NCBI GenBank assembly: GCA_950295325.1
Contig: OX485804.1
Location: forward strand, 18,476,001 to 18,540,000
Source: Polytrichum commune
Taxonomy: Eukaryota > Streptophyta > Polytrichopsida > Polytrichales > Polytrichaceae
Length of the DNA stretch: 64,000 nucleotides
Direction of reading: 5' to 3'
Below the pieces are notes generated by a model that was given only the letters and a program-made list of their open reading frames with translations, made no database searches and had not been told where the DNA came from. This document shows positions 1-64,000 of this stretch, piece after piece; the stretch's first letter is position 1; each line of letters starts with the position of its first letter. The translations under genes were made by a program, and so were the position numbers.

Positions 1-1806
1 TGATAGATCAATCAGGCCAAGCCCAACAAGGGCAGATGCTTGCTTGTAAGATTCTGAGCTTCTTGTCATGTGGTCATGTTCTGGGGTGACCGTAACATAC
101 TGTATTGCATTGGTACTCTGAGGATTGTTTTTTCTTGTTTTTCTTCCAGGACTTATGCGGAGTTATCCTCTAACTCAGCATGACTTTTGGTTGGGATTTG
201 GTTGTTTGTTTTGCATACAATACCATCCATGTTCGGTAAGTTTCCGGTTTGATAGAAGAACATTTTATATCGGGTCTTGAGGGTCACTTTCATTTTGGCA
301 TGTCAAGAGGAGCTGAAATGAGTCTGGCCAGGCTCAAAGTACTGAAATAAGTTGCTCTTAACTCAAATGCAGACACTACCTTTGAGCACGCACCACAAGT
401 GGAAAGAAATTTCTGATTTTTTATGCAAAACAACCAACGGAAAATCGTCATAGGGGACCAACTCTCGATGAAAGTTCCATTCAGTTAAAGGATAACTCTA
501 ATAAACTTTCTGCAATTTCAGCTTTGAATACATATAACAGCCAAATTGGTATATCTAGTCTGTCCACCTCTGTGGCTCACTATATTCCTGTCAACCATCA
601 TACTACGCCACTCTCTTTTGCAATTATGGCAGTGAAAGCCACCTGTCTGATCTACTTCTTACCCCAATACTGTTTGTCAAACACTAACTGGGCTAAGAGG
701 CTTTTCTGTTCATACTTAATTTCCAGTTGAGATTAGTGTAGTAGCCATACAAACAGATAATTTTGATAGTTCAAATAATATGGTGTAATTTTAATGAAGT
801 GACAGGAGCACCGCATGTGGAGGACCAACGGTTTACAGTGAAAATGGCAGTTATGGAAGATCAGCGGTTCGCTGTAAAAACTGTTTACGATTTTTTGCGG
901 ACAAAAGGAAAGCCTGTTCCAACCGGGAAACCACAGGTAGTTGGACACAAAGTGGATATCAGTGGTTTGGCCAAAGCAGCCTTTGAAGCAGGAGGGCGAG
1001 CCCAGGTTGCATTCTGTCCCAACTTGTTTACTTTCCTTGTTCAACTTATCCATATTGGTAATTGCTTCTGGTGCGTGATAATTCCCGCACTCCCAGAAAC
1101 CTAATGCATCTGCTTTTTGGTTTTTCATAATTATAGTATATGTCTGTAATTGCCAAATATTGTTGGGAATGCATTCCTAAAATTTGCTGCTGGTAGATTG
1201 GACTCGTTGTGAGAAGCTTACTTAGACAAATTTGCTCATGGTCTAAGATGATGACGTGCTCGGTGAGATTTGCTGAATAAGCAACCAGGTATTCCATGTG
1301 CATAAAGTCATGTGGCATACTACACCAAACATGTGATTTAGTGTGGCATTAAAATTGATGTGTCATGTTAATTAGAGTGGTTTTCGTGAGTTGTCATTCA
1401 ACACTAAGTGTCATGTGACACCCTCTCTAGTTGAAACAAACTGATGACAAGACAATCAGTGTGAGTTCATGAGTTGAATAGTGCAGTCCACAATTAATTA
1501 GATATTTAGTATTGTAGCACAACGCATGTTTCTTAGTTGCGTCTTGCAATGGTTATATTTGTAGGTGGACTAGTCTGGACATGTGTTGTCTAAGGCTATT
1601 GCACCCATACCTATGAGTTAATGTCCCGGGTCATGCCTGCACAACCCGCTCAGATCGTTTGCCGTTGATGGCTGACCATTTTGGAACTGTGGAATGGCGC
1701 ATTAAGACCCATGTGCCAGCCTCGCTGTTCCAAAGTCTTCAAACTCATAGTAAATCATGACAACAGCTCTGAGAAACTGAAGTGGCCTTTCTTATGGATG
1801 TTCCAG
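1..1806. other. No supported gene; possible exon fragments
   Basis: I see no complete gene in this stretch. A pyrimidine-rich acceptor (TTCTTCCAG ending near 150) and a GTAAGT-like donor near 236 bracket a short segment open in one frame. A second open segment (about 790-940, plus strand) ends at CAG/GTAGTT. These look like exons, but I recognise no family and the intervening frames are closed. The stretch could equally be untranslated or pseudogenic DNA. Confidence 0.25.
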
Positions 1807-1968
1807 TTTGAAGCTGATGCTGGCTTTCAACGGTTCATTGCAACCCATTTCCAGCTAGACACTGCACCGGAGAGGGACAAAGAGAGGGCCTTGGAGCGTC
1901 TCAAAAAGTTGTATGACCAAGTACTGGCTGACTATGTGGAGGAACTGGTTGCCAGCAGCACTCAACAA
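1807..1968 (+). pseudogene. Exon-like segment, 54 codons, unknown product
   Basis: This is a 162-bp segment with phase 0 at both ends. It is preceded by a TTCCAG acceptor and followed by a perfect GTGAGT donor at 1969-1974. It encodes an acidic, helix-prone peptide rich in Glu, Arg, Lys and Leu, including the stretch ERALERLKKLYDQVLADYVEE. Composition and splice signals favour a real or formerly real exon. I cannot name the family, and no adjoining exon could be joined convincingly, so it may be a captured or decayed gene fragment. Confidence 0.35.
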
Positions 1969-2128
1969 GTGAGTTGAAGAATCATGAAATAGGCGTCCAC
2001 CTCATCATGTTTTTATTTTTTATTTTTTCTTATCTGTAGTAAACCACGGGGATGAAACCCAGTTAGTGCCTCCATAATTTCCTGGGGAGCTCATGCATGC
2101 CATTTGGCTAAGATCGTAGCTGACCACA

Positions 2129-2242
2129 TTAGTCTCCCTTTTCCAAAATCTCTTGTAGTTGGAGCAGCACATTTTTCCCAGTCTTCATCATGTCCTTGAC
2201 ACTGTCCAGATCAAATGATTGTGTTGGTTGGCTCGGCGATAA
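2129..2242 (-). pseudogene. Exon-like segment, minus strand, unknown product
   Basis: On the minus strand a long CTTT-rich polypyrimidine tract (2246-2275) ends in CAG, after which 37 codons run to a TAA. The peptide is helix-prone (SVKDMMKTGKNVLLQLQEIL). The tract also reads through in frame from an ATG near 2335, so the splice is not certain. The family is not recognised. It lies only about 160 bp from the plus-strand exon-like segment, in the opposite orientation, so the two cannot belong to one simple gene. Confidence 0.3.
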
Positions 2243-2335
2243 CTGAAAGAAAGAAAGAGAAAGGAGAGAACCTGAACATGAGAGTTTTTTTATCATCTTG
2301 GCAATGTCAAAGGCTTTGTTGAAAATCTCAGACAT

Positions 2336-4570
2336 GCTAAGGTGCCATCATACCAGCTCATGCGGCTAGTCTTTACGACTATACCATGGCTTTCTCTGTA
2401 CAGAGAGCTCTGATAGAATTTTACTCTGGGGATCTGAAGCCCATACTCTCTTTATTGGATGGCCTGCATTGTGATCTATATGTACACTCTAGTCTGGGGC
2501 CGGTGGTCTAACATTTGAGTGCACACTTGGAAATGAAAGACTGGAAGAATCCTGGAACTTAGACTATATATTTTGTTCTATTGATCTTGAGACAGTTCAT
2601 GAGGATTGTCCTATTTCAAAACATGAACATAGAGGATTGCGTTTTCGGAGAATTTCATACCCATCAACAAGGATGTGAGTTTATAACCTAATAAATGAAA
2701 GATTATGGAAGAACACATATTAACCCCATGTCTAACTAATTATGAAGGTTCAGTTGTGAGATCCTCGTATGAGCTCAATCTATGCCCAAGGGTGACGCAT
2801 CTCTCATTCACATCAACCTAATTCGTTATAGGGAAGTTTAACATTTAAATGAATGATTGGAACAATATTGGAGGGAGCTATATTTTTGTCATCTTGGAGA
2901 TTGTTCATGGGGTTGGGTACTACCAACTTGTCCTATTTCAAACCATGAATGTAGAGGAAACAAGTCAATCCTGAAAGTGGTCATCTGGGGTAAATCGCAC
3001 TTTCATGAACACATTCCAATGTACAAATGTCAATCTATTATGCATTCTTCTTGAGAATAAAAGAAGTAGAATTTCAAACTTTGTACATTTCAAAAGCAAG
3101 TTTGTCACATGTTGGTCACCTATATGCTTGTCATGTCCACTCTCTTGCAATCAATACCTACCTATTCAATTTGAAGCTTGAATTGCACCCTTCTTTGAAT
3201 GCCTTCATATGTGAATATCAGCACTACTAGGATATAGGCCTAGGAACTACACAAGATTAACAATCCATCTTGCTAGATCAAGCAAGTTGTTACATCCCAA
3301 AAGAGATCACCTCTAGTAGGAGGCAATAGCACTTTGCTTGGGGTGGCAACTCCCATATTATATGGCCAAGCATATGAAAACTTATACAACATATATTGAG
3401 CAATAGCTTATATATATACATATATATAATTTTTTTAGAATTCAAGAAATTAATTGATTGAAAAGTCCAGCATTATAAGAAATATTCTATTCAACAATTT
3501 CAAAATGGGTAACTGTAATTTTTTTTTTGTTATATATCTCTAGACATTGTTCAAAGCTAATTCTAGAATACGACATAGATATTTGGAAACTAATTTCGAC
3601 TTTTAAAAAAACTATTATAAAAATTTGATATTCTTATTATATGATATCATACGCCTAAAACCCAATATATTATGACATACCTTGCTAGTCCCCCTATAGA
3701 TAATATGAGAATTGCTACCCCAGGGCACTTTGTCAATAGGTTAGCTCGATAAACAATTTGTCAAAAGTTTACACATGAGCCAAAGTCAATGTTCATGGAT
3801 GAAGTATCTCTCATTCACACCAAACCCATGTTGGCATCATCTCTTTTAGGGTCCCTAGTCAACGGATTTAACAGCCATTATCACTTCCATAGTTGCCTGG
3901 GACTGTTTGAGATTATTTGATCCTGATTGCCTAGGACACCTAAACCCACTACACCATCAATTCAACTAGACATTATGTTGTGACCAAAACAAAATAGGTA
4001 TAGCATTGCCACCATTTAAGTCACACATAACACATTATGTGTCATTGACAAATTTGCAAATCTATCATAACAATATATTGCAAGTTTTCTAGTCACACAA
4101 GACATGTTGAGTGGGACTCGTATGGTGGTATTGATGTCATTGAACATTTTACAAATATATCACAATGGTAGATTTACAAATTTCTAAATCATGCAAGAGG
4201 TGTTGTGTGGGACTCATATGTTGCTACTAGTGTCATTGAGCTCAATAAACCACACTAAATCGTGCATTAGTGTCATATGGTATTTTATGTCATTATGGTA
4301 ACTTTTTTTATGACACTTCTTTTGAATGTGTGAGCAAATATTGTCATGGATGATGGATAAGTTCATCCATTGGCCAAAACCGTACCTTCTCTTGTTGGGT
4401 ACTCTAGTTGCACATGATGCATGAAATCCTTGTCAATTATTCCCACAAAGTTTGGTATACTTTGCATCCTACCAAATATGTGATAAAATATTGTCATGGA
4501 TGATTGACATTTGGATGAGAATTCACTTCATAAGTGATGGTAATTGTGACACCATAAATCTATAATCCCC
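2336..4570. other. AT-rich intergenic DNA, no gene seen
   Basis: I found no coding region or splice-supported exon. The stretch contains AT-rich simple sequence (for example TATATA near 3410-3430) and scattered phrases about loss of frame-free spacing only. Confidence 0.4.
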
Positions 4571-4700
4571 CAAAAAATCTACAAGGAATGACAAATAATG
4601 TTAGGTTAACATTTGGTGTTGGTGACACTACACCGGGGTTTACAATTAGTATTGAGCAAGACAATTAGAATCGGTGACACTAAATACAATGTGGAGTGTT
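4571..4700 (-). repeat. Dispersed repeat, inverted copy at 42945-43190
   Basis: The stretch with AATGTTAGGTT, followed by TTGGTGTTGGTGACACTA, recurs in reverse complement at about 42945-43190 with clear similarity over more than 100 bp. The family is unknown. The distant copy carries an extra GC-rich block (about 43030-43110). Confidence 0.55.
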
Positions 4701-4782
4701 GTCTCAGATACATACCATGGCAATAAACTACAAGCATATGAGACTTCCCGGACAACTCATCTTGCATCGGTGAACATCGTGT

Positions 4783-5300
4783 CATTATCTTTATTTAAAT
4801 AAAAATCTATCATTATTGTAGATTTGCAAGAAACTCTTTAACGCAAGAAGAGTTGGCTAGGTCTCATTTACTTGTAGTGATAGATTTGCAAAAAATTCTG
4901 CGACACATGGTGTGTTGTGTAAGATAGCTCGTGTAGTTACTATAGTGGTAGCAACTGAGGCAAGAGATTTGTTGCAGAGGATTAAACTATAACCCTTCCC
5001 ATTTTGCGTTGAGTTACTGGCACTGTAGTAGTTCAACATGGTGTTGTTATCTTTTTTTTAAATCGAAATGTATCAGTAGAGTAGATTTGCAAGAAACTCT
5101 TCAATGCAAGAAGAGTTGCCTGCTCCTCATTTACTTGTAGTGATAGATTTGCAAAAATCTCTGTGACACATGGTGTGTTGTGTGAGATAGCTCGTATAGT
5201 TACTATAGTCGTAGCAACTGAGGCAACAGATTTGTTGCAGAGGATTAAACCATGATCCTTCCCATTTGAGTTGAGTTACTGGTACTGTAGTGGTTGAACA
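4783..5300. repeat. Tandem duplication, period about 273 bp
   Basis: Two adjacent copies (about 4783-5036 and 5056-5300) share GTAGATTTGCAAGAAACTCTT, a GACACATGGTGTGTTGTGT segment and TTTGTTGCAGAGGATTAAAC. The landmark GTAGATTTGC lies at 4818 and 5091, giving the period. Small ORFs read here are by-products of the repeat, not genes. Confidence 0.85.
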
Positions 5301-5310
5301 AGTTTCCCAA

Positions 5311-6934
5311 TGATAACGGAAGTAGGTACACATGAATTTGGCCCAAAAAAATCTGTCCTATTGATGAGTCATTTCCTCCACTTTCGGCACAGGAAAAAGA
5401 GCAGGCTTGCCCATAACAATTTAGGGGTTGCATCACTTTCCGTGCATGTGGATAACTTCTAGCACCAGTGCACAAGTGCGTGGGAAATTGAAATTACTTC
5501 TCAAATCCGAACGAGCTATGGTGAGAGGGAATTATTGCATACGAGTGAATGCACCTCTCATTCATCCAACGTCAATATCCATGAAATAATCTGTAGTTCA
5601 GAGGTTACTTTTCTCCAGTTGATTGGAACATCAGAATTATTTTTTAAAGATTCCAAAGTAGTTTAGTCCAAGTCATTTGAGATGAATCGTACACAAACTT
5701 ATAAGGGTTCGAGTTTTTATGTCGGATGGATGAGAGATGTGTTCGCTTGAGTAATGAAGTTAGAAGCACCTTTACACTATGGAATTTGAGTGGACAACTT
5801 TCCAAGCGAGCTCGAAGAATCCTTGAGTGTGAAGCTAGGATTGGTGGATTGAGAGTTGACTTCATAATTAATTATTTCCCCCTTGTTCTCTCGTTTTGAC
5901 TTTACAACCCCATTCTCACCATGAGTTTAGAGATATGAAAAGATCATCTCGGGTTCATAACAGTCAAGATACTATGTGGGCCTTACATGGTCTCTCTTGA
6001 TCTTAATTGGACACCTATATTTGAGTGATATATTGGAAGGCTTGTTGTTAATCGGACACCAACAAGACATGTGTTACGATGAGATAGAATGTGGTGCTCA
6101 AAATATAAACACCATTCTAGGTTCAATTGTCAAGTACTTATTGGGAAGGTCCATGTGATGACTTGAAGGGAAAGAAACTGCTCATAGATTGTTCATACTT
6201 TGACCACTTACAACTATTGCATCTCAACTCCGACAAATTTCATTGTGAACATATCAAGCCTAGGTAACTCGTCTTGTGTCGATGATTTTTCTTGCAACGT
6301 TGTCACAATACCTTAACATATGCCCACAATAAGACCACATACCTTTAACTCTTACACATTCAACTTGACAAGTGAAAATGGTTGATCACCATGTCAACTG
6401 CCATAGGTCGCCTCCACACAACACACATAACGCATGGTTTCAAAGGACACGGCTCGATTCTCACTGACGCATATGCTTGTAGTGTTTGAAACTTGAAATC
6501 GATGACACTTTGTGTGCACTGTGATTTGTAATTGCTAACCGGATTAGACAACTCCCGACTGGTCAAAAATGTCGGTGGGGTTGACAGTGCCTACAAATAC
6601 GGCCACAAATTTCCTCCGAGCGGCTGTATACATGAGGCCTAATTTACGATCGATCGATTCGATTGGGAAACCGTTGCGAATCGTGATGATGAAGAACCTG
6701 ATGAAGGTCCTGGTGGAGGAGTTGTGGGATTGATCTCACCAAATCAGTTCCTCCCAACCAGGACAGATATGTGTGTTGAAAGGAGGCAAAACCTGTACCA
6801 GCTGACATAATGATCAAGCATCTTCACCTGAATTGGAGACGTAAGAGTTAATTAAGGTAATGTGGCCCTGTTGTGGCCACTTCCAACTCTACAGACAAAT
6901 TTGGACCAGGGTTCGGGGACAGTTTTGGGCACTG
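5311..6934. other. No gene seen
   Basis: Only short ORFs are present, with no domain, splice or repeat signature that I can identify. Confidence 0.4.
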
Positions 6935-6937
6935 GCG

Positions 6938-6985
6938 GTCAAGATCCTAGTGTTTCCAAGTCCAGCCAGTTTCATCTTGTCATAT
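6938..6985 (+). repeat. Dispersed short repeat, copies at 8425-8475 and 39735-39780
   Basis: A segment containing GATCCTAGTGTTTCCAAGTC recurs in the same orientation near 8430 (inside the Harbinger element) and in reverse complement near 39740-39780. It may be an end of an unidentified repeat family. Confidence 0.6.
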
Positions 6986-7104
6986 TTCAGGTTTCCTTTA
7001 TTAGGTTGAGGTATATTGCATAGATTACGCTAAAATGATCGGTTTTTCTCTTCTTCTGAAGTCTTGAATTTCAATCGGTTCTCCCCGTTCATTGATTTGC
7101 ACCA

Positions 7105-7107
7105 TTA
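7105..7107. repeat. Target site duplication TTA (left)
   Basis: TTA immediately precedes the left terminal repeat of the Harbinger-type element and is matched by TTA at 10465-10467. Confidence 0.8.
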
Positions 7108-8784
7108 GAGCATCCCCACCAGACTGGGCACCGCCCCGGGCATAATTGCACCGGTGGCACCACGGGCATAGTGTGGGTTTACCCGACATATTGTTGGAGC
7201 CCACTAGCTCGGGTACATGCCCCTCTTCGAGGCCGGCCCCCGCCCGGTATTACCCCCTTGCCCGATTCCATTAGCCTTGCCCGATGTCTTGCCCGGATAC
7301 CGATTCCGTGCCCGATGTGTTGCCCGATTCCCTACCCGATCCCTTTCGGTTCTCCGCCCGGAAATATACTAAAATCCCTCGTTAACTAATTCACTGATTA
7401 ACTAATTCATCTCCATTGCTCGTGTGCTTCCAAAGCCAATAGTGGACTTGCAATGCTTCTACCGTGGGTTACTAGCAGCTTAGGCAGAAAATACACAATG
7501 AGTTTTCTCAAGAACTCTTGAAATAGGAGTTCAAAGACCTTGGGTGTTGCCTACTCAAGTTAGCAACTATCATCTTATCTAAATTCCCTACTAACTTTCG
7601 AAAACTAATAATTCCATTCACACCAAAGAGTTATTTAATAAGAAACTAGACAACCAATGATGCATGACATTTAGCATCACTAAGCTTTAATGTAGGTGGA
7701 CCAACATCAACCATGTCCATTCTACACTAATAACCCTAATTCTCATTAAGTTCCCAATGATAAGTGCAGTTTTCCAAGTAGTACCCAAGTGAAAAAGAAT
7801 ATATTTTAGATATACATAACATAGATGAAAGAAATTTTAGCATTAACTTACCTCTATAATATGATACAACGGAGATTCTAAATGTCGCATTATCGAGCGT
7901 TATACTCATATAAAAGAGGGAGTTTTGAGATTAAAAAGTTGGGTCTTGCAAAAAATGTGTCGTAATATTGAGGGTGTCATATTAACGAGGTTCGACTGTA
8001 GAACCCTGGTCTCTCCTTTCTTTTGTGTGCAGTGGTAGGATAAGGGCCGTACGTTGGGTTTGCACTACTAGGGTCCACAACCAAAAACTCTCCAGAATGT
8101 AGCAATCCTTATTAGTGGAGAGCCAAGAATGTCGCGATCTCTGTACAGAGTGTACTCGGACCACATACTTTATACCTCCAAAGTGGTAATTTGTGGCGTC
8201 GCAATAATTTGGGACATAGTATAATAGATGATGATGCCCATGAGTTCGGGGCACAGTCTGGTAAAGGAAGGAAAAGGAAAGAGTGCCCAATACATGTGAG
8301 TGGGAATAACTGCATACACAAAAAACCTTAAAATAATACGAACTCAAATATTCGACACTGTTAGTTGATTCGACACCGAAGGCCACTCTGAAGACCCCGA
8401 CGCAGTGATCAGGGAGATTTTTAGGCATGATCGGTTGAGATCCTAGTGTTTGCAAGTCCAACCGGTTACATCATGTTGACATCCTTAGGGTTCTCCTTCG
8501 CTAAACTGGGGTATATTCCTCTCTATACAGTCCTCCAGAAGATATGACTTTGTTAGATTTTTTCTTCTCGTCTCCAATTATTTCTTCAACTCGAGACAGT
8601 GGTTTCAGAAGCTTAAGCGAGTTGACAAGTGTGTGAGCATGCATACAAATTGAAGCGTTACAATCTCAGCATAAGCCAGGACTCTGCCAATGATTACATG
8701 GTCCCATAACCGTCGTCAAAACCCCAAGTTGCAGGTATAAAGGAAAAAATTCATGGAGCTCCAGGGAGCTGGAGCGTAGCGTGG

Positions 8785-8880
8785 TTTGTATTTGTGTTTG
8801 TATTTGTGTTTGTGTTTGTGTTTGAGTTTGTGTTTGAGTTTGTGTTTGTGTTTGTGTTTGAGTTTGAGTTTGAGTTTGTT
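8785..8880. repeat. Hexamer microsatellite (TTTGTG/TTTGAG)n
   Basis: Sixteen hexamers of TTTGTG, TTTGTA and TTTGAG run without interruption. All overlapping ORFs, rich in Gln-Thr, Lys-His or Leu-Cys, are translations of this repeat and are not genes. Confidence 0.95.
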
Positions 8881-9006
8881 GACGCCGCGTTTGAAGAGAC
8901 GTTGCATAACATTGCACATTGGAATCCAATTAAGACAAATGAATTGCAGACATAAATCAGGAATACAAATACATAATTATGAGCCTAACTCTAACAAATA
9001 CATAAT

Positions 9007-10245
9007 TCAGATTCTTGAGCCCTGCAACCATGTAGATGGAGGGGAGATTTGCCTAGGTACAAACTGTTCCCGAATTGCAGGGGTCCAAAACTGGCCAAAG
9101 AGTTCATGAGGATCAGCAGAGAGTCGTCGACGTTGTGATGGGGGAGGGTTAATTGCGAAGTCATTAGGTTGAGAATCTAGGATGGTGGTTGTATCCTCAT
9201 CACGATCCGAAGCTGGTTGGCCGAAGTCATTCCCAAAAGCATTTAGATCAGCTACCCTCCTCTTGTCTGTAAACAAGTCGGAGGAATCATCCTCACAATC
9301 ATCATCAGCATCATCTTCTTCATTCAAATCTCCTCTAAACCCTAACCCTTGTGTTGGTGCAGGTGCAGGTGCAACAGGCGTGTTGGAGCAGACTCCAAAC
9401 CGAGGAGGAGCAGGCTCGTTGGAGGCAGCAACTTCGGCAGCAACCTGTACCTTGAGCTTTGCAAGCTCTTGGGTCATGCGGAGGTGGAGCCACTGTTTAG
9501 CAAGGTCACAGGTAATGTTCTTATCCTCTACTGTAAACAAGCTAAAAGCATTTTACTGAGCAATTTGCTCAGCTTTCTTCAATGTAGCTGCAGCAAAGTC
9601 AGTTGTAGCTTTTGCATTAGCGCGCAAAACTAGCTCCTTTCCCTTACTTTGTGCATGCTCGTTTTTTGCCGACTTAGCACCCTGTGGTCTTGTCTGTGCA
9701 GGTGGCGATTCGGTGGAGGGAGCCTGGCCATTCGGAGAAAGCAGATCGCGACGATCAACAGGCAGCCCCTCTCTTGAGGGCGGATAAAACCCTCCACCCT
9801 TTCGCTTGCCCATAAATATTGCCGCAAACCTAGGATAGCTCTTTAACAACAACCAGCAATGTTTTAGAACAAATGCCTTCCCACATTTTTGCTTGTACAA
9901 GCTCATAGCATCTAATACAAAATCATCCTCACTCTTCCCACTCTCATTCAGATCTCTCACTGACTGATAGCAACCACTGAACTTGGCGACAGATTGCTTG
10001 ATGTCAGACCATTTTGTCTCTAGAGACCTAGCAGGACGATCAGCTCCTCCCTCGGGTTTGTGTCTAGCATAGTGCGTTGCTACATTGATCCAAAATTGTG
10101 CATTCTTCTGCCCTATCCCTCTCCTGGCATCGGTGGAAGTATGCATAAAACTTCGGCAACACTGTTCTTCCTCCTCCGGACAGAAGTTCCTGCCCTTCTT
10201 GGTCCTCCCACCCGTTGCAGGCACACCCCCCCCCCTTCCTGACAT
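9007..10245 (-). pseudogene. Myb/SANT-like Harbinger accessory protein with one internal stop
   Basis: The 230-codon N-terminal part starts at the ATG at 10243-10245 (MSGRGG...). It has a Myb/SANT-like domain at about residues 18-120 with the usual spacing of aromatic residues: an acidic start, FWINVATHY, LETKWSDIK, a KFSGCY motif, then W-LLKSYPRF. A basic, Ser/Pro-rich linker follows. An in-frame TAA at 9553-9555 interrupts it, and the same frame stays open for a further 177 codons to 9007. That second part has the K/L/Q-rich helix and acidic tail typical of NAM-associated proteins of plant Harbingers. Such proteins bind transposon ends and help the transposase into the nucleus. A nonsense mutation is the simplest reading, and a short unrecognised intron is the alternative. 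The start lies about 220 bp inside the right end of the element. Confidence 0.72.
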
Positions 10246-10464
10246 GGTGGAATAAGTCCAAAGTTGGGCTAACTGCCGGATGGCGTTGGCGGGCAGAACA
10301 CGGTACCCGAGGCCAATATACCCGAAGAGCTCCTCCCAAATGCCCGGTCCGGCACCCTTTATGGCGTTAGCGTCGACTGGTGGACGTTAGAACTTGGCGT
10401 CCTGGGCACTGGATTTCCAGGAGTGCCGTTCAACTGACTTATACCTCTGCTGGTGGGGACGCTC

Positions 10465-10467
10465 TTA
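10465..10467. repeat. Target site duplication TTA (right)
   Basis: TTA follows the right terminal inverted repeat and matches the copy at 7105-7107. Confidence 0.8.
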
Positions 10468-11281
10468 GATCACGTCGTGGTTTGTCTCATCATGTTAGCA
10501 CTTGTGGGTCTTGCAGATAGTCATGTCAAGTTCGAGAATCGAGTTTGGGATGCAAAAGCTCTAAGATGTCGGAATGAAGAGTTTTGTGTTTCTTGAAAAA
10601 ACCTCATAAATCTTACCCTCTTTTCTTTTTCTTTTTGAATGGTGTCTTCGAATGGTGTCTAACCTTTAAGCAAGTAGATCAATCTCATCGTGACATCTTA
10701 GTGTCCATTCTTAACTACAAGCCATCATTGTCATATACCACTCAAATAGAGGTGCAATCACATAAGGTCCACACACCTTATGTATGCCATTGCTTCTTGC
10801 ATGTGTTGCTTATTGAATGGTCCATTAATACTAATTGGAAGAATAGAAAGCCAAATCAAACTACAAATGACAACACCAAGCAAATAGATTCAAGTGTTTA
10901 TGGTGATTCATCATGCCAAAAAGAAATATTCAAATATTGAAGCCCATCATTCCAGAAATATATATATTCAAACAAACAAAATTGAACTTTGTGGAAGAGT
11001 AAAACTTGTCCAAGGCAACATTCTCAATTGCAACCCCCAAAAAAATGCGTGCATCGTTATAGCTCTTGTGGGCAAGAGGTATACCATAAGCAACCTAACT
11101 AACCATATTTGAATAGGCGAATTTATCTATGCACATAACTATCGACCTACTACAAACTCCACCAAGTGTATTGATGACCGACCATGCGTATAATGAGGTC
11201 ATGCACCTAAATAATCTCCAACTCCATCCAAAGGGAGAAATAGCATGTATGCCAAAAGAAAATTGTATATATATTACAAAA
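10468..11281. other. No gene seen
   Basis: Short open frames (for example 10584-10940) show no domain or splice support. Confidence 0.4.
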
Positions 11282-11515
11282 GGAAATTGTTAAATCGACC
11301 ACATAGTTTGTTAGAACAACCACAAACGGGTCGCATGGTCACATGACCTTTCAAAATTTGATTTTTCGTCACACACATGAAGAGGAGCAAGATATGAACT
11401 CTCTATTAGAATTGATAAAACATGGCCAACTTGGATGACAAGACAAACCCTAGTGAACACCTTCCATATTGACTGTGGTCATTTTAACCAGTGTGCGGCC
11501 GATTCAAGAATCCCC
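11282..11515 (-). mobile_element. MITE-like element, copy 1 (about 234 bp)
   Basis: It begins GGAAATTGTTAAATCGACC and ends CCGATTCAAGAATCCCC, imperfect inverted repeats of each other that extend about 40 bp with an AACAACCACA motif. Its whole length matches copy 2 (12025-12256) in inverted orientation, including a shared GGATGACAAG segment and the tract around ACACACATGAAGAG. It is non-coding. The superfamily is unassigned because a clear target duplication was not found. Confidence 0.65.
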
Positions 11516-12024
11516 ATCACAAAAAATAGTCAATATAAAATCATGTCGTTTAATCCATCTCACTTTATGGGGTTCTTCTTTTTCATATAATATGATCATT
11601 AAATGCCTTTCTATGCAAGCGATTGGACACCGCCTTCAAGTTGATTGTGGCAAAGTTATACCCCATCCAAGGCTTGGTCTTACAGGGCTTGCGTAAGGTG
11701 GCCCAATATGGGTTCCCATTCCATCGTACAACAAAAGGGGCAGTCAAACATGAAGTTGTATGACCAAGTTATACGGCAAGAGACTTCGCATTGAAACTTC
11801 AAAATCCCGAAATTCCATTTTTTTGGTAGCCAATGGGGTGGTAGCAAAATGCAAAGGCTTTGGAGGCACAATGTCATGTGAGCAAGATCAAATGAAGGGT
11901 TAGGATCCATTGTTTGGAGCGTGTGTGGCAAGGGCGGTGGGCCAAGGGATTCATGCCACTCATGTAAATTGAAGTTGAAAAATGTTGGGAATTCTTTATT
12001 TTATTTTAGTCCATAGCTTTTTCA
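11516..12024. other. Spacer between the two inverted MITE copies
   Basis: This is about 510 bp without a recognisable gene. It holds an 83-codon minus ORF (11680-11931) without family signature. Together with the flanking inverted copies it could be taken for a longer element with long terminal inverted repeats. Confidence 0.4.
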
Positions 12025-12256
12025 GGGGATTGTTAAATCGATCACACGGTGGTTGAAACAACCACAGTTGATATGTAAGGTGTCAACTAGGCTCTGACTT
12101 GTCATCCAAGTTGGCCAAGTTTATTAATTCTAACAGAGAGTTGATACCTTGCTTTCTTTGTGTGTGTGATGAAAAATCAAACTTTGACAAGTCATGTGAC
12201 AACACAATGCGTCTATGTGGTGGTTTTAACAACTACATGGTCGATTTAATCATTCC
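12025..12256 (+). mobile_element. MITE-like element, copy 2 (about 232 bp)
   Basis: It starts GGGGATTGTTAAATCG and ends CGATTTAATCATTCC, so it has its own imperfect terminal inverted repeats. It is homologous over its full length to 11282-11515 in the opposite orientation. It is non-coding. Confidence 0.65.
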
Positions 12257-12928
12257 TTTTTTATGGTATATTTGACCCTGGATATTGAAATTAGTGTCAA
12301 ACATTATAATTAGTGGGAAATTAGTCTAATGAGATTAAGTGGGGGTGTATCAACCATAACCTACGAGAGGTAGGTTTTTACATGACCTCCTTAGGACATT
12401 AATGGTATGAATCTATGTTGGATAAGAGGGGATCATTGTATACAAGTGTATCTCTCATTTCAAACAAATCTTGTATATTTCGTTTCAATTGTGTCTCACT
12501 AGACTAAGTTGGGCTCTTTTGAAGTTGATTTCATGTTGGATTATCCTCTCATTTTCAAAAAGCTTTTGACCCATCAATAATTTTAGGGCATTCTTGTTGA
12601 ATGAATGAGAGAATCTACGCTTGTGTGCACTTATTCCTTCTCTTGGCTTCATGTTGTGTCTGCATCAACTTGTCCATGGGGAAGGTGAAAATGCAATGAA
12701 CTACATTATCTATGGTTTCTAGTATCACCAACCTTATTGTGTCACTTACCCTATTACAACTCATGAGACCTAGGCCTAGTTACGCAATGGTCAACAACTT
12801 TTTACATATCTAGAAAAGCACCTAGAGCTTTACACCCACACTACAAATTTAGTATGGCCCACATTAATTCCATTCACAAATGCTTATGCACTCAAACTAA
12901 AAAGACAACTTAGTAAACTACACCAGTT

Positions 12929-13272
12929 CTCGGGGGGGGGTAGTCATTGGTTGGAGTAGCAATATACGTGCGAACAAACGATAGGGTATTTTAAAAACAT
13001 GGGGGAAAAAAATTATAAATGAACTTAAGAGTAATATAGGGTATCAAAAATGGCATTGGACATCTTTAAAGTACTATAGGGTATGGAATAATAGATAATT
13101 TGGAATTATAAGTAATGCAAGCCATTTTTCTATTAACCCAAAGTAGAAATCTACATAATGATAGCATGTGAAAAAAAAAAGAGAATTGAAAGTAATACCC
13201 CCCTATAAAATAGTGGTTGTTCGCACCTATATCCTTAACTTTTTAACACACCGCCCCCCCCCCCCCCCCGAG
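12929..13272. mobile_element. MITE with poly-G/poly-C termini, possibly hAT-like
   Basis: The ends are CTCGGGGGGGG and CCCCCCCCGAG. A second inverted stretch lies inside the ends (ATATACGTGCGAACAA, against the reverse complement of TTGTTCGCACCTATAT). The flanks are CACCAGTT at 12921-12928 and TACCAGTT at 13273-13280, an 8-bp duplication with one mismatch. That length suits the hAT superfamily, although the G-rich terminus is not typical. The interior is AT-rich and non-coding. Confidence 0.6.
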
Positions 13273-13589
13273 TACCAGTTATCCCAACGAGTGTGTGTTA
13301 TCGTTCGAAGTCACGCAGTGCTATATAACTATTCAATAAAGAATGCAACATTTCACCAAGCAAAAGCATTTATATTCTATCTATAATGTCTGAACAACCT
13401 AATAAACTTTCATGAGTAAAAATTGAACTCCCAAATAAGTCGCTATGGCACTGCTAGTAGCACGCACTAATTGGGACAATCAGTGTAGCGATAAGGCCAC
13501 GTGATCCCTGTACAATAGTGGTATCTCCAACAAATCAACAGTGCACCAGATCCCTGGTGAGGTAACGTAAAAATGGGGCCTTCTGACAT

Positions 13590-13912
13590 GCTTCCCGGGC
13601 TTTTACCCTCCCCCAAATTTACCCTCGTCTAAGTAAAACCTGCTCTGTGTTTGTTTATCCGTCTAATCGCTTGTGGTAGATCCGTTTTTTACCAGCCCCT
13701 GAGCCCCCCAAACTGCAGTCAGGAGCCCAGACTAACTTACAAGTAAGTAAGCTAACAAAACACTTACACTGATTACCCCAACCTTTTACCTTCCCCAAAT
13801 TACCCTAATCTACGTGCTGACCTGCGTTTGTTTATCTGCCTAATCACGTGTCGGGTGTGGGTTACGTTTTACCAGCCCCCAAAATTTCAGTCAGGCCTAT
13901 GGTAAGCAGTCT
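13590..13912. repeat. Imperfect tandem duplication, about 180-bp period
   Basis: Two blocks share TTTACC-CCCCAAAT, TGTTTGTTTATC-GTCTAATC and TTTTACCAGCCCC in the same order (about 13595-13730 and 13780-13905). No coding potential is seen. Confidence 0.6.
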
Positions 13913-13913
13913 T

Positions 13914-14445
13914 AGAAGTTAATCAAGTTAAGTTATACGGAGAGGGCCGCGTTTACACCCGGAAAATTCTAAGCTGAGGGCCCTTGAGAATCGTACCAAG
14001 GGTCCCGGGCTAGATCACATTTTCATTCTGTTGGGCATCGCCTCTCCCATGCTTTCTTCACTGCCCGGTTTTCTCCATGTTTCCTACCCGCACCTACGTG
14101 GGAATTCTTCCTCGTTGGGAACCAATGTGACAATAAAATTACATCAAAATTACGAATATCCTGATACAACATCCCAGATGATCAGAAGTTAATCAAGTTA
14201 TACGGAAAGGGCTACATTTACACCCGGAGGTTCTAAGCTGAGGGCCCTTGAGAATCGTCCCAAAGGTCCCGGGCTAGATCACATCTTCATTGGGCTTGGC
14301 CCCGCCCCTCCCATGCCTCCTTCATTGTCCGGTCTTCCCCAGGCTCCCTGCCCGCACCTGCGTGGGAACTCGTCCTCGCTGGGAACCAATGTGACAATAA
14401 AATCACACCAAAATTACCAATATCCTTATATCAATTGGGATGTTG
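13914..14445. repeat. Two direct copies of a 270-bp GC-richer repeat
   Basis: AGAAGTTAATCAAGTTA starts at 13914 and again at 14184. Both copies continue through ACACCCGGA, GCTGAGGGCCCTTGAGAATC, GGTCCCGGGCTAGATCACAT and AACCAATGTGACAATAAAA. The period is 270 bp. Confidence 0.9.
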
Positions 14446-14603
14446 TATAAGGATATTGGTAATTTTGATGTGATTTTATTGTCACATTGGTTCTCAATGA
14501 GGTGGAGTTCCCACGCAGGTGCGGGCAGGGAGTATGGGGAAGACCATGCAGTGAAGGAGGCATGGGAGGGGTGGGCCCAGCTAAATGAAGATGTGATCTA
14601 GCC
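14270..14603. repeat. Long inverted repeat (arms about 160 bp), foldback element
   Basis: The second direct copy (14270-14436) is followed at once by an inverted third copy (about 14446-14603). The centre is near 14440. Landmarks in the inverted arm include ATTGGTAATTTTGATGTGAT, CCCACGCAGGTGCGGGCAGG and GAAGATGTGATCTAGCC. The transcript would form a long near-perfect hairpin, as in foldback transposons or miRNA-generating MITEs. Confidence 0.88.
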
Positions 14604-17600
14604 AGAGGCGTCCCAAGGCCATGCCATGGGAAATAGAAATCTAGTTTTGCAATTGACATGCCCTCAAGCTTAGTGTGAAATGAAAGTTTAGGGACCGCAA
14701 GACAATCCAAATAGGAGATAGTCCAAGATCCCACCACGATGATATAATATTTCTAAGAGACAACTGCAATTTAATTGCCTTGCCATGGCCCCTGGTTTTG
14801 CATAGACCCATTTTTTCTTTTGATGGGCTTTAATGCAATATTTGGCAGACCATCAAACATTATCCACTTGGTGCCATGTAAGACTCCATGTAGATTTTTC
14901 ATCCATTTGAATTTTCTTGGGTCCCTCACGCCCTCATAGTCTACAGTGTTTTGTCTAGTTAGTGTGGGTGGGAAATTAGCGTGGCCCACATTAATTTCTT
15001 AGTACTTGCCTTGGTTAGCATCATTCTGGATGAAATTGGCACAATCATCCCAAAAACTTCATCCACATACATTAGGGTTCTTTGTGGTGCGCTATCGGAC
15101 AAAAATTAGGTTTGAGCATAGACATGGTTTGAGCACAAATTGTAATGTCCATCTTTTCTTTGTTGCCAAGCTTAATGGAGGAGGAGGAGCGGGAGGAGCA
15201 GGAGCCGTTGTAGACCGACCGAAGTAAGTAGGTATGTATCTTTAGTGTTATACTTTTGGTCTTTCAACTCATCTTTGTTGTTAGGTTGCACTTGTAATTT
15301 TGGTCTTTGATAGATAAGAAGGTTGGTTGTTGGGTTGTCCATTGGAATCTTACAAGTTACAAGATTTTGGTTATCAACATTTTACATCTTTGATTTTCTA
15401 GCATTTCTTGCGGATGTACATGTTTGATTGAGGACAATTGCAAAACACAATTGGATGAACTTTTGAATTTTCATCCAAATATGCAAACAAAGAACCATAC
15501 TAATTTTTCACATTGGAAATTATAGTAGGCCACTTCAAAATATAATAAAATAATAATAATGTGGCCCACACTAATTAGACAAAATAGTGTAGCTGTAAAA
15601 TGAACTTGGACCATCTCCAGTTTTTCAATCAATCACATAATTTGTATTTCATAGGTCAAGGGCCTTCATGCTCTAATGTAAAGTGGCATGTAAGATGTTG
15701 AGATAGAGCCACGCAGTAGGACATGCAAGGTAGCAGAACCTTAAATCAAGGAGTTCAAGTAATTGGCATACATGTGGTAGGCATATGAACCGAAAAAAAT
15801 TATTCCCAAGTAGAAGAATAAAAAAAAAGACTAGTTGTATTGCAAACCCCCTCCCCAAAAAATTGAAATAATTACAAATTTTTGAAGTGAAAATTATGTT
15901 GCCACCCAAAACCATTAAGTACATGTGAGAGCTCTTGACCATAATTCACATAGATTGTGTCTTAGAATGTTTAGATTGTTGACCTCCATATTCAATTGGA
16001 GCTAATTATAGTGTTTACTTGGTGGATGTGGTTATCACCATTATGTGACATTTTAATTTAGCATGTCATTCTTTCCACATACAAAGTTTTGTGACACCTA
16101 CTAGATGGAGGGCAAACATGCAAAGGAATATCATATATCTCAAAGTTTTTTTTTCGAGTCAAATTAAATCTAAATTTGAGGTCGAGGCCCCGACTTAGTT
16201 TAGCAGGTTCCCGCTTAAATGAACAAACATACCTAGGAGGGACATCTTATTACCGCATTAACCTCCTTCCCAATCCTCCCCATGCTAGGAGTTGTGAAAC
16301 AAAAATCTCTGTGCACTTGTGAGGTTGGTGGTGAAGCAATCTCTCAACTAGTGATGTCCCTAAAGTTTCCCTAAGTTATAATGTTTGAACATAGGTTCAA
16401 GGGTGGGTAATTAAACAAAGGGAATACATGGCACGGGCCATAAGAATAATGAGCACATAAGACCCACAAACCCTGATTCATTAAAGTTTGTGGCACTCAT
16501 GAACTCTTCTATATTGAAAATTTGTGTTTGGATGGTACATGCCAAGGCTTATAGTTGAGATGAATAACCCAAAAACAAATTTTATAATGAGATTTACTAT
16601 GTGCTCAACATATTTTGACCAATCAAGGTTCAATAGGGGTTCAATAGTCATTATAGTTGGAAATGCTCGTATGATATTTTTCAAGAGAAGAAAAATGTTT
16701 AGTTTCTTATAAAAAAAATTATTCAACTTTCGTTATGAAAATTTGATTTAACATTCTTCTTTATTCACAATACCTAACTAGATGCAATGATTCCTTATCG
16801 TCGTTTTTGAATATGGGTCATGTGAACCTCATTGTTACTACTTAGCATAATGTGTGCCTAGTTAACAAAAGAAGTAAACTTTATAGGGTTTAACAATAGG
16901 TATTTAGAACCATAAAAAAATCCTCAGGGGGATGTATATAAATTATTTAAATGCATAGTGTTAAGCCTACCAAAAACATGGATGAGCCATTACACGAATC
17001 GGAGTCATCATCTTAACATTGACATCACAAACACTCTCTAAGTTTACAAAAAAAAATTTCAAAACACCACCACTGGATTACAAACATCCACACTGAGCAT
17101 AGTGCCAAGAGTCTAACGTTGAATCAAGGTAATGGCCATTACCAAGCTACAGTGGATGCAAGAGAATACAATGTTATATTTTTCTAAATATAGATACATT
17201 GATGTACAATGTGGTATCATCCTTCGATTGGCTTTTGTGGTTTCCTTATTTTGTCGACCTAGCATGCCACCTCTGCATATACCCACTCATGGTAAAACAT
17301 CGATTCATGATAACTATAACTATCTCAAAGTTATTATTATGATAATATTTTTACCCCCCCCCCCCATGGTAAAGCTCATTCCGTCCTTGTAATGCAGATC
17401 GTAGGTTGCTTAGGTCATAGACTTGTCTTTGCGACTAAGAAGCTCCTTCCCTTTATGAATGTGTTGGACCACAGCTTGCAAGAGCTCATTCTTGAGAAAC
17501 TTGAGAAGTTAGTTCAGGGGGTTTGTATTGGATTGTAAGGATTTGAGTTTGTCTCAATATAAGAAATCCAAATGTGTTCTGATATGTTTTCCTAGGATTG

Positions 17601-18555
17601 ATTAAACCATTGCCATTAAAACATCTATTGTAGCTGAAATTCATGATTCGATAATAATTCAAACTATAGCTTGAGTGCAATATGTGTTAAAGTTGTAACA
17701 TGATTGAAGAGTATTTTTATCTCACTTGATATCGTAATTTCATAAATGAAGAAATAATTATGTTTATACGAGCACAATGACAACTGACTCTTGAAAGCAA
17801 ATTCTCTCAATGTTATAATGATTGATGTAAATCAATCTAAGATGGTGGTTTGATGATTAAGGACTAGAATAGGAGATTTTGAAATGCCTAATTGAGTTGT
17901 GTTGAAAGAGGATTTCATTGTTTGTCCTCGTAGCATGCATGAATATAATTTAGTAAGTGCAATGGTCTCAATATTTAAATGAATTAGCTTATGGCTAACA
18001 TGATCAAAGAAGCATAAGAGACATTCAAGAACTGAGAAGACTATGGTCTAACAAATAACTTTTTGAGCCACGAGAGTTTTGTTTTCATGACTTTTGACAG
18101 AGAACAAAATAACGATGAGGAAAACCAAACGATTGGTTGATTGGGAATGTGGTAAGTAGCAAATACCAAGTGGAACATGGATATTAATTTATATCCCTAG
18201 GCTAAGATATAACTTTGAACTAAGAAATGTGTGGTAATGAAATATCTTAGTTGACAACCTAAGGAATAATAATTGAAATGGATCTTTGAATGTTTTATTG
18301 ATGAGAGAATCAGAATATGAAATTGAGCGCCCAATTAAAGAAACTAAATTAATAAATCTTTTTATGAAATGTTAACTTGCATACGTGGTTTGGTTTATTG
18401 TTGTAATTGAGTAACATTATGGTTACTTTGGCCAAGATAAGGTGAAAGACTATTGTTAGACAATATAATTAGATTCATATTTAATTATAGAAGACTAGAA
18501 ATCCTTGAATGAGAACTGCACTACCATTTCAAGTTAAACTAAATCGGCCTCTACT
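14604..18555. other. AT-rich DNA, no gene seen
   Basis: Open frames here are short and lack domain, codon or splice support. C runs near 17346-17366 are simple sequence. Confidence 0.4.
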
Positions 18556-18559
18556 TCTA

Positions 18560-19268
18560 CTTCTAAATCAGCTTGCAATTGTTAAATTTGTTGGTCATAG
18601 GTCGAGTGAGACACGATTATCATTTGCTTCTCCAAGGTGAGTACTCCCTATTGCAGAGCTTTAAGTTTGTGGTGTTTTGCCACCATGAGTTCCTTGTATA
18701 TTTTGGCATGGTTTTCTCTTTCTATGCACATGAGTCGCAACTCCTAGAGATGTTGCTAGAATTGCCCCATCTATGCTACTGCATTGGTCCTTGTTTTGGT
18801 GAGACCTTCGATTGCGGCTTGCAAGTTCTTCAAAACTTCTTCGCTTTCTAGGGTCTCAAGTTCACCAGCAACTTCTCAAGCCGTTTGTGATGCAATGCAT
18901 TCTCCCACGATTTGGGCTAAGGTATGTTTTACCCCTATATTATGTTTTTTTATGATGTCAGTTGTCAAGCTTGTAAGTTTGGGAACTTGGCGAAACAGTT
19001 TGTAAGTAAGGTCTACGAAGGTTCTTCTAAGGAAGAAAGTGAGGATTGGCCCAATAGCAAAAAAAATTATTAAGTTTTTCCTAAGATGCATGAATTTAAT
19101 CCACATTGCACAATCCACAATATAAGCCCAATCAATTTGTATACCATGTCTAGTCATTATAATGACCTCTAGGGTTTGAGTTGTAATAATGTTGCAATGA
19201 AAACAAAAGTATACATCTTTCAAAATACCTGAGATACAGATGAACCATGCGTCATTGCCACTTTGCAA
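18560..19268 (-). pseudogene. Degenerate coding relic, probably a transposon gag-like region
   Basis: On the minus strand a 130-codon open frame (18876-19268) continues past a single stop. The following stretch looks coding, with charged helices such as LETLESEEVLKNLQAAIEG and IEKEKTMPKYTRNSW, broken by further stops. Upstream frames beyond the LTR insertions, at 21334-21431 and at 26968 onward, also look coding on the minus strand, for example LMEPCINTTPIKLTPMYLAK. I infer one old reading frame later split by LTR insertions at 19398 and 21432. A gag-like or plant-specific transposon protein is a guess, and the family is not recognised. Confidence 0.4.
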
Positions 19269-19392
19269 CCTAGCAATGTAATACTATGTTGGATCCTTAT
19301 TTGAGGTGTGTTTTGATTCGTGGATGATTTATGATAGCCAAGGTCATTTATGGCTTGGGTTATTCTCTTTGAAACGGTATACTCTTCAGTTG

Positions 19393-19397
19393 TGTAG
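19393..19397. repeat. Target site duplication TGTAG
   Basis: TGTAG lies directly before the LTR at 19398 and again directly after it at 21329-21333. Confidence 0.85.
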
Positions 19398-21328
19398 TGT
19401 CAGCCATAAACCCCCACCCTTATGCGTCGTAGTCCGGGTGAGAGCCCATGGCTCACATGTATTTGCTTGATGTCACTCAACCCTTAGAATTGAGCTTCCA
19501 TCACTCCAATGACATAAACATTGAACACACAACTTTTATTCAAATGACACAAGGTTACAAGTATTTAGAAATACTCCTTCCTTTGTGGTCAACACCAACA
19601 CAATCAAAAAAATAAACGTCCACATCCACTTTCAAAACTCTAACCTAAAACAACGCCACTTAACTAACTTAAACTATCCTCTAATAGCATTAAGCAACCC
19701 AACTATAGTTGGTTGCCCATGTCATTCATTCACTCCACAAACTAACCTACCCTACCACACCACTAATATCCCCCTTGATGCCTCCCCATCCTCGGATCTT
19801 TGGAATCCCTTGGACCAATTCTCCTCTGGCCCTCCAAAGTTGCCTAGGCACATGCCTCACCACAAGAGCCTCCCAGTAGGTTAAATCACTTCGAATTAAC
19901 CCAGCCCCAACTCTACCAGTGTTGGTGAGTCGACCAGATCTCCCTTCTGTTGCTCCCAGTCTTTGGTGCTACTTGTGAACTCCCATTCTTCGGCATAGGG
20001 ATTCACTCAGTACGTCGGCAGTCCACCCTGTATGAGCTCACCTCGCAATCGATAGCAAGGAAGGAGATGCCTGAAATTTTCACCTTTACCCATTAGGCTC
20101 GTGATTCTTGACCAATGCTAGCTTGAACTCAACTCCCAGTGCTCTCCTTGTCAAAGGGTGTCAATTGTGGGTGTCTGTAGCCCTCGGAGAATAATGATGA
20201 ATGCTCCCAATCGTACATTCTATCACTTGTTGACCAACGCGATGAACTGCAACTCCTCTTGCCGAGCAACCTGTAAGGATCCAAGTCCCACACCGCAACC
20301 AATAGCTTGCCATAGAAGTCCACATATTCTCTCCGAGCTTGCCCCCATTTTAGTGATCCTCCTGATTTTGAAGGCCACATTGATTTCCAGAGTCAAAAAT
20401 CTGTGATGGTTCTACTAGCACCTGCACCCAGATTCAAGTGCACCAATGCCGGAATACTCTCAGCATGAATCTGCTCAGGTGAGGTGAGCTTGTCAATTCT
20501 GCGATGTAAGCTCGTGTTGCAAGCTGCCACTCCCTCACTACCAGTACTTTGGTCACTTGATCCATTTATGCGGATTCATCCCATGCCCATTTATTGCCCT
20601 TGACAGCCGGAAAATGTGCTTCGTCCAACTCCAGCGTAGACGCCCTTCCTGAGTTGCGATTTGTCCTCTTCGCTCCAAGCATTCACTAGTCAGCTTCATC
20701 CTGCCTCCTCTTGCTCGCACGACACACCCTTCCTTCCCACAATCTGATACCATTCCCTCAGAGGTATGTGCCTCAATCCCACATTATCTCACCTCACTGA
20801 AAACACTTCAGCTCCGGGAACCCAGTCTCCAGTAGATCCCATTCGGTGACCAACACACTAAGACTACTGCATTATGCCCCCCTCCAGCGTACATAAGCAC
20901 CAAAAGTTCAACATTTTGGCAGGGCTTCGCCCTTCCTACCACAACTCTATTCTGCTCCATTTTGAGAGAGAAAAATGAGAGAGGAGGCCCCTAGACTTGT
21001 TGGACCCCTCTTTTGGGCTCCCCGGAAATTCAGTAACCACCCTATCTGAAGACCGACCCCCTTCCCTAAACTAACTAAGCTCAAGCCTAAAACGAACAAT
21101 AAAACTTGGCCTAAGCCATAACTCTCAAGCTAAACTAAACCTAGATCTTAATTCCCCGTAACTCTAAGCTCTCCTTACCTATTAATCAATTCCCAACTAA
21201 TTCTTACATGTTCCAATTCAAAATCACACCTACATGAACACTTACACTTACCACGAACATTAAATCAAAACCTCACTCTTAATAAGTTAAAGATTAAGAA
21301 CACATGTGGGCACCAATTTGGGCTCACA
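19398..21328 (-). mobile_element. Solo LTR, 1,931 bp, minus orientation
   Basis: On the plus strand it runs from TGTCAGCC to TTTGGGCTCACA, the inverse of the family's TGTGAGCCCAAA...TGACA form. It is flanked by the perfect 5-bp duplication TGTAG. Near the left edge is the family mark GCGTCGTAGTCCGGGTG, shared with 21432 and 24748. No internal retrotransposon genes accompany it, so it is a solo LTR formed by recombination. ORFs inside (for example 20129-20380) are incidental. Confidence 0.85.
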
Positions 21329-22605
21329 TGTAGGTTGAAGACCTTGGCTAGGTACATTGGTGTCAATTTGATGGGAGTTGTGTTGATGCACGGTTCCATT
21401 AAGGTGTTTTTTTTGTTGTTGGCAAGGTCTTTGTCAACCTCAAACCCCCACCCTTGTGCGTCGTAGTCCGGGTGGGAGCCTAAGACTCACATACGTTTGA
21501 GTAACCTCACTTCACCCTTTGACCAATGCTACCAATGCACTGACAAAATAAATAATACCCACAATTTACTCGATAGAGAGAAGGTCACAACAATTGTGAG
21601 TGCTCTTCCAACTTTGGAGCCTCATACACATCCTCCCTCATTCAGCTTTCCACAATCCACAATAAAAACCACAATTCTACCCTAAGTCCCACCCTAAGCA
21701 TGGATGTGGGCCAATAGGTCTTAAAACATGTGACTTGGCCACCCTCCCTACCACTAATCCACTACTTAATTCCCTTCAACCCACTACACTTCCCACACAT
21801 CCTACCCCTATGCCCTTCCTTCCACGGCCATGCCCAAAATGGCATTGAGTGGTCACCTCAGTGTCTACTGCTTCCTAGATCAGCTATCCCCTTGCACACC
21901 ACAGTGTGAGCCCAAAAGGGTGCCCACATTTAGTCTTAGACCCTTGAAACGTTAGTTGATGCACTTTGAAGTAGCATGTTACTTCACAAAAATATAAAAA
22001 GAGTGAAATGTTAGTCTTAGAAGTACCATGTTGTAAGAGGCTAGGATGTGAGTTGTTATTGTGTTTTTACCTTCGGAAGGATTTGAGTGAATGAGGATAG
22101 GTAAGGAGAACTTGGATTGAGTAGTTAGTGAGTAGGCTAGTACAAATGGATGGAGACAACCAAAGTGACTCAAGAGGCAAGTGCATTCGAATTGGGATGA
22201 ATGGAGGATCACATGGAGCGCACAAGTGGACCACCTCATCATGGCCACTTAATGGGGAAGGCCCAAGGAAAAATGCAAGGTGGAGGATAAGCAAATTCTC
22301 AAAGCACCAATCAAATCACGAGTTAAGCATCGTGGTTTGAATTAAGTGGTGAGCGACGATTTGGGAAAGTAAGGGGAGAAAGTTATGGCGGCGGAAAGCG
22401 AAGGAGGCTAAGTTTGGGTTGAAGCATCCCAAGTTTGGTAAAGTGTGGTAGGTAGAAAGCCAAGGCTAGTTAAATGTTCGAATTAGGATCCTTGTTGATC
22501 ATTTGAGGGAGGAAGGCTTAGAAGATAGGATTGGCGCCTACTAAGTAGGAGGAAATCTCAAGGGCTTATCGTGAGCCTTGAGGGTGCTCACCCCCTCAAG
22601 CTTAC

Positions 22606-22612
22606 TATATAA
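22606..22612 (+). promoter_or_regulatory. Probable LTR TATA box
   Basis: TATATAA lies about 700 bp into the plus-strand LTR and is followed by a pyrimidine-rich stretch. This is the expected place and context for the U3/R promoter of a plant LTR. It also fixes the LTR orientation. Confidence 0.55.
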
Positions 22613-23120
22613 TCCCTCATTCTTCCCTCACTCATCCTCTCTTTCCTTTGTGCTCCAAGGCACCCCACGAGTTATAAGTGTGGGTGTGGGAAGCCATATT
22701 GGAGCACATGTGTGTGCTTAGTTTTTAGTTTGAGAGCCAAGGCTTGTTAGCCTTGAAGAGGGCTTGACCTCTTGGTAGAATTAGTGTTGACGTGAAGGAT
22801 TTTAAAGTTAATTCATGATTCCAATTTGTGGTACTTTAAGTTCATGTTTTGAATACACGTGGTTGCAAGTTCCATGTTTAAGAGTTGAGCACTTGATGTT
22901 GTGATGAGTGCAAAAATATACTTGTGTGGATTAGTTAGTCTTAGTGAAGTTAGGAAATTCTCTCTCCCCCTCTCCTCTCTAGGATTTTAGGATTTTAGGA
23001 TTAGAGAAGAATTGTGTGATTAGAAAGGGGTTGTTAGTAGAATTAGGGAAATTAGGTAGGAAGATTAGTTAAGGGCTTGAATAATTAGTGAGGTAGTTGG
23101 GGATTACAACTACAAAGTTG

Positions 23121-23370
23121 TGGGTTCATGAAGGAGCTGGGTTTATGAAGGAGCTGGGTTTGTTTAGTTAGAAAGTAAAGAGCTGGGTTTATGAAGGAGC
23201 TGGGTTTGTTTAGTTAGAAGCTAAGGAGCTGGGTTCATGAAGGAGCTGGGTTTATGAAGGAGCTGGGTTTGTTTAGTTAGAAGCTAAGAAGCTGGGTTTA
23301 TGAAGGAGCTGGGTTTATGAAGGAGCTAGGTTTATGTAATTAGAAAGTAAAGAGATGGGTTCATGAAGGA
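23121..23370 (+). repeat. Tandem array inside the plus-strand LTR
   Basis: Units of about 17 bp (GAAGGAGCTGGGTTTAT) are combined into higher-order units ending GTTTAGTTAGAAGCTAAG, repeated with small changes. The array begins about 160 bp after the CT-rich tract. Confidence 0.88.
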
Positions 23371-24747
23371 GCTTAGTAGATAGCCTACCTAATTAGCTCA
23401 TAGACAAGTAGTTAGTTACATTATGCTAGTTAGTGTTATGTGTGGCTTTCACAAGTAAATGTATTTGAGATTGACTATAGAGAATAGTGTTTTTTTAACA
23501 CTTGCATCCTCTCTTTAAAAATAAACCACGTGCACAAATTAATGGAGAATGTGGAGCACTCTCGCGATGGCAAGACAAAGGAAGCAAAGACCAAAGGTGC
23601 GAGGGAGAGATTGACATAAGTCACATAAGTATTTCTTAATACTTAAAGGCTTATGTACGGTATGGAGACACCAAGTGAGACCTCTTATAGTAGCGATACG
23701 GAATACACAAGTGATAGTTCAAGTGGTAGTATAGAGTCAACGGCACGGACTCCATTTAGGAGAGGGATATCCTTAAGGGCTTGTGTAGCTAAAGCGGCCG
23801 GATGGACGTTAGAAGCAAACAAAGACAAAATAGCACCCGAGCATAAGGAGGTTAAAATAACATAGTTAACTTGTGCATTCTCCACATACGTATTGAAATC
23901 GTACATTGAGTTGTTAAAAGTGAAATTCCAGTTAAATCCAAGACTACTTGAAGGGTGAACCTTGCACTATGGACTCATCCAAGTCCAAATCCAATACCGC
24001 GGAGGAATGTGAGCCCAAACCCACTACTCGGACTACGGACGCTTAAGGGTGGGGGATTTGGCCTCACACACAGCCACCCATCCTGATGGTTGTTGCGTCC
24101 TGTTCAATCCCAGCAACTGCTGAGCGTCTACCCTAGTCCCAGTCTTTGTTGCCGACTGCAGCCTCAAGGCCCACCCTCCAACTTCGAGGATCTTGGCCCT
24201 CACAGTTGCTGCAGTTTCTACAACCCAACTCAAAGTTCCGTGAGTCCCCTAGACAATCCCCTATTTCTCCTCCTTGCAGATGCCGCGCCTGGCCTCTTAG
24301 TGCTCAAATTCAATCATCCTTCCAAGGCTGCTCGTCATGATATTGAATCTCAACACCCCTCCCCTACATTGTGTGAGACCCGGGCAATTACCTCTTTTCT
24401 GAATGGATGCTTCAAGCAATCCCAAGGCTGCGGCTGCGGCCTTGATGCGGCCATAGCTTGCTGCGGTCACCTAGCAATTCCAAGGTTGGCCCCTCGGAGA
24501 TTTTGACACGCCTTGTCCCTGATTAAACTGATTCCTACAGCAATGCAAAGGCAACCCAGGCTGGGAATTGTGTTTGCTGGTCTCTACCCACATTCGACCT
24601 GCTCCAGCCTTTTTGAATCCAGTAGCCACTCTTGCCCAATCTAACTCCCATTTTCCACCTTTCCACGTTGAAGTGAGCCTGATTTGCCCCTAATTGATTG
24701 GGTTTTGCCCATTCCGGGCTAACCAGCTTGGATTAGCCGAATCATGG

Positions 24748-26307
24748 TGTGAGGCCAAACCGCCCACCCTTAAGCGTCCTAGTCCGGGTGAGGGTATGGG
24801 TATCACATTCATGCTTACATCCTACCTCTTACCAAATTCATAAAAATCCATTTCACTCTCCATCAACTTTTACACATCAATTTATTCCATGATACGAGTA
24901 CAAGTATTAAAAAATACTCTTCACTAGTAGTCCCATCTCCCCACACTGATTCAAAACTCAACACTCCAATCTTTACCAAAAGCTTGTTCCCTTATGTCAC
25001 CTTTTTGCATGTTAGGAACCTCTTCCCTCCTTAATTTCTTAAGGAGTTAAGTTTCTAGTTTAGTCTCCCTATCCCTTTACTCATTAACCAACCCCGTATA
25101 ATGTGAACTTAACCCTCATGTAACCCTCCGAACTATAACCCCGGCAGCTCCCCAAATGTGAAACTAGCAGCTTCACTAAGTAGAAAATCAGTGGCTCCCA
25201 ACTATGTGAAACCAACAGCTTCTCTAAGTAGGAAATCAGTAGCTCCCAACAGTGTAAAACCAGCAGCTTCACTAAGTAGAAAATCAGTAGCTCCTAACTG
25301 TGTGAAACCAACAGCTCCCGACTGCAACCAACAGCTTACTAAGTAGAAAATCAGTTGTTCCCAACTGTGTGAAACCAACAGCTTTACTAAGTAGAAAATC
25401 AGTAGCTCCCAACCGTGTGAAACCAGCAGCTCCCGACTGCAACCAGCAGCTTACTAAGTAGAAAATCAGTTGCTCCCAACTGTGTGAGACCAGCAGCTTC
25501 ACTAAGTAGAAAATCCGTAGTTCCCAACTGTGTGAAACCAGCAGCTTCCGACTGCAACCATCAGCTTTACTAAGTAGAAAATCAGTAGCTCCCAACTGTG
25601 TGAGACCAGCAGCTTCACTAAGTAAAAAATCAGTAGCTCCCAACCGTGTGAAACCAGCAGCTCCCGACTGCAACCAACAGCTTTACTAAGTAGAAAATCA
25701 GTAGCTCCCAACTGTGTGAAACCAGCAGCTTCACTAAGTAGAAAATCAGTAGTTCCCCTAACCATAAATTCAACCTCTTAACACCATAAGTTCCGTAACT
25801 AATCCCCTTACCTAATTCTAATAATTCCACTAAATCCCCTACTAATCCACTACTTAATTCCACTATCCTTCTACTTCTAAGAGTTCCAAATCCTAGAGAG
25901 GAGGGGGAGAGAGAGAGAGAGGAGAGGGAGAGGAGAGAATGAAGAGAGGAGAGGAGGAGGAGGGGAGGGCACCCAAGACCACAAGCCCCTTCACATTCCC
26001 CTACTTAATAGGGCCTTATCCTATCCACTAACCTTCACCCTTTAAACCAACAAGAGCATGTTCTAATTCAAACATTTAAATCAAAGGACCTTACCCTTGC
26101 TTCCTCAAACACTACCCACTCAACCAAAACACTCCCTATTGTTGCTAAGCTTCTACTTAACCACACAAAATAGGCTTAAAGCCTAAAACATAAACCACAC
26201 CAATCCTCAATCTTTTTATACTTTTGATTGTTTCAATAACACTCCAAATGCAATTCTAAATAAATTCTAAACATAAAACAAATATGAGCACTCATTTTGG
26301 GCTCATA
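24748..26307 (-). mobile_element. Nested solo LTR, 1,560 bp, minus orientation
   Basis: On the plus strand it runs from TGTGAGGCCAAACC to TTTTGGGCTCATA. The final CA has probably mutated to TA. Both sides carry CATGG (24743-24747 and 26308-26312). The family mark CCTTAAGCGTCCTAGTCCGG lies at the left. It interrupts the outer LTR and carries its own tandem array at 25150-25755. Confidence 0.85.
25150..25755 (-). repeat. 48-bp minisatellite inside an LTR
   Basis: About a dozen units share AGTAGAAAATCAGTAGCTCC, then CAACTGTGTGAAACCAGCAG. The basic unit is 48 bp, and longer variants carry an extra CCCGACTGCAACCA block. All ORFs across it, with repeats of SHSWELLIFYLVKLL and similar, are translations of the array. 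Confidence 0.92.
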
Positions 26308-26967
26308 CATGGCTTCCACCTCAGCTACTCCCGCTCTTCCCCAGGGCCAACGCTCCTCGTGTTTGGCGACCCATCTTCTTAGTAGGCGGCACTCCCTCGC
26401 ACCTGTAACCATCCTCGACTGCCTCGCATTGCTTACCCTGGTGCAACATATAGCAAACCTCTCTCCTCAGCTCTCAGAGTCTCCCCCGCACACACCACAA
26501 CCTCGTACCCCCTTTGGTGATTTGTTGTGAGAGAGCTATCCCCTGTTTCTGCCCGACCCCTTTCGCCTCGGCCGGAATTCCAGCGAGGATAACGGTTTTT
26601 CTTCCACCCAGTCCCCCCCCCCTCCTTTAACAAACACCCCTTCACCTTAAACGGTCATCAATGCCTCCTTCTCCCGTTCCCGTTTGGCAACTCAAACTTG
26701 AATAGAACCTTCCCCAAGCCTAAACCTATTGGCCCAATGTGCCCTCACCATCCACATAAACTATTTCACTATTTTTACTTTTAATCTTTAAACACACCAA
26801 TCTCACATTTAACAAGACTAATCTTAACTCTGTTAAGACTGTGCCTTAATCCTAATGCCTCATGCTTGTTGTTGCCTTAATGCTTCAAACAACCACAATC
26901 AACGAGATTTCTTATAATTTTTAGTGTGTAAGAACACACGTGGGCACAATATTGGGCTCACAATCTT

Positions 26968-27500
26968 CACAAATACATGGCACATGGCTTCATCTGCCTT
27001 GGTGAAGATTCTTTTGTAAAAACCTTCAAGTCATGCTACTCACACCCATGTCCAATCGTTTGTTGCTCATCATTTGAGTGTTGCAATGAATGTTGCAAAC
27101 GCCATGGTGGCCTCTTGGGAAATCAATTTGGATTCTTGTGGTGTTCGAAGCAATTTAGAGTTTGCCTAGTGCAATTGCATAGACAATGTGCATGAATGGG
27201 GCAGTTGGATCACGCTTATTGGTGATGGCGAGCAAATCGAGTGAGTGTCTACTAGTTAGAAGTGTTCCGCCACAGTCAAGTCGTTGCACGCCTGCAATGG
27301 AAATGAATGGCATGCGTGTGGGTATTTATTTGTGATGTGAGTGAAAATAGAGAGGGTTTCAACATCTTGATAGGAAGGATTAGCAAGCCCTACTTTGACG
27401 TCAATGGGTGGGGATTTGATTTGGCCAAGGTGTGGTGGTTAGGCTAGTGGTATAGGTGGGTTTAGGTAGGTTAGGGTTTCTTGAGGCTTGGAGGTCTTTC
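26968..27500 (-). pseudogene. Possible upstream part of the degenerate coding relic
   Basis: The minus strand past the outer LTR reads partly open with a coding-like peptide (SKLISQEATMAFATFIATLK) before stops. It abuts the LTR insertion site exactly, which suits one relic extending from here to about 18560. The family is not recognised. Confidence 0.25.
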
Positions 27501-27540
27501 TATGGTAAGTAGGCAGCCTAGCAAGGGGTTTTTGGATTTT

Positions 27541-27558
27541 GGGTTTAGGGTTTAGGGT
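27541..27558 (+). repeat. Short TTTAGGG tract
   Basis: Two to three copies of the plant-type telomere heptamer TTTAGGG occur. The tract is too short to be more than an interstitial trace or chance. Confidence 0.4.
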
Positions 27559-27559
27559 A

Positions 27560-30500
27560 TATTTGTCTTTTTATTTTTTTGATTGTCGAGATGATGCAGG
27601 ACAATGGTCCTTCGAAACATGGTTTTGAAGAAGCAATAAGGCCATGCTTTGACTGTTGTGGCATATCAATTCACGGTGCTATGGAGATTGCATGCAAAGG
27701 TAAGAGACGTTGAGCATGTAGTATTATGTCAACTCGTGGGTTGGTCATGAAATTCAAAGTTGTGGGGGCCGTAAATTTCTTCTTCTTCATGTGGTGGTCT
27801 AGTTAGGGCAAGTTTTATGAATCCCCAACTTTGATGGTGAGGGAGGTTCAACTTTAATTTTGATGTGGGTATTGGATAATGCATGCTTGGGTGTTATGTT
27901 GGATAGAGCATTTTTCTCATTGCCTCGGTGGTGGGGAATGGGTGATGTTGGAAATGTCGATGTGATTGTATTTATTGGTGTTGAGCGCGGGAGGCAACAC
28001 TTGTAATGCATTCAATGATGAGATCTAGGTAGAAAAAATTCATGTTGTGTGCGTCAAATGTCCCATCATGGATAATTATAGGGGTTGGTGGTTGGGGTTG
28101 TTGGGAGGTTGTCTTATCCACGTTGTGATAATACATTCACAAACTATGGAAGTTGACAAGAACGTTGTGATCATCCAAAAAAATCCTCTTGTACCAAAAA
28201 TGTCATGTTATTCAAAAGTGTTAGCTGAATCTTTTATGGCCATGTCCAAATTGTATGAAACTTGGATGGCTTGATTCAGTAATATTTATGGACACTATAA
28301 TACCAAATCTCCTCATTGGAATTGTTTCGGTGTTTTTTTTGTGTAGAAAAAAGCTATTCACTATAGCTTGTAGAGTTGTATGGTTTTCTTGGGCAAATTG
28401 TCTCCATTCCTCTGGTCAGTGGAGATTTGCGATCCATGCGGCTTACACCTTTGTTGGGGTGGAGTATTTGGGAGTGATTTGGTTGACTATAGATATTAGT
28501 ATTTCAAATGATACTAACGGTTGCTTAGGGAGGTGACTATCGTAATTTTAAAAAACCACGTGAGATTAAAAAAAAAAAAACCAATTTAATTCGTTTAGGG
28601 TTAAATTTATAATTTCGTTAGATCTACCATAGCAGTGGAAATATGTCCCCTACATGATTATGTGTTAAATAGGGTGATCGATAATTCCTTCATTTTAGTA
28701 TTCAATAAAAAAAAGAAAAAGAAAAAAGGTCATAGATACAAGATCTTATTAAAAGTGTGTAGTAGGATCATTAGAATAGTTATGGGTTTTACTAGATGAA
28801 GAATTGTGACCTGTTTGTCCAAATTTGAATCAAGCACGTTGGTATGGAGGGAAATGTCATGGGATTTTTTTGGGCGAAGGAATGTACTGGAGCCCCTCAA
28901 CAGCTGTTGGGTTTTGCAACGACATTGAACATGTGGGACCTCGCTAGACGCTTCCTTTGGCGGTTGGAAGTCATCCAGAGTAGAAAGTAGAGGCAATTGC
29001 CATTATGAATCGGTTATGGACTCTAACCGACTCCTTCTCTTCCTTGACTTAATAAGGAGGAGGCCAACAGAGTCTTACCCAGGCTATTTTCATGTGTAGA
29101 ATCAAGCATAGTCTCAAAACATAGCAATAGGCTAGTAGAGGCATCAACTCTCAGCGATTGAGGATGAGTGCAAATAGGCATACTCCAAGTGTGATACTCA
29201 AGAGAGATAGCAATAGGCAGATGAGAACTAAGTGATTTAGTCCCCTGTGATTTTGAACTCGGATGCAAGTAATATATGACTCTGAAATGCAATAATCTTG
29301 TGGTTCGTGCAACATAGTTCTGATGGTTGCCATAGTTGTTTGAATTAGAGCAAATTGTCTTGAGTATAACTACATCCTAAATAATGGTTGGAAGAGCGGC
29401 GGGAGTGAATCCTTGTTTAGATTTTAGACATGAGTGTTGAGAGGTCAAGACGAGTGCAAGAAATTACATTCCGGTGATAGGCCAAGTAAGAAGAAGTTTG
29501 AGTGTGAAACTCATAGAGTAATGTTTGTAGAGACAAATGTTGTTTGAACTTGGGACATAGTCAAATGTCTTGAGAACAATAAGCTGTGAAGTTATTAAGT
29601 GAGTATGTTAAGCAAGTGAGTTGTCACATACTGTGAGAGCTTAAGTCTTTTGGCAAGAGGTTGGAAGGAGAAAGAAAGAGAGAAGAATTCTAGCAATGTA
29701 TGATAAGAAAGAAAGTTATTAGCCAAAGTTGTGAGTCGCTAGAATGCGATAATCTTATAATATCTCGAAGAGAGAGATTAAGTAAAGTCTGGAAAAACCA
29801 TAGACAAGTACAAATGAACGAGTCTCTAGCTATATCCGTTGAGCGCCGAGAGAGGATGAGATTTTGGTCCTAAGTATGAATGTTCCTCTATGAGTTTGTG
29901 TGAGATAAAAGGAAGCCGAGTCGCCGCAAGAAGGGCGATAGCATGTATGCAAGTTAGAGAGCATAAGTTGAGTAGCCGAGGCTAGAGATGTGTCCAAACT
30001 AGAAGAAAAGGCAAGTAGCCACAATGTAAGTGGTAAAGACTAAGTGGCTTGGGATGGGCAAAGTCATTGTTGAGAGAGTTCGATAGGCCATAGCCATGAC
30101 TAAAGGCTTGAGCCATGATCAGGGAAAGACATTACCTTGTGATAGTTACCATAAGAGGGATATAGCCTATATTATGAGTCAACCGCATATCGCCAGTAAG
30201 CATCAAGAAGTAGGCATGCAGTGATGGCGAAGCCTAGTGAGGACGGGTGTAGACTATAGGCTGCAAAGGCAAGACTATAAGAGGAAGAAGACTTTACCCA
30301 TGAGAGTAAGGTTGTACTTAGTGCAAGTCATTTAAAGAGTACATAGATTAATGCATAAATAAAAGGATGTAGCCTAATTACATTGTTGACATATTAACTA
30401 TGTGGATGATCTGTGAAATGAGTGGCCAGGTCCTACCGGAAGATGAAGGCGGTGGCTACAGTTTTTGAAGACTTGCCTGATGGTTGTAAGTAATTAAATG

Positions 30501-30830
30501 AACTTAAATTGACATTATTGCAAGCATAATTTATCACACTTAAAGACGATGCAAATACTCAAAAGATGATACCCTGGACGTGTTATCCTAACTATGAGTT
30601 ACTGAATATTTGCCAAGCTTTTGAGCTTCACGATTGAATTAAGTCAATACCTTAGAGTGATAAAGCCTTCCCAAAGATAGGATGGAATCACTCACTACAT
30701 AAGGATCACGAATGAGCCCTTAGAAAGTGGAATAATTTAATATAAAAGGAGTAAAAGGATGAGAAAAATCATAAAATGTTATTAGATACCTTAATCTGAT
30801 GTGACATTAACCCTTACATACACTAGCTCA
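27560..30830. other. No gene seen
   Basis: AT-rich sequence with short ORFs only (for example 28255-28536, 28730-28996) and no recognisable domain, splice pattern or repeat boundary. Confidence 0.4.
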
Positions 30831-30879
30831 GTCTTCCCTCTGACCAAGTCCCTGGGTTGTTTTTCTATGGAATATTTAA

Positions 30880-32140
30880 GTGATAGCAAAAACCTAACTA
30901 CAACTCCCAATGGCATTATTTCAAATTGGACATGACCTCAATATGTCATAAACATAATTTTTTCTTTGTCTTCTTGAGCCATAGCCACCTAGTAATATCC
31001 ATGTAAACAACTAATAAACAAATATAGTTCATGACCGGCAACTTTGTCAATGCTTTCCTTCATGTACGGTACCGGTTAATGACCTATTTGAGTCAAGGCA
31101 TTCAATTTGCGGAGGTTCACACATACATGTAAGGCGCCAAAGTTTTTTGGAATTATTACCATAGGTGATCATTAAGGTGCCAAATCGATGTGCGATATGG
31201 ATTTAACCATGATTGGTTTGCCTAATTATTTTTTGACAATTCGAGTCGAGTTAGGACTTATCCTACAAAGCCTTTCTTTGATGAGTATGGTACTTAGTTT
31301 TAGGTCAATTTGTTGTTCAACTATTAACGATGAAATGCCTTCTAAATCTTCATGTATGCAAGCAAAGAAGTCTCTGTATTTCCTAAAGAGTCAAATCGCA
31401 TGTTGCTTGAATGTCTCGGAAGCATTTGCATTGATGTTGATATATTTCAATTGTGCTTCAAAGCCAAGATTTAGTTTCTCTATATTCTCCTCCAAGTTTA
31501 CTAAGCATCTTGTGTGATTGTTTTGTACTCAAACGTTGTTTGTGCGGATGTTTTCTTAACCGGAGTGTCTTCAATTCATTGGCCCAAATGTGTAGTGGGA
31601 TGTTGAGGTGGTAGGACGATTTAGGTAGGTGGAGATCCGCTATGAATATAACATCGCGATTTAATGTCAGGAGCAATTGTTTATCCTCATATGTGTATAG
31701 ATATGCATGTCCATGACCAGTAATACCTAAAATTATTTTTGTCATTTTTTGAGATACGTAGCTTTGTAAAGGTACTATAATGCTTTTGTTGTGATTGATA
31801 GTAAATGTGTTATCAGTTCAGTCATGTGCAACATTGATATCCCTCAACCATGGTCTTCATAGGATAATCGGATATTGTATTTATTTGGGTAAGTTTAAAA
31901 ACTCAAAGAATATGATTATAAGTTATCTCATGGATGATGGTTTTGATGTTGCAAAGTATTCCTCAAGGAGAATTATTTTTTCATATTTTTATAGTCATAA
32001 TTAGACCCATAACCGATTTAGTATAACATTTATTTTCAACCCGCCATCGATGATGACATTGTATATTTCATTGCCTTCAATTAAAAGCTTGAATAAGATT
32101 GCATGACGGTCAACTTTAATGATGTTGGCTGAAGTTGTTA
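30880..32140 (-). pseudogene. Ty3/gypsy pol remnant (linker and reverse transcriptase start)
   Basis: The minus strand of 30880-31190 reads SPMVIIPKNFGALHVCVNL, then RKLNALTQIGH, then KVAGHELYLF and a MPLG motif. These match in order the start of Ty3/gypsy reverse transcriptases (the SPIV-VPKK, VCVDYRKLN, AGHEYYCFLDG and MPFGL region). Three or more stops interrupt it, and the YIDD region is not found downstream. The 95-codon frame at 31458-31745 and decayed sequence up to about 32140 fit the protease-to-RT linker. It is long dead. The plus-strand ORF at 31188-31517 is its shadow. Confidence 0.7.
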
Positions 32141-32149
32141 TCGTTGGGC

Positions 32150-35100
32150 ATCATACGTTTGGAATATTGGGAAGAGGCTTAGAATTTGTTTTTAACGATA
32201 TTTGTACCAAAGATTCATAAAGTTGTTGGAATTTTGGTGGTATGGGTGATCCATTTTGGCTACAGGTGTTAGCAAGGTTTTGATGATTTCTTGCAGATTT
32301 GCTAGTATGAATGTTGTGAAAGGTCCATTTAATTCTTTTATCAAATATCATTTACATTATCATTATTTGAGTTATTAAGAGAATGATATGCTTAATTATA
32401 AGGTTTTAGTGATAGAAATTAGCTTAGAGAAAATATCACCTAAGTAATAGACTTTAATAATTTATTAAAAAAGATTTAAAATGGCTAAACTAAACTAGAT
32501 AATTAAAATAAAATATTAGACGAAACGGGTGGAAAATTGACTTAAATAGGATAACATCAAAAAAAATTGTGACTTAGTATAGATTTCCTCGACGAGAGAA
32601 TGTGTGAGGTAACGTAAACATCCATTGGGTTTTCAAGCTAAGGGTTGGTTTGCAATTACTTTTAGTTCATAAATAAATTATTTTAGAATTAGGAAGTCTT
32701 TGTGAATATAAATGTTATAGGTAATCCTCCTAAATGACTAATTAGTCCAATCCAAGCTTAGTTGCCGTAAAGTAGGTGTTTTAGACTTTTCTACTGTAAT
32801 TCAATACAAGGTGGCCTAAAACTTAACAAGATCTTTTAATTATTCGAATTATTCTTTTTAAAAAATCAAAATGAGAGGTTTTTCTAAGTTGCCTCATGAA
32901 AATGCCTGTAACTAAGTGTAAAATTTTTAGAATATCCAAGGCCTAGCTAAACTAAAAAAAAACTTAAATATTTACTTAGGGATATAAACTTCGTAATAAA
33001 TGAATATTTTAGCAAGCATGGATGAAGCTACAAATCACAACACAAAGAAGGTTGCCTCACAAAAATGGTAATAACTTCTAAACATAAATTTGAATTTCTA
33101 TAAGACTATTTCTACTTGGACTATTAAGTTTTATTTATTAAATGAATATAAAAACATCATTCCCTTTTAAGAAATATTATTATGAAATACTACTAAATAA
33201 ACTTAGTAATGAATCTTTTGATAAAAGGTGGAATTGATTGAGATCGAAGATGGTTGGACTTGAAGGAAATAAAAGCTAGAAATAAAGAAATTTGTACTTC
33301 GGAGGTTCAAGACCAAGAATATAACTAAAACTAAAGAGTAAGAGATAATAAAATAAAAATTAGACGTCCTTTAAATAAGATTGTTTGAAGCAGTGAAGGT
33401 AAGTCTTTTTGTTGATTTTTATTTTACTATGTCTTATTTCTTTTGGATCCCCTCTTCAAAGACTTAGCTATGGTCAACTTTTCATCCAAATATTTCATCT
33501 ATTGTTGATTAAGTAGTGTCAAAAGATACCTGTCAAAATGAATTCTACATTATCGAGGTGAATTGGCTAAGCCAAAAGGTATTTTCGATAATTAACTTTC
33601 TTCATTCTACTCATATAGTCAACTCGCATTCTCAAAATATACTAATATTTTATTTTCTTTAACTACTCATTATATGATTTTTGTTAAGTTAAATTCTATA
33701 AAAAAAACCTAATGATTCTTTGACACTCGTTATTCGGAATTTTTACTTACTAAGCCAATTTTTAAATTTAAACTCCTCAAAAAAACCAAATAATTTATGA
33801 TTTAATTCAAATTTACCAATATGACTAGACTAATTGATAAGAGAATCAATTTAGTCCTTCACATATGGTGGCGCATTATTTAGGATTGGTTTGTAAAAAT
33901 CATAACGAATCCCTCCTATTGCTTTGCATATTTATCGAGGTCACCTTCAACCCTCAACCTTAGACGGTATAACTCACTGCTGACTGGTTCATACGAAGAT
34001 CACTCCCACCCATATTAGATTGTTCTTGCTTTCTAGAACTTTCTACAAAGGTGGTCACATGCAAACTGTTATTGGTATCTAGTTTCGTATAATATTTCTC
34101 TTATAAGTTGTCATTAGTCATTAAAGAGTAGGTGTCATAGGTTATTAAGTTTATGTTCCTCTAAAAATTATTGTTAAGGTTAAGTGTTTTGGAGTGGAAT
34201 TTATCCCTATATGTAACATCATGTAAAGTTACTTTAACATCTTTCATGGTTTGAATGGCTTGTAACCATATTCATTCATCCAACTCAAATGTGCTTCACG
34301 ATTCAAGATCTTTACAATTGTGGTTTGAGTGCTTTCGTATTTGCTTATACCTAATCTTCTTAGATTGGTATGAAGTACGTTATGATATGATATCTTAGCT
34401 CCAAAAGCATAGATAGGATGAAACATGTTTTGGTTTATTTAACGGCTTTTCATGGGCATCTTTTACTTTGTACTCATTCTCAAATGATGGCTTCCATCCA
34501 TTCCAAATTGACTTCATCCGTCGTACTCAAATTACCTTAAGATTTGAATTCCATTGTTAAGTGAAAATGCTTTGTAGGTGAGTTATGGTTGCGAAGTTTC
34601 CACATTTTCACGTTGCAAGATGTTTGGCATAATTTGAATTTCTTGATAAGTTTGGCATTCTCTAACTCTCAACTTCATGCGTCCTTGTTCTAATTGCTAA
34701 ATTCGATATTTTTTAATATGCAATTGTGGTACATCTCCTCACTCTTCTTGTTCGGATTTCCTAATTCATTTTGCTTCACCTCTTTTCTTGTGAGAATTTC
34801 GGTAAGTAATTTTTTTGTTTGGTTTCCCTATTTTTACTTGGGTTGATTTTTCAATCATTCCTTCTTTCTTTAAGTCTCAAAGCATTTTGTCGATCCCGGC
34901 AATCCAAGTATTTTATTATATCTCTAAGTCTAAGCCTTTTCTCATCTTGCACATACTTTTATGATTCTTTTCACTTTTGTTAATAGCTCGATTTTCATGC
35001 AATTTCTTCATTTAAGTAATTTTGTAATATTTCTAAGTTTCACGTAACTCCGTGATTCAAGTATTTTTGCTATCTTTCTAAGTTTCGTGTAATTCCCGTG

Positions 35101-35760
35101 ATTCAGATTTTTTTGCTTTCGGTTAACCCTTCAGTTGTTTGCACTATATTCTAATTTGTTTCGACCTGTCGGTCTTTTGAAACTGTCTTCTTCTAGAATC
35201 CTAGTGTCTGGCTAAGCCTTTAAGATGGTCTTCAAGAAGTCTTCAAAAGAGTGTTCGAATAGGTCTTGAAAATAATGCGCTCCCAATAAGCTTCCGCGAC
35301 ACTCGCGTGAGTTGTTCATTTGTAAAGGAGGTATCTTAGGGGCCTCAATTGCCCTCTTATATAGGTTCCGCTATCTAGGAATTTCTTAATGCGGTGGTTA
35401 CGCCTTTTCCCCTATTACCAAATAATCCAATTTCTTAATTTAGACTATAAATGTTCTCACAATCCAAATTTAGCTTGGCTGACTTATTTTTGGTAATAAA
35501 CATGTGTTTAATTCATATGTAGCCTTGAGGGATATGTGGTTGATTTTAACCACATGCCTAGATGTGCCATGGGATTCGGTTGCATCCCGTGTAATCCCAT
35601 CCATCCAAAATTGATTACATTCATTGGCATCCATTCAAAAATGGTTGAGATGGTTGAGGCCGTCCAACGATAGTCATCTCAATCACATATTGTTTCATCC
35701 TAAGTTTATTTACTAATTAGTCCTAGGTTGCTGGCTATGTTCACTAATTTCTAATTTGGT
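32150..35760. other. No gene seen
   Basis: Strongly AT-rich, with short frames only. Some of it may be the decayed remainder of the gypsy element, but I could not identify integrase or LTR boundaries. Confidence 0.4.
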
Positions 35761-35765
35761 TCCCC

Positions 35766-36220
35766 GTGATCCCATGGCTCGCTGGCTCCCAATCCTCTCA
35801 TACGTGGCACCCTACCTTGTCTTTGTTGGCTCCCAGTCCCTTCCGCTGGCTCTCAGTCCCTTTGTCCTCGAGCTCCCAAGCTTCTTATCTTCTTGACTGG
35901 CCCTCAATCCCTTCGTCCTTGGGCCCCCATGTTTTTTCTTCATTATGACCGGTTCCCAGTCCCAGCTTGGTGACACTCGCTCAGGCTCCGGGCCCCGCTG
36001 TTGGTGCAGTGCTCCTCCCGCTCCGATCTTTGGTCTCGCTCCCGGTTCCGCCTTTGTCTCCTCTCTTGTCTTGTGTGTAATGAGGCTCCCTGGCCCTGCT
36101 GCTGGTGCAATGTCGGTGTGGTGCTACTCCCGCTCTAATTCTTGGTCCCGCTCACTCCTTTGCTGCCAACTGGGATCTAGCTGCACCCTTTGGCCTCTCT
36201 TCCCTTCTTTTGTTGTGGCC
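35766..36220 (+). repeat. CT-rich degenerate repeats
   Basis: Phrases of the type GGCTCCCAGTCCCTT recur several times (35780-35960). A longer unit around GGTGCAGTGCTCCTCCCGCTC recurs about 110 bp on. The overlapping ORFs reflect the repeat rather than a gene. Confidence 0.5.
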
Positions 36221-38400
36221 CATATGTTTTCTGAGGGTCTGCCCAAAACTCTTCCATGGTGTAGAAAGCTACAATATCCATTGAAAGACGGTCAACTTAC
36301 ATCAAACCACCAAATAGAGAAGAAATGTCCGCCCCAATCGAAGTGGTTCCGACCTATAAATAATAAAAATTTCCAAACCGTTTTCATTCCCCAACAAAGT
36401 GGGTTCGGACTAGAGTGAACAATATCCAAGATAATAAATTAATAAATATGTTCAATCTCCTCCAATGGAATGAATTTGGATCTTGTTAGTATTAGTATTA
36501 CTTGATATATTTTCTTTGACTTCTGCTTCCCTATTGTTTGTATCACTAATTCTAAAAAAATTACGAAAGATTCCAAAACCCTAGTTTTGCATTCAAAATT
36601 CACTCAGCCACAAATCTAAATATTCTAACAAAAAAATATGACCTAAGACATACTCCCTAAAACTAAAAATCTCTACCTATATGACTTATATTTGTATCTT
36701 ATATTTTTGCACATTAATCATTTTTTGGTTATCTCGTCCGACTCCCGCCTTTGGTCTTTTGAAGGCTACTTCCTTCATCTTTTTCTCCTCTCTTTTTCTC
36801 CTCCTCTTGCTTTCGGGCTACTATCACTTGAACAAAAGATGCAATAATTAGTTTTTAGAGAATGATATGATATTATTGAATGATAGATTACTTAAGATTA
36901 GTGGGCATGAGGCAATCGAGTGATAATTTAGTATTATAGGAAATGAGAAAGTACACTCTTTCCTTTAGATAAAAAGTTATTTTCTTGGACTTAGTCTTTG
37001 TTTTGAGTTTGTTTGATTTGGAATCCGTATTCTTGAATTGTTAGTTGGTAATTAACTTCTAAAAGATACTCGAGTACTATAGCATCTTGAATAGATAGGA
37101 AATGAATAAAAAATCTTAGATTAAGAGTATGTAGTTTGAAGCCCTTGATCTATTACACCCAACTTACTTTAAAGGCTCACCATGGGTATTTAAACTGTCA
37201 TTTATTTATAGATTTTAAATCTATATATAGATTTAAAGTCTTCTTTATAGTCCAAGTTATATTTAAAATTTTAAAATTTTAATTTTAGAAGTTATAGAGG
37301 TTCTATGAGATCACTTAGAAAATTATCTACTTAGGAATATCCGACTTTCAAGGCTTGCCACGGTTTTTCATAGTTTTTATTTTATTTTAATATTATATGG
37401 ATAAATAGGTATTGAAGTTATCTTTGTAAATTAATTCATTTTAATTTATTTTAAAATTTTAGTATGAAGTTATAAGTGTTTCTGTGAGACAACTCAAGAA
37501 CCTCATTTGTCTATAGGATTTTTTTAGACTCATAAATATTCATAATATATTTGTGCCACATTGATTTGCATTATAATGCTTAAAATATATCAGAGGTGTC
37601 TAAGTTGCTCATTCCACGGAAACCAAGCTTAGATTGGAATTTTAAACATTTAGTTGGATTATCTAGATTCATTTTGCGTACCAAGACTTCCGAATCTTAA
37701 TATTAGTTTATTTGTAACTGAAAGGTAGGTACAAAATTATCTTTGGATTGGAAACCCAAGGGGCCTACAAACTTGATCATTGGAGTAGACTTCATTTGGT
37801 GTGGAATTCTAGTGCGTATCATTTTTGCTCATTTGAGAATGTTTACGTGTTCCATCCTTCAGTGGTGGTGCATGATGAGTGTGTTCAAGAGCACATTGGA
37901 CTTGTTGGCGTAGGGATGAAGTAGTAAGGTTAGGTAGCTTAGAAGTAGTGTTAACAATACTATGATGTATATGTTCTTTTTCGTACATGAGGAATGATGT
38001 CCAAATGTGGCTTTAACATTTGTTTTGAAGTTGGTGGCCGTTATTGGCTCCTTGTACGGGGATCTGAGGTCTAAGATTTGTTGGTCGGCTCTTTGTTGCA
38101 AGAAGACTTGAGATATACTCTTACTCATTTTGTTTTCGGTGTAAGCATTTTCCAAAATTTTTTTCCTATAATTTCATACATAAATAACCACCAACTACAT
38201 CATATACCTAATTGGATCCTTAAAGCATAGTATTTTTATAAACCATTATATTATACATATTATTATTCTAGGTCAAAATTTTGTACAAAAATTGACTATA
38301 TATATATAAGTAGATATTAGATTGAAAAATAAATATTTTGGGAAAATCAATAAAATTGTGGGACATATGACTTGATATTTCTTTAAATAGAATTTAATGA

Positions 38401-38429
38401 GAAACTATTGAAACTATTTCAATAGTTTC
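38401..38429. repeat. Perfect 13-bp stem hairpin
   Basis: GAAACTATTGAAA is followed by CTA and then by its exact reverse complement. The function is unknown. Confidence 0.8.
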
Positions 38430-39734
38430 TATAGCAACTATTGAAGATGTGTATATGTATAAATTCTTGTAATTTTTTTGAAAATATAAATATTATTTTA
38501 TTTTAAACGGGTTGTTGTGTAAATATATATGGTTACACATAACATATCGTGCGAAAAATATAATTAGAAAAAAAATGCAATAAAACAACAATAAGTATGC
38601 TATTAACACACACTCAATTCATGAGATATGAATTTAGAAACTAAGTAATGAAGGCGGCATTACATACTCTCAAGAAACACAACACCTCTCAAGACCCATT
38701 TCATACAAGACGAACTATCTCTCACTCCACATAGGGTGAATCCAAAAATGTAGAAGAAAATGAAAGAGAACTCATAAGCTTTACTCAATGATAATCTACC
38801 ATGCTTGAAGCAAAGACTACATCATAAGTTTTTTCTTTTTTCTTTCTCAAAACTATAAAACTCGATTTGGCAAGAATACCAAGCTGAAAGAACTACCGTG
38901 CCTTGATCCCTCTAAGCCCAACCGTAAGTGGATCCTACAGCAAGAGATTGAGAATCTTCCAAAAGGTGGCAAAGTCCCACAATGAACTCCCAAACAACCT
39001 TCTTAACCCGGGTTACTATTCCAAGGGTTAAACTAACATAATGCTTAGTTTATAAACTAAACAACATGACTAATTAGCCTAAAGACTAACTAACCAAGAC
39101 ATGGCTTGGTGCTAGACACCATGTCATGTGACATGGTTTATAAATCATGACATTTTTAGAGACTGGTATGTAAGTTTTTTTAAATTACTTTGTATACATC
39201 CATCGTATAAATATGTTCTTTGATCTTTTTTTCGCAATTTCATTTTACTTCTCTTTTGGATGATTTCACCTCAATTTTGAACTATTATATTTTTTATATG
39301 TAGCTCTAGCACTTGAGACATAAAACATTGAGTGTGTGTCTAAGATATGCATGAATGTATAGCTGGGTGTGGATGTAAGAACATACACTAAAAATATGTG
39401 GTCAAAAAAGGTTGGACTTCATGCACAAATTTTGTCAACCACCTTAGGCTCAGTACTCAACATAAATGAGGGGACATATATGACCATTTGATGGGCACAC
39501 GAATTACTTTGACGATACATGAGATATTCATATGAGCTCCCAAAAGTGTGAGGAAAGTGGCTACGGTCACGATATGGATCAATGGACGGGAAGAACCCAC
39601 CGCTAGTTACAGATGAACCGGTTGAGCTTGAGAAATAACCAGTTGAAGTTCAAGACTTAATTCAGGGCAATTACCGATGGTTTTAGAGGAATCTATGGAA
39701 GATATCTCAGATTAGTCAAGAGAAACCGAAAGAT

Positions 39735-39780
39735 CACACATGTACCCAGTTGGACTTGGAAACACTAGGATCTCGACGAC
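39735..39780 (-). repeat. Dispersed short repeat, third copy
   Basis: The reverse complement contains GATCCTAGTGTTTCCAAGTC, shared with about 6940 and 8430. Confidence 0.6.
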
Positions 39781-42700
39781 CGCTTATGCCCAAATATCTC
39801 CGCGGACACTGATATGGGTTTTTCAGATGGTTTGTTGGTAGGTGGGTGTGGGAAATGAGCAGTGGGAATCGCTTTTTGCTGCCGTCCGGAACTATAATGA
39901 TTGTTGTAGGTTCATAGCCTACTACACCTTGCAAGTGAACTTCTCATTGTACAAAAGTTCCATCATTCTTTTGTGACCTCCGAATCTGAATCCGAATCCA
40001 TATCTTTACCCGGTAGGTTGATTGGTTGTCAAGTGTCTCGTTGTTTGATTGTTTGATTGTTTGTTGGCTATTTCCCTTTTCCGCTCTTTATGGGCTTGAG
40101 TGATGTGATGAGGAGTTTTTTTCGTAAAGTTGGGTTTAGTCTGTGTGTGTCATCCAGGGGCCGGAGCTTCACAGTGTCTATGTACACTAATCCATCGTGG
40201 ATGAAGCGGCTCTAGTAAAAACAAGTCCCTTATGGATTGATTGTCGATTCATTTTTGAATCGGATTTCAGTACACTAATTTGGAGTTTCTGATGTCATTT
40301 ACGGATTTCGAAATACAAGTTTTTGGGTTGTAAAGTAAATCACTATGTCTCGATCACCTTTCCAATGAACGAGTTTACTTAAACACCACGAAGCTCTAGT
40401 CATCTTCCAAGGGTAGACTGGTCGATATTGAAGAGTAGCAGAGTATAAGTATGACCCCCACAATTAAGTGCATTTTGAAATTAGTCTAGCTTATGGTTGT
40501 AACCATACTTAGTGTGTTCATAAACTAGAGGCTAGAGGTGTCTTCTGTTGGATCAAAGATTATACCAGTGTAAGTCAATCTTCTCGGATCTCATGATATT
40601 AAAACATCATGGCCTTTGAAGCCAAGATCACAAGTGACTAACATGTAACGTTGAGCGTATGTTAATACCAGAGTTTAATATCTTGGATTTAATGTAATCA
40701 AGGAGCCGATTGAACTCATATCCAACCTTCTAGGTCTTGCAACTATGAAAGACGCTTAGAAACAGAAGTTTATAATTGCATCCCTGCATTCGATAGGCAT
40801 CGAATCCAAGTTGTAGTTTGATGGAATTTATTCAATGCAAAATGAATGTTGATACAGGGATGTAGAGATTTGTGATGTATCTGAGCTGTTAATACTGGCA
40901 TGGAGGGGGGGATCTTTGTAAGATTGTAGATAAATTCTGAAGAGAAATCCGCAACATTTCCTCAAACAGATCATGCACGTCATGAATGAGGGTAGGTTGA
41001 AGTGTCATTTATTTTTTCACAGCTTGGCTCCAGATGTTATCATAAACTGACAGTTGGCTGATGCCTTCCGACACTTGAAAAGGAGGAGCAAAAACTGAAG
41101 CTTGTAATATTTGGATTTAGGTCGGTTCAATAATGTCCCTTTTTCAGGACAGTGAAAGATGTGAAGAGGCCGGGCTTTGCAGGTGCGATGATAATAGTAG
41201 TGATGTGTATTGTTGCAGCTACATCTTGAACTTGACGGTTGGAACTAAGGTAGACGTGTGTAATTCAGATACTTCTCTTTCTGCACCCACTTCTTTAGGA
41301 TATGAATCACGAAATTACTGTGAGATGACTAGAAAATCCAAATCGTGCCCATAGCTATATTGTCTCATAATTTCAGAGCTCACATGAATATTTTATTCAT
41401 TATCAAGTGAACCATCTCATGCTCATTAAGTGGTCAAATAGGTCCCCCCAATCATGTTGACTATTGAATCTGGAATGGTTAACATATTTTATTTTTGGTG
41501 TCCATTTCCAGATCCACCCGTAACCACATACCACTCAAATATAGGTGTCCATATTGTCGGTGTGTTGGATTTAACTGCATCTACCTTAAGGTGCTCTGAG
41601 TCACCGACTACCTTACACTTTGATCTACTACCATTTCTGTAACAAAGAGTGTAAAATTGGTTTTGTGTTTGGTGGAGCACAATCATACCTCCCATCATGT
41701 AATTAACCTCACCACTGTCATGTAAGTTAGTGTTCAGTCCAGGATTCAGAAGTTCAATATCAAGTGAATTGACTGGAAAGACTTTGGCAAAGCTGAGCAA
41801 GGCATTTAAAGATTCAGAACACTTGGAACATTGAATGGCTATCTGCAAGGAGAGGTTTGCTTATTTAACCATCACGAAGCAAGGGATTTTCAAAGCAATA
41901 CCCTGGGGTCCAAGGAATTTACCAAAAGGCCTCAAAAATGATGCGTGCATTATCGGTGAGGAATTTATTGACATCTACATACTATGCCGTACCCACGGTT
42001 TCTGATTCTGCAATATGCAATTACTGCTTGCAGGGTATGATTGAAGAATATCATTTTTCCGAAATGAAGAGCCTGGACTTCTAAGAGGGGATGGCACTCT
42101 CCACAATCAGGCCTATCTGTTGAGCACTAGGAACTCAAAAATTGCAGAGTTAGAGAAATAGAAACATGCATATTATGCAATATTTGACGGTTGTCAGTGT
42201 GGGCCTTTTACGTGTTTATGTAAGTCTTTTCTAGGCAGTAAATCTGAACTGAAATTTAAACTTTACTTTGCAGATGCATATTCGGTTGCACATGTATGTG
42301 AGTTGCAAGTAGAAGGATTGAATTCAGCACCATATTCAGAGAAATAGAACTAGGCAGGTAGTAATTTGCATACAGTTCAGTTCATCTCATGCTTGGGTTG
42401 TATATTTTGGTCTGCAGGCAATTCTCAATGTTTCACTTTCAGGCATGTGGATGTTATTCGTTTGTTTTTCATGTTCTCCAATTTCTACCTACTAGATTTA
42501 CACAACAAAACTTTGTGCTGCATTAGCGAATCTACGATAGAGCATCAGAAACAACCAGATTGATATTCGGATATCCCCTTATTTACTTATGGTTATCAGA
42601 AGTGCATGTTTGTTGATTCCTTAATTGAACGCACAATCTCCCAATATTGTTCACTATTAAATGTGGAGTAGTTAATAAAAGATGAAAACGTAGTCCAATC

Positions 42701-42944
42701 TCTCTAAAACATGTGTCTTTATGGTGTTTGTTATTTGATCCTCATCTGACCACACACCAATCAAATGTAGACATCTGATTAAGAAAATTAACCGGAGAAC
42801 ACCCGCATACCGGCCTTCAATATGGAGATGTTCCCAACATAAACATTTTGTAAGTCACCAATTTTCTCATATCTCGTGTTGTATGTGGACCTTGTCACGA
42901 GTGATTTTGTGATTTTTACAAAACAGTCTTGTTGTGCTTGTATT

Positions 42945-43190
42945 AAACTACACTAAATATTGTATTCAGTGTCACCAGTTCTAACTGTCTTGTTCAATAC
43001 TAAACCACCTTGCTCAATACTCAATGCCCAAAAAAGTTCATAAAGTGGGGCTGGATTGAGGGCTTAATCGGGCCGGTTCTCCGGCCGGCCCCATGCCGTG
43101 TATAAAGCTGCCCTAAATGTTAAACCACATGTGTAGTATCACCAACACTAAATGCAAACCTAACATTAGTTGTGAATCCTTGTAAAAAAT
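42945..43190 (+). repeat. Dispersed repeat, inverted copy of 4571-4700
   Basis: The similarity includes ACTAAATGCAAACCTAACAT and the CAGTGTCACC region. A GC-rich block with GGGCCGGTTCTCCGGCCGGC sits in the middle and may be a separate small insertion. Confidence 0.55.
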
Positions 43191-46100
43191 GATGGGCATC
43201 ATAGATTAACAATGTTGCAATAGTTGTCACTTACTAAGTATTTTTTCATCCAAATTTCAATCATTCATGACATTATTTCTTTATTGAATTGTTGGGATGC
43301 AGAATACCCCAAACATTGTTTCATTGATTGGCATGGATTTCATCCAGATTTCAATCATTCATGATTATACTTGTACATTTATTCATAAGAAGTGTCATAA
43401 GAAAAGTTAACACAATGAGGGGTAAGCCTAGTCAAGTATATAAAAAAAGTGCTTGGGTATACTAAAACCATAAGTTTTTTGGTCAAACACCTAAATGTTG
43501 TGGCAAAGTGATGTTTAAATTGGATTTTCTTCATGGCATCCTTCATTGTTGTGTTAGGTACTCAGATATAATATATCAAGATGAGATCTTCAAAACTTAT
43601 CATTTAAAAGTACTACTCAAAAGGCTAAAGGTGGTTTTGGATGTAGATTTCATGAGCTTAAAATTTTTTAAGTTCAATTGTTCCATATTTCTTGAATTCA
43701 TTATAAAGTTGAGGGCACCATTACTTGATGCACCATCACTAATCATATGTGGCATTAAGTACAAAATAGCACCATTCTGGTTAGTCATTGTGGTGGTGAG
43801 AACAAGTACCCTTCCCACCCCCCCCCCCACACACACACACATAGTAAATGAATATCAAAATAAGGTATTTTATTTTATTTTATTTTATATATTTTTACAA
43901 ACAAGAGCCCACCCACCGCAACGTAGGCAATAAACCCCACCCTGCACCAAGGGGATTCTTGAGCAAAGTAGGCCCAACAAGCTCAAATTCAAGTCGGATT
44001 GCCCGACATTGGTTTTCTTTCCTTTTTGTGGTGGTAAAAGAAGGATGTAAGAACGGGTTTAAGAGGAGCACCAACTTTACCCAATCACAATGGCTAATCT
44101 AGGATCTAGCCGCTTAACAAGGTGGTATAAAAAGTGTTCCACAAAACTTCAACAACATTCTCACCTAATTCGAGACTTGTATAAGCTACAAAGTTGATTA
44201 TGAGGTGGTTTTAATCCAACAATTTAACATTAGTAACCCCCCCCCCCAAAGCCTATGTGACAACAATAGTCCCAATATTGCAATACACTTTGACGATTTA
44301 CAGTAGTCAATCTATCTATCTATCTATCTATCTATATGATGGGCATGCATAACGTTAAGTAGCAATACCACCGGGGTACCCCTTTGGGTCCATGAGCAAG
44401 TACAAGTTTATGAAAAAAATTACTCCTTAATATAGGTAAAGACTAGACCAAGGAAAGGTGAAATGCACAAATTTAGTATCTTACATAAAATGAAATCAAT
44501 TAATTTTATTTTTTTGCAAATTTAAACTAATACCCAACTTAGATCTATACCGGAATATTTTTTGAAAAGTGAAATCACTTTGTTGACTTGCATTGAAAAA
44601 AAAATTGTTGTTGTATTGCTTTCTAGATTTGTTTTGATAATAACCTAGTCTAGATAAATACATTTTTTTTAGTGTTGGCTTTATCTTTAAGACTTTCATA
44701 ATAAATACTAAATAGTCAAAATAACTACCTAAATTGATTAAAAAGAGGCTAAGTAAATTTTTGAATGTAGTGCTACCTTAGCTCTCAAAAGAGCATCAAA
44801 CTAGCACGCGCCGGTTTGATTTTTTTTTTGAGAAGGTCAATCCTAGGGCGCTAAATAATGTTATGTGTTTCTAACCCATTTTTCTAATCTAAATTCAATT
44901 TCTTGCAATTATAAAAAGAATATCAATAAATCCCAAATCAACAAAAACATTGGGGTGTTGGTTTCAAAATCACTTACTATAGAATACATTTCCTTGTTTT
45001 TCTGTGCATTGCCTTCTCAACATGCCGCCGTTGAACTTTATTGCCCATCCATTATTGCAAGCATATTGCATTTAGGATGTATAGATCTTCAAGTGTGCAA
45101 GTGGATAGTACCTAAAAAAAATTCATCCATCCAAGTATATTCAACTTAAATTCTACAAGGTTCATATAATAAGATGTCAAAATTAAGGGAGACTTCTTCA
45201 CCATAATTTAGGCATATAGAGTTTTGGTTGTTATGCACTATTAAAGAGGTGTCAAAATAAAAACCTCATGCAACGTACAACTCCCCGACATCCCACATTT
45301 TTATTTTCTAGGGACCCTTACTATGGAAACTAGACATTGGTGGTTTCAAATTCCAAACTCTTACTAAATGTCCATGCGGACCTCAAAATCAAAATATCAA
45401 TATTAGATGTGGCATTAAAATTTTAAAACAAAAAAATCCACAATTTTTTTAGTGCATGAGTTATAATTTGAGCAAGTCTACTAGAAATATCGATTGGTGT
45501 GCTTTTGGAATATCCTCTAGCTCCCATATTGGCTCCAATTTCCAAAAATAATTCACATATAAATTCCAAATCTTATGACACCTAACATACTAAAATACTA
45601 ATTTATTTTTTCCTTTGTATTTCATGAATGAGTCACAAAACTTAGTGAATGCATCTGTCCTTGTTGGAGGCATCCACAAATCGAACACATCATGTAGGAT
45701 ATGGGATCCACAAACCCTATAGTGAAAAACAAACTCTCTCTCTCTCTCTCAACAAATAAAGGAATCACAAAACTCAATGAACCAGTGAACTTGACATACA
45801 AGGCACCAAAATACCTTAAAACATATATTTCTTTAGAACAAATACACACATTTTGATGCAAGTAAATTTATCCATAAGGTTCCCAATGATGGGAGGGTTG
45901 CCTTCGTAGGCTTTGAGGTTCATGAAACCTCAACATGGCATTGAACAAACAATTCTACCAAGAGAACTCTCTCTCTCTCTCTCTCTCTCTACATCTTGAC
46001 TCCTTCAAGAATGGGCTCCAGAAAAAATTCGACGGGCTGCCCAGGAAAAGGAAAAAAACGAATACTATAAAGGTTGTAAGTTGAGGCTCAGAAAGCACCT

Positions 46101-46348
46101 CTGACAGACTTACCTTAGACACTGTGAGATAACTTCTTGAGAGTGTTAGACCTGAGAGCTCTACATTGTTTGGCCTCGGCATACACAGACCATAGACAGT
46201 GCGGTACTTGCATACCAACAAGGCTGTTGCAGTAGTCCATCCGAGTATAGATTTTCTCTCTGAAACAGTGAAAGCAGTATAGATACAACCAGATTGCGGA
46301 GCGGAGGAGTTCTTATCCGATATATCAATTCACTCTGTTCAAGTTCCT
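43191..46348. other. No gene seen; several simple repeats
   Basis: The stretch holds a C run followed by (AC)n near 43818-43842, a C run near 44240, (ATCT)n at about 44310-44335, and (CT)n runs near 45731 and 45968. A minus-strand segment near 46110-46220 ends in a good GTAAGT donor and could be an exon remnant, but no partner exon was found. Confidence 0.4.
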
Positions 46349-46351
46349 TTA

Positions 46352-46745
46352 GAGCATCCTCAGTCGGTCTAGGTAAAGCTCACTGCAAACCAAAACCTAT
46401 CTTTTGACTGACCTAAAATTAGAAACTGAAATTACCATCATTAGAAGCACACCTAAATAAACGTGAGATATTTCTCAAGAAAAAAGAATTGTAAAAATTT
46501 GACGTAGGTGAAATCCCTCATTGAAAACACCACATTTTCAAAATTTAGAGGGAGTGCACCAAATCTTGCTTTAAAATGGAAAGATCCTCCCACACTCCCT
46601 CCAAATTTTTGACATTTAGAGGGAGTGTGGGAGGATCTGTCCATTTTAAGCAAGATTTGGTGCACTCCCTCTAAATTTTGAGCAATTTTAAGCAAGATAG
46701 GTCTTGGTTTGCAGTGAGCTTTACCTAGACCGACTGAGGATGCTC
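46352..46745. mobile_element. Harbinger-type MITE, 394 bp, with internal hairpin
   Basis: The ends GAGCATCCTCAGTCGGTC and GACCGACTGAGGATGCTC are perfect inverted repeats, and the match continues for more than 40 bp (through GGTAAAGCTCACTGCAAACC). It is flanked by TTA at 46349-46351 and 46746-46748. The core (about 46540-46675) is a second inverted repeat around AGAGGGAGTG. The left arm has about 120 bp (near 46404-46525) that the right arm lacks. The terminus and duplication match the 3.4-kb element at 7108, which suggests the same transposase group. The element is non-coding. Confidence 0.88.
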
Positions 46746-46748
46746 TTA

Positions 46749-47308
46749 GTAGCAACAGGATGAACAAGAATGGTTCATCACAAGAAGACTTCAAGGTGTT
46801 GATCCCATAGTAGATAATTCTACACAGATTACACCCGAAAATTATGGCTACTCGGGACTATCAGCTTCTCATTCAGATTCTTGAAATCAAGAATCATATG
46901 ATATACTTTATATTTTCTGTAGCAAATATGGAGAATATGTTGAATTGTACCTATTTCCAAGGAGGTAGTATTGTCTTGTTGACATCGATAACAAGTAAGA
47001 AGGTCCGCCTACACCTGATGTACGCTCTACTAACTTATTTTTTGGTAATGTGGGGAGCATGGGCACAGGTGAGGACCTCTTCTACAAGTGCAGTGCACCT
47101 TCCGAAGAAATCGTCCACTCAACCACATCTTTCCATGCATTTTCTATTTGAAATCTGGAAGGGTGACTCTGAGTTTCTCTTTTCAAAAATATTCCTCTCT
47201 AGTGGCTGATTCATTCCTGTATTTCGCTTCATAATCAGGACATATGAACTAGAGTGCGATTTCTAAAATACTACAAGGAAATCTCACTGATACTGCAATG
47301 CTTTCAGA
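46749..47308. other. Short stretch with one 121-codon ORF, unsupported
   Basis: The frame 46844-47209 is open and moderately hydrophobic, but no family is recognised. Possible GTAAGA and GTGAGG donors lie inside it. It may be a decayed gene fragment at the LINE integration site. Confidence 0.25.
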
Positions 47309-47320
47309 TAGAATTACAGA
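47309..47320. repeat. LINE target site duplication (left)
   Basis: TAGAATTACAGA is repeated exactly at 59662-59673. Confidence 0.88.
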
Positions 47321-47372
47321 GGAATTGAATGGATGGGTGGATGGTTGGTAAGGTAGCTCGGGGGAGAGGAGA

Positions 47373-50300
47373 ATGAGACACACAGAGCGATGGCGAGTAC
47401 GCCGCGGCACTCAGCTCCTCCGAGAATGGAGATCCGGCAGCCAAGACAAAGAATGCAGGGTTACAGACAGAAACCTCAGGCAGACAGAAACTTCAGATAT
47501 ACAGAGGAAGGATCCACCTACTTCCGAAGCAACAGATCCACAGGCAGAGTGCGCGCAGGATCGAAGAAGCACTAACCCAGATCCAGATCTGGGAATCACC
47601 CACAAGGCGAACACCGAACCAACGAGGACCAACACCGAATCACCACGGCGAGAGAGCCAAGAGCCGACTACAGCAAGAGCGCACCGAGGAGAGAAGAAGA
47701 ACTTAAACACAGATCCAGATCTAAAAGCAGACAAGGGAGGAGCATTTCGGCCAGTATGCGACATCAACCTTGGGGTCACACCCCTCTTCATAAAATGGGT
47801 GCTTATAAGCACCATGACTTTGTGTATCTACACACCTCACACATCTCACACACAAAAGCTCCCCTCACCAACCTCTCCATCAAGATGCCACTACCCCCCA
47901 ATGCGGCCACACACTATCTACCCATCAAAACACCACACAATAACACTAAAAGAAATCCCACCATACTTCCACTCCCTACTACCAATCCTCACGAACACAA
48001 CCCTACACCACCAACAAGAGCCACCTCCAAGATCGGCACGCACTCCACACACACCAATGCCGCCGCCGCCGCCACCCACACCACACAAAACAACACACAC
48101 AATGGTTAGAAACACCACTTGCACTTACCAATCACCTACCAACACCAAAAATCACCCAAATACCCAAAACACACTAGTTCCAAACTTACCTCCAAGAAAA
48201 GTACATCGCCGCCCCAAGATCCTCCCCACAAAGCAAGATAAGCTACCCCTTTGTCAGAAAACCACCAAAACACACATAAGACATAAGCAAAACGCTGTCA
48301 CACACACATGCTCACCACCCACAACCCCAAAAAATGCCCACCCAACAAACAATCCAACCCACACAAAGCATACAACCCCCCAAACTCAACCAAAATCCAC
48401 ATCACTCCCCCATATTAGATCTGACATTCCAACCCATCACCCTAAGTATGTAGAAACCCACAAAACCAACCTCCCAAATCTACTCACACACCCAAAAACA
48501 ACAGACCGCCGCCCATCTCTCTCGCTCCACACACACACTCAAATACCTTCCCAACACACACATTCTCACACTCCTCTCCCTCTCACATCGCACATCTCTC
48601 TCCCTCCCACCTCCCACACACCTCTCCCTCCCACCTCACACACATCTCTCACACCTCACACCACCTCTCACACCTCTCTTCCCACCCTCCCAGACACAAT
48701 GACACCCAGCAGTAAGCCAGTAGCCGCGGACTCAACAGCAGCGTCCCGAATGCAGCGCCTCCGCCACTCAGGATCAAGCAGTCGCAGCCTCAGGAGTCAA
48801 GCAGAAGGGAGAAGGGAGGAGAGAATCAGCGGCGGGCAACCCAACACCGGCGCAGGTGCGGAAGCGGGAGGCGCCAGCGGGTTCCACATTGACACAGAGG
48901 CGGGAGCGGGAGAGGGAGGCGCATGGGAAGCAGCCAACGGCCGGGGAGCAGCCAGGCTCTACTCGGCAGAGAAGCAGCCAACGGCCGGGAAGGAGGCAGC
49001 CGGAGCAGCTAATGGCAGTGAAGGAGGCGGCTCTAGAATCGAGGTCGGGAGCACCAACAGCAGGCACCGTAACACCAGCACCCGAAGTGCAGGAAGAAGG
49101 AGGGCACTTATCCAAGATTACAGTGAGGATGAAGAAGAGATCGACATACCACCTAGCCAACCAGCAATTTTTAAAGAGAAAACCACACCATACCATGATG
49201 CCGACATCGACATGCAACTCGACAATGTCACACCCGAGCATGGGGGAAGCTCCCTCCACATTTCTACCTCAAACGATGAGTACTTGGCCGCCCCCCGCCA
49301 AGCCGTCATGTCGCTCGACCGAATGGACATCACCAACCTCGATGACGCGACACCTCCCAACAACCCACACAAAAGTCCTAGGATAGAGTCCGTGAAAGAC
49401 ACACAAAGCACCAAACGTAGGAGGAGCGAAGTAGGGGGTCATGCACTCAACTCCGACGCAAGCAAACTTTCAAACACGCGCACCAAAGAGGCAATCCCAA
49501 GCATTGACATTGTGTCACACATGTGGTTAGGCTTCTCAATACACGAGGCCATCGCTACACAAAGGGGTAAGGGAATCATCCATGAAACTCGTACCCTTGA
49601 GGAATTTGAGAGATTAGGGACCCCCACAAATGAAGTCATAGAGTTCAAAACCATTAGACGTGCATTTCCAAGAGTACCACAAATATGTTATCCAAATGAG
49701 AGGCCGGATGCGGTACCCGGTAACCACCTCCACTTCATGCAAATTCCAAGGCAAGAAAGAGTGGACACCACCACCGGACTTTCCGAGGGCTTCCACATCA
49801 CCATCCGGTTCGACTACGGCTTCAAAAGCATGAGCAAACACGAAGCACGAGGAGCATGTGTGGAACGACTACGACAAATGGACATCCCACTTGGCTCAAC
49901 TTACTCCAACCCAATCGATATTGGGACCAATGCCGTCACCAAACATTGGGCGGGTTTCATTAAGGTACATCTAAAAAACCCACAACAAGATGGAATAGCG
50001 TTACTTAGAGGCCATAGAGCATTTGCTATGGCAATGGAGGATGGTGAAAGGGTCATAGGTAAAGTAGAAAAGGGGTATGAATTAGTTACTAAAGCCCGCA
50101 ACCTAAGGTTACACCTCAAAGGTGAAACCCTCCGCCATGAACATGCATCTACCATATTTGAGTCACTAATGCAAGAGAGTTACTACAATGGCCACCAACA
50201 CGAGTTTATGGGTTTTGCCAAACCGGAACTCGATAAAAATTTTGTTTTTCTTACTCTCACCATGGAGGAGGCTAGGGATTTAGTACTCAAGGAAGGAATT

Positions 50301-51125
50301 GTTTACAACAATGAGAGGTTACAAGTGAGCATCACCCGCCATAGGAATGGCAACAACCCATCCGAACTCCGAATTAGCACAACTCTAGTGGCTAATAACC
50401 TCCCACAACGTGAGACACCAACCGCCATCACCAAGGCCATCAAGCAAATTTTTGGAGAAGACAATGTCGTAGGCATTAGCTTTGGCAACACTAATCAAGG
50501 CACCACCAACAAGCAAGCAGGATGGTGCCACATTCAGTGTCTTAACGCCGCGGTCTACACGGCATGGAAACACAAGTCTACCTACATTCTAGGACGACAC
50601 ATCGACTTCATTCCGCACCATGGGAGCATCGATGGAACGGCCCCCAACAAGACGGCGATCCGACTAGCTCAAGCTCCCGTTAGAGAAGTCATCGCGGATA
50701 AAATCCAAGCTATGGGTAATGCCACCAACCTCCACCCACTCATCACCGAGAAGCATCTTACAAAAACCATGAAGGAATTCGAGAATAAACTAGATGAGAA
50801 GTTTAGCTCTCTCACTACCACCATAAACAACCACACGGATCGGAGACACGATGCAACCACAACGACCATCACCAACCACTCCACCAACCTCCATGCGCTA
50901 CTTGGTACGATAGCACATGAGTTCCAACAATCCAACATCCGCATGCAAGGCATCATCACCGGTCTCTCCACCGCCGCCCCGGAACTATTGCATAGGTCCG
51001 CCCCATCACCAACAATACACGGCCTCAATACAACCGCCCTACCTCTACCACTCCAAGCCCCCCCCCCCGGATTCCAAAACAACCAACAAATGTACCATCA
51101 AGGACCCCACACATTTAATGGATAG
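47373..51125 (+). CDS. LINE ORF1 protein with RRM-like domain
   Basis: The open frame is 1,250 codons. The first 440 or so are low-complexity (Thr, Pro, His, Asn) and may be 5' UTR open by composition. The ATG at 48699-48701 (residue 443) is an alternative start giving 808 residues. Residues about 450-720 are charged and disordered, with a basic TKRRRSE motif that could serve nuclear entry. Residues about 720-1030 look folded. Residues about 1003-1095 have an RRM-like pattern (a strand with TTLVANNLP, a helix, then AGWCHIQC as a candidate RNP-type strand). A heptad-like stretch at about 1130-1205 (KTMKEFENKLDEKFSSL) suggests a coiled coil. ORF1 proteins of LINEs bind element RNA and act as chaperones. 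No zinc knuckle was seen. It ends about 320 bp before the listed ORF2 start. Confidence 0.75.
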   Translation: MRHTERWRVRRGTQLLREWRSGSQDKECRVTDRNLRQTETSDIQRKDPPTSEATDPQAECAQDRRSTNPDPDLGITHKANTEPTRTNTESPRRESQEPTTARAHRGEKKNLNTDPDLKADKGGAFRPVCDINLGVTPLFIKWVLISTMTLCIYTPHTSHTQKLPSPTSPSRCHYPPMRPHTIYPSKHHTITLKEIPPYFHSLLPILTNTTLHHQQEPPPRSARTPHTPMPPPPPPTPHKTTHTMVRNTTCTYQSPTNTKNHPNTQNTLVPNLPPRKVHRRPKILPTKQDKLPLCQKTTKTHIRHKQNAVTHTCSPPTTPKNAHPTNNPTHTKHTTPQTQPKSTSLPHIRSDIPTHHPKYVETHKTNLPNLLTHPKTTDRRPSLSLHTHTQIPSQHTHSHTPLPLTSHISLPPTSHTPLPPTSHTSLTPHTTSHTSLPTLPDTMTPSSKPVAADSTAASRMQRLRHSGSSSRSLRSQAEGRREERISGGQPNTGAGAEAGGASGFHIDTEAGAGEGGAWEAANGRGAARLYSAEKQPTAGKEAAGAANGSEGGGSRIEVGSTNSRHRNTSTRSAGRRRALIQDYSEDEEEIDIPPSQPAIFKEKTTPYHDADIDMQLDNVTPEHGGSSLHISTSNDEYLAAPRQAVMSLDRMDITNLDDATPPNNPHKSPRIESVKDTQSTKRRRSEVGGHALNSDASKLSNTRTKEAIPSIDIVSHMWLGFSIHEAIATQRGKGIIHETRTLEEFERLGTPTNEVIEFKTIRRAFPRVPQICYPNERPDAVPGNHLHFMQIPRQERVDTTTGLSEGFHITIRFDYGFKSMSKHEARGACVERLRQMDIPLGSTYSNPIDIGTNAVTKHWAGFIKVHLKNPQQDGIALLRGHRAFAMAMEDGERVIGKVEKGYELVTKARNLRLHLKGETLRHEHASTIFESLMQESYYNGHQHEFMGFAKPELDKNFVFLTLTMEEARDLVLKEGIVYNNERLQVSITRHRNGNNPSELRISTTLVANNLPQRETPTAITKAIKQIFGEDNVVGISFGNTNQGTTNKQAGWCHIQCLNAAVYTAWKHKSTYILGRHIDFIPHHGSIDGTAPNKTAIRLAQAPVREVIADKIQAMGNATNLHPLITEKHLTKTMKEFENKLDEKFSSLTTTINNHTDRRHDATTTTITNHSTNLHALLGTIAHEFQQSNIRMQGIITGLSTAAPELLHRSAPSPTIHGLNTTALPLPLQAPPPGFQNNQQMYHQGPHTFNG

Positions 51126-51449
51126 TGCCCCCTTAGCATATCACAAATGGCCGCTCTACCTTATATGTTATAGTTTGATGTTATCTTATAATAAAGAGCC
51201 CACATTCTTGTTCCTACTCCAAGTACTCTCTTACTTTATGTATCTCTCTACATATCCCCCCTATAGCAAAAAATATACAAACACACTAAAACCATTGTAT
51301 TGGCACAACAAAAACACCCACACTAAGCACCATCAAATACAAACCGGAAAACCCATAAGGAAGCTGCCCCCACACACATCACCAATCCCCCATACACACC
51401 CACACTACCGCATGAGAAAAATAATAACATTAAGTCTCACCCTCATAAT
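51126..51449 (+). other. ORF1-ORF2 junction with a possible leader frame
   Basis: A different frame is open from inside ORF1 (50917) to 51489, with ATGs overlapping the ORF1 stop and at 51412. The latter gives MRKIITLSLTLIIWIS, which looks like a signal or membrane segment, and then enters a run of about 12 Cs (about 51461-51472). A one-base length change or slip in that run would join it to the ORF2 frame. The ORF2 frame itself is closed by TAA at 51324 and has no ATG until 51852, and the TTG at 51450 is only a nominal start. Confidence 0.5.
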
Positions 51450-54400
51450 TTGGATAAGCCACCCCCCCCCCCGTCACCCACCAAGATAATCTTACATACC
51501 ATAACAAATCCAACCCCCATAACCACCCCACCAAAAAAATTCCCATTTAGTATAACCTTCACACATAACAAGACCCACTACACAACCCCCACTTACAATC
51601 TAATACAACATACACCCACAACACAATCCCTCATTAACACCTTAATCCCTTCCACACACCCCCTCAACAACCATATATATAATAAACCACATTCATGCAC
51701 ATCCCACAACCACTTCACACAACAACCACACCCACTTATCACATACCACCCCAACCCCAATAAAGGCAACACCCACACTTACAATACACACAAACACTCC
51801 TACAACAACTGTAATACCCAACATAACACCCAAAATAAGATAACCTCACCAATGGCCCCAATAGACATACTAACCCTCATAAGCAACATATATCACATAA
51901 CGCACACCCATCATAAAAATCCAAAAATTAAATCCATAAAATATTACACTTGGAACAACTCCGCAATAATCCTTCAACACGGAGATGTGGAACCTAATCC
52001 TGGCCCAATATCACAAACTCCCATGAACCGACCTCAAGAATACACACATACACAACACCAATATGTTATACCCAAAATACTAACACTCAAACCCCAATAT
52101 GGACACCTAGAGGAATTATTTGAATTTCATGCCTCTTCCCCCCGAAACCTAAACCTAACACCCTTACAACACAAATCATCAGTCCACACACAAAAAGAAA
52201 TGCCACAATCTTACCTAACGGAAACACCAACAACACCCACACTACAGTCACATACACTCCCACTCCCACCACACATCACGCTATCACCAAAACATCAACA
52301 CATCGATAATAATCACACACATTACCACAATAGTATTTTCACTACCTTCTCCAAACACGAAACTAACCAAAAAAAAGGCACCACATGTACATCCACCACA
52401 CATGAACAAATACACAACCTACACACAAATCACAACAACACAACCCACACAATCACCCTCATTAATATAATGATACATATAGGCAACATCTACTACATAA
52501 CACACACATACCACACAAAACCAAGAATTAAAACCATAACATATTACACTTGGAACAACTCTACACTCATACTCCTCCACGGAGACATTGAACTAAACCC
52601 GGGGGCGCTCTCAACCATCCTCAAGAACCTCCCCAAAGAATATACACAAAGGCAAAAACAATACTTTATTCCAAATACCCTAACACTCAAACCTCAATAC
52701 GCCCACCTTGAAAAACTATTTGAACCCCATTTAAACAAAAACACCCCCGACTCTCAAGAACTAACACACCTAAAAAACCACTCATCATTACTCTCAAACT
52801 ACCCCACACACCACCAAATATATGCCCTTATTATAACATATAGCCCACTACCACAAATATGTAATCAAAAAATGACTAACAAACTTGACCCCAGATACCT
52901 AACCATCCTCCGAAGAATACAAAAAATGCCAATGAATATGCACCCACGCACATCATATGAACATAACTTGCATACCCCAACAATAATCACCATTCCACAA
53001 GCTTATTCCATCATCAATGACAAAATCGCTAAGGGAATACCCATAACCGCAGAAAACCTACAAAATGAAATATCCCACCTCCCAAATAAAATAGTGCAAG
53101 AACTAACTAAATGCTCCCACACAATAAAAGGATACCAACCCAACTCACACATACCTAACTATGACATTCCACACATACATACCAGGCCAAATAACCCAAC
53201 AACCCAAACCCTGAAAATAATCACTTGGAACACTGGATGTATCAACTCTAGCCTCCCCGGTATCCAAGACCTCACCCAAACACTACACAACAACCCTCAT
53301 ATTATACTCATCCAGGAAACCAAAATCCCAAAAACAAAATCCACATCATACATAGATCGCCAACTAAAAGAATACAAAATCATATACAACAACTCAAACA
53401 CCACATCCCAAAGACATAATAAATATGCGGGCCCCACGCAAGCTAGAGGTGGCATCCTAGCCATGATACCAATATCAATATACACAAACGAAAACATCAC
53501 CAAAATACCAACCCCAAGCCTAATCTCACCTTACCTACAAGCCATAATAATCAATAACAAACCACTAACACCGCTAATCATCCTAAACATGTACATGCCA
53601 TCACACATAGAAGACGAGTACCTAATACCCGAAATCCAAAACCAAATTCAAAACATCATAGTACAACACCCCCACCACACCACCATACTAGCCGGAGACT
53701 TTAACCGAGACATACTACTACAAGGAAGAACCAATAATAGCACTTCCACCCCGCCTAATATGGAGGACCAAGAATGGGCATGCTTCATACGAAACAACGG
53801 ACTCAAAGTGGTCCATAACCCAGTAAAATTCACAAGGCAAGGAGGCCACAACTACACATCAACTAGCCATATAGATGGCTTCTACACCAACGACCCCAAT
53901 ATCACCAATCTTCATAGCCACACGCTAACCAACCTAAACCAAAACTCGGATCACTACCCAGTCCAACTACAATTAGCCCCCAATACTATAGTCATCAAAG
54001 AATCCACCACCCCCATAAACACCCCACGAATCACATACCCCATACCCCCTAACAACCTCCAAAACTTACAAACAACCTTTATAGGAAAACAAAATATAGC
54101 AATAGAGAACCTTACACAAATACTCCACCAAGAATATCTTACCCCAACACAATGGGAAGACACACAATTCAAACTCCAAGAAATTATCAACTCTCTCAGT
54201 CAATGCATAGAACAAACATGCATGACCTACCCCACCCCACCACTACCAAATAGGGTAAAACCTCAAGGAGGATTTCTCCCCAGGACCCAACAGAATAAAT
54301 GGAAACATCAATTGAAAATATACCATAACACCCGGAAAGCCATAAGAGCCGCATGTCACTACCCGCACACACAACTACATAACCACTCAGATATAAAAAA

Positions 54401-55928
54401 TCTTCAACTACTAAGAAACCCCAATATTCCACCACTACCCCCACATCCCACAGAAATACACACATGGATTGCTCAGCTAGCCACTATAGAGAAAAACGCG
54501 AAGACAGAAGCCCACAAAATCATAACCAAGCAAACCTCACTTAATTGCAAAGCCGCCATTAACAAATATAGAATCCTACTAAATACTAAACCCAAAATCA
54601 TCCACAAAAAAATATTTCACCCAACAACCACCAACACACTCGATTGTGTACAAAACCCCCAAGGTCAAATCCTCACCAAACCCGCCGAAATAGCTAGGGA
54701 GATATACCATACCCAACAAACCTCATTCCAACGACAAGCCCCCCTATATGAGGACATCACGGACCACCCTAATACGTGCATATGCGCAATAAGAAGATAT
54801 CCGTGGCACTCACATCAAGGAATCATTCTAGAAAAACGAGGCAACCCCAATACACAAATAAGTAACCAATTCACTAGAGAAGTGTACGATTGTTGCGTCA
54901 AAAGCCTAACAAAAGGGAAAGCCCCGGGCCTAGACAATATCCCAAATGATATCATTAAAACACTACCCACACAATGGCAAGACCTCCTATACCTATTTTC
55001 CAAACATTGTTACAAACAAAGAACGATCCCGCACTATTGGAAACATAGTAAGACCATCTTATTACACAAAAAAGACGACCCCACCCACATATCCAACTAT
55101 AGACCAATCTCCCTAGCTAATACAATCTATAAACTATACACTAGTACACTAACATCACTCTTAACAAGCTACGGAGAAAAACATAGATTACTACACTTTA
55201 GCCAAGAAGGCTTTCGACCACAACGAAATACCTCGAGACAAATTCAAACGATCATAGCAACACTAGAAGATGCAAGACTAACCACAAAAAATATATACTT
55301 AACCTATATAGACTTTAGAAATGCCTTCGGCTCTATAGACCACGCAAGACTCCTAGCCATAATGGAGGACCTAGGCTACCCATTAGACGCGGTAGAAATC
55401 GTAGGTAATATCTACACCAACTCCACCACATCCTTCACCGGGAGTCATTTTGGCACGACACCCCCAATAGAAATAAGCCGCGGGACCATACAAGGGGACA
55501 CCCTTAGCCCATATTTTTTTATCATTTTTCTCGAACCACTACTAAGATGGCTAGAAAAAAATAACATAGGTTATCATTTCAACACGTCCTCCGCCACATG
55601 TACCACAACCGCATACGCGGATGACCTAGCTATTATAACGGACCACATATTACATATTCAACCACAAGTGACAAAACTCCAAAAATTCGCGAAATGGTCC
55701 CACATGGACCTCAATCTATCAAAATGTGTCATTACCGGATGCCCTAATAAATCTAAACTAAAACCCTCTACCTTCAAAGCATACATCCAATCACAACATA
55801 TCACATACAACTCTCAAAATTTCCCCATTCTCACCCAAAACGAACCATATACATATTTAGGAATAAACCTCACACCATCACTCAAATGGAACCTACAAAA
55901 AGAAATAACGATGAAGAAAGTCAAATAA
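51450..55928 (+). CDS. LINE ORF2, 5' part: 2A motifs, APE endonuclease, reverse transcriptase
   Basis: This is the first 1,492 codons of the retrotransposition enzyme. The start is uncertain: TTG at 51450, the first in-frame ATG at 51852, or a frameshift from the leader. Residues 178-186 are GDVEPNPGP (2A) and 378-386 are GDIELNPGA. The APE-type endonuclease spans about 588-845, with Asn in TWNTG (594), Glu in IQET (623), GDFN (749-752), SHID (D809) and SDH (834-835), all expected for nicking target DNA. The reverse transcriptase spans about 1150-1450, with PGLDNIPND, NYRPISL, YIDFRNAF, GDTLSP and the catalytic YADD (1389-1392). A TAA at 55926-55928 stops it within the region after the RT palm. 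The same frame then stays open for about 300 more codons, so the stop is most likely a nonsense mutation. Confidence 0.88.
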   Translation: MDKPPPPPSPTKIILHTITNPTPITTPPKKFPFSITFTHNKTHYTTPTYNLIQHTPTTQSLINTLIPSTHPLNNHIYNKPHSCTSHNHFTQQPHPLITYHPNPNKGNTHTYNTHKHSYNNCNTQHNTQNKITSPMAPIDILTLISNIYHITHTHHKNPKIKSIKYYTWNNSAIILQHGDVEPNPGPISQTPMNRPQEYTHTQHQYVIPKILTLKPQYGHLEELFEFHASSPRNLNLTPLQHKSSVHTQKEMPQSYLTETPTTPTLQSHTLPLPPHITLSPKHQHIDNNHTHYHNSIFTTFSKHETNQKKGTTCTSTTHEQIHNLHTNHNNTTHTITLINIMIHIGNIYYITHTYHTKPRIKTITYYTWNNSTLILLHGDIELNPGALSTILKNLPKEYTQRQKQYFIPNTLTLKPQYAHLEKLFEPHLNKNTPDSQELTHLKNHSSLLSNYPTHHQIYALIITYSPLPQICNQKMTNKLDPRYLTILRRIQKMPMNMHPRTSYEHNLHTPTIITIPQAYSIINDKIAKGIPITAENLQNEISHLPNKIVQELTKCSHTIKGYQPNSHIPNYDIPHIHTRPNNPTTQTLKIITWNTGCINSSLPGIQDLTQTLHNNPHIILIQETKIPKTKSTSYIDRQLKEYKIIYNNSNTTSQRHNKYAGPTQARGGILAMIPISIYTNENITKIPTPSLISPYLQAIIINNKPLTPLIILNMYMPSHIEDEYLIPEIQNQIQNIIVQHPHHTTILAGDFNRDILLQGRTNNSTSTPPNMEDQEWACFIRNNGLKVVHNPVKFTRQGGHNYTSTSHIDGFYTNDPNITNLHSHTLTNLNQNSDHYPVQLQLAPNTIVIKESTTPINTPRITYPIPPNNLQNLQTTFIGKQNIAIENLTQILHQEYLTPTQWEDTQFKLQEIINSLSQCIEQTCMTYPTPPLPNRVKPQGGFLPRTQQNKWKHQLKIYHNTRKAIRAACHYPHTQLHNHSDIKNLQLLRNPNIPPLPPHPTEIHTWIAQLATIEKNAKTEAHKIITKQTSLNCKAAINKYRILLNTKPKIIHKKIFHPTTTNTLDCVQNPQGQILTKPAEIAREIYHTQQTSFQRQAPLYEDITDHPNTCICAIRRYPWHSHQGIILEKRGNPNTQISNQFTREVYDCCVKSLTKGKAPGLDNIPNDIIKTLPTQWQDLLYLFSKHCYKQRTIPHYWKHSKTILLHKKDDPTHISNYRPISLANTIYKLYTSTLTSLLTSYGEKHRLLHFSQEGFRPQRNTSRQIQTIIATLEDARLTTKNIYLTYIDFRNAFGSIDHARLLAIMEDLGYPLDAVEIVGNIYTNSTTSFTGSHFGTTPPIEISRGTIQGDTLSPYFFIIFLEPLLRWLEKNNIGYHFNTSSATCTTTAYADDLAIITDHILHIQPQVTKLQKFAKWSHMDLNLSKCVITGCPNKSKLKPSTFKAYIQSQHITYNSQNFPILTQNEPYTYLGINLTPSLKWNLQKEITMKKVK
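51852..52133 (+). other. 2A module 1 (apparently functional motif)
   Basis: This is a roughly 94-codon module with a hydrophobic or aromatic lead (KYYTWNNSAIILQH) directly before GDVEPNPGP at 51981-52007. The D-V-E-x-N-P-G/P consensus is complete. In known 2A peptides the ribosome fails to form the Gly-Pro bond, releasing the upstream peptide and continuing from Pro. The module goes on to LTLKPQYGHLEELFEFH, which is also repeated in module 2. Confidence 0.82.
52452..52733 (+). other. 2A module 2 (degenerate duplicate)
   Basis: It is offset from module 1 by exactly 600 bp (200 codons) and is similar along its length at both DNA and protein level. The motif reads GDIELNPGA at 52581-52607. The final Pro, needed for skipping, is Ala here (codon GCG), so it is predicted inactive. 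The surrounding YYTWNNS and LTLKPQY motifs are kept. Confidence 0.8.
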
Positions 55929-57150
55929 CAAAGCCAACTCTTAACTACCTCACCGGCTAGCCTCACACAAAAAATCAAAATCTTAAATACAGTCATTAAA
56001 CCGCGAATAGCATACGCTTATTACGCCGTCCCATTCTCCAAACCGGATATTAAAAAATTAGACAAAATCATTAGCAAATTAACCAAAGAAATTTGCAACA
56101 TTCCTAAAAGCTCGGCCAACATTCTCACCCACCTCCCACAAGAGAGCTTTGGCATTAACGTCAACTCCCTACTACCCGACTACATCCGATGCATAGGACA
56201 ACAATTAATCCAAGCACTTAACGACCCGGGCCAATTAGGCATTATATACCAAGGGCTAACCAAACATATAGCGGCCAAGTATGGTGGGGCCCGATACCTC
56301 CCCAAACTCAAACAACAAGCATGTGTCCGTTCCCCTATAGCCCGAACACTCTTCCTCCTTGAAAGAGAATATGAAATTCACGTCCATTCCACAAGCCAAG
56401 CATTCCCCATCAAAGAAACATCACTAGAAAGAATTTGGAAAACCAACCCAAATTATAACACCCTAACGGATATATCCAAAGCCAAGACCCAAAAATATCT
56501 AGACAAACTATACATATACGGCATTACCACACTAATACAAATCCAAAACTCTACTACCAAAGCCATACTAACCCCGAAAGAATTTCAATCCATTTACAAA
56601 CACATACCCAAAACCATCAAGGAGGCTCTCCAACAAGCAACAATAATGTTCCCCCCCCCACCCACAAACTCTACAAACACAATACAACAAACACCAACAC
56701 AAAGCGAGGGCATGGTGAATATCCCCCCCCCTAGGACAAGCAATCCAAACAATAATAAAAGAAAAGACCTCCACCAAAAAAGACAAATGGGGTGCACAAG
56801 CAATAAGGACGAACTACCTTTGCCAATGGCAAACTCCACAAGGCATCACACAACAATGGAGAAGTGAGGTAGAACTACTACACCCGGATAATATATTTCT
56901 AGAACATAACATACTATGTATTACACAATATCACACAAAGCAAGCTGAACTATTAACCACCCACACATATGCTAATTGCCTCAATCACATACAATCAAAA
57001 GACAACAAATTCATACACCCCCCTCTTCACATCACCAACCTAAAATTATCCATACAAGAATGCAACCCGGATAAAGACATTCAAGTAAACCAACCAACCA
57101 TCCAACTACAAAACTCCGAAGCCAACATATATGACCAAAAAGGAAACTAC
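55929..57150 (+). pseudogene. LINE ORF2 middle part, beyond the stop and through a frameshift
   Basis: The RT frame continues past the 55926 stop with coding-like sequence (thumb and connection region, for example IKILNTVIKPRIAYAYYAV and KQQACVRSPIARTLFLLERE) to the C runs near 56650 and 56723-56731. Beyond these the sense frame moves forward by one base and runs without a stop into the 57151 frame (WGAQAIRTNYLCQWQTPQG). One extra C in either run explains the shift. The 73-codon ORF at 56646-56867 is the old frame running on after the lesion. Confidence 0.78.
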
Positions 57151-59463
57151 ATGGCCACCATCACTACAGAAAGGCTACAATGGCTATGGAACCAATTTTC
57201 TTACCACCACTTCTCACAAATTACAAAAGCCCTCCAACCCCCACCACAAAACTTTGAAACTGAAATACTTTGGCTAATACAAAGATACATAACCATACTC
57301 CCCAAAAGAAAGCCAAAAAACATACAACCCCAAAACATGCACCATACAATACACCCGACAATTATCACAACATTAATAAACTCCCTCAAAATCACGCACT
57401 CCTACTATTCATCCCCACTCACATGCCCCACACAACTCACACAATATCACTCACCCCATAACCGAGACATAATATTTGGCTCCCTAGGACACGCACAAAT
57501 ATCTAGATGGAAAGGCATTGGTTTAGCCTACCCCACAGACCATAAAACAACCATTGAAGCCATCCACTGGGCTAGAATGGCGGCCAAAGAAGACTCAAAC
57601 ACGATCACCATACTCATAATCAACCATAACGACTGGACCACACAACAAATCCCACTTACCACAAGTGGCGACATACACACCCTCGCAACCATCCCTCCGC
57701 ATACCATACTATATAACCCTACGCCGGAATGGCCAAAATACTACCAATACGTGGAACCCTCGCTCACAACAATACTATGTATACATAACCACGCCCACCT
57801 CACACCAAGCCTAAAAACCCCACAAGATCTCGCACAAGTACTAGAACATACCATCAACGCACCCATAGACACATTCCCCATCAAACCCACAACGCCAAAT
57901 TACCACATTAAATTCTCAAACATATGGAAAAACGCCCCCATAAAAAACATCCCTCCCCCACCAACAATCCCCCAATCAAACCTCCCCATTAAATATTACC
58001 ACCAACACCCCCCCAAATTCCACCCACAACATTGCATGTACACAGATGGCTCATTTATTCCACCAACTAAGAACTCCGAAGGTCAAATAGAGGGTGATAT
58101 CGCAGGTTCAGGAGTATATAGCCCCAACGCAAACATCCGTATAGCAGAACGATTACCAGGATATCAAAACATACTTAGAGCAGAATTAAATGCTATACTC
58201 ATAGCAGTCAAAACCATTCAAGTCACAAAAATCGAAACACACATCTTTACAGATAGCCTTAATAGCATATATCTACTTAGTAATCATATACAACACCCAA
58301 CCTCACAACACCACCACCCGGACAAAATCCTCATAGCCGCCATAATACACCAAATTTATCTAACACCACACTTAGTACATATACATAAAGTACGTGCCCA
58401 CACGGGCATCAAAGGAAATGAAATAGCCGATGCGCTAGCCAACGAAGGCACAAATATAGAAAAACCCACTCCCACACCCCATATACACATCGCACACGCT
58501 ACACCATATTGGCTAGCAAGTTGTCCCACAGCCACACGTAATGGGGCAATCCGCAACTTGCACACATTCATCACAAAAACACACGAAAAACAAGAAATTA
58601 GGCTGGCCCAACATAAACACCCATATGTAGACAAATGGCTATCCAACGACCAAATAAGCCACAAACTCTCCAACCACTTTTGGAAAAACAATAAAATAAC
58701 GGACGCCCAAATCACCCAAACTTTAAAATTTCGATATGCCCAATACATGGGTAACCATAGAAAGAATATTTTCTGGCCCCTCAAATTTCAAAACCCAAAC
58801 TGTACATTATGCCGTAAAAATGAAAGGGATACATGGCCACACTTACTCTCAACGTGCGAACACCCATACTTAAAGGGCCTAAGAATAGCACGCCACAACA
58901 AGGCAGTACATCTCATCACCCAAACACTCCAAGCCAACAAACACACCAAATATTACACACTAACAAATGCAGGTAATATCAACAACAACAAGCAAGAACA
59001 AACAGTCCCCGAATGGCTCATCGAATGTCTATGCCCTCAAACCGGGTGTCAGTGTCACGCTAGACTAAGACCCGACATCCTATGTATTATAGGAGCCCCT
59101 AACCACACCCCAACACCCATGCTACCATCCCACGCACGAACCATCCAATTCATTGAATTCACGTACTGTCACGACAGATTCCCAGAACAAGCCATAACAC
59201 ACAAACATGCCAAATACGATCCATTAATCAACACTATACAAAGCAAGGGATGGAAAATAAACCCTCTTATAACCATCACAGCAGGAGTTAGAGGTGCCAT
59301 ACACGAACACTCCATCAAAAAATTAGAAGACCTCAAAATCCCAAAATCTAATATCAAAATCCTCATGAAAAACATACACCAAAATGCCATCAAATATCTC
59401 ACATACCTCGTTTTAAATAAAAGAAAACTCGATAACAAAAAAAATCCCGTTGCACCCCCCTAA
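57151..59463 (+). CDS. LINE ORF2, 3' part: RNase H, CCHC, RLE-like nuclease
   Basis: This is the continuation of ORF2 in the shifted frame (770 codons). The listed ATG is not a true start, because the frame is open upstream. RNase H spans about residues 293-435: YTDGS (D299), RAEL (E345), TDS (D368), then a VRAHTGIKGNEIADALA motif (D427). All four acidic residues are present, for removing RNA from the cDNA hybrid. A CCHC knuckle follows at C551, C554, H564 and C569. The C-terminal region (about 630-720) has RPD (D642), FIEF (E669), AKY (K688) and an ITAGVRG strand. These resemble the PD-(D/E)xK restriction-like endonuclease that follows the CCHC in R2, R4 and Dualen elements. The RLE call is by motif only. 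Confidence 0.82.
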   Translation: MATITTERLQWLWNQFSYHHFSQITKALQPPPQNFETEILWLIQRYITILPKRKPKNIQPQNMHHTIHPTIITTLINSLKITHSYYSSPLTCPTQLTQYHSPHNRDIIFGSLGHAQISRWKGIGLAYPTDHKTTIEAIHWARMAAKEDSNTITILIINHNDWTTQQIPLTTSGDIHTLATIPPHTILYNPTPEWPKYYQYVEPSLTTILCIHNHAHLTPSLKTPQDLAQVLEHTINAPIDTFPIKPTTPNYHIKFSNIWKNAPIKNIPPPPTIPQSNLPIKYYHQHPPKFHPQHCMYTDGSFIPPTKNSEGQIEGDIAGSGVYSPNANIRIAERLPGYQNILRAELNAILIAVKTIQVTKIETHIFTDSLNSIYLLSNHIQHPTSQHHHPDKILIAAIIHQIYLTPHLVHIHKVRAHTGIKGNEIADALANEGTNIEKPTPTPHIHIAHATPYWLASCPTATRNGAIRNLHTFITKTHEKQEIRLAQHKHPYVDKWLSNDQISHKLSNHFWKNNKITDAQITQTLKFRYAQYMGNHRKNIFWPLKFQNPNCTLCRKNERDTWPHLLSTCEHPYLKGLRIARHNKAVHLITQTLQANKHTKYYTLTNAGNINNNKQEQTVPEWLIECLCPQTGCQCHARLRPDILCIIGAPNHTPTPMLPSHARTIQFIEFTYCHDRFPEQAITHKHAKYDPLINTIQSKGWKINPLITITAGVRGAIHEHSIKKLEDLKIPKSNIKILMKNIHQNAIKYLTYLVLNKRKLDNKKNPVAPP

Positions 59464-59636
59464 ATATTTCCCCACCACTCCTTTACAATAACCCCCTTAC
59501 ACTACACTTTCTCTTTCTTTTTACTAACAGAGCCCACCTCCTAACGGAGGTATAACTCCCCATGCTACAACACGGCCCGCCGTGTTTAGCATTCGGACAA
59601 CGGGCTCGCATTCACGCCGGCACAATGTGCGGGCGT
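59464..59636 (+). promoter_or_regulatory. LINE 3' UTR with three hairpins
   Basis: Three inverted repeats follow one another: CCTCC-TAAC-GGAGG (59537-59550), ACACGGCCCGCCGTGT (59570-59585), and ACGCCGGCAC-AAT-GTGCGGGCGT (59614-59636, one mismatch). They sit just before the tail, where a LINE reverse transcriptase with stringent template choice would bind. A role in target-primed reverse transcription is inferred. Confidence 0.65.
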
Positions 59637-59661
59637 TACTTTTTCTTTTCTTTTTCTTTTC
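59637..59661 (+). repeat. LINE 3' tail, TTTTC-type repeats
   Basis: After GGGCGTTAC the element ends in a T-rich run with TTTTC units instead of poly(A), up to the target duplication. Short tandem repeats at the 3' end are known from several LINE clades, while plant L1 elements normally end in poly(A). Confidence 0.75.
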
Positions 59662-59673
59662 TAGAATTACAGA
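59662..59673. repeat. LINE target site duplication (right)
   Basis: TAGAATTACAGA is identical to 47309-47320. Confidence 0.88.
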
Positions 59674-62052
59674 AATTCTCATAGAACTGTCTGAGTGTCG
59701 AAAACACCTCTGATTTCTTGATTACCAAATAACAGATAGTCCAATGTCTCAAGAAACAGATAGGACGATGTGGTTTTTCCGACAATAAGAGGGTGGAAGG
59801 TGTATAGGGACCCACACTCACAATCTAATGGATTGTACAAGTGGAAGGATGATCATAAGTACATAATCTTGATCTGGTAGAAGTACACAAGGAAGAAAGC
59901 TCCTTACAATTCTTCTACTTAGCAAAAATAAAAACGGAAAAAAATCATCCTATTGGTCTTTCTGGCCTAGAATGCGCCCTCACGTGTTAAATGGATTAAT
60001 TACCATATATGGAATCATCCATACAAAGGGGCTCTTCAAAATTCAGGGAAGCCTCTAAAAGTCCGTATAACAGGAGTGGCTGCACTGTTTTTTACATAAC
60101 CTGGTTATGAACAGTAGACTATAAAATACTCACAGAAATATCCATTACCCGGAAATGAACTATTAACATTACGGGAACAGATGACATATATTTTTGTGGA
60201 CAGGATGATTGGTACTAGTAATCTTAAAAATGGTTCTAAGTAAGGATCTGAACTCATTCAGTTCGTTGATAGATCTTTGATATGTAACCAGTTAAAGAGT
60301 TCCAAGGAACACTAGTGACCAATGAAGTATTACTGGTTCTTTAAAGAGGACAGATCTATTGAAGGAGTCTATCTTCATGCTTTTGTCAACAACCTGTTGA
60401 GATCCAGTAAATACAGAAGTACTACGAGGGAAGGAAGTGTGTTAAAGTATGAAATCCCGAGGCCAGTTGCTTCGGAGAAAAATTTGAAGTGAATACTCAA
60501 AACATACATATATGACGACTTTCGGTGAACAGCTAAGAGTTGGTCACATATAATGACATAGAATTATGTGGCTATATATGTCCCTATAATGATTATGATA
60601 ACCATTTGGGAAGAAAATGAGCAATGAAGTGTGAATTGATATAAGTAAGATTCACACCAACAATACTCTTAGGCACCGTGTGAGGCAGCGGTTACAGTCA
60701 CTGGACCCGCGAACATTGAATCTTGGAAAACCCATCTTCTATTCTTTTTTTCAATAAAATGAGTATGTATTGACAAGAAGAAGGTTGGATTTACAACACG
60801 TGACAAGAGTTAACAGTGTTCTTATCAAGGCGATTCGAGGATTGGTCGTATATAATATGCAATATTATATGGCAACTCTGACACTAAAAAATTATTGAGC
60901 AACAAGAAGAAATGAGATACCAACTTGAGTCATACAGAAGCACACTAGTCCTTACTTAAGAATTCATAGGATGAAAATTGAATACTATATACCATTTGAT
61001 TATCAAGACCCTGTGGTAACAGGGGTGTATGTTGTCAATTACTTTACCTAACATAACTCTACAATAAGGTTACCATAACCTATTGTAACAAGAGTTTTAA
61101 TCCGGACAAGATTAGTCAGCTCTCGCTCGATGTGTGAGGCTCAACAAAATAAATTTAACTAGGCGCTATATGTAATGTTTATATAAAAAATAAAAATAAA
61201 AATAAAACTATCATATTTTTATTGTGATGAATTTATATTTATATAAAGTATAAAAGTATAAATATCTTAATTTTATCAAAAAAATTCACCTCATTGTTTA
61301 TCATGAACACTATACAAGTATAATTAATCCTTAGCAAGCATTGATTTCTAGTTTGAATGACCCAAGCCACTATAGACTTTGATTCATTTAACAATATATG
61401 TGCCTCTAGGAGTAGGAGAAGATTTGTATATGTCTATTTTTTCTATTTCAAGAATAATAATTGATTCTAATGATATATCTTCATGATTCCCTATCACTAT
61501 ATTCGTTAATTAGAGACTTTGGAAAGTCTCAAAATAAATGCAAATGGTTTAATATTTAATTCAATTTCTTATTGTGATGACATGAATTTGTTCCAAATTG
61601 GTTAGTGTCGCCCATGCAAATCACTTTATTAAGTCACATTGCATATATTTTTGTGTTTTTCTTGTTCTTTATTTGAAAAAACTATGTCCTTAAATAGTCT
61701 CAAAATCATGAAAAAGTCTCCGATTACCGAATATGATATTCGGGCCTACAAAAATTGGGATTGTACTTTCACCTCTCCTATGCATAGTAGTTTCATGAAG
61801 GGAAGCTAAGACATGAGCAATGAGCAGTGAGTGATGAGCAGTAACATGTGAGCAATAAAGTTACATATACTAAATTCACACAACTATAGGGGCCATGATT
61901 TAAATTTGAAATTATACTTATTGAATTCATTCGATTGTATAGTATTGACATCTCAAAAATTGAGTACATAAAGGGGTTTATTACCATGGACTACTAAAAA
62001 AGCATCTAGTTAATTGTTGATTTTTATTGTAATAAACTAACACATTGTTACG
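59674..62052. other. No gene seen
   Basis: AT-rich sequence without domains, splice-supported exons or repeat boundaries that I can recognise. A run of TTTATAT-rich simple sequence lies near 61170-61260. Confidence 0.4.
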
Positions 62053-64000
62053 TGTGAGCCCAAATTTGGGCCCACATGTGTTCTTAGTCTTTAAAAATCA
62101 ATGAAACTAGATTTTTTATCACATTGAATACTCAAAAACATAAAAAGAGTGATGTCTTCCAATTTAACTTTGAGTGGGGTTAAACGTTTACGTGTTTAGT
62201 TATTTATTAATGGGTGTAGGAGAGATTAAGTTAGGTGGTTAACCCCTAAAGGACCGTAAGGCCCCCATGGGGCTTTTGATTGTAGAAAAGTGCAAATTGG
62301 ATGAGATTGTTCCAAATAAGCCCAAATTTACGGGGAGAGAACCCTAGCTATTTTTGCGAGATGGATCCAATGGTCTTTTCTGATCAGAAAATGATGAAGG
62401 ATTGGATTTTTGGCGAATTCTTTGAGTTTTCAGTTTTTGGGCCCAATCTCATTGCTTGGAGACTTCAGAGTCCCATATCTTTTTTTCCACACCTCAAAAT
62501 TTGACGAAAAAAATTCCACATGAGGGTCATGATGTTCTTTACATGTGGTAAAAATTTCAGATGTTTTGGAGTACTTCTAAGCAATCTAATTCCAGCATAA
62601 GTACGAAGTACCCCCTGCCCAAACAATTTCCATCAATCTTCTCAACGGTGGCAATTTCTCAGAAATTGTGCGATCTTGTCGATCTTTTTTTCATAAACAA
62701 GCTATGTAAGTCTTCTTAAGTTTCAACGGTGCCGATCGTGAAAATTACCCCACACTAATAAGAAATTGAGCTTGCTACAAGAGCTAATCAAGAAAACATG
62801 ACCTAAGCTAAAACACCCCCAGTCCTTTAGGGGTTAATTAATTGTTGGTAGAGGGCCAGGGTCAAGACTAAGTGATGCCAAGCTTAAATTGTTGGAATTA
62901 AGGCTTGTGAGTGTTCGTTTTGGGCATGGGGCTCCACTGCCCTAGAGATTTCCGGGACCCTGGACAGTAGGAGGCGGTTGGGCAAGTGACAGGAGAAGCA
63001 GGCTCTCTCTCTCGTTCTTCGACCAGGGGGTTTCGAAGACAGGGGGTGGTGAAGGAAAAGGTAGCAGGAGAGAGGAAGTCGACAAGAAGGAATCCCTGCC
63101 GATTTTCACAGTCTGTCGGGGTTGCGCAATGTCTATCGTAAGTTGCACACAAGTTGGTTAGTTGTTCGCCCAGAAGGCAGCCAAAGGAAGGCAACTGCCA
63201 GGAGGAGGAGTGTCGCAACCCTTGCTAGCCCCCCCTTGACCATCTTGCCAATTTTCAATTCTAGCAAAGGTTACGAGTGGCTAACCCTTCGCATACCGCC
63301 ATGCTAATGGTTAGCTCCTCTAACCCCGGACCAATAGTTCATAGGAGGGAACCAACCCTCCTACTTTGCTTTCGGGACTCACCCCTTAATCGGTAACCCA
63401 TTTCCCCAATGTGGACTTCCATCCATGGAAGTCCAATCCTATGTTGATCATCGCGTTGCCGGAGCAACACTACAACAACCCGAACCATACTAGGCAACTA
63501 TGGCCTCACAATAGGCCAAAAGCCCATGGAGGCCTTGCCGTTCGGCCTCGGGTGGGTGAGGCCACACCACCTCACCCATATAAGCCTCTAGGACTTCACG
63601 CGGGGCCCCTACCCCACCGTCAACCAACCTCTTGTCTCTCTACCAAGAGTTGGGGCCAAGTGGACATTTTCCTTTAGCTGCTGGGCCTAGAACCCCCCAG
63701 CAGCTTCAGACCATCATAACTTCCTTGTATGATGTCTGATCATAACAACCAACCACTCCATCTTCATCTACGTTTCACGTAGATGCCGATGGACTCCTCA
63801 CTTGCCCCATTTGGGCAAGTTATGAGGACGTTATGCCTCTTTGAACCTTGGCAGTCCCGGGAGTCACTCCCAGGCACTGCTGCACCAGGGCGCTGTCCCG
63901 GGACAGCGCCCCACTCAAATGGCCATAACTCCTAGCTCACACCTCCGATTGAGGTGTTCTTGAGCATTCTAGAATCACCACGCTATGAGCTACGCATAGC
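62053..64000 (+). mobile_element. LTR or LTR-related element, 5' end, running off the window
   Basis: It starts TGTGAGCCCAAATTTGGGCC, then CACATGTGTTCTTAG, matching the starts of the solo LTRs at 21905 (plus) and the inverse of 21328 and 26962. A later CATAAAAAGAGTGA phrase is also shared with 21905. No matching right end with the GCGTCGTAGTCCGGG mark is seen before 64000. It is therefore either longer than the others, or a related family sharing only the ends. No gag or pol was seen. ORFs such as 62898-63218 have no family support. Confidence 0.55.
63851..63911. repeat. Two adjacent GC-rich hairpins
   Basis: The first (63851-63880) pairs GCAGT with ACTGC and GGGAGT with ACTCCC. The second (63888-63911) is a perfect 24-bp palindrome centred on TCCCGGGA (half-site GGGCGCTGTCCC). 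They lie inside the LTR-related region. Confidence 0.85.

Follow-up and report, generated by a model that had tools for sequence, protein, structure and literature searches.

A large LINE clade in a probable moss carries a conserved and repeated 2A module, whose activity is inferred. The second open reading frame (ORF2) of this LINE is best understood as a polyprotein divided by StopGo/2A peptides, a reading to which we give a probability of roughly 0.8; the skipping, the restart and the role of the leader are inferred from the sequence. Observed directly are the sequence of the module, its conservation, the continuity of the frame in some copies and the number of modules per element. If the modules are active, one LINE reading frame could yield several separate proteins.

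The window element

The window, by which the whole analysed stretch of 64,000 nucleotides is meant, holds one copy of this APE-RT-RNase H LINE, and the element itself spans about 47321-59661. Its features are as follows.

47309..47320, no strand: 5' target-site duplication TAGAATTACAGA, a 12-bp word common to the 3' flank
47373..51125, + strand: ORF1 open frame, true start undetermined, ending in PPGFQNNQQMYHQGPHTFNG and the stop
51118..51125, + strand: ATGGATAG, the ORF2 start codon overlapping the ORF1 stop
51118..51489, + strand: N-terminal leader of ORF2, containing hydrophobic segments (MDSAPLAYHKWPLYLICYSLMLSYNKE...); in the window copy this frame ends at 51489
51891..51980, + strand: 30 codons before the 2A core, including YYTWNNSAIILQH, under strong amino-acid constraint (dN/dS)
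51981..52007, + strand: module 1 2A core, G-DVEPNPG/P, with the predicted skip between Gly 52002-52004 and Pro 52005-52007
52008..52130, + strand: conserved tail of module 1 (..EYTHTQHQYVIPKILTLKPQYGHLEELFEFH), from module matches and the motif-free tail profile
52581..52607, + strand: module 2 2A-like core GDIELNPGA, last Pro lost in the window copy
53220..53954, + strand: APE endonuclease domain (PF03372, residues 591-835 of the ORF at 51450)
55065..55871, + strand: reverse transcriptase domain (PF00078, residues 1206-1474, E 7.8e-32)
55926..55928, + strand: in-frame TAA interrupting ORF2 of the window copy
58030..58449, + strand: RNase H domain in the 3' part of ORF2 (ORF 57151-59463; PF00075, residues 294-433, E 2e-14)
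59662..59673, no strand: 3' target-site duplication TAGAATTACAGA, after the CTTTT-rich 3' end

A target-site duplication and a separate ORF1 are both present (LTRs lay outside the scope of the search), and a common word as long as the 12-bp duplication arose in 3 of 2000 shuffles of both flanks. The 3' part of ORF1 (48663-51125) gave no Pfam match at E<=0.001. Both the APE domain (E 9.1e-6, 26 bits, cut-off 24.5) and the RT exceed their Pfam cut-offs within the ORF at 51450-55928. The APE-RT-RNase H order is present but is not decisive for the LINE clade. Compared with PDB sequences, the RT matched R2 best, at 92 to 89 bits, and LINE-1 at about 55 bits, a comparison limited to solved RTs with no reference RT set. 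No relative turned up when viral contigs were searched with the RT.

The first-pass annotation had claimed an in-frame GDVEPNPGP, and this motif does occur at 51981-52007 (+); it shares its frame with Exo_endo_phos and RVT_1 in the ORF at 51450-55928. The window copy is one decayed member of a family, with its first core intact and its second core lost. The frame that opens at 51118 closes at 51489 and differs from the frame of the motif, and a TAA follows at 55926-55928. Module 2 lies in the same frame as module 1, 600 nt downstream, and has diverged. A sister copy (L003) shows 99.25% identity with the window over 4653 nt and has NPGP in both modules; unlike in the window copy, its ORF2 leader frame continues without a stop across both 2A cores.

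The 3' end of the element (59640-59661) is CTTTT-rich and not poly(A), unlike a typical L1, and GC-rich, inverted-looking stretches were seen by eye in the 3' region before it. The sense strand of 47321-59661 is strongly A/C-rich, with a GC skew down to -0.575 in 2-kb windows, a composition that favours open frames and proteins rich in H, T, N and P. Between RT and RNase H, at 57229-57495, a match to PF12237 (PCIF1_WW), presumably the family of the cap m6Am methyltransferase, was found at 31.6 bits against a cut-off of 31.1; in ORF2 of L073 (residues 1876-1964) the match reached 28.5 bits and fell below the cut-off. A PDB sequence search gave no support for this match, and modelling of the stretch between RT and RNase H gave a structure of too low quality for use (mean pLDDT 40). 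Outside the element, at 9007-10245 (-), two adjoining ORFs resemble a transposon-associated Myb/trihelix-like protein, by impression from reading only.

Distribution of the core in the genome

The genome searched is an assembly of 407.8 Mb in 64 contigs, seven of them of 42-78 Mb. The E-type core D-(V/I/M)-E-x-N-P-G-P (GAYRTNGARNNNAAYCCNGGNCC as a DNA pattern) gave 273 matches and its reversed-pattern control 0; D-I-(H/Q)-x-N-P-G-P gave 153, and the control again 0. An E-type core with Ala as its last codon occurs once in the genome, as module 2 of the window. Replacement of the last Pro by A, S or T was found twice, that module included, against 273 intact cores; replacements beyond these three residues were left out of the genome-wide count. 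Counted in DNA, 92 core sites are encoded by 58 different words.

One hundred of the 273 canonical sites were listed, and 30 of these, all on contigs C1 or C2, were fetched as sites: 10 picked for variety and 20 taken from C1 away from the listed APE hits. The tail of this LINE follows the motif in 30/30. It was judged by eye in the 10 variety sites, where L047 changes frame, and by profile in the other 20, where a match was obtained at 20/20 loci, that of L102 in another frame.

Searches less dependent on the motif

A tail profile free of the motif was run on 71 loci (the window and L003-L072), the majority of them retrieved through the module or the pattern. The profile matched 72 times, in 53 loci; no match was found in 18 of the 71, some of which visibly possess the tail (e.g. 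L063 and L065). NPGP stands directly upstream in 65 of the 72 hits. The other seven comprise three with NLGP, NSGP or NPGA and four without a match, among which L004, L047 and L058 carry the motif in another frame and L036 reads NPDP. Copies lacking the motif had been named in advance as grounds for refutation, and the claim survived this check, with NPGP at 65 of 72 motif-free hits and the last Pro changed in 2 cases against 273.

When 20 loci were chosen by APE alone, NPGP was found in 13 and NLGP in one. Six had no motif in the fetched stretch: L053, which has a module hit some 2.8 kb further upstream, and L056, L057, L059, L060 and L062, which may be truncated copies. The APE search scored 149 of 1145 candidates. 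Distances between APE and core were taken from the 54 APE hits that fall in the part of C1 and C2 covered by the listed pattern matches; 33 of the 100 listed canonical sites were assigned to them. A canonical core lies no more than 3 kb upstream of APE in 32 of the 54 hits, and in 30 of those 32 cases it lies 639-675 nt upstream. It is absent within 3 kb upstream of the remaining 22, some of which, for example L073 and L074, have H, Q or K at p14.

The damaged state of the window copy might suggest that the motif arose by chance in a single decayed copy. The near-fixed distance between core and APE, and the counts of 273 and 153 sites with none in the controls, leave this explanation with practically no credit, and a chance origin was ruled out by the genome-wide counts.

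Variation and constraint around the core

Residues were counted at 68 sites found through the tail. The reading pattern limits p12, p13 and p16-p18, with N16 and G18 fixed by it, and leaves p11, p14 and p19 free. Gly is found at p11 in 67 sites, Asp at p12 in 65 and the last Pro in 67, while p14 is E in 40, H in 14, Q in 12 and K in 2. Lys at p14 was seen in L054, L068, L069 and L074, with NPGP retained. At least three of the five residues at p6-p10 are hydrophobic in 61 of the 68 sites. The hydrophobic stretch reported earlier before the motif is likewise present: YYTWNNSAIILQH precedes the window core, and an Ile/Leu-rich stretch and a Gly precede the cores.

The papers cited here by PMC number were each available only in part, and statements about them are limited to those parts. 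The StopGo core has been given as (D/G/C/N)(V/I)ExNPGP, with L-rich (A/S/C)G-D classes upstream (PMC12846837). The window core at 51984-52007 meets this definition and window module 2 (NPGA) fails it. Directly upstream the window reads IILQHG, with Q and H at p9-p10, as against the A/S/C preferred at p10 by the class. The variant with H at p14 was more than 95% active and earlier E14Q mutants 26-56% (PMC12846837). Lys at p14 is not among the residues reported as active in the available parts of the papers, which counts against skipping in the four copies that have it. Since H and Q are the main p14 variants in the moss LINE cores and activity has been reported for p14=H and E14Q, these variants were counted in favour of skipping.

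In four sequence groups, dN/dS was 0.47-0.78 in codons -110 to -31, 0.12-0.33 in codons -30 to -1, 0.09-0.16 over the core and 0.16-0.47 in the tail. The core value is biased because the sites were found by the core pattern, and the pairs of copies are not independent. In 10-codon bins, constraint starts near -40 in all three groups tried and ends near +50 in family 1, and the spacer upstream of -40 is near neutral; the bins are ungapped, so that far bins are possibly misaligned. The 2A is conserved as amino acids within one frame in family copies, the window copy itself being broken.

Since constraint extends into the tail behind the motif, a role of the module in folding remains possible. 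The motif could then serve structurally, in a folded domain at the ORF2 N-terminus, without skipping, and its likeness to 2A would be a matter of convergence. This appears improbable, as the rules of StopGo are followed (p14 mostly E/H/Q, Gly at p11, p6-p9 I/L-rich, last Pro in 67/68) and the residues further upstream vary widely among subfamilies. Division of ORF2 by skipping remains the preferred reading.

Anatomy and start of ORF2

The end of ORF1 was searched for in 73 records and found in 21, representing 20 distinct places (L040 lies within L073), and in none of the other 52. In 21/21 records with the PPGF...stop end of ORF1, ATGNNTAG overlaps the ORF1 stop. The first-pass annotation had put the motif at the start of ORF2, with a peptide cut off from the N-terminus. 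This placement does not hold, as the conserved ORF2 ATG lies at 51118, 863 nt upstream, where it overlaps the ORF1 stop. The part cut off would be no short peptide: from ATG to first core, 165-354 codons were counted in the 11 open records. These records (10/20 places) are L003, L006, L008, L012, L017, L027, L028, L030, L035 and L040/L073. With the frame from ATG to first motif open in 11/21 records, the objection that the motif might lie outside the translated part of ORF2 did not refute the claim. No such open frame was found in L020, L022, L025, L032, L041, L042, L055, L058, L074 and the window (10/20 places); L074, of family 2, has 551 codons from ATG to first core, with one stop between.

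L006, with an E core, is open from the ATG through the 2A to the end of the fetched piece (1050 aa), and L035 stays open across three motifs as far as its piece extends (1046 aa). In L073, two motifs (GDIQPNPGP and GDIHPNPGP), the APE region, RT and RNase H are joined in one 2382-aa frame from the overlapping ATG. This is the one copy shown open across all domains, and its p14 residues are Q and H, not E. Its PF03372 match scores 22.6 against a cut-off of 24.5, and its APE region is 65% identical to that of the window over all 255 aa. Most family 1 copies share the first ORF2 residues, M(D/N)S....W....ICxI....YNKE or near. In 19-residue windows, hydrophobicity of the leader peaks at Kyte-Doolittle values of 1.1-1.8, borderline for membrane helices.

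A start of enzyme translation at an ATG downstream of the motif, which would leave the motif untranslated, was considered because family 2 has a Met after the core in almost all copies read (20/20 C1 loci; L052 is an exception); several copies, moreover, have no in-frame ATG in the open stretch upstream. Such a start is very hard to reconcile with the overlapping ATG in 21/21 records, 11 of them open to the first motif, with the absence of a conserved Met after the core in family 1, and with protein-level constraint that begins about 40 codons upstream of the core. For six of the 11 open records, the chance of the open stretch was 2e-11 to 3e-5 when judged by stops in other frames, and 4e-8 to 2e-4 from base composition alone. 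Translation of the motif within ORF2 is therefore retained. Another candidate, an ORF2 start at an ATG 43 codons before the core, was dropped, many copies being without that ATG.

Motifs per element were counted in 41 elements, damaged motifs and near-identical copies included: 23 have one, 11 have two and seven have three. Neighbouring cores are spaced by multiples of three in 19/25 cases and by 159-801 nt in 24/25. The earlier idea that a 2A separates an N-terminal peptide from the APE-RT enzyme is supported, as an inference from sequence, with corrections: 18/41 elements have two or three motifs, and ORF1 is a separate frame joined by the stop/start overlap, so that the 2A does not separate ORF1 from ORF2.

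Proposed mechanism

A fraction of ribosomes would restart on ORF2 where its ATG overlaps the ORF1 TAG. The restarted ribosomes would make the leader, with its hydrophobic segments, and a loosely constrained spacer, and would then reach one to three 2A modules. At each module the L/I-rich nascent chain together with G-D-(I/V)-(E/H/Q)-x-N-P-G is predicted to block the Gly-Pro bond, the upstream piece would be released and translation would resume with Pro; these steps are read from the amino-acid sequence. The last piece, no longer attached to the hydrophobic leader, would comprise the conserved tail and the APE, RT and RNase H domains.

A wider model, which we put at even odds, can be built upon this. 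A land-plant LINE clade would possess natural StopGo and a stop/start-coupled, multi-product ORF2, in which one to three 2As of graded strength (p14 E/H/Q/K) would give a membrane-leaning leader, small accessory proteins and free APE-RT-RNase H in set proportions.

The modules may instead be mainly attenuators, at which many ribosomes stop at NPG, with a lower dose of APE-RT relative to ORF1 and leader as the result. Some picornavirus 2As end translation at NPGP without detectable restart (PMC11512398), two or three motifs are present in 18/41 elements, and the common H/Q/K variants at p14 may differ in efficiency. This possibility deserves attention but is the less likely one, since core and final Pro are as conserved as efficient skipping would predict, module number varies, and 23/41 elements have a single motif. 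The division of ORF2 into separate products thus stays the favoured reading.

Relation to known systems

Odon et al. 2013 reportedly described 2A in APE-type LINEs of animals, and Heras et al. 2006 are said to have described, in the LINE L1Tc of Trypanosoma cruzi, a functional 2A that shares the frame of the element's proteins. The reported animal elements resemble the moss LINE in having a 2A-like core in frame with the APE-RT enzyme. The moss LINE differs in its land-plant host, in its one to three modules per ORF2, in the presence of RNase H, in the position of the 2A well inside ORF2 (at 165-354 aa in open copies) and in the overlap of ORF1 stop and ORF2 ATG. L1Tc is alike as a LINE reported to have a functional in-frame 2A and differs by another host kingdom and a single 2A.

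With the L-rich upstream motifs 2 and 6 of viral StopGo, the moss LINE has in common the core octapeptide, Gly at p11, I/L-rich p6-p9 and p14=H, and its upstream chain resembles the LLLLSG-D class that is active in vitro; it differs from viral StopGo as a cellular mobile element (PMC12846837). Several 2As per genome occur in viruses, and some end translation (PMC11512398). In multi-2A picornaviruses several cores also lie in one frame, about 50-150 aa apart as against 159-801 nt in the moss LINE, whereas capsid and replication polyproteins are viral; sequences between the cores were left out of this comparison (PMC11512398). The echinoderm signal SpNLR2A6 shares with the moss LINE a 2A-like sequence and hydrophobic character, but there the 2A-like sequence is the N-terminal signal itself, while leader and 2A are separate in the moss LINE (PMC4981915). 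The definition of an N-terminal 2A signal is not met, given the 165-354 codons from ATG to first core.

The available part of a 2026 survey reports no evidence of natural StopGo in plant viruses and describes StopGo as rare in cellular organisms and largely viral (PMC12846837). A natural 2A in a plant LINE was not named among the papers listed, judged by titles and opening lines of abstracts, Repbase and most subscription journals being outside the scope of the search, and the parts available of PMC5009743, PMC5348765 and PMC7466625 contain nothing on it. An echinoderm 2A-like signal sequence was active in Nicotiana benthamiana, which indicates that 2A works in plant cells (PMC4981915), and 2A is used as a tool in plants (PMC12371167).

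If active, the moss LINE would show how a single frame can supply several proteins. With its several hundred conserved cores, such a clade of plant mobile elements would offer plant-evolved 2A sequences, including natural H/Q variants and tandem arrays. These variants are material to test how sequence sets efficiency, and the modules could serve as plant-adapted 2A parts for multigene expression.

The host genome

The host of the LINE is supported as a land plant and is probably a moss, on account of NAC-domain exon matches and an LHCB sequence closest to a moss structure. NAC-domain exons, which we take to belong to a plant family, gave 28 matches in the genome and were found in 0/14 control genomes. 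Light-harvesting genes are represented by 58 PF00504 matches. One LHCB protein scored 482 bits with PDB 8htu and 480 with 7xqp, the other ordinary-length LHC chains reaching at most 447; the top entry, 9vfj (long, labelled LHCI-2), scored 548 but without any single passing stretch. The structure 7xqp comes from the moss Physcomitrium patens (PMC13066549). A set of seven chromosomes would be compatible with Polytrichaceae. A tandem cluster of fourteen equal-score LHC matches was also observed within about 95 kb on one contig (C5:1751760-1846160).

Follow-up and report, generated by a model that had tools for sequence, protein, structure and literature searches.

Results

The window, by which we mean the whole 64,000-nucleotide stretch of Polytrichum commune DNA that was analysed, holds a 12.3-kb non-LTR retrotransposon whose flanks are exact 12-bp direct repeats (Table 1). 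The initial annotation had placed a dual-nuclease element at 53211-59380; the nuclease domains do lie within these limits, but the element itself spans 47321-59661. Its first frame, ORF1, gave no Pfam match, and in diverged copies that match the ORF1 region the match starts only at 49.0-49.7 kb. The annotation had further described a single ORF2 with both nucleases. This holds for the copy L009, in which a single frame of 2372 codons encodes the APE endonuclease, the reverse transcriptase (RT), a PCIF1-like segment, RNase H, a CCHC knuckle and the restriction-like endonuclease (RLE). It does not hold for the window copy, which is broken by a stop at 55926-55928 and by a change of frame within 56696-56731. 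A PHROGs search gave no match, the matches from NCBIfam were confined to RT, nuclease and RNase H and all fell far under the cut-offs, and Rfam gave zero matches at gathering scores over the whole window. Ten further frames of the window contain one Pfam family among them.

Table 1. Features of the retrotransposon and its borders in window coordinates.
Feature	Position	Strand	Remark
Target-site duplication, 5'	47309..47320	+	TAGAATTACAGA; identical over 12 bp to 3' flank
Non-LTR retrotransposon, Dualen-type, full copy	47321..59661	+	Duplication at both borders
ORF1 frame, 1250 aa	47373..51125	+	No Pfam match
ORF2 part 1, from MAPIDIL ATG	51852..55925	+	Frame opens at 51450; start codon inferred
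2A-like motif HGDVEPNPGP	51978..52007	+	
Second 2A-like motif HGDIELNPGA	52578..52607	+	Final residue altered in window copy
APE endonuclease domain	53211..53969	+	Pfam PF03372, E 9.1e-6; five relatives align at the motifs
Reverse transcriptase domain	55065..55871	+	Pfam PF00078, E 7.8e-32
In-frame stop breaking ORF2 of window copy	55926..55928	+	
ORF2 frame-change region	56697..56730	+	tblastn of L009 protein switches frame here
Chromodomain-like segment	56731..56943	+	Position by likeness to the scanned copies L009, L011, L012, L013
ORF2 part 2, 770-aa frame	57151..59463	+	
PCIF1-like methyltransferase domain (Pfam part)	57229..57495	+	PF12237, E 1.5e-7, 31.6 bits, cut-off 31.1
RNase H domain, downstream of RT	58030..58449	+	Pfam PF00075, E 2e-14
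CCHC knuckle, C551/C554/H564/C569	58801..58857	+	Residues of 57151 frame
Restriction-like endonuclease: PD 641-642 (RPD642), E669, K685/K688, VRG strand	59062..59304	+	Motif and profiles
3' UTR RNA structure: closed stem with two hairpins, third hairpin	59530..59639	+	Covariation
T/C tail, TTTTC-type repeat	59640..59661	+	
Target-site duplication, 3'	59662..59673	+	TAGAATTACAGA

The family is abundant: we scored 142 RLE matches, and each of the seven large contigs (C1-C7) has some. The host genome carries diverged subfamilies of the dual-nuclease element. Both APE and RLE were each detected in 13 of 14 copies, some of which carry stops, and the copy L018 is 99.2% identical to the window copy over 8.5 kb. 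Exact end repeats were found in five of the eight copies examined (window copy, L009, L010, L012 and L018), with a length of 11 or 12 bp in four of the five. The repeat of L018 is 9 bp, a longer chance match lying within that copy, and was counted only because it is located at the 5' border. The other three were not settled (L011 was ambiguous, L015 had one mismatch and L013 had none). Target-specific insertion of the R2 kind was considered and is not what the flanks show: compared by eye, the 3' flanks are unlike in all 13 copies printed. Very probably, the window element inserted recently, has decayed slightly and comes from a non-LTR family that is abundant in its Polytrichaceae moss host and belongs to the dual-endonuclease (Dualen/RandI-type) group.

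The complete APE that had been proposed ahead of the RT is present, with a Pfam match and the five motifs ITWN, QETK, GDFN, HIDGFY and NSDHYP in the window copy. The CCHC knuckle and the RPD...E...K pattern with its VRG strand likewise follow the RNase H, as the initial annotation had it. We built an RLE profile from eight family members and aligned it to four RLE-bearing elements. The comparison scored 97.2 (probability 98.2%), whereas 100 column shuffles reached 20.4 at most; restricted to the nuclease part, it scored 50.0 (probability 94.0%), with a maximum of 17.3 in 100 shuffles. Searched directly against solved structures, the RLE profile reached no better than E 0.07, and that over the CCHC part only; the homology is therefore carried via the intermediate P0026, whose RLE part matches a solved R2 protein at E 3.5e-12. 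Judged from these profiles and intermediates, the C-terminal tail is assigned to the R2-type RLE. P0022 keeps the RLE motif, and the distant element P0023 has RFD in place of RPD.

Several modules lie beyond the domain list of the earlier annotation, namely the 2A-like motifs, the chromodomain-like and PCIF1-like segments and an RNA structure in the 3' UTR. Family copies often have two 2A-like motifs, and Q or H replaces the classic E in 11 of the 18 instances among the fetched copies. The chromodomain-like and PCIF1-like segments follow the RT and precede the RNase H. Pfam Chromo was matched in three of the four copies L009, L011, L012 and L013 (best E 0.0073, under the Pfam cut-off), and the top solved matches of the segment in those copies were CDYL2 (E 0.046), which weakly supports a chromodomain-like identity. 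The PCIF1-like alignment extends to about 57800, its sole solved matches are PCIF1 (E 0.012), and the NPPF position has no Asn; the predicted domain is degenerate. Among the matches listed in a literature search for PCIF1 and retrotransposon there was no such fusion. Pfam found no peptidase family in the L009, L013 or window frames, a search that diverged proteases may escape. Family copies finish with the conserved 3' UTR structure followed by a T/C tail. In this structure, 12 of 34 pairs had both-sided changes across eight copies, and Rfam at the 3' end gave one chance-level match only (E 0.72).

The RT falls outside the APE-only rows of our tree and near the RLE-bearing ones. The 24 dual-type rows and P0026-P0029 lie on one side of a branch with support 95/90; the P0027 sequence begins at its RT, so its APE region is not covered. 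Rows from the moss copies make up a separate branch (100/99) next to P0021-P0025, which as a single group have support of 92/67, and P0024, from Parachlorella kessleri, groups with P0022 (98/89). Against solved sequences at E 0.01, the RT-bearing frame had five matches, three named R2 and two named 'Reverse transcriptase-like protein' (8gh6 and 8ibw, which we take to be silkworm R2); human L1 was absent from the five. Membership of the R2 group, which has an RLE and no APE, does not fit a family with an APE. Dualen/RandI is defined, in passages of PMC3636483 and PMC4640811, by APE and RLE in one element, with no protease required, and both occur here within one element. Domain set and RT placement thus support a Dualen/RandI-type assignment. 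The protein searches listed no Chlamydomonas Dualen/RandI sequence by name, and the tree, which likewise contains none and no RTE reference, has Parachlorella as its nearest named row.

Discussion

Replication proteins that combine these two unrelated nucleases are rare and have until now been described chiefly from algae; literature searches for Dualen in mosses or plants gave no report among the matches listed, and one for papers on a Polytrichum genome gave none. Since both nucleases occur in one family, the RT is unlike that of the host L1s and the host is, by its plastid matK, a Polytrichaceae moss, the dual-nuclease design reaches land plants. Of the two outcomes foreseen by the initial annotation, extension of the clade or transfer, the former is borne out and the latter is neither shown nor needed.

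Four other accounts were weighed. One treats the RLE as an inactive relic that persists only as a structural part, with the APE performing all cutting. Two observations speak for it: among 11 aligned copies, three (L012, L014 and L020) have lost PD, and the 3' flanks of all 13 copies are unlike, which suits dispersed insertion of the APE type. Yet PD, E and K are retained in all eight of the relatives that reach the motif (nine relatives were found), and four of the five exact end repeats are 11 or 12 bp long. Median dN/dS was 0.158 for the APE, 0.046 for the RT, 0.075 for the RNase H and 0.095 for the RLE, so that the RLE lies below the APE; the values are rough because subfamilies are close to saturated in dS and the saturated pairs had to be left out. 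Both nucleases are well below 1 in this rough estimate. We regard the relic account as unlikely.

Horizontal transfer from a green alga into mosses, in place of descent, draws on the fact that the sole named close relative found is the green alga P. kessleri and on the lack of reports from other land plants among the literature matches listed. Against this, the moss copies branch on their own beside P0021-P0025, among which a source is named for P0024 only, and diverged subfamilies coexist in one genome, which suggests long residence. Transfer appears quite improbable. That the element is a conventional plant L1 that has a zinc knuckle and a merely RLE-like tail is very hard to sustain: the host genome does have seven APE-bearing LINEs (L022-L028; L1 identity inferred from APE and RT), five of them with the CCHC pattern, but an RT clade with these seven was rejected (p-AU 1.3e-5), the profile of the tail scores far higher against RLE-bearing elements than its shuffles do, and the solved RT matches were mostly named R2 and did not include human L1. 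Firm placement of the RT within plant L1 was one of the outcomes that the annotation had given as grounds for abandoning its proposal. Assembly artefact or algal contamination is scarcely credible, for the window lies inside a 70-Mb contig, the RLE matches are spread over all the large contigs and exact repeats flank the window copy.

In the mechanism that we propose for the family, the 2A-like motifs would free ORF2 of its leader, and the ORF2 protein would recognise its own transcript via the 3' RNA structure. One nuclease would nick the target, and reverse transcription would begin at the U/C-rich tail with the new 3' end as its primer. RNase H would strip the RNA, and the other nuclease would cut the second strand, mostly 11-12 bases off. 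Assigning the first nick, at dispersed sites, to the APE and the second cut to the RLE is a guess, somewhat less likely than not, and the weakest step. A more far-reaching reading, which is less likely than not, is that green plants have harboured a dual-endonuclease LINE lineage from a time before land plants arose and that mosses still have it in active form, with one nuclease responsible for the first nick and the other for the second cut at a set offset of 11-12 bases, and with chromatin-reading and dead cap-methyltransferase modules that help. The chromodomain-like part may direct insertion toward certain chromatin, and the PCIF1-like part may hold capped RNA without methylation.

The moss family shares APE, RLE, RT and RNase H, as well as an RT near RLE-bearing elements, with Dualen/RandI of Chlamydomonas and other green algae, and differs in its land-plant host. 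The first Chlamydomonas Dualen reportedly had a cysteine protease domain; Pfam shows no peptidase in the L009, L013 or window frames, where a diverged one might escape it. The 2A-like motifs and the chromodomain-like segment of the moss family may be further differences. Its T/C tail is unlike those of algal RandI, tabulated as (ATT)n or (CTATTT)n in a part of PMC3747384. At 27% and 33% identity to the window frame, the database proteins P0022 and P0023, each of about 2500 aa, likewise have a single frame with an RT, a PCIF1-like segment, an RNase H, a CCHC and an end that resembles an RLE. Pfam at E 0.1 found no APE in either, and the APE motifs of P0022 can be aligned with those of the window element. 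The Parachlorella protein P0024 has the RT and matches APE weakly (E 5.9e-4, under the Pfam cut-off), but as listed stops short of the RLE position. R2, which lacks an APE and inserts in rDNA, shares the C-terminal CCHC and RLE and gave the RT-bearing frame its best solved match; the moss family differs by its APE and unlike flanks. Plant L1s have in common the APE, the CCHC and the host genome, and differ in RT clade and in the RLE pattern, which was not seen in L022-L028. In 2A-bearing non-LTR retrotransposons the NPGP motif stands near the N-terminus of the replication ORF, as it does in the moss ORF2, although the moss family often has two motifs and a frequent replacement of the classic E. 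Such 2A-bearing elements are mentioned in a passage of PMC4981915.

Excerpts of PMC4640811 present APE-encoding LINEs as thought to derive from RLE-encoding elements by replacement, with Dualen, having both, as the link. The land-plant lineage, which has many subfamilies and a copy with its frame intact, would make this dual-nuclease stage testable in a moss. It also bears on how LINEs finish the second half of integration, which is called very poorly understood in a part of PMC6895275, and its 2A-like, chromodomain-like and PCIF1-like modules hint at functions seldom tied to LINEs. If the lineage is indeed ancient and its labour divided, the moss family would be a living intermediate in which each cleavage step could be assigned to a separate domain.

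Architecture of the element

The initial annotation had placed an APE and a restriction-like endonuclease (RLE) in a single ORF2, a pattern of the Dualen/RandI type. Its list of domains is correct, the APE being followed by the RT, the RNase H, a CCHC knuckle and the series RPD...E...K...VRG. The single ORF2 exists in L009, one of the 13 further family copies fetched from the genome, in which an open frame of 2372 codons comprises APE, RT, PCIF1-like domain, RNase H, CCHC and RLE; it does not exist in the window copy, which is broken by a stop and a frame change. L009 is the only fetched copy with all domains in one frame. Frames longer than 2000 codons held five stop-free RLE matches in the genome search, L009 being one of these and the one in which APE is established. 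The direct repeat that borders the window copy is TAGAATTACAGA, and an exact 12-base match is expected about 0.01 times by chance over the searched stretch (arithmetic estimate). The coding strand of the element is rich in C and A, with GC skew down to -0.68. Within ORF1, positions 50385-50900 look by eye like an RNA-binding RRM with a coiled coil after it, and have no match in Pfam.

Features of the window copy
Feature	Position	Strand	Remark
Non-LTR retrotransposon copy	47321-59661	+	borders from 12-base direct repeat
Direct repeat, 12 bases	47309-47320 and 59662-59673		flanks the copy
Two 2A-like motifs	51978-52007 and 52578-52607	+	similar YYTWNNS leader before each
APE	start 53211	+	motifs in place
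In-frame stop within ORF2	55926-55928	+	
Frame change within ORF2	between 56696 and 56731	+	
Chromodomain-like segment	56731-56943		between RT and PCIF1-like domain; basis, other copies
Degenerate PCIF1-like methyltransferase domain	57229-57800		

Identity of the restriction-like endonuclease

Profile homology and a conserved motif identify the C-terminal part of ORF2 as a predicted RLE. It was matched by nine database proteins, and the PD, E and K residues are kept in all eight that reach the motif, at 44-78% identity. A profile of eight members (the window copy and proteins P0001-P0007) was aligned to four RLE-bearing elements (P0026-P0029) with a score of 97.2 and a probability of 98.2%, as compared to at most 20.4 in 100 column shuffles; with the CCHC part removed, the score was 50.0 (100 shuffles, at most 17.3). 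For the nuclease part of P0026, an R2 protein of solved structure was matched across the RLE (E 3.5e-12). Matched directly to solved structures, the family profile returned two entries at E 0.07, 8gh6 and 8ibw (presumably silkworm R2), in the CCHC part only. The glutamate follows the PD aspartate at a distance of 27 residues, which exceeds the aspartate-aspartate spacing of P0026, and the more distant protein P0023 has RFD in place of RPD. Among the 11 stop-free aligned genomic copies, PD is intact in eight, and E and K in all.

Placement of the reverse transcriptase

The RT tree comprised 54 rows, after removal of 11 of 65 that were partial, duplicate, short or devoid of RT. The window RT clusters with its genome copies and proteins P0011, P0012, P0014, P0015 and P0019 (support 100/99), and the database protein P0014 (ENA contig) nests among the copies of the window's genome, which suggests that public data may include this species or a closely related one. 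Adjoining this group are P0021-P0025 (joint support 100/100; 92/67 by themselves), P0024 being from the green alga Parachlorella kessleri, and P0026-P0029 join next (95/90). Both P0022 and P0023 have an RT and an RLE-like end; Pfam lists APE in neither, and APE motifs are visible by alignment in P0022. At E 0.01, the RT-bearing frame had five matches among solved sequences, of which three are labelled R2 and two are labelled Reverse transcriptase-like protein; we take the latter two to be silkworm R2.

An RT phylogeny had been proposed as a check against placement within plant L1. The test rejected (p-AU 1.3e-5) an RT clade that would unite the dual-type elements with L022-L028, seven LINEs of this genome that carry an APE and were treated as L1. 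These seven LINEs fall in two separate RT groups of the tree, and the CCHC pattern occurs in five of them.

Additional modules of ORF2

A 2A-like motif, GD(I/V)xxNPG, is found in 11 of the 13 fetched copies (double in seven of those, and in some cases outside any open frame), as well as in proteins P0010, P0013, P0016, P0017, P0018 and P0020. The NPG core is conserved in these 11 copies while the acidic residue ahead of it varies. In its classic form the motif reads D(V/I)ExNPGP (excerpt of PMC4981915); the E is kept in seven of 18 motif instances of the fetched copies, the others having Q or H, and thus 2A activity is not assured.

The Pfam Chromo model matched after the RT in three of four scanned copies, the best match (E 0.0073) falling short of the Pfam cut-off, and gave E 0.12 when run on the complete frames of L009 and L013. 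Against solved structures, the top four matches of this segment were chromodomains of CDYL2 (E 0.046-0.087), and the next, at E 0.1, was an unrelated protein. The PCIF1-like domain scored slightly above the Pfam cut-off in the window copy (E 1.5e-7) and below it in L009 (3.0e-6) and L013 (7.2e-6); its profile had two matches among solved sequences, both PCIF1 (E 0.012). It is also present in P0022 (Pfam, below cut-off) and P0023 (by alignment only). The N of the PCIF1 NPPF motif, a residue with a known role, is replaced in all six aligned rows, and therefore methylation by this segment appears unlikely.

Family size, age and selection

The family is large and recently moving. The RLE search of the genome, with 6811 first-look candidates and counts that are lower bounds, gave at least 142 scored matches on contigs C1-C7. 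Identity between the window copy and L018 is 99.2% across 8.5 kb, which points to recent movement. Our set of 14 copies consists of the window copy and L009-L021, the full set of 13 RT matches in the 801-807-base class. APE was found in 13 of the 14 (absent from L020), six of these with stops and three partial. RLE was likewise found in 13, two with stops; the fetched stretch of the exception, L021, ends before the RLE, and the genome search places a match just beyond. Median dN/dS between copies was 0.046 for RT (nine copies), 0.075 for RNase H (nine), 0.095 for RLE (11), 0.139 for the PCIF1-like domain (12), 0.158 for APE (five) and 0.193 for the linker (seven), rough figures given a median dS of about 1 to 2. 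Copies with stops or below 85% cover, and pairs with dS below 0.08 or saturated, were left out.

The assembly totals 408 Mb in 64 contigs, seven of them large (C1-C6, 45-78 Mb; C7, at least 40 Mb). Contig C8 carries an intact matK (L036) and photosystem II genes, and is thus assigned to the plastid. Among the best 120 of 351 matches to this matK, one protein without a name has 97% identity, Dawsonia 89% and Oedipodium 75%, and all named matches, which reach down to 56%, come from mosses. Dawsonia belongs to the Polytrichaceae, and we take the host to be a moss of this family. Fragments of matK on C1, C2, C3 and C5 look like nuclear plastid-DNA inserts. Elsewhere in the window, a minus-strand frame at 9553-10386 matches the NAM-associated C-terminal domain (E 2.3e-6) and may represent a Harbinger element's second protein, and two tandem arrays (4773-5300 and 13930-14430) have about two units each of 263-264 bases.

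Element ends and insertion

The fold of the 3' end consists of a closed stem that carries two hairpins, plus a third hairpin. In the alignment of eight of the 14 copies (near-duplicates L014, L015, L017, L018 and L019 omitted; L021 as fetched does not reach the 3' end), pairing holds in 97.8% of cells, and two-sided changes occur in 12 of 34 pairs. For four of five measures, no shuffle out of 500 reached the observed value; for the remaining one, further pair types, 400 did. Slid controls pair at 32-40%, a comparison biased towards the structure by its derivation from the same alignment. No Rfam family fits it.

The 3' flanks of 13 copies are mutually unlike by eye, each after a T/C tail. Five of eight copies examined have an exact end repeat (12 bases in the window copy, L009 and L012, 11 in L010, nine in L018); that of L018 is unremarkable by length alone and was counted since it lies at the 5' border. 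Among the same eight, L011 was ambiguous, L015 had one mismatch, and no repeat was found in L013. The first base is T in all five exact repeats, and may be shared with the T/C tail. What these copies show directly is their domain content, their dissimilar flanks, the tail, the RNA structure and the end repeats. By extension from the family, insertion would proceed via target-primed reverse transcription, and we tentatively suggest that APE might cut first and RLE second.

Relation to known elements

The founding Dualen description (Kojima and Fujiwara 2005) reportedly includes a cysteine protease. Possession of both endonucleases defines the group in excerpts of PMC3636483 and PMC4640811; parts of other sources record Dualen in Chlamydomonas relatives (PMC8226300) and LINE/Dualen in cryptophytes (PMC12747079). 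Among the papers listed (titles or abstract openings, with few subscription papers covered), none described a Dualen in mosses or in any other land plants. We file the element under Dualen/RandI as a putative assignment from its nuclease pair and RT position, in a tree without a named Chlamydomonas Dualen. It is a real dual-endonuclease LINE of a land plant.
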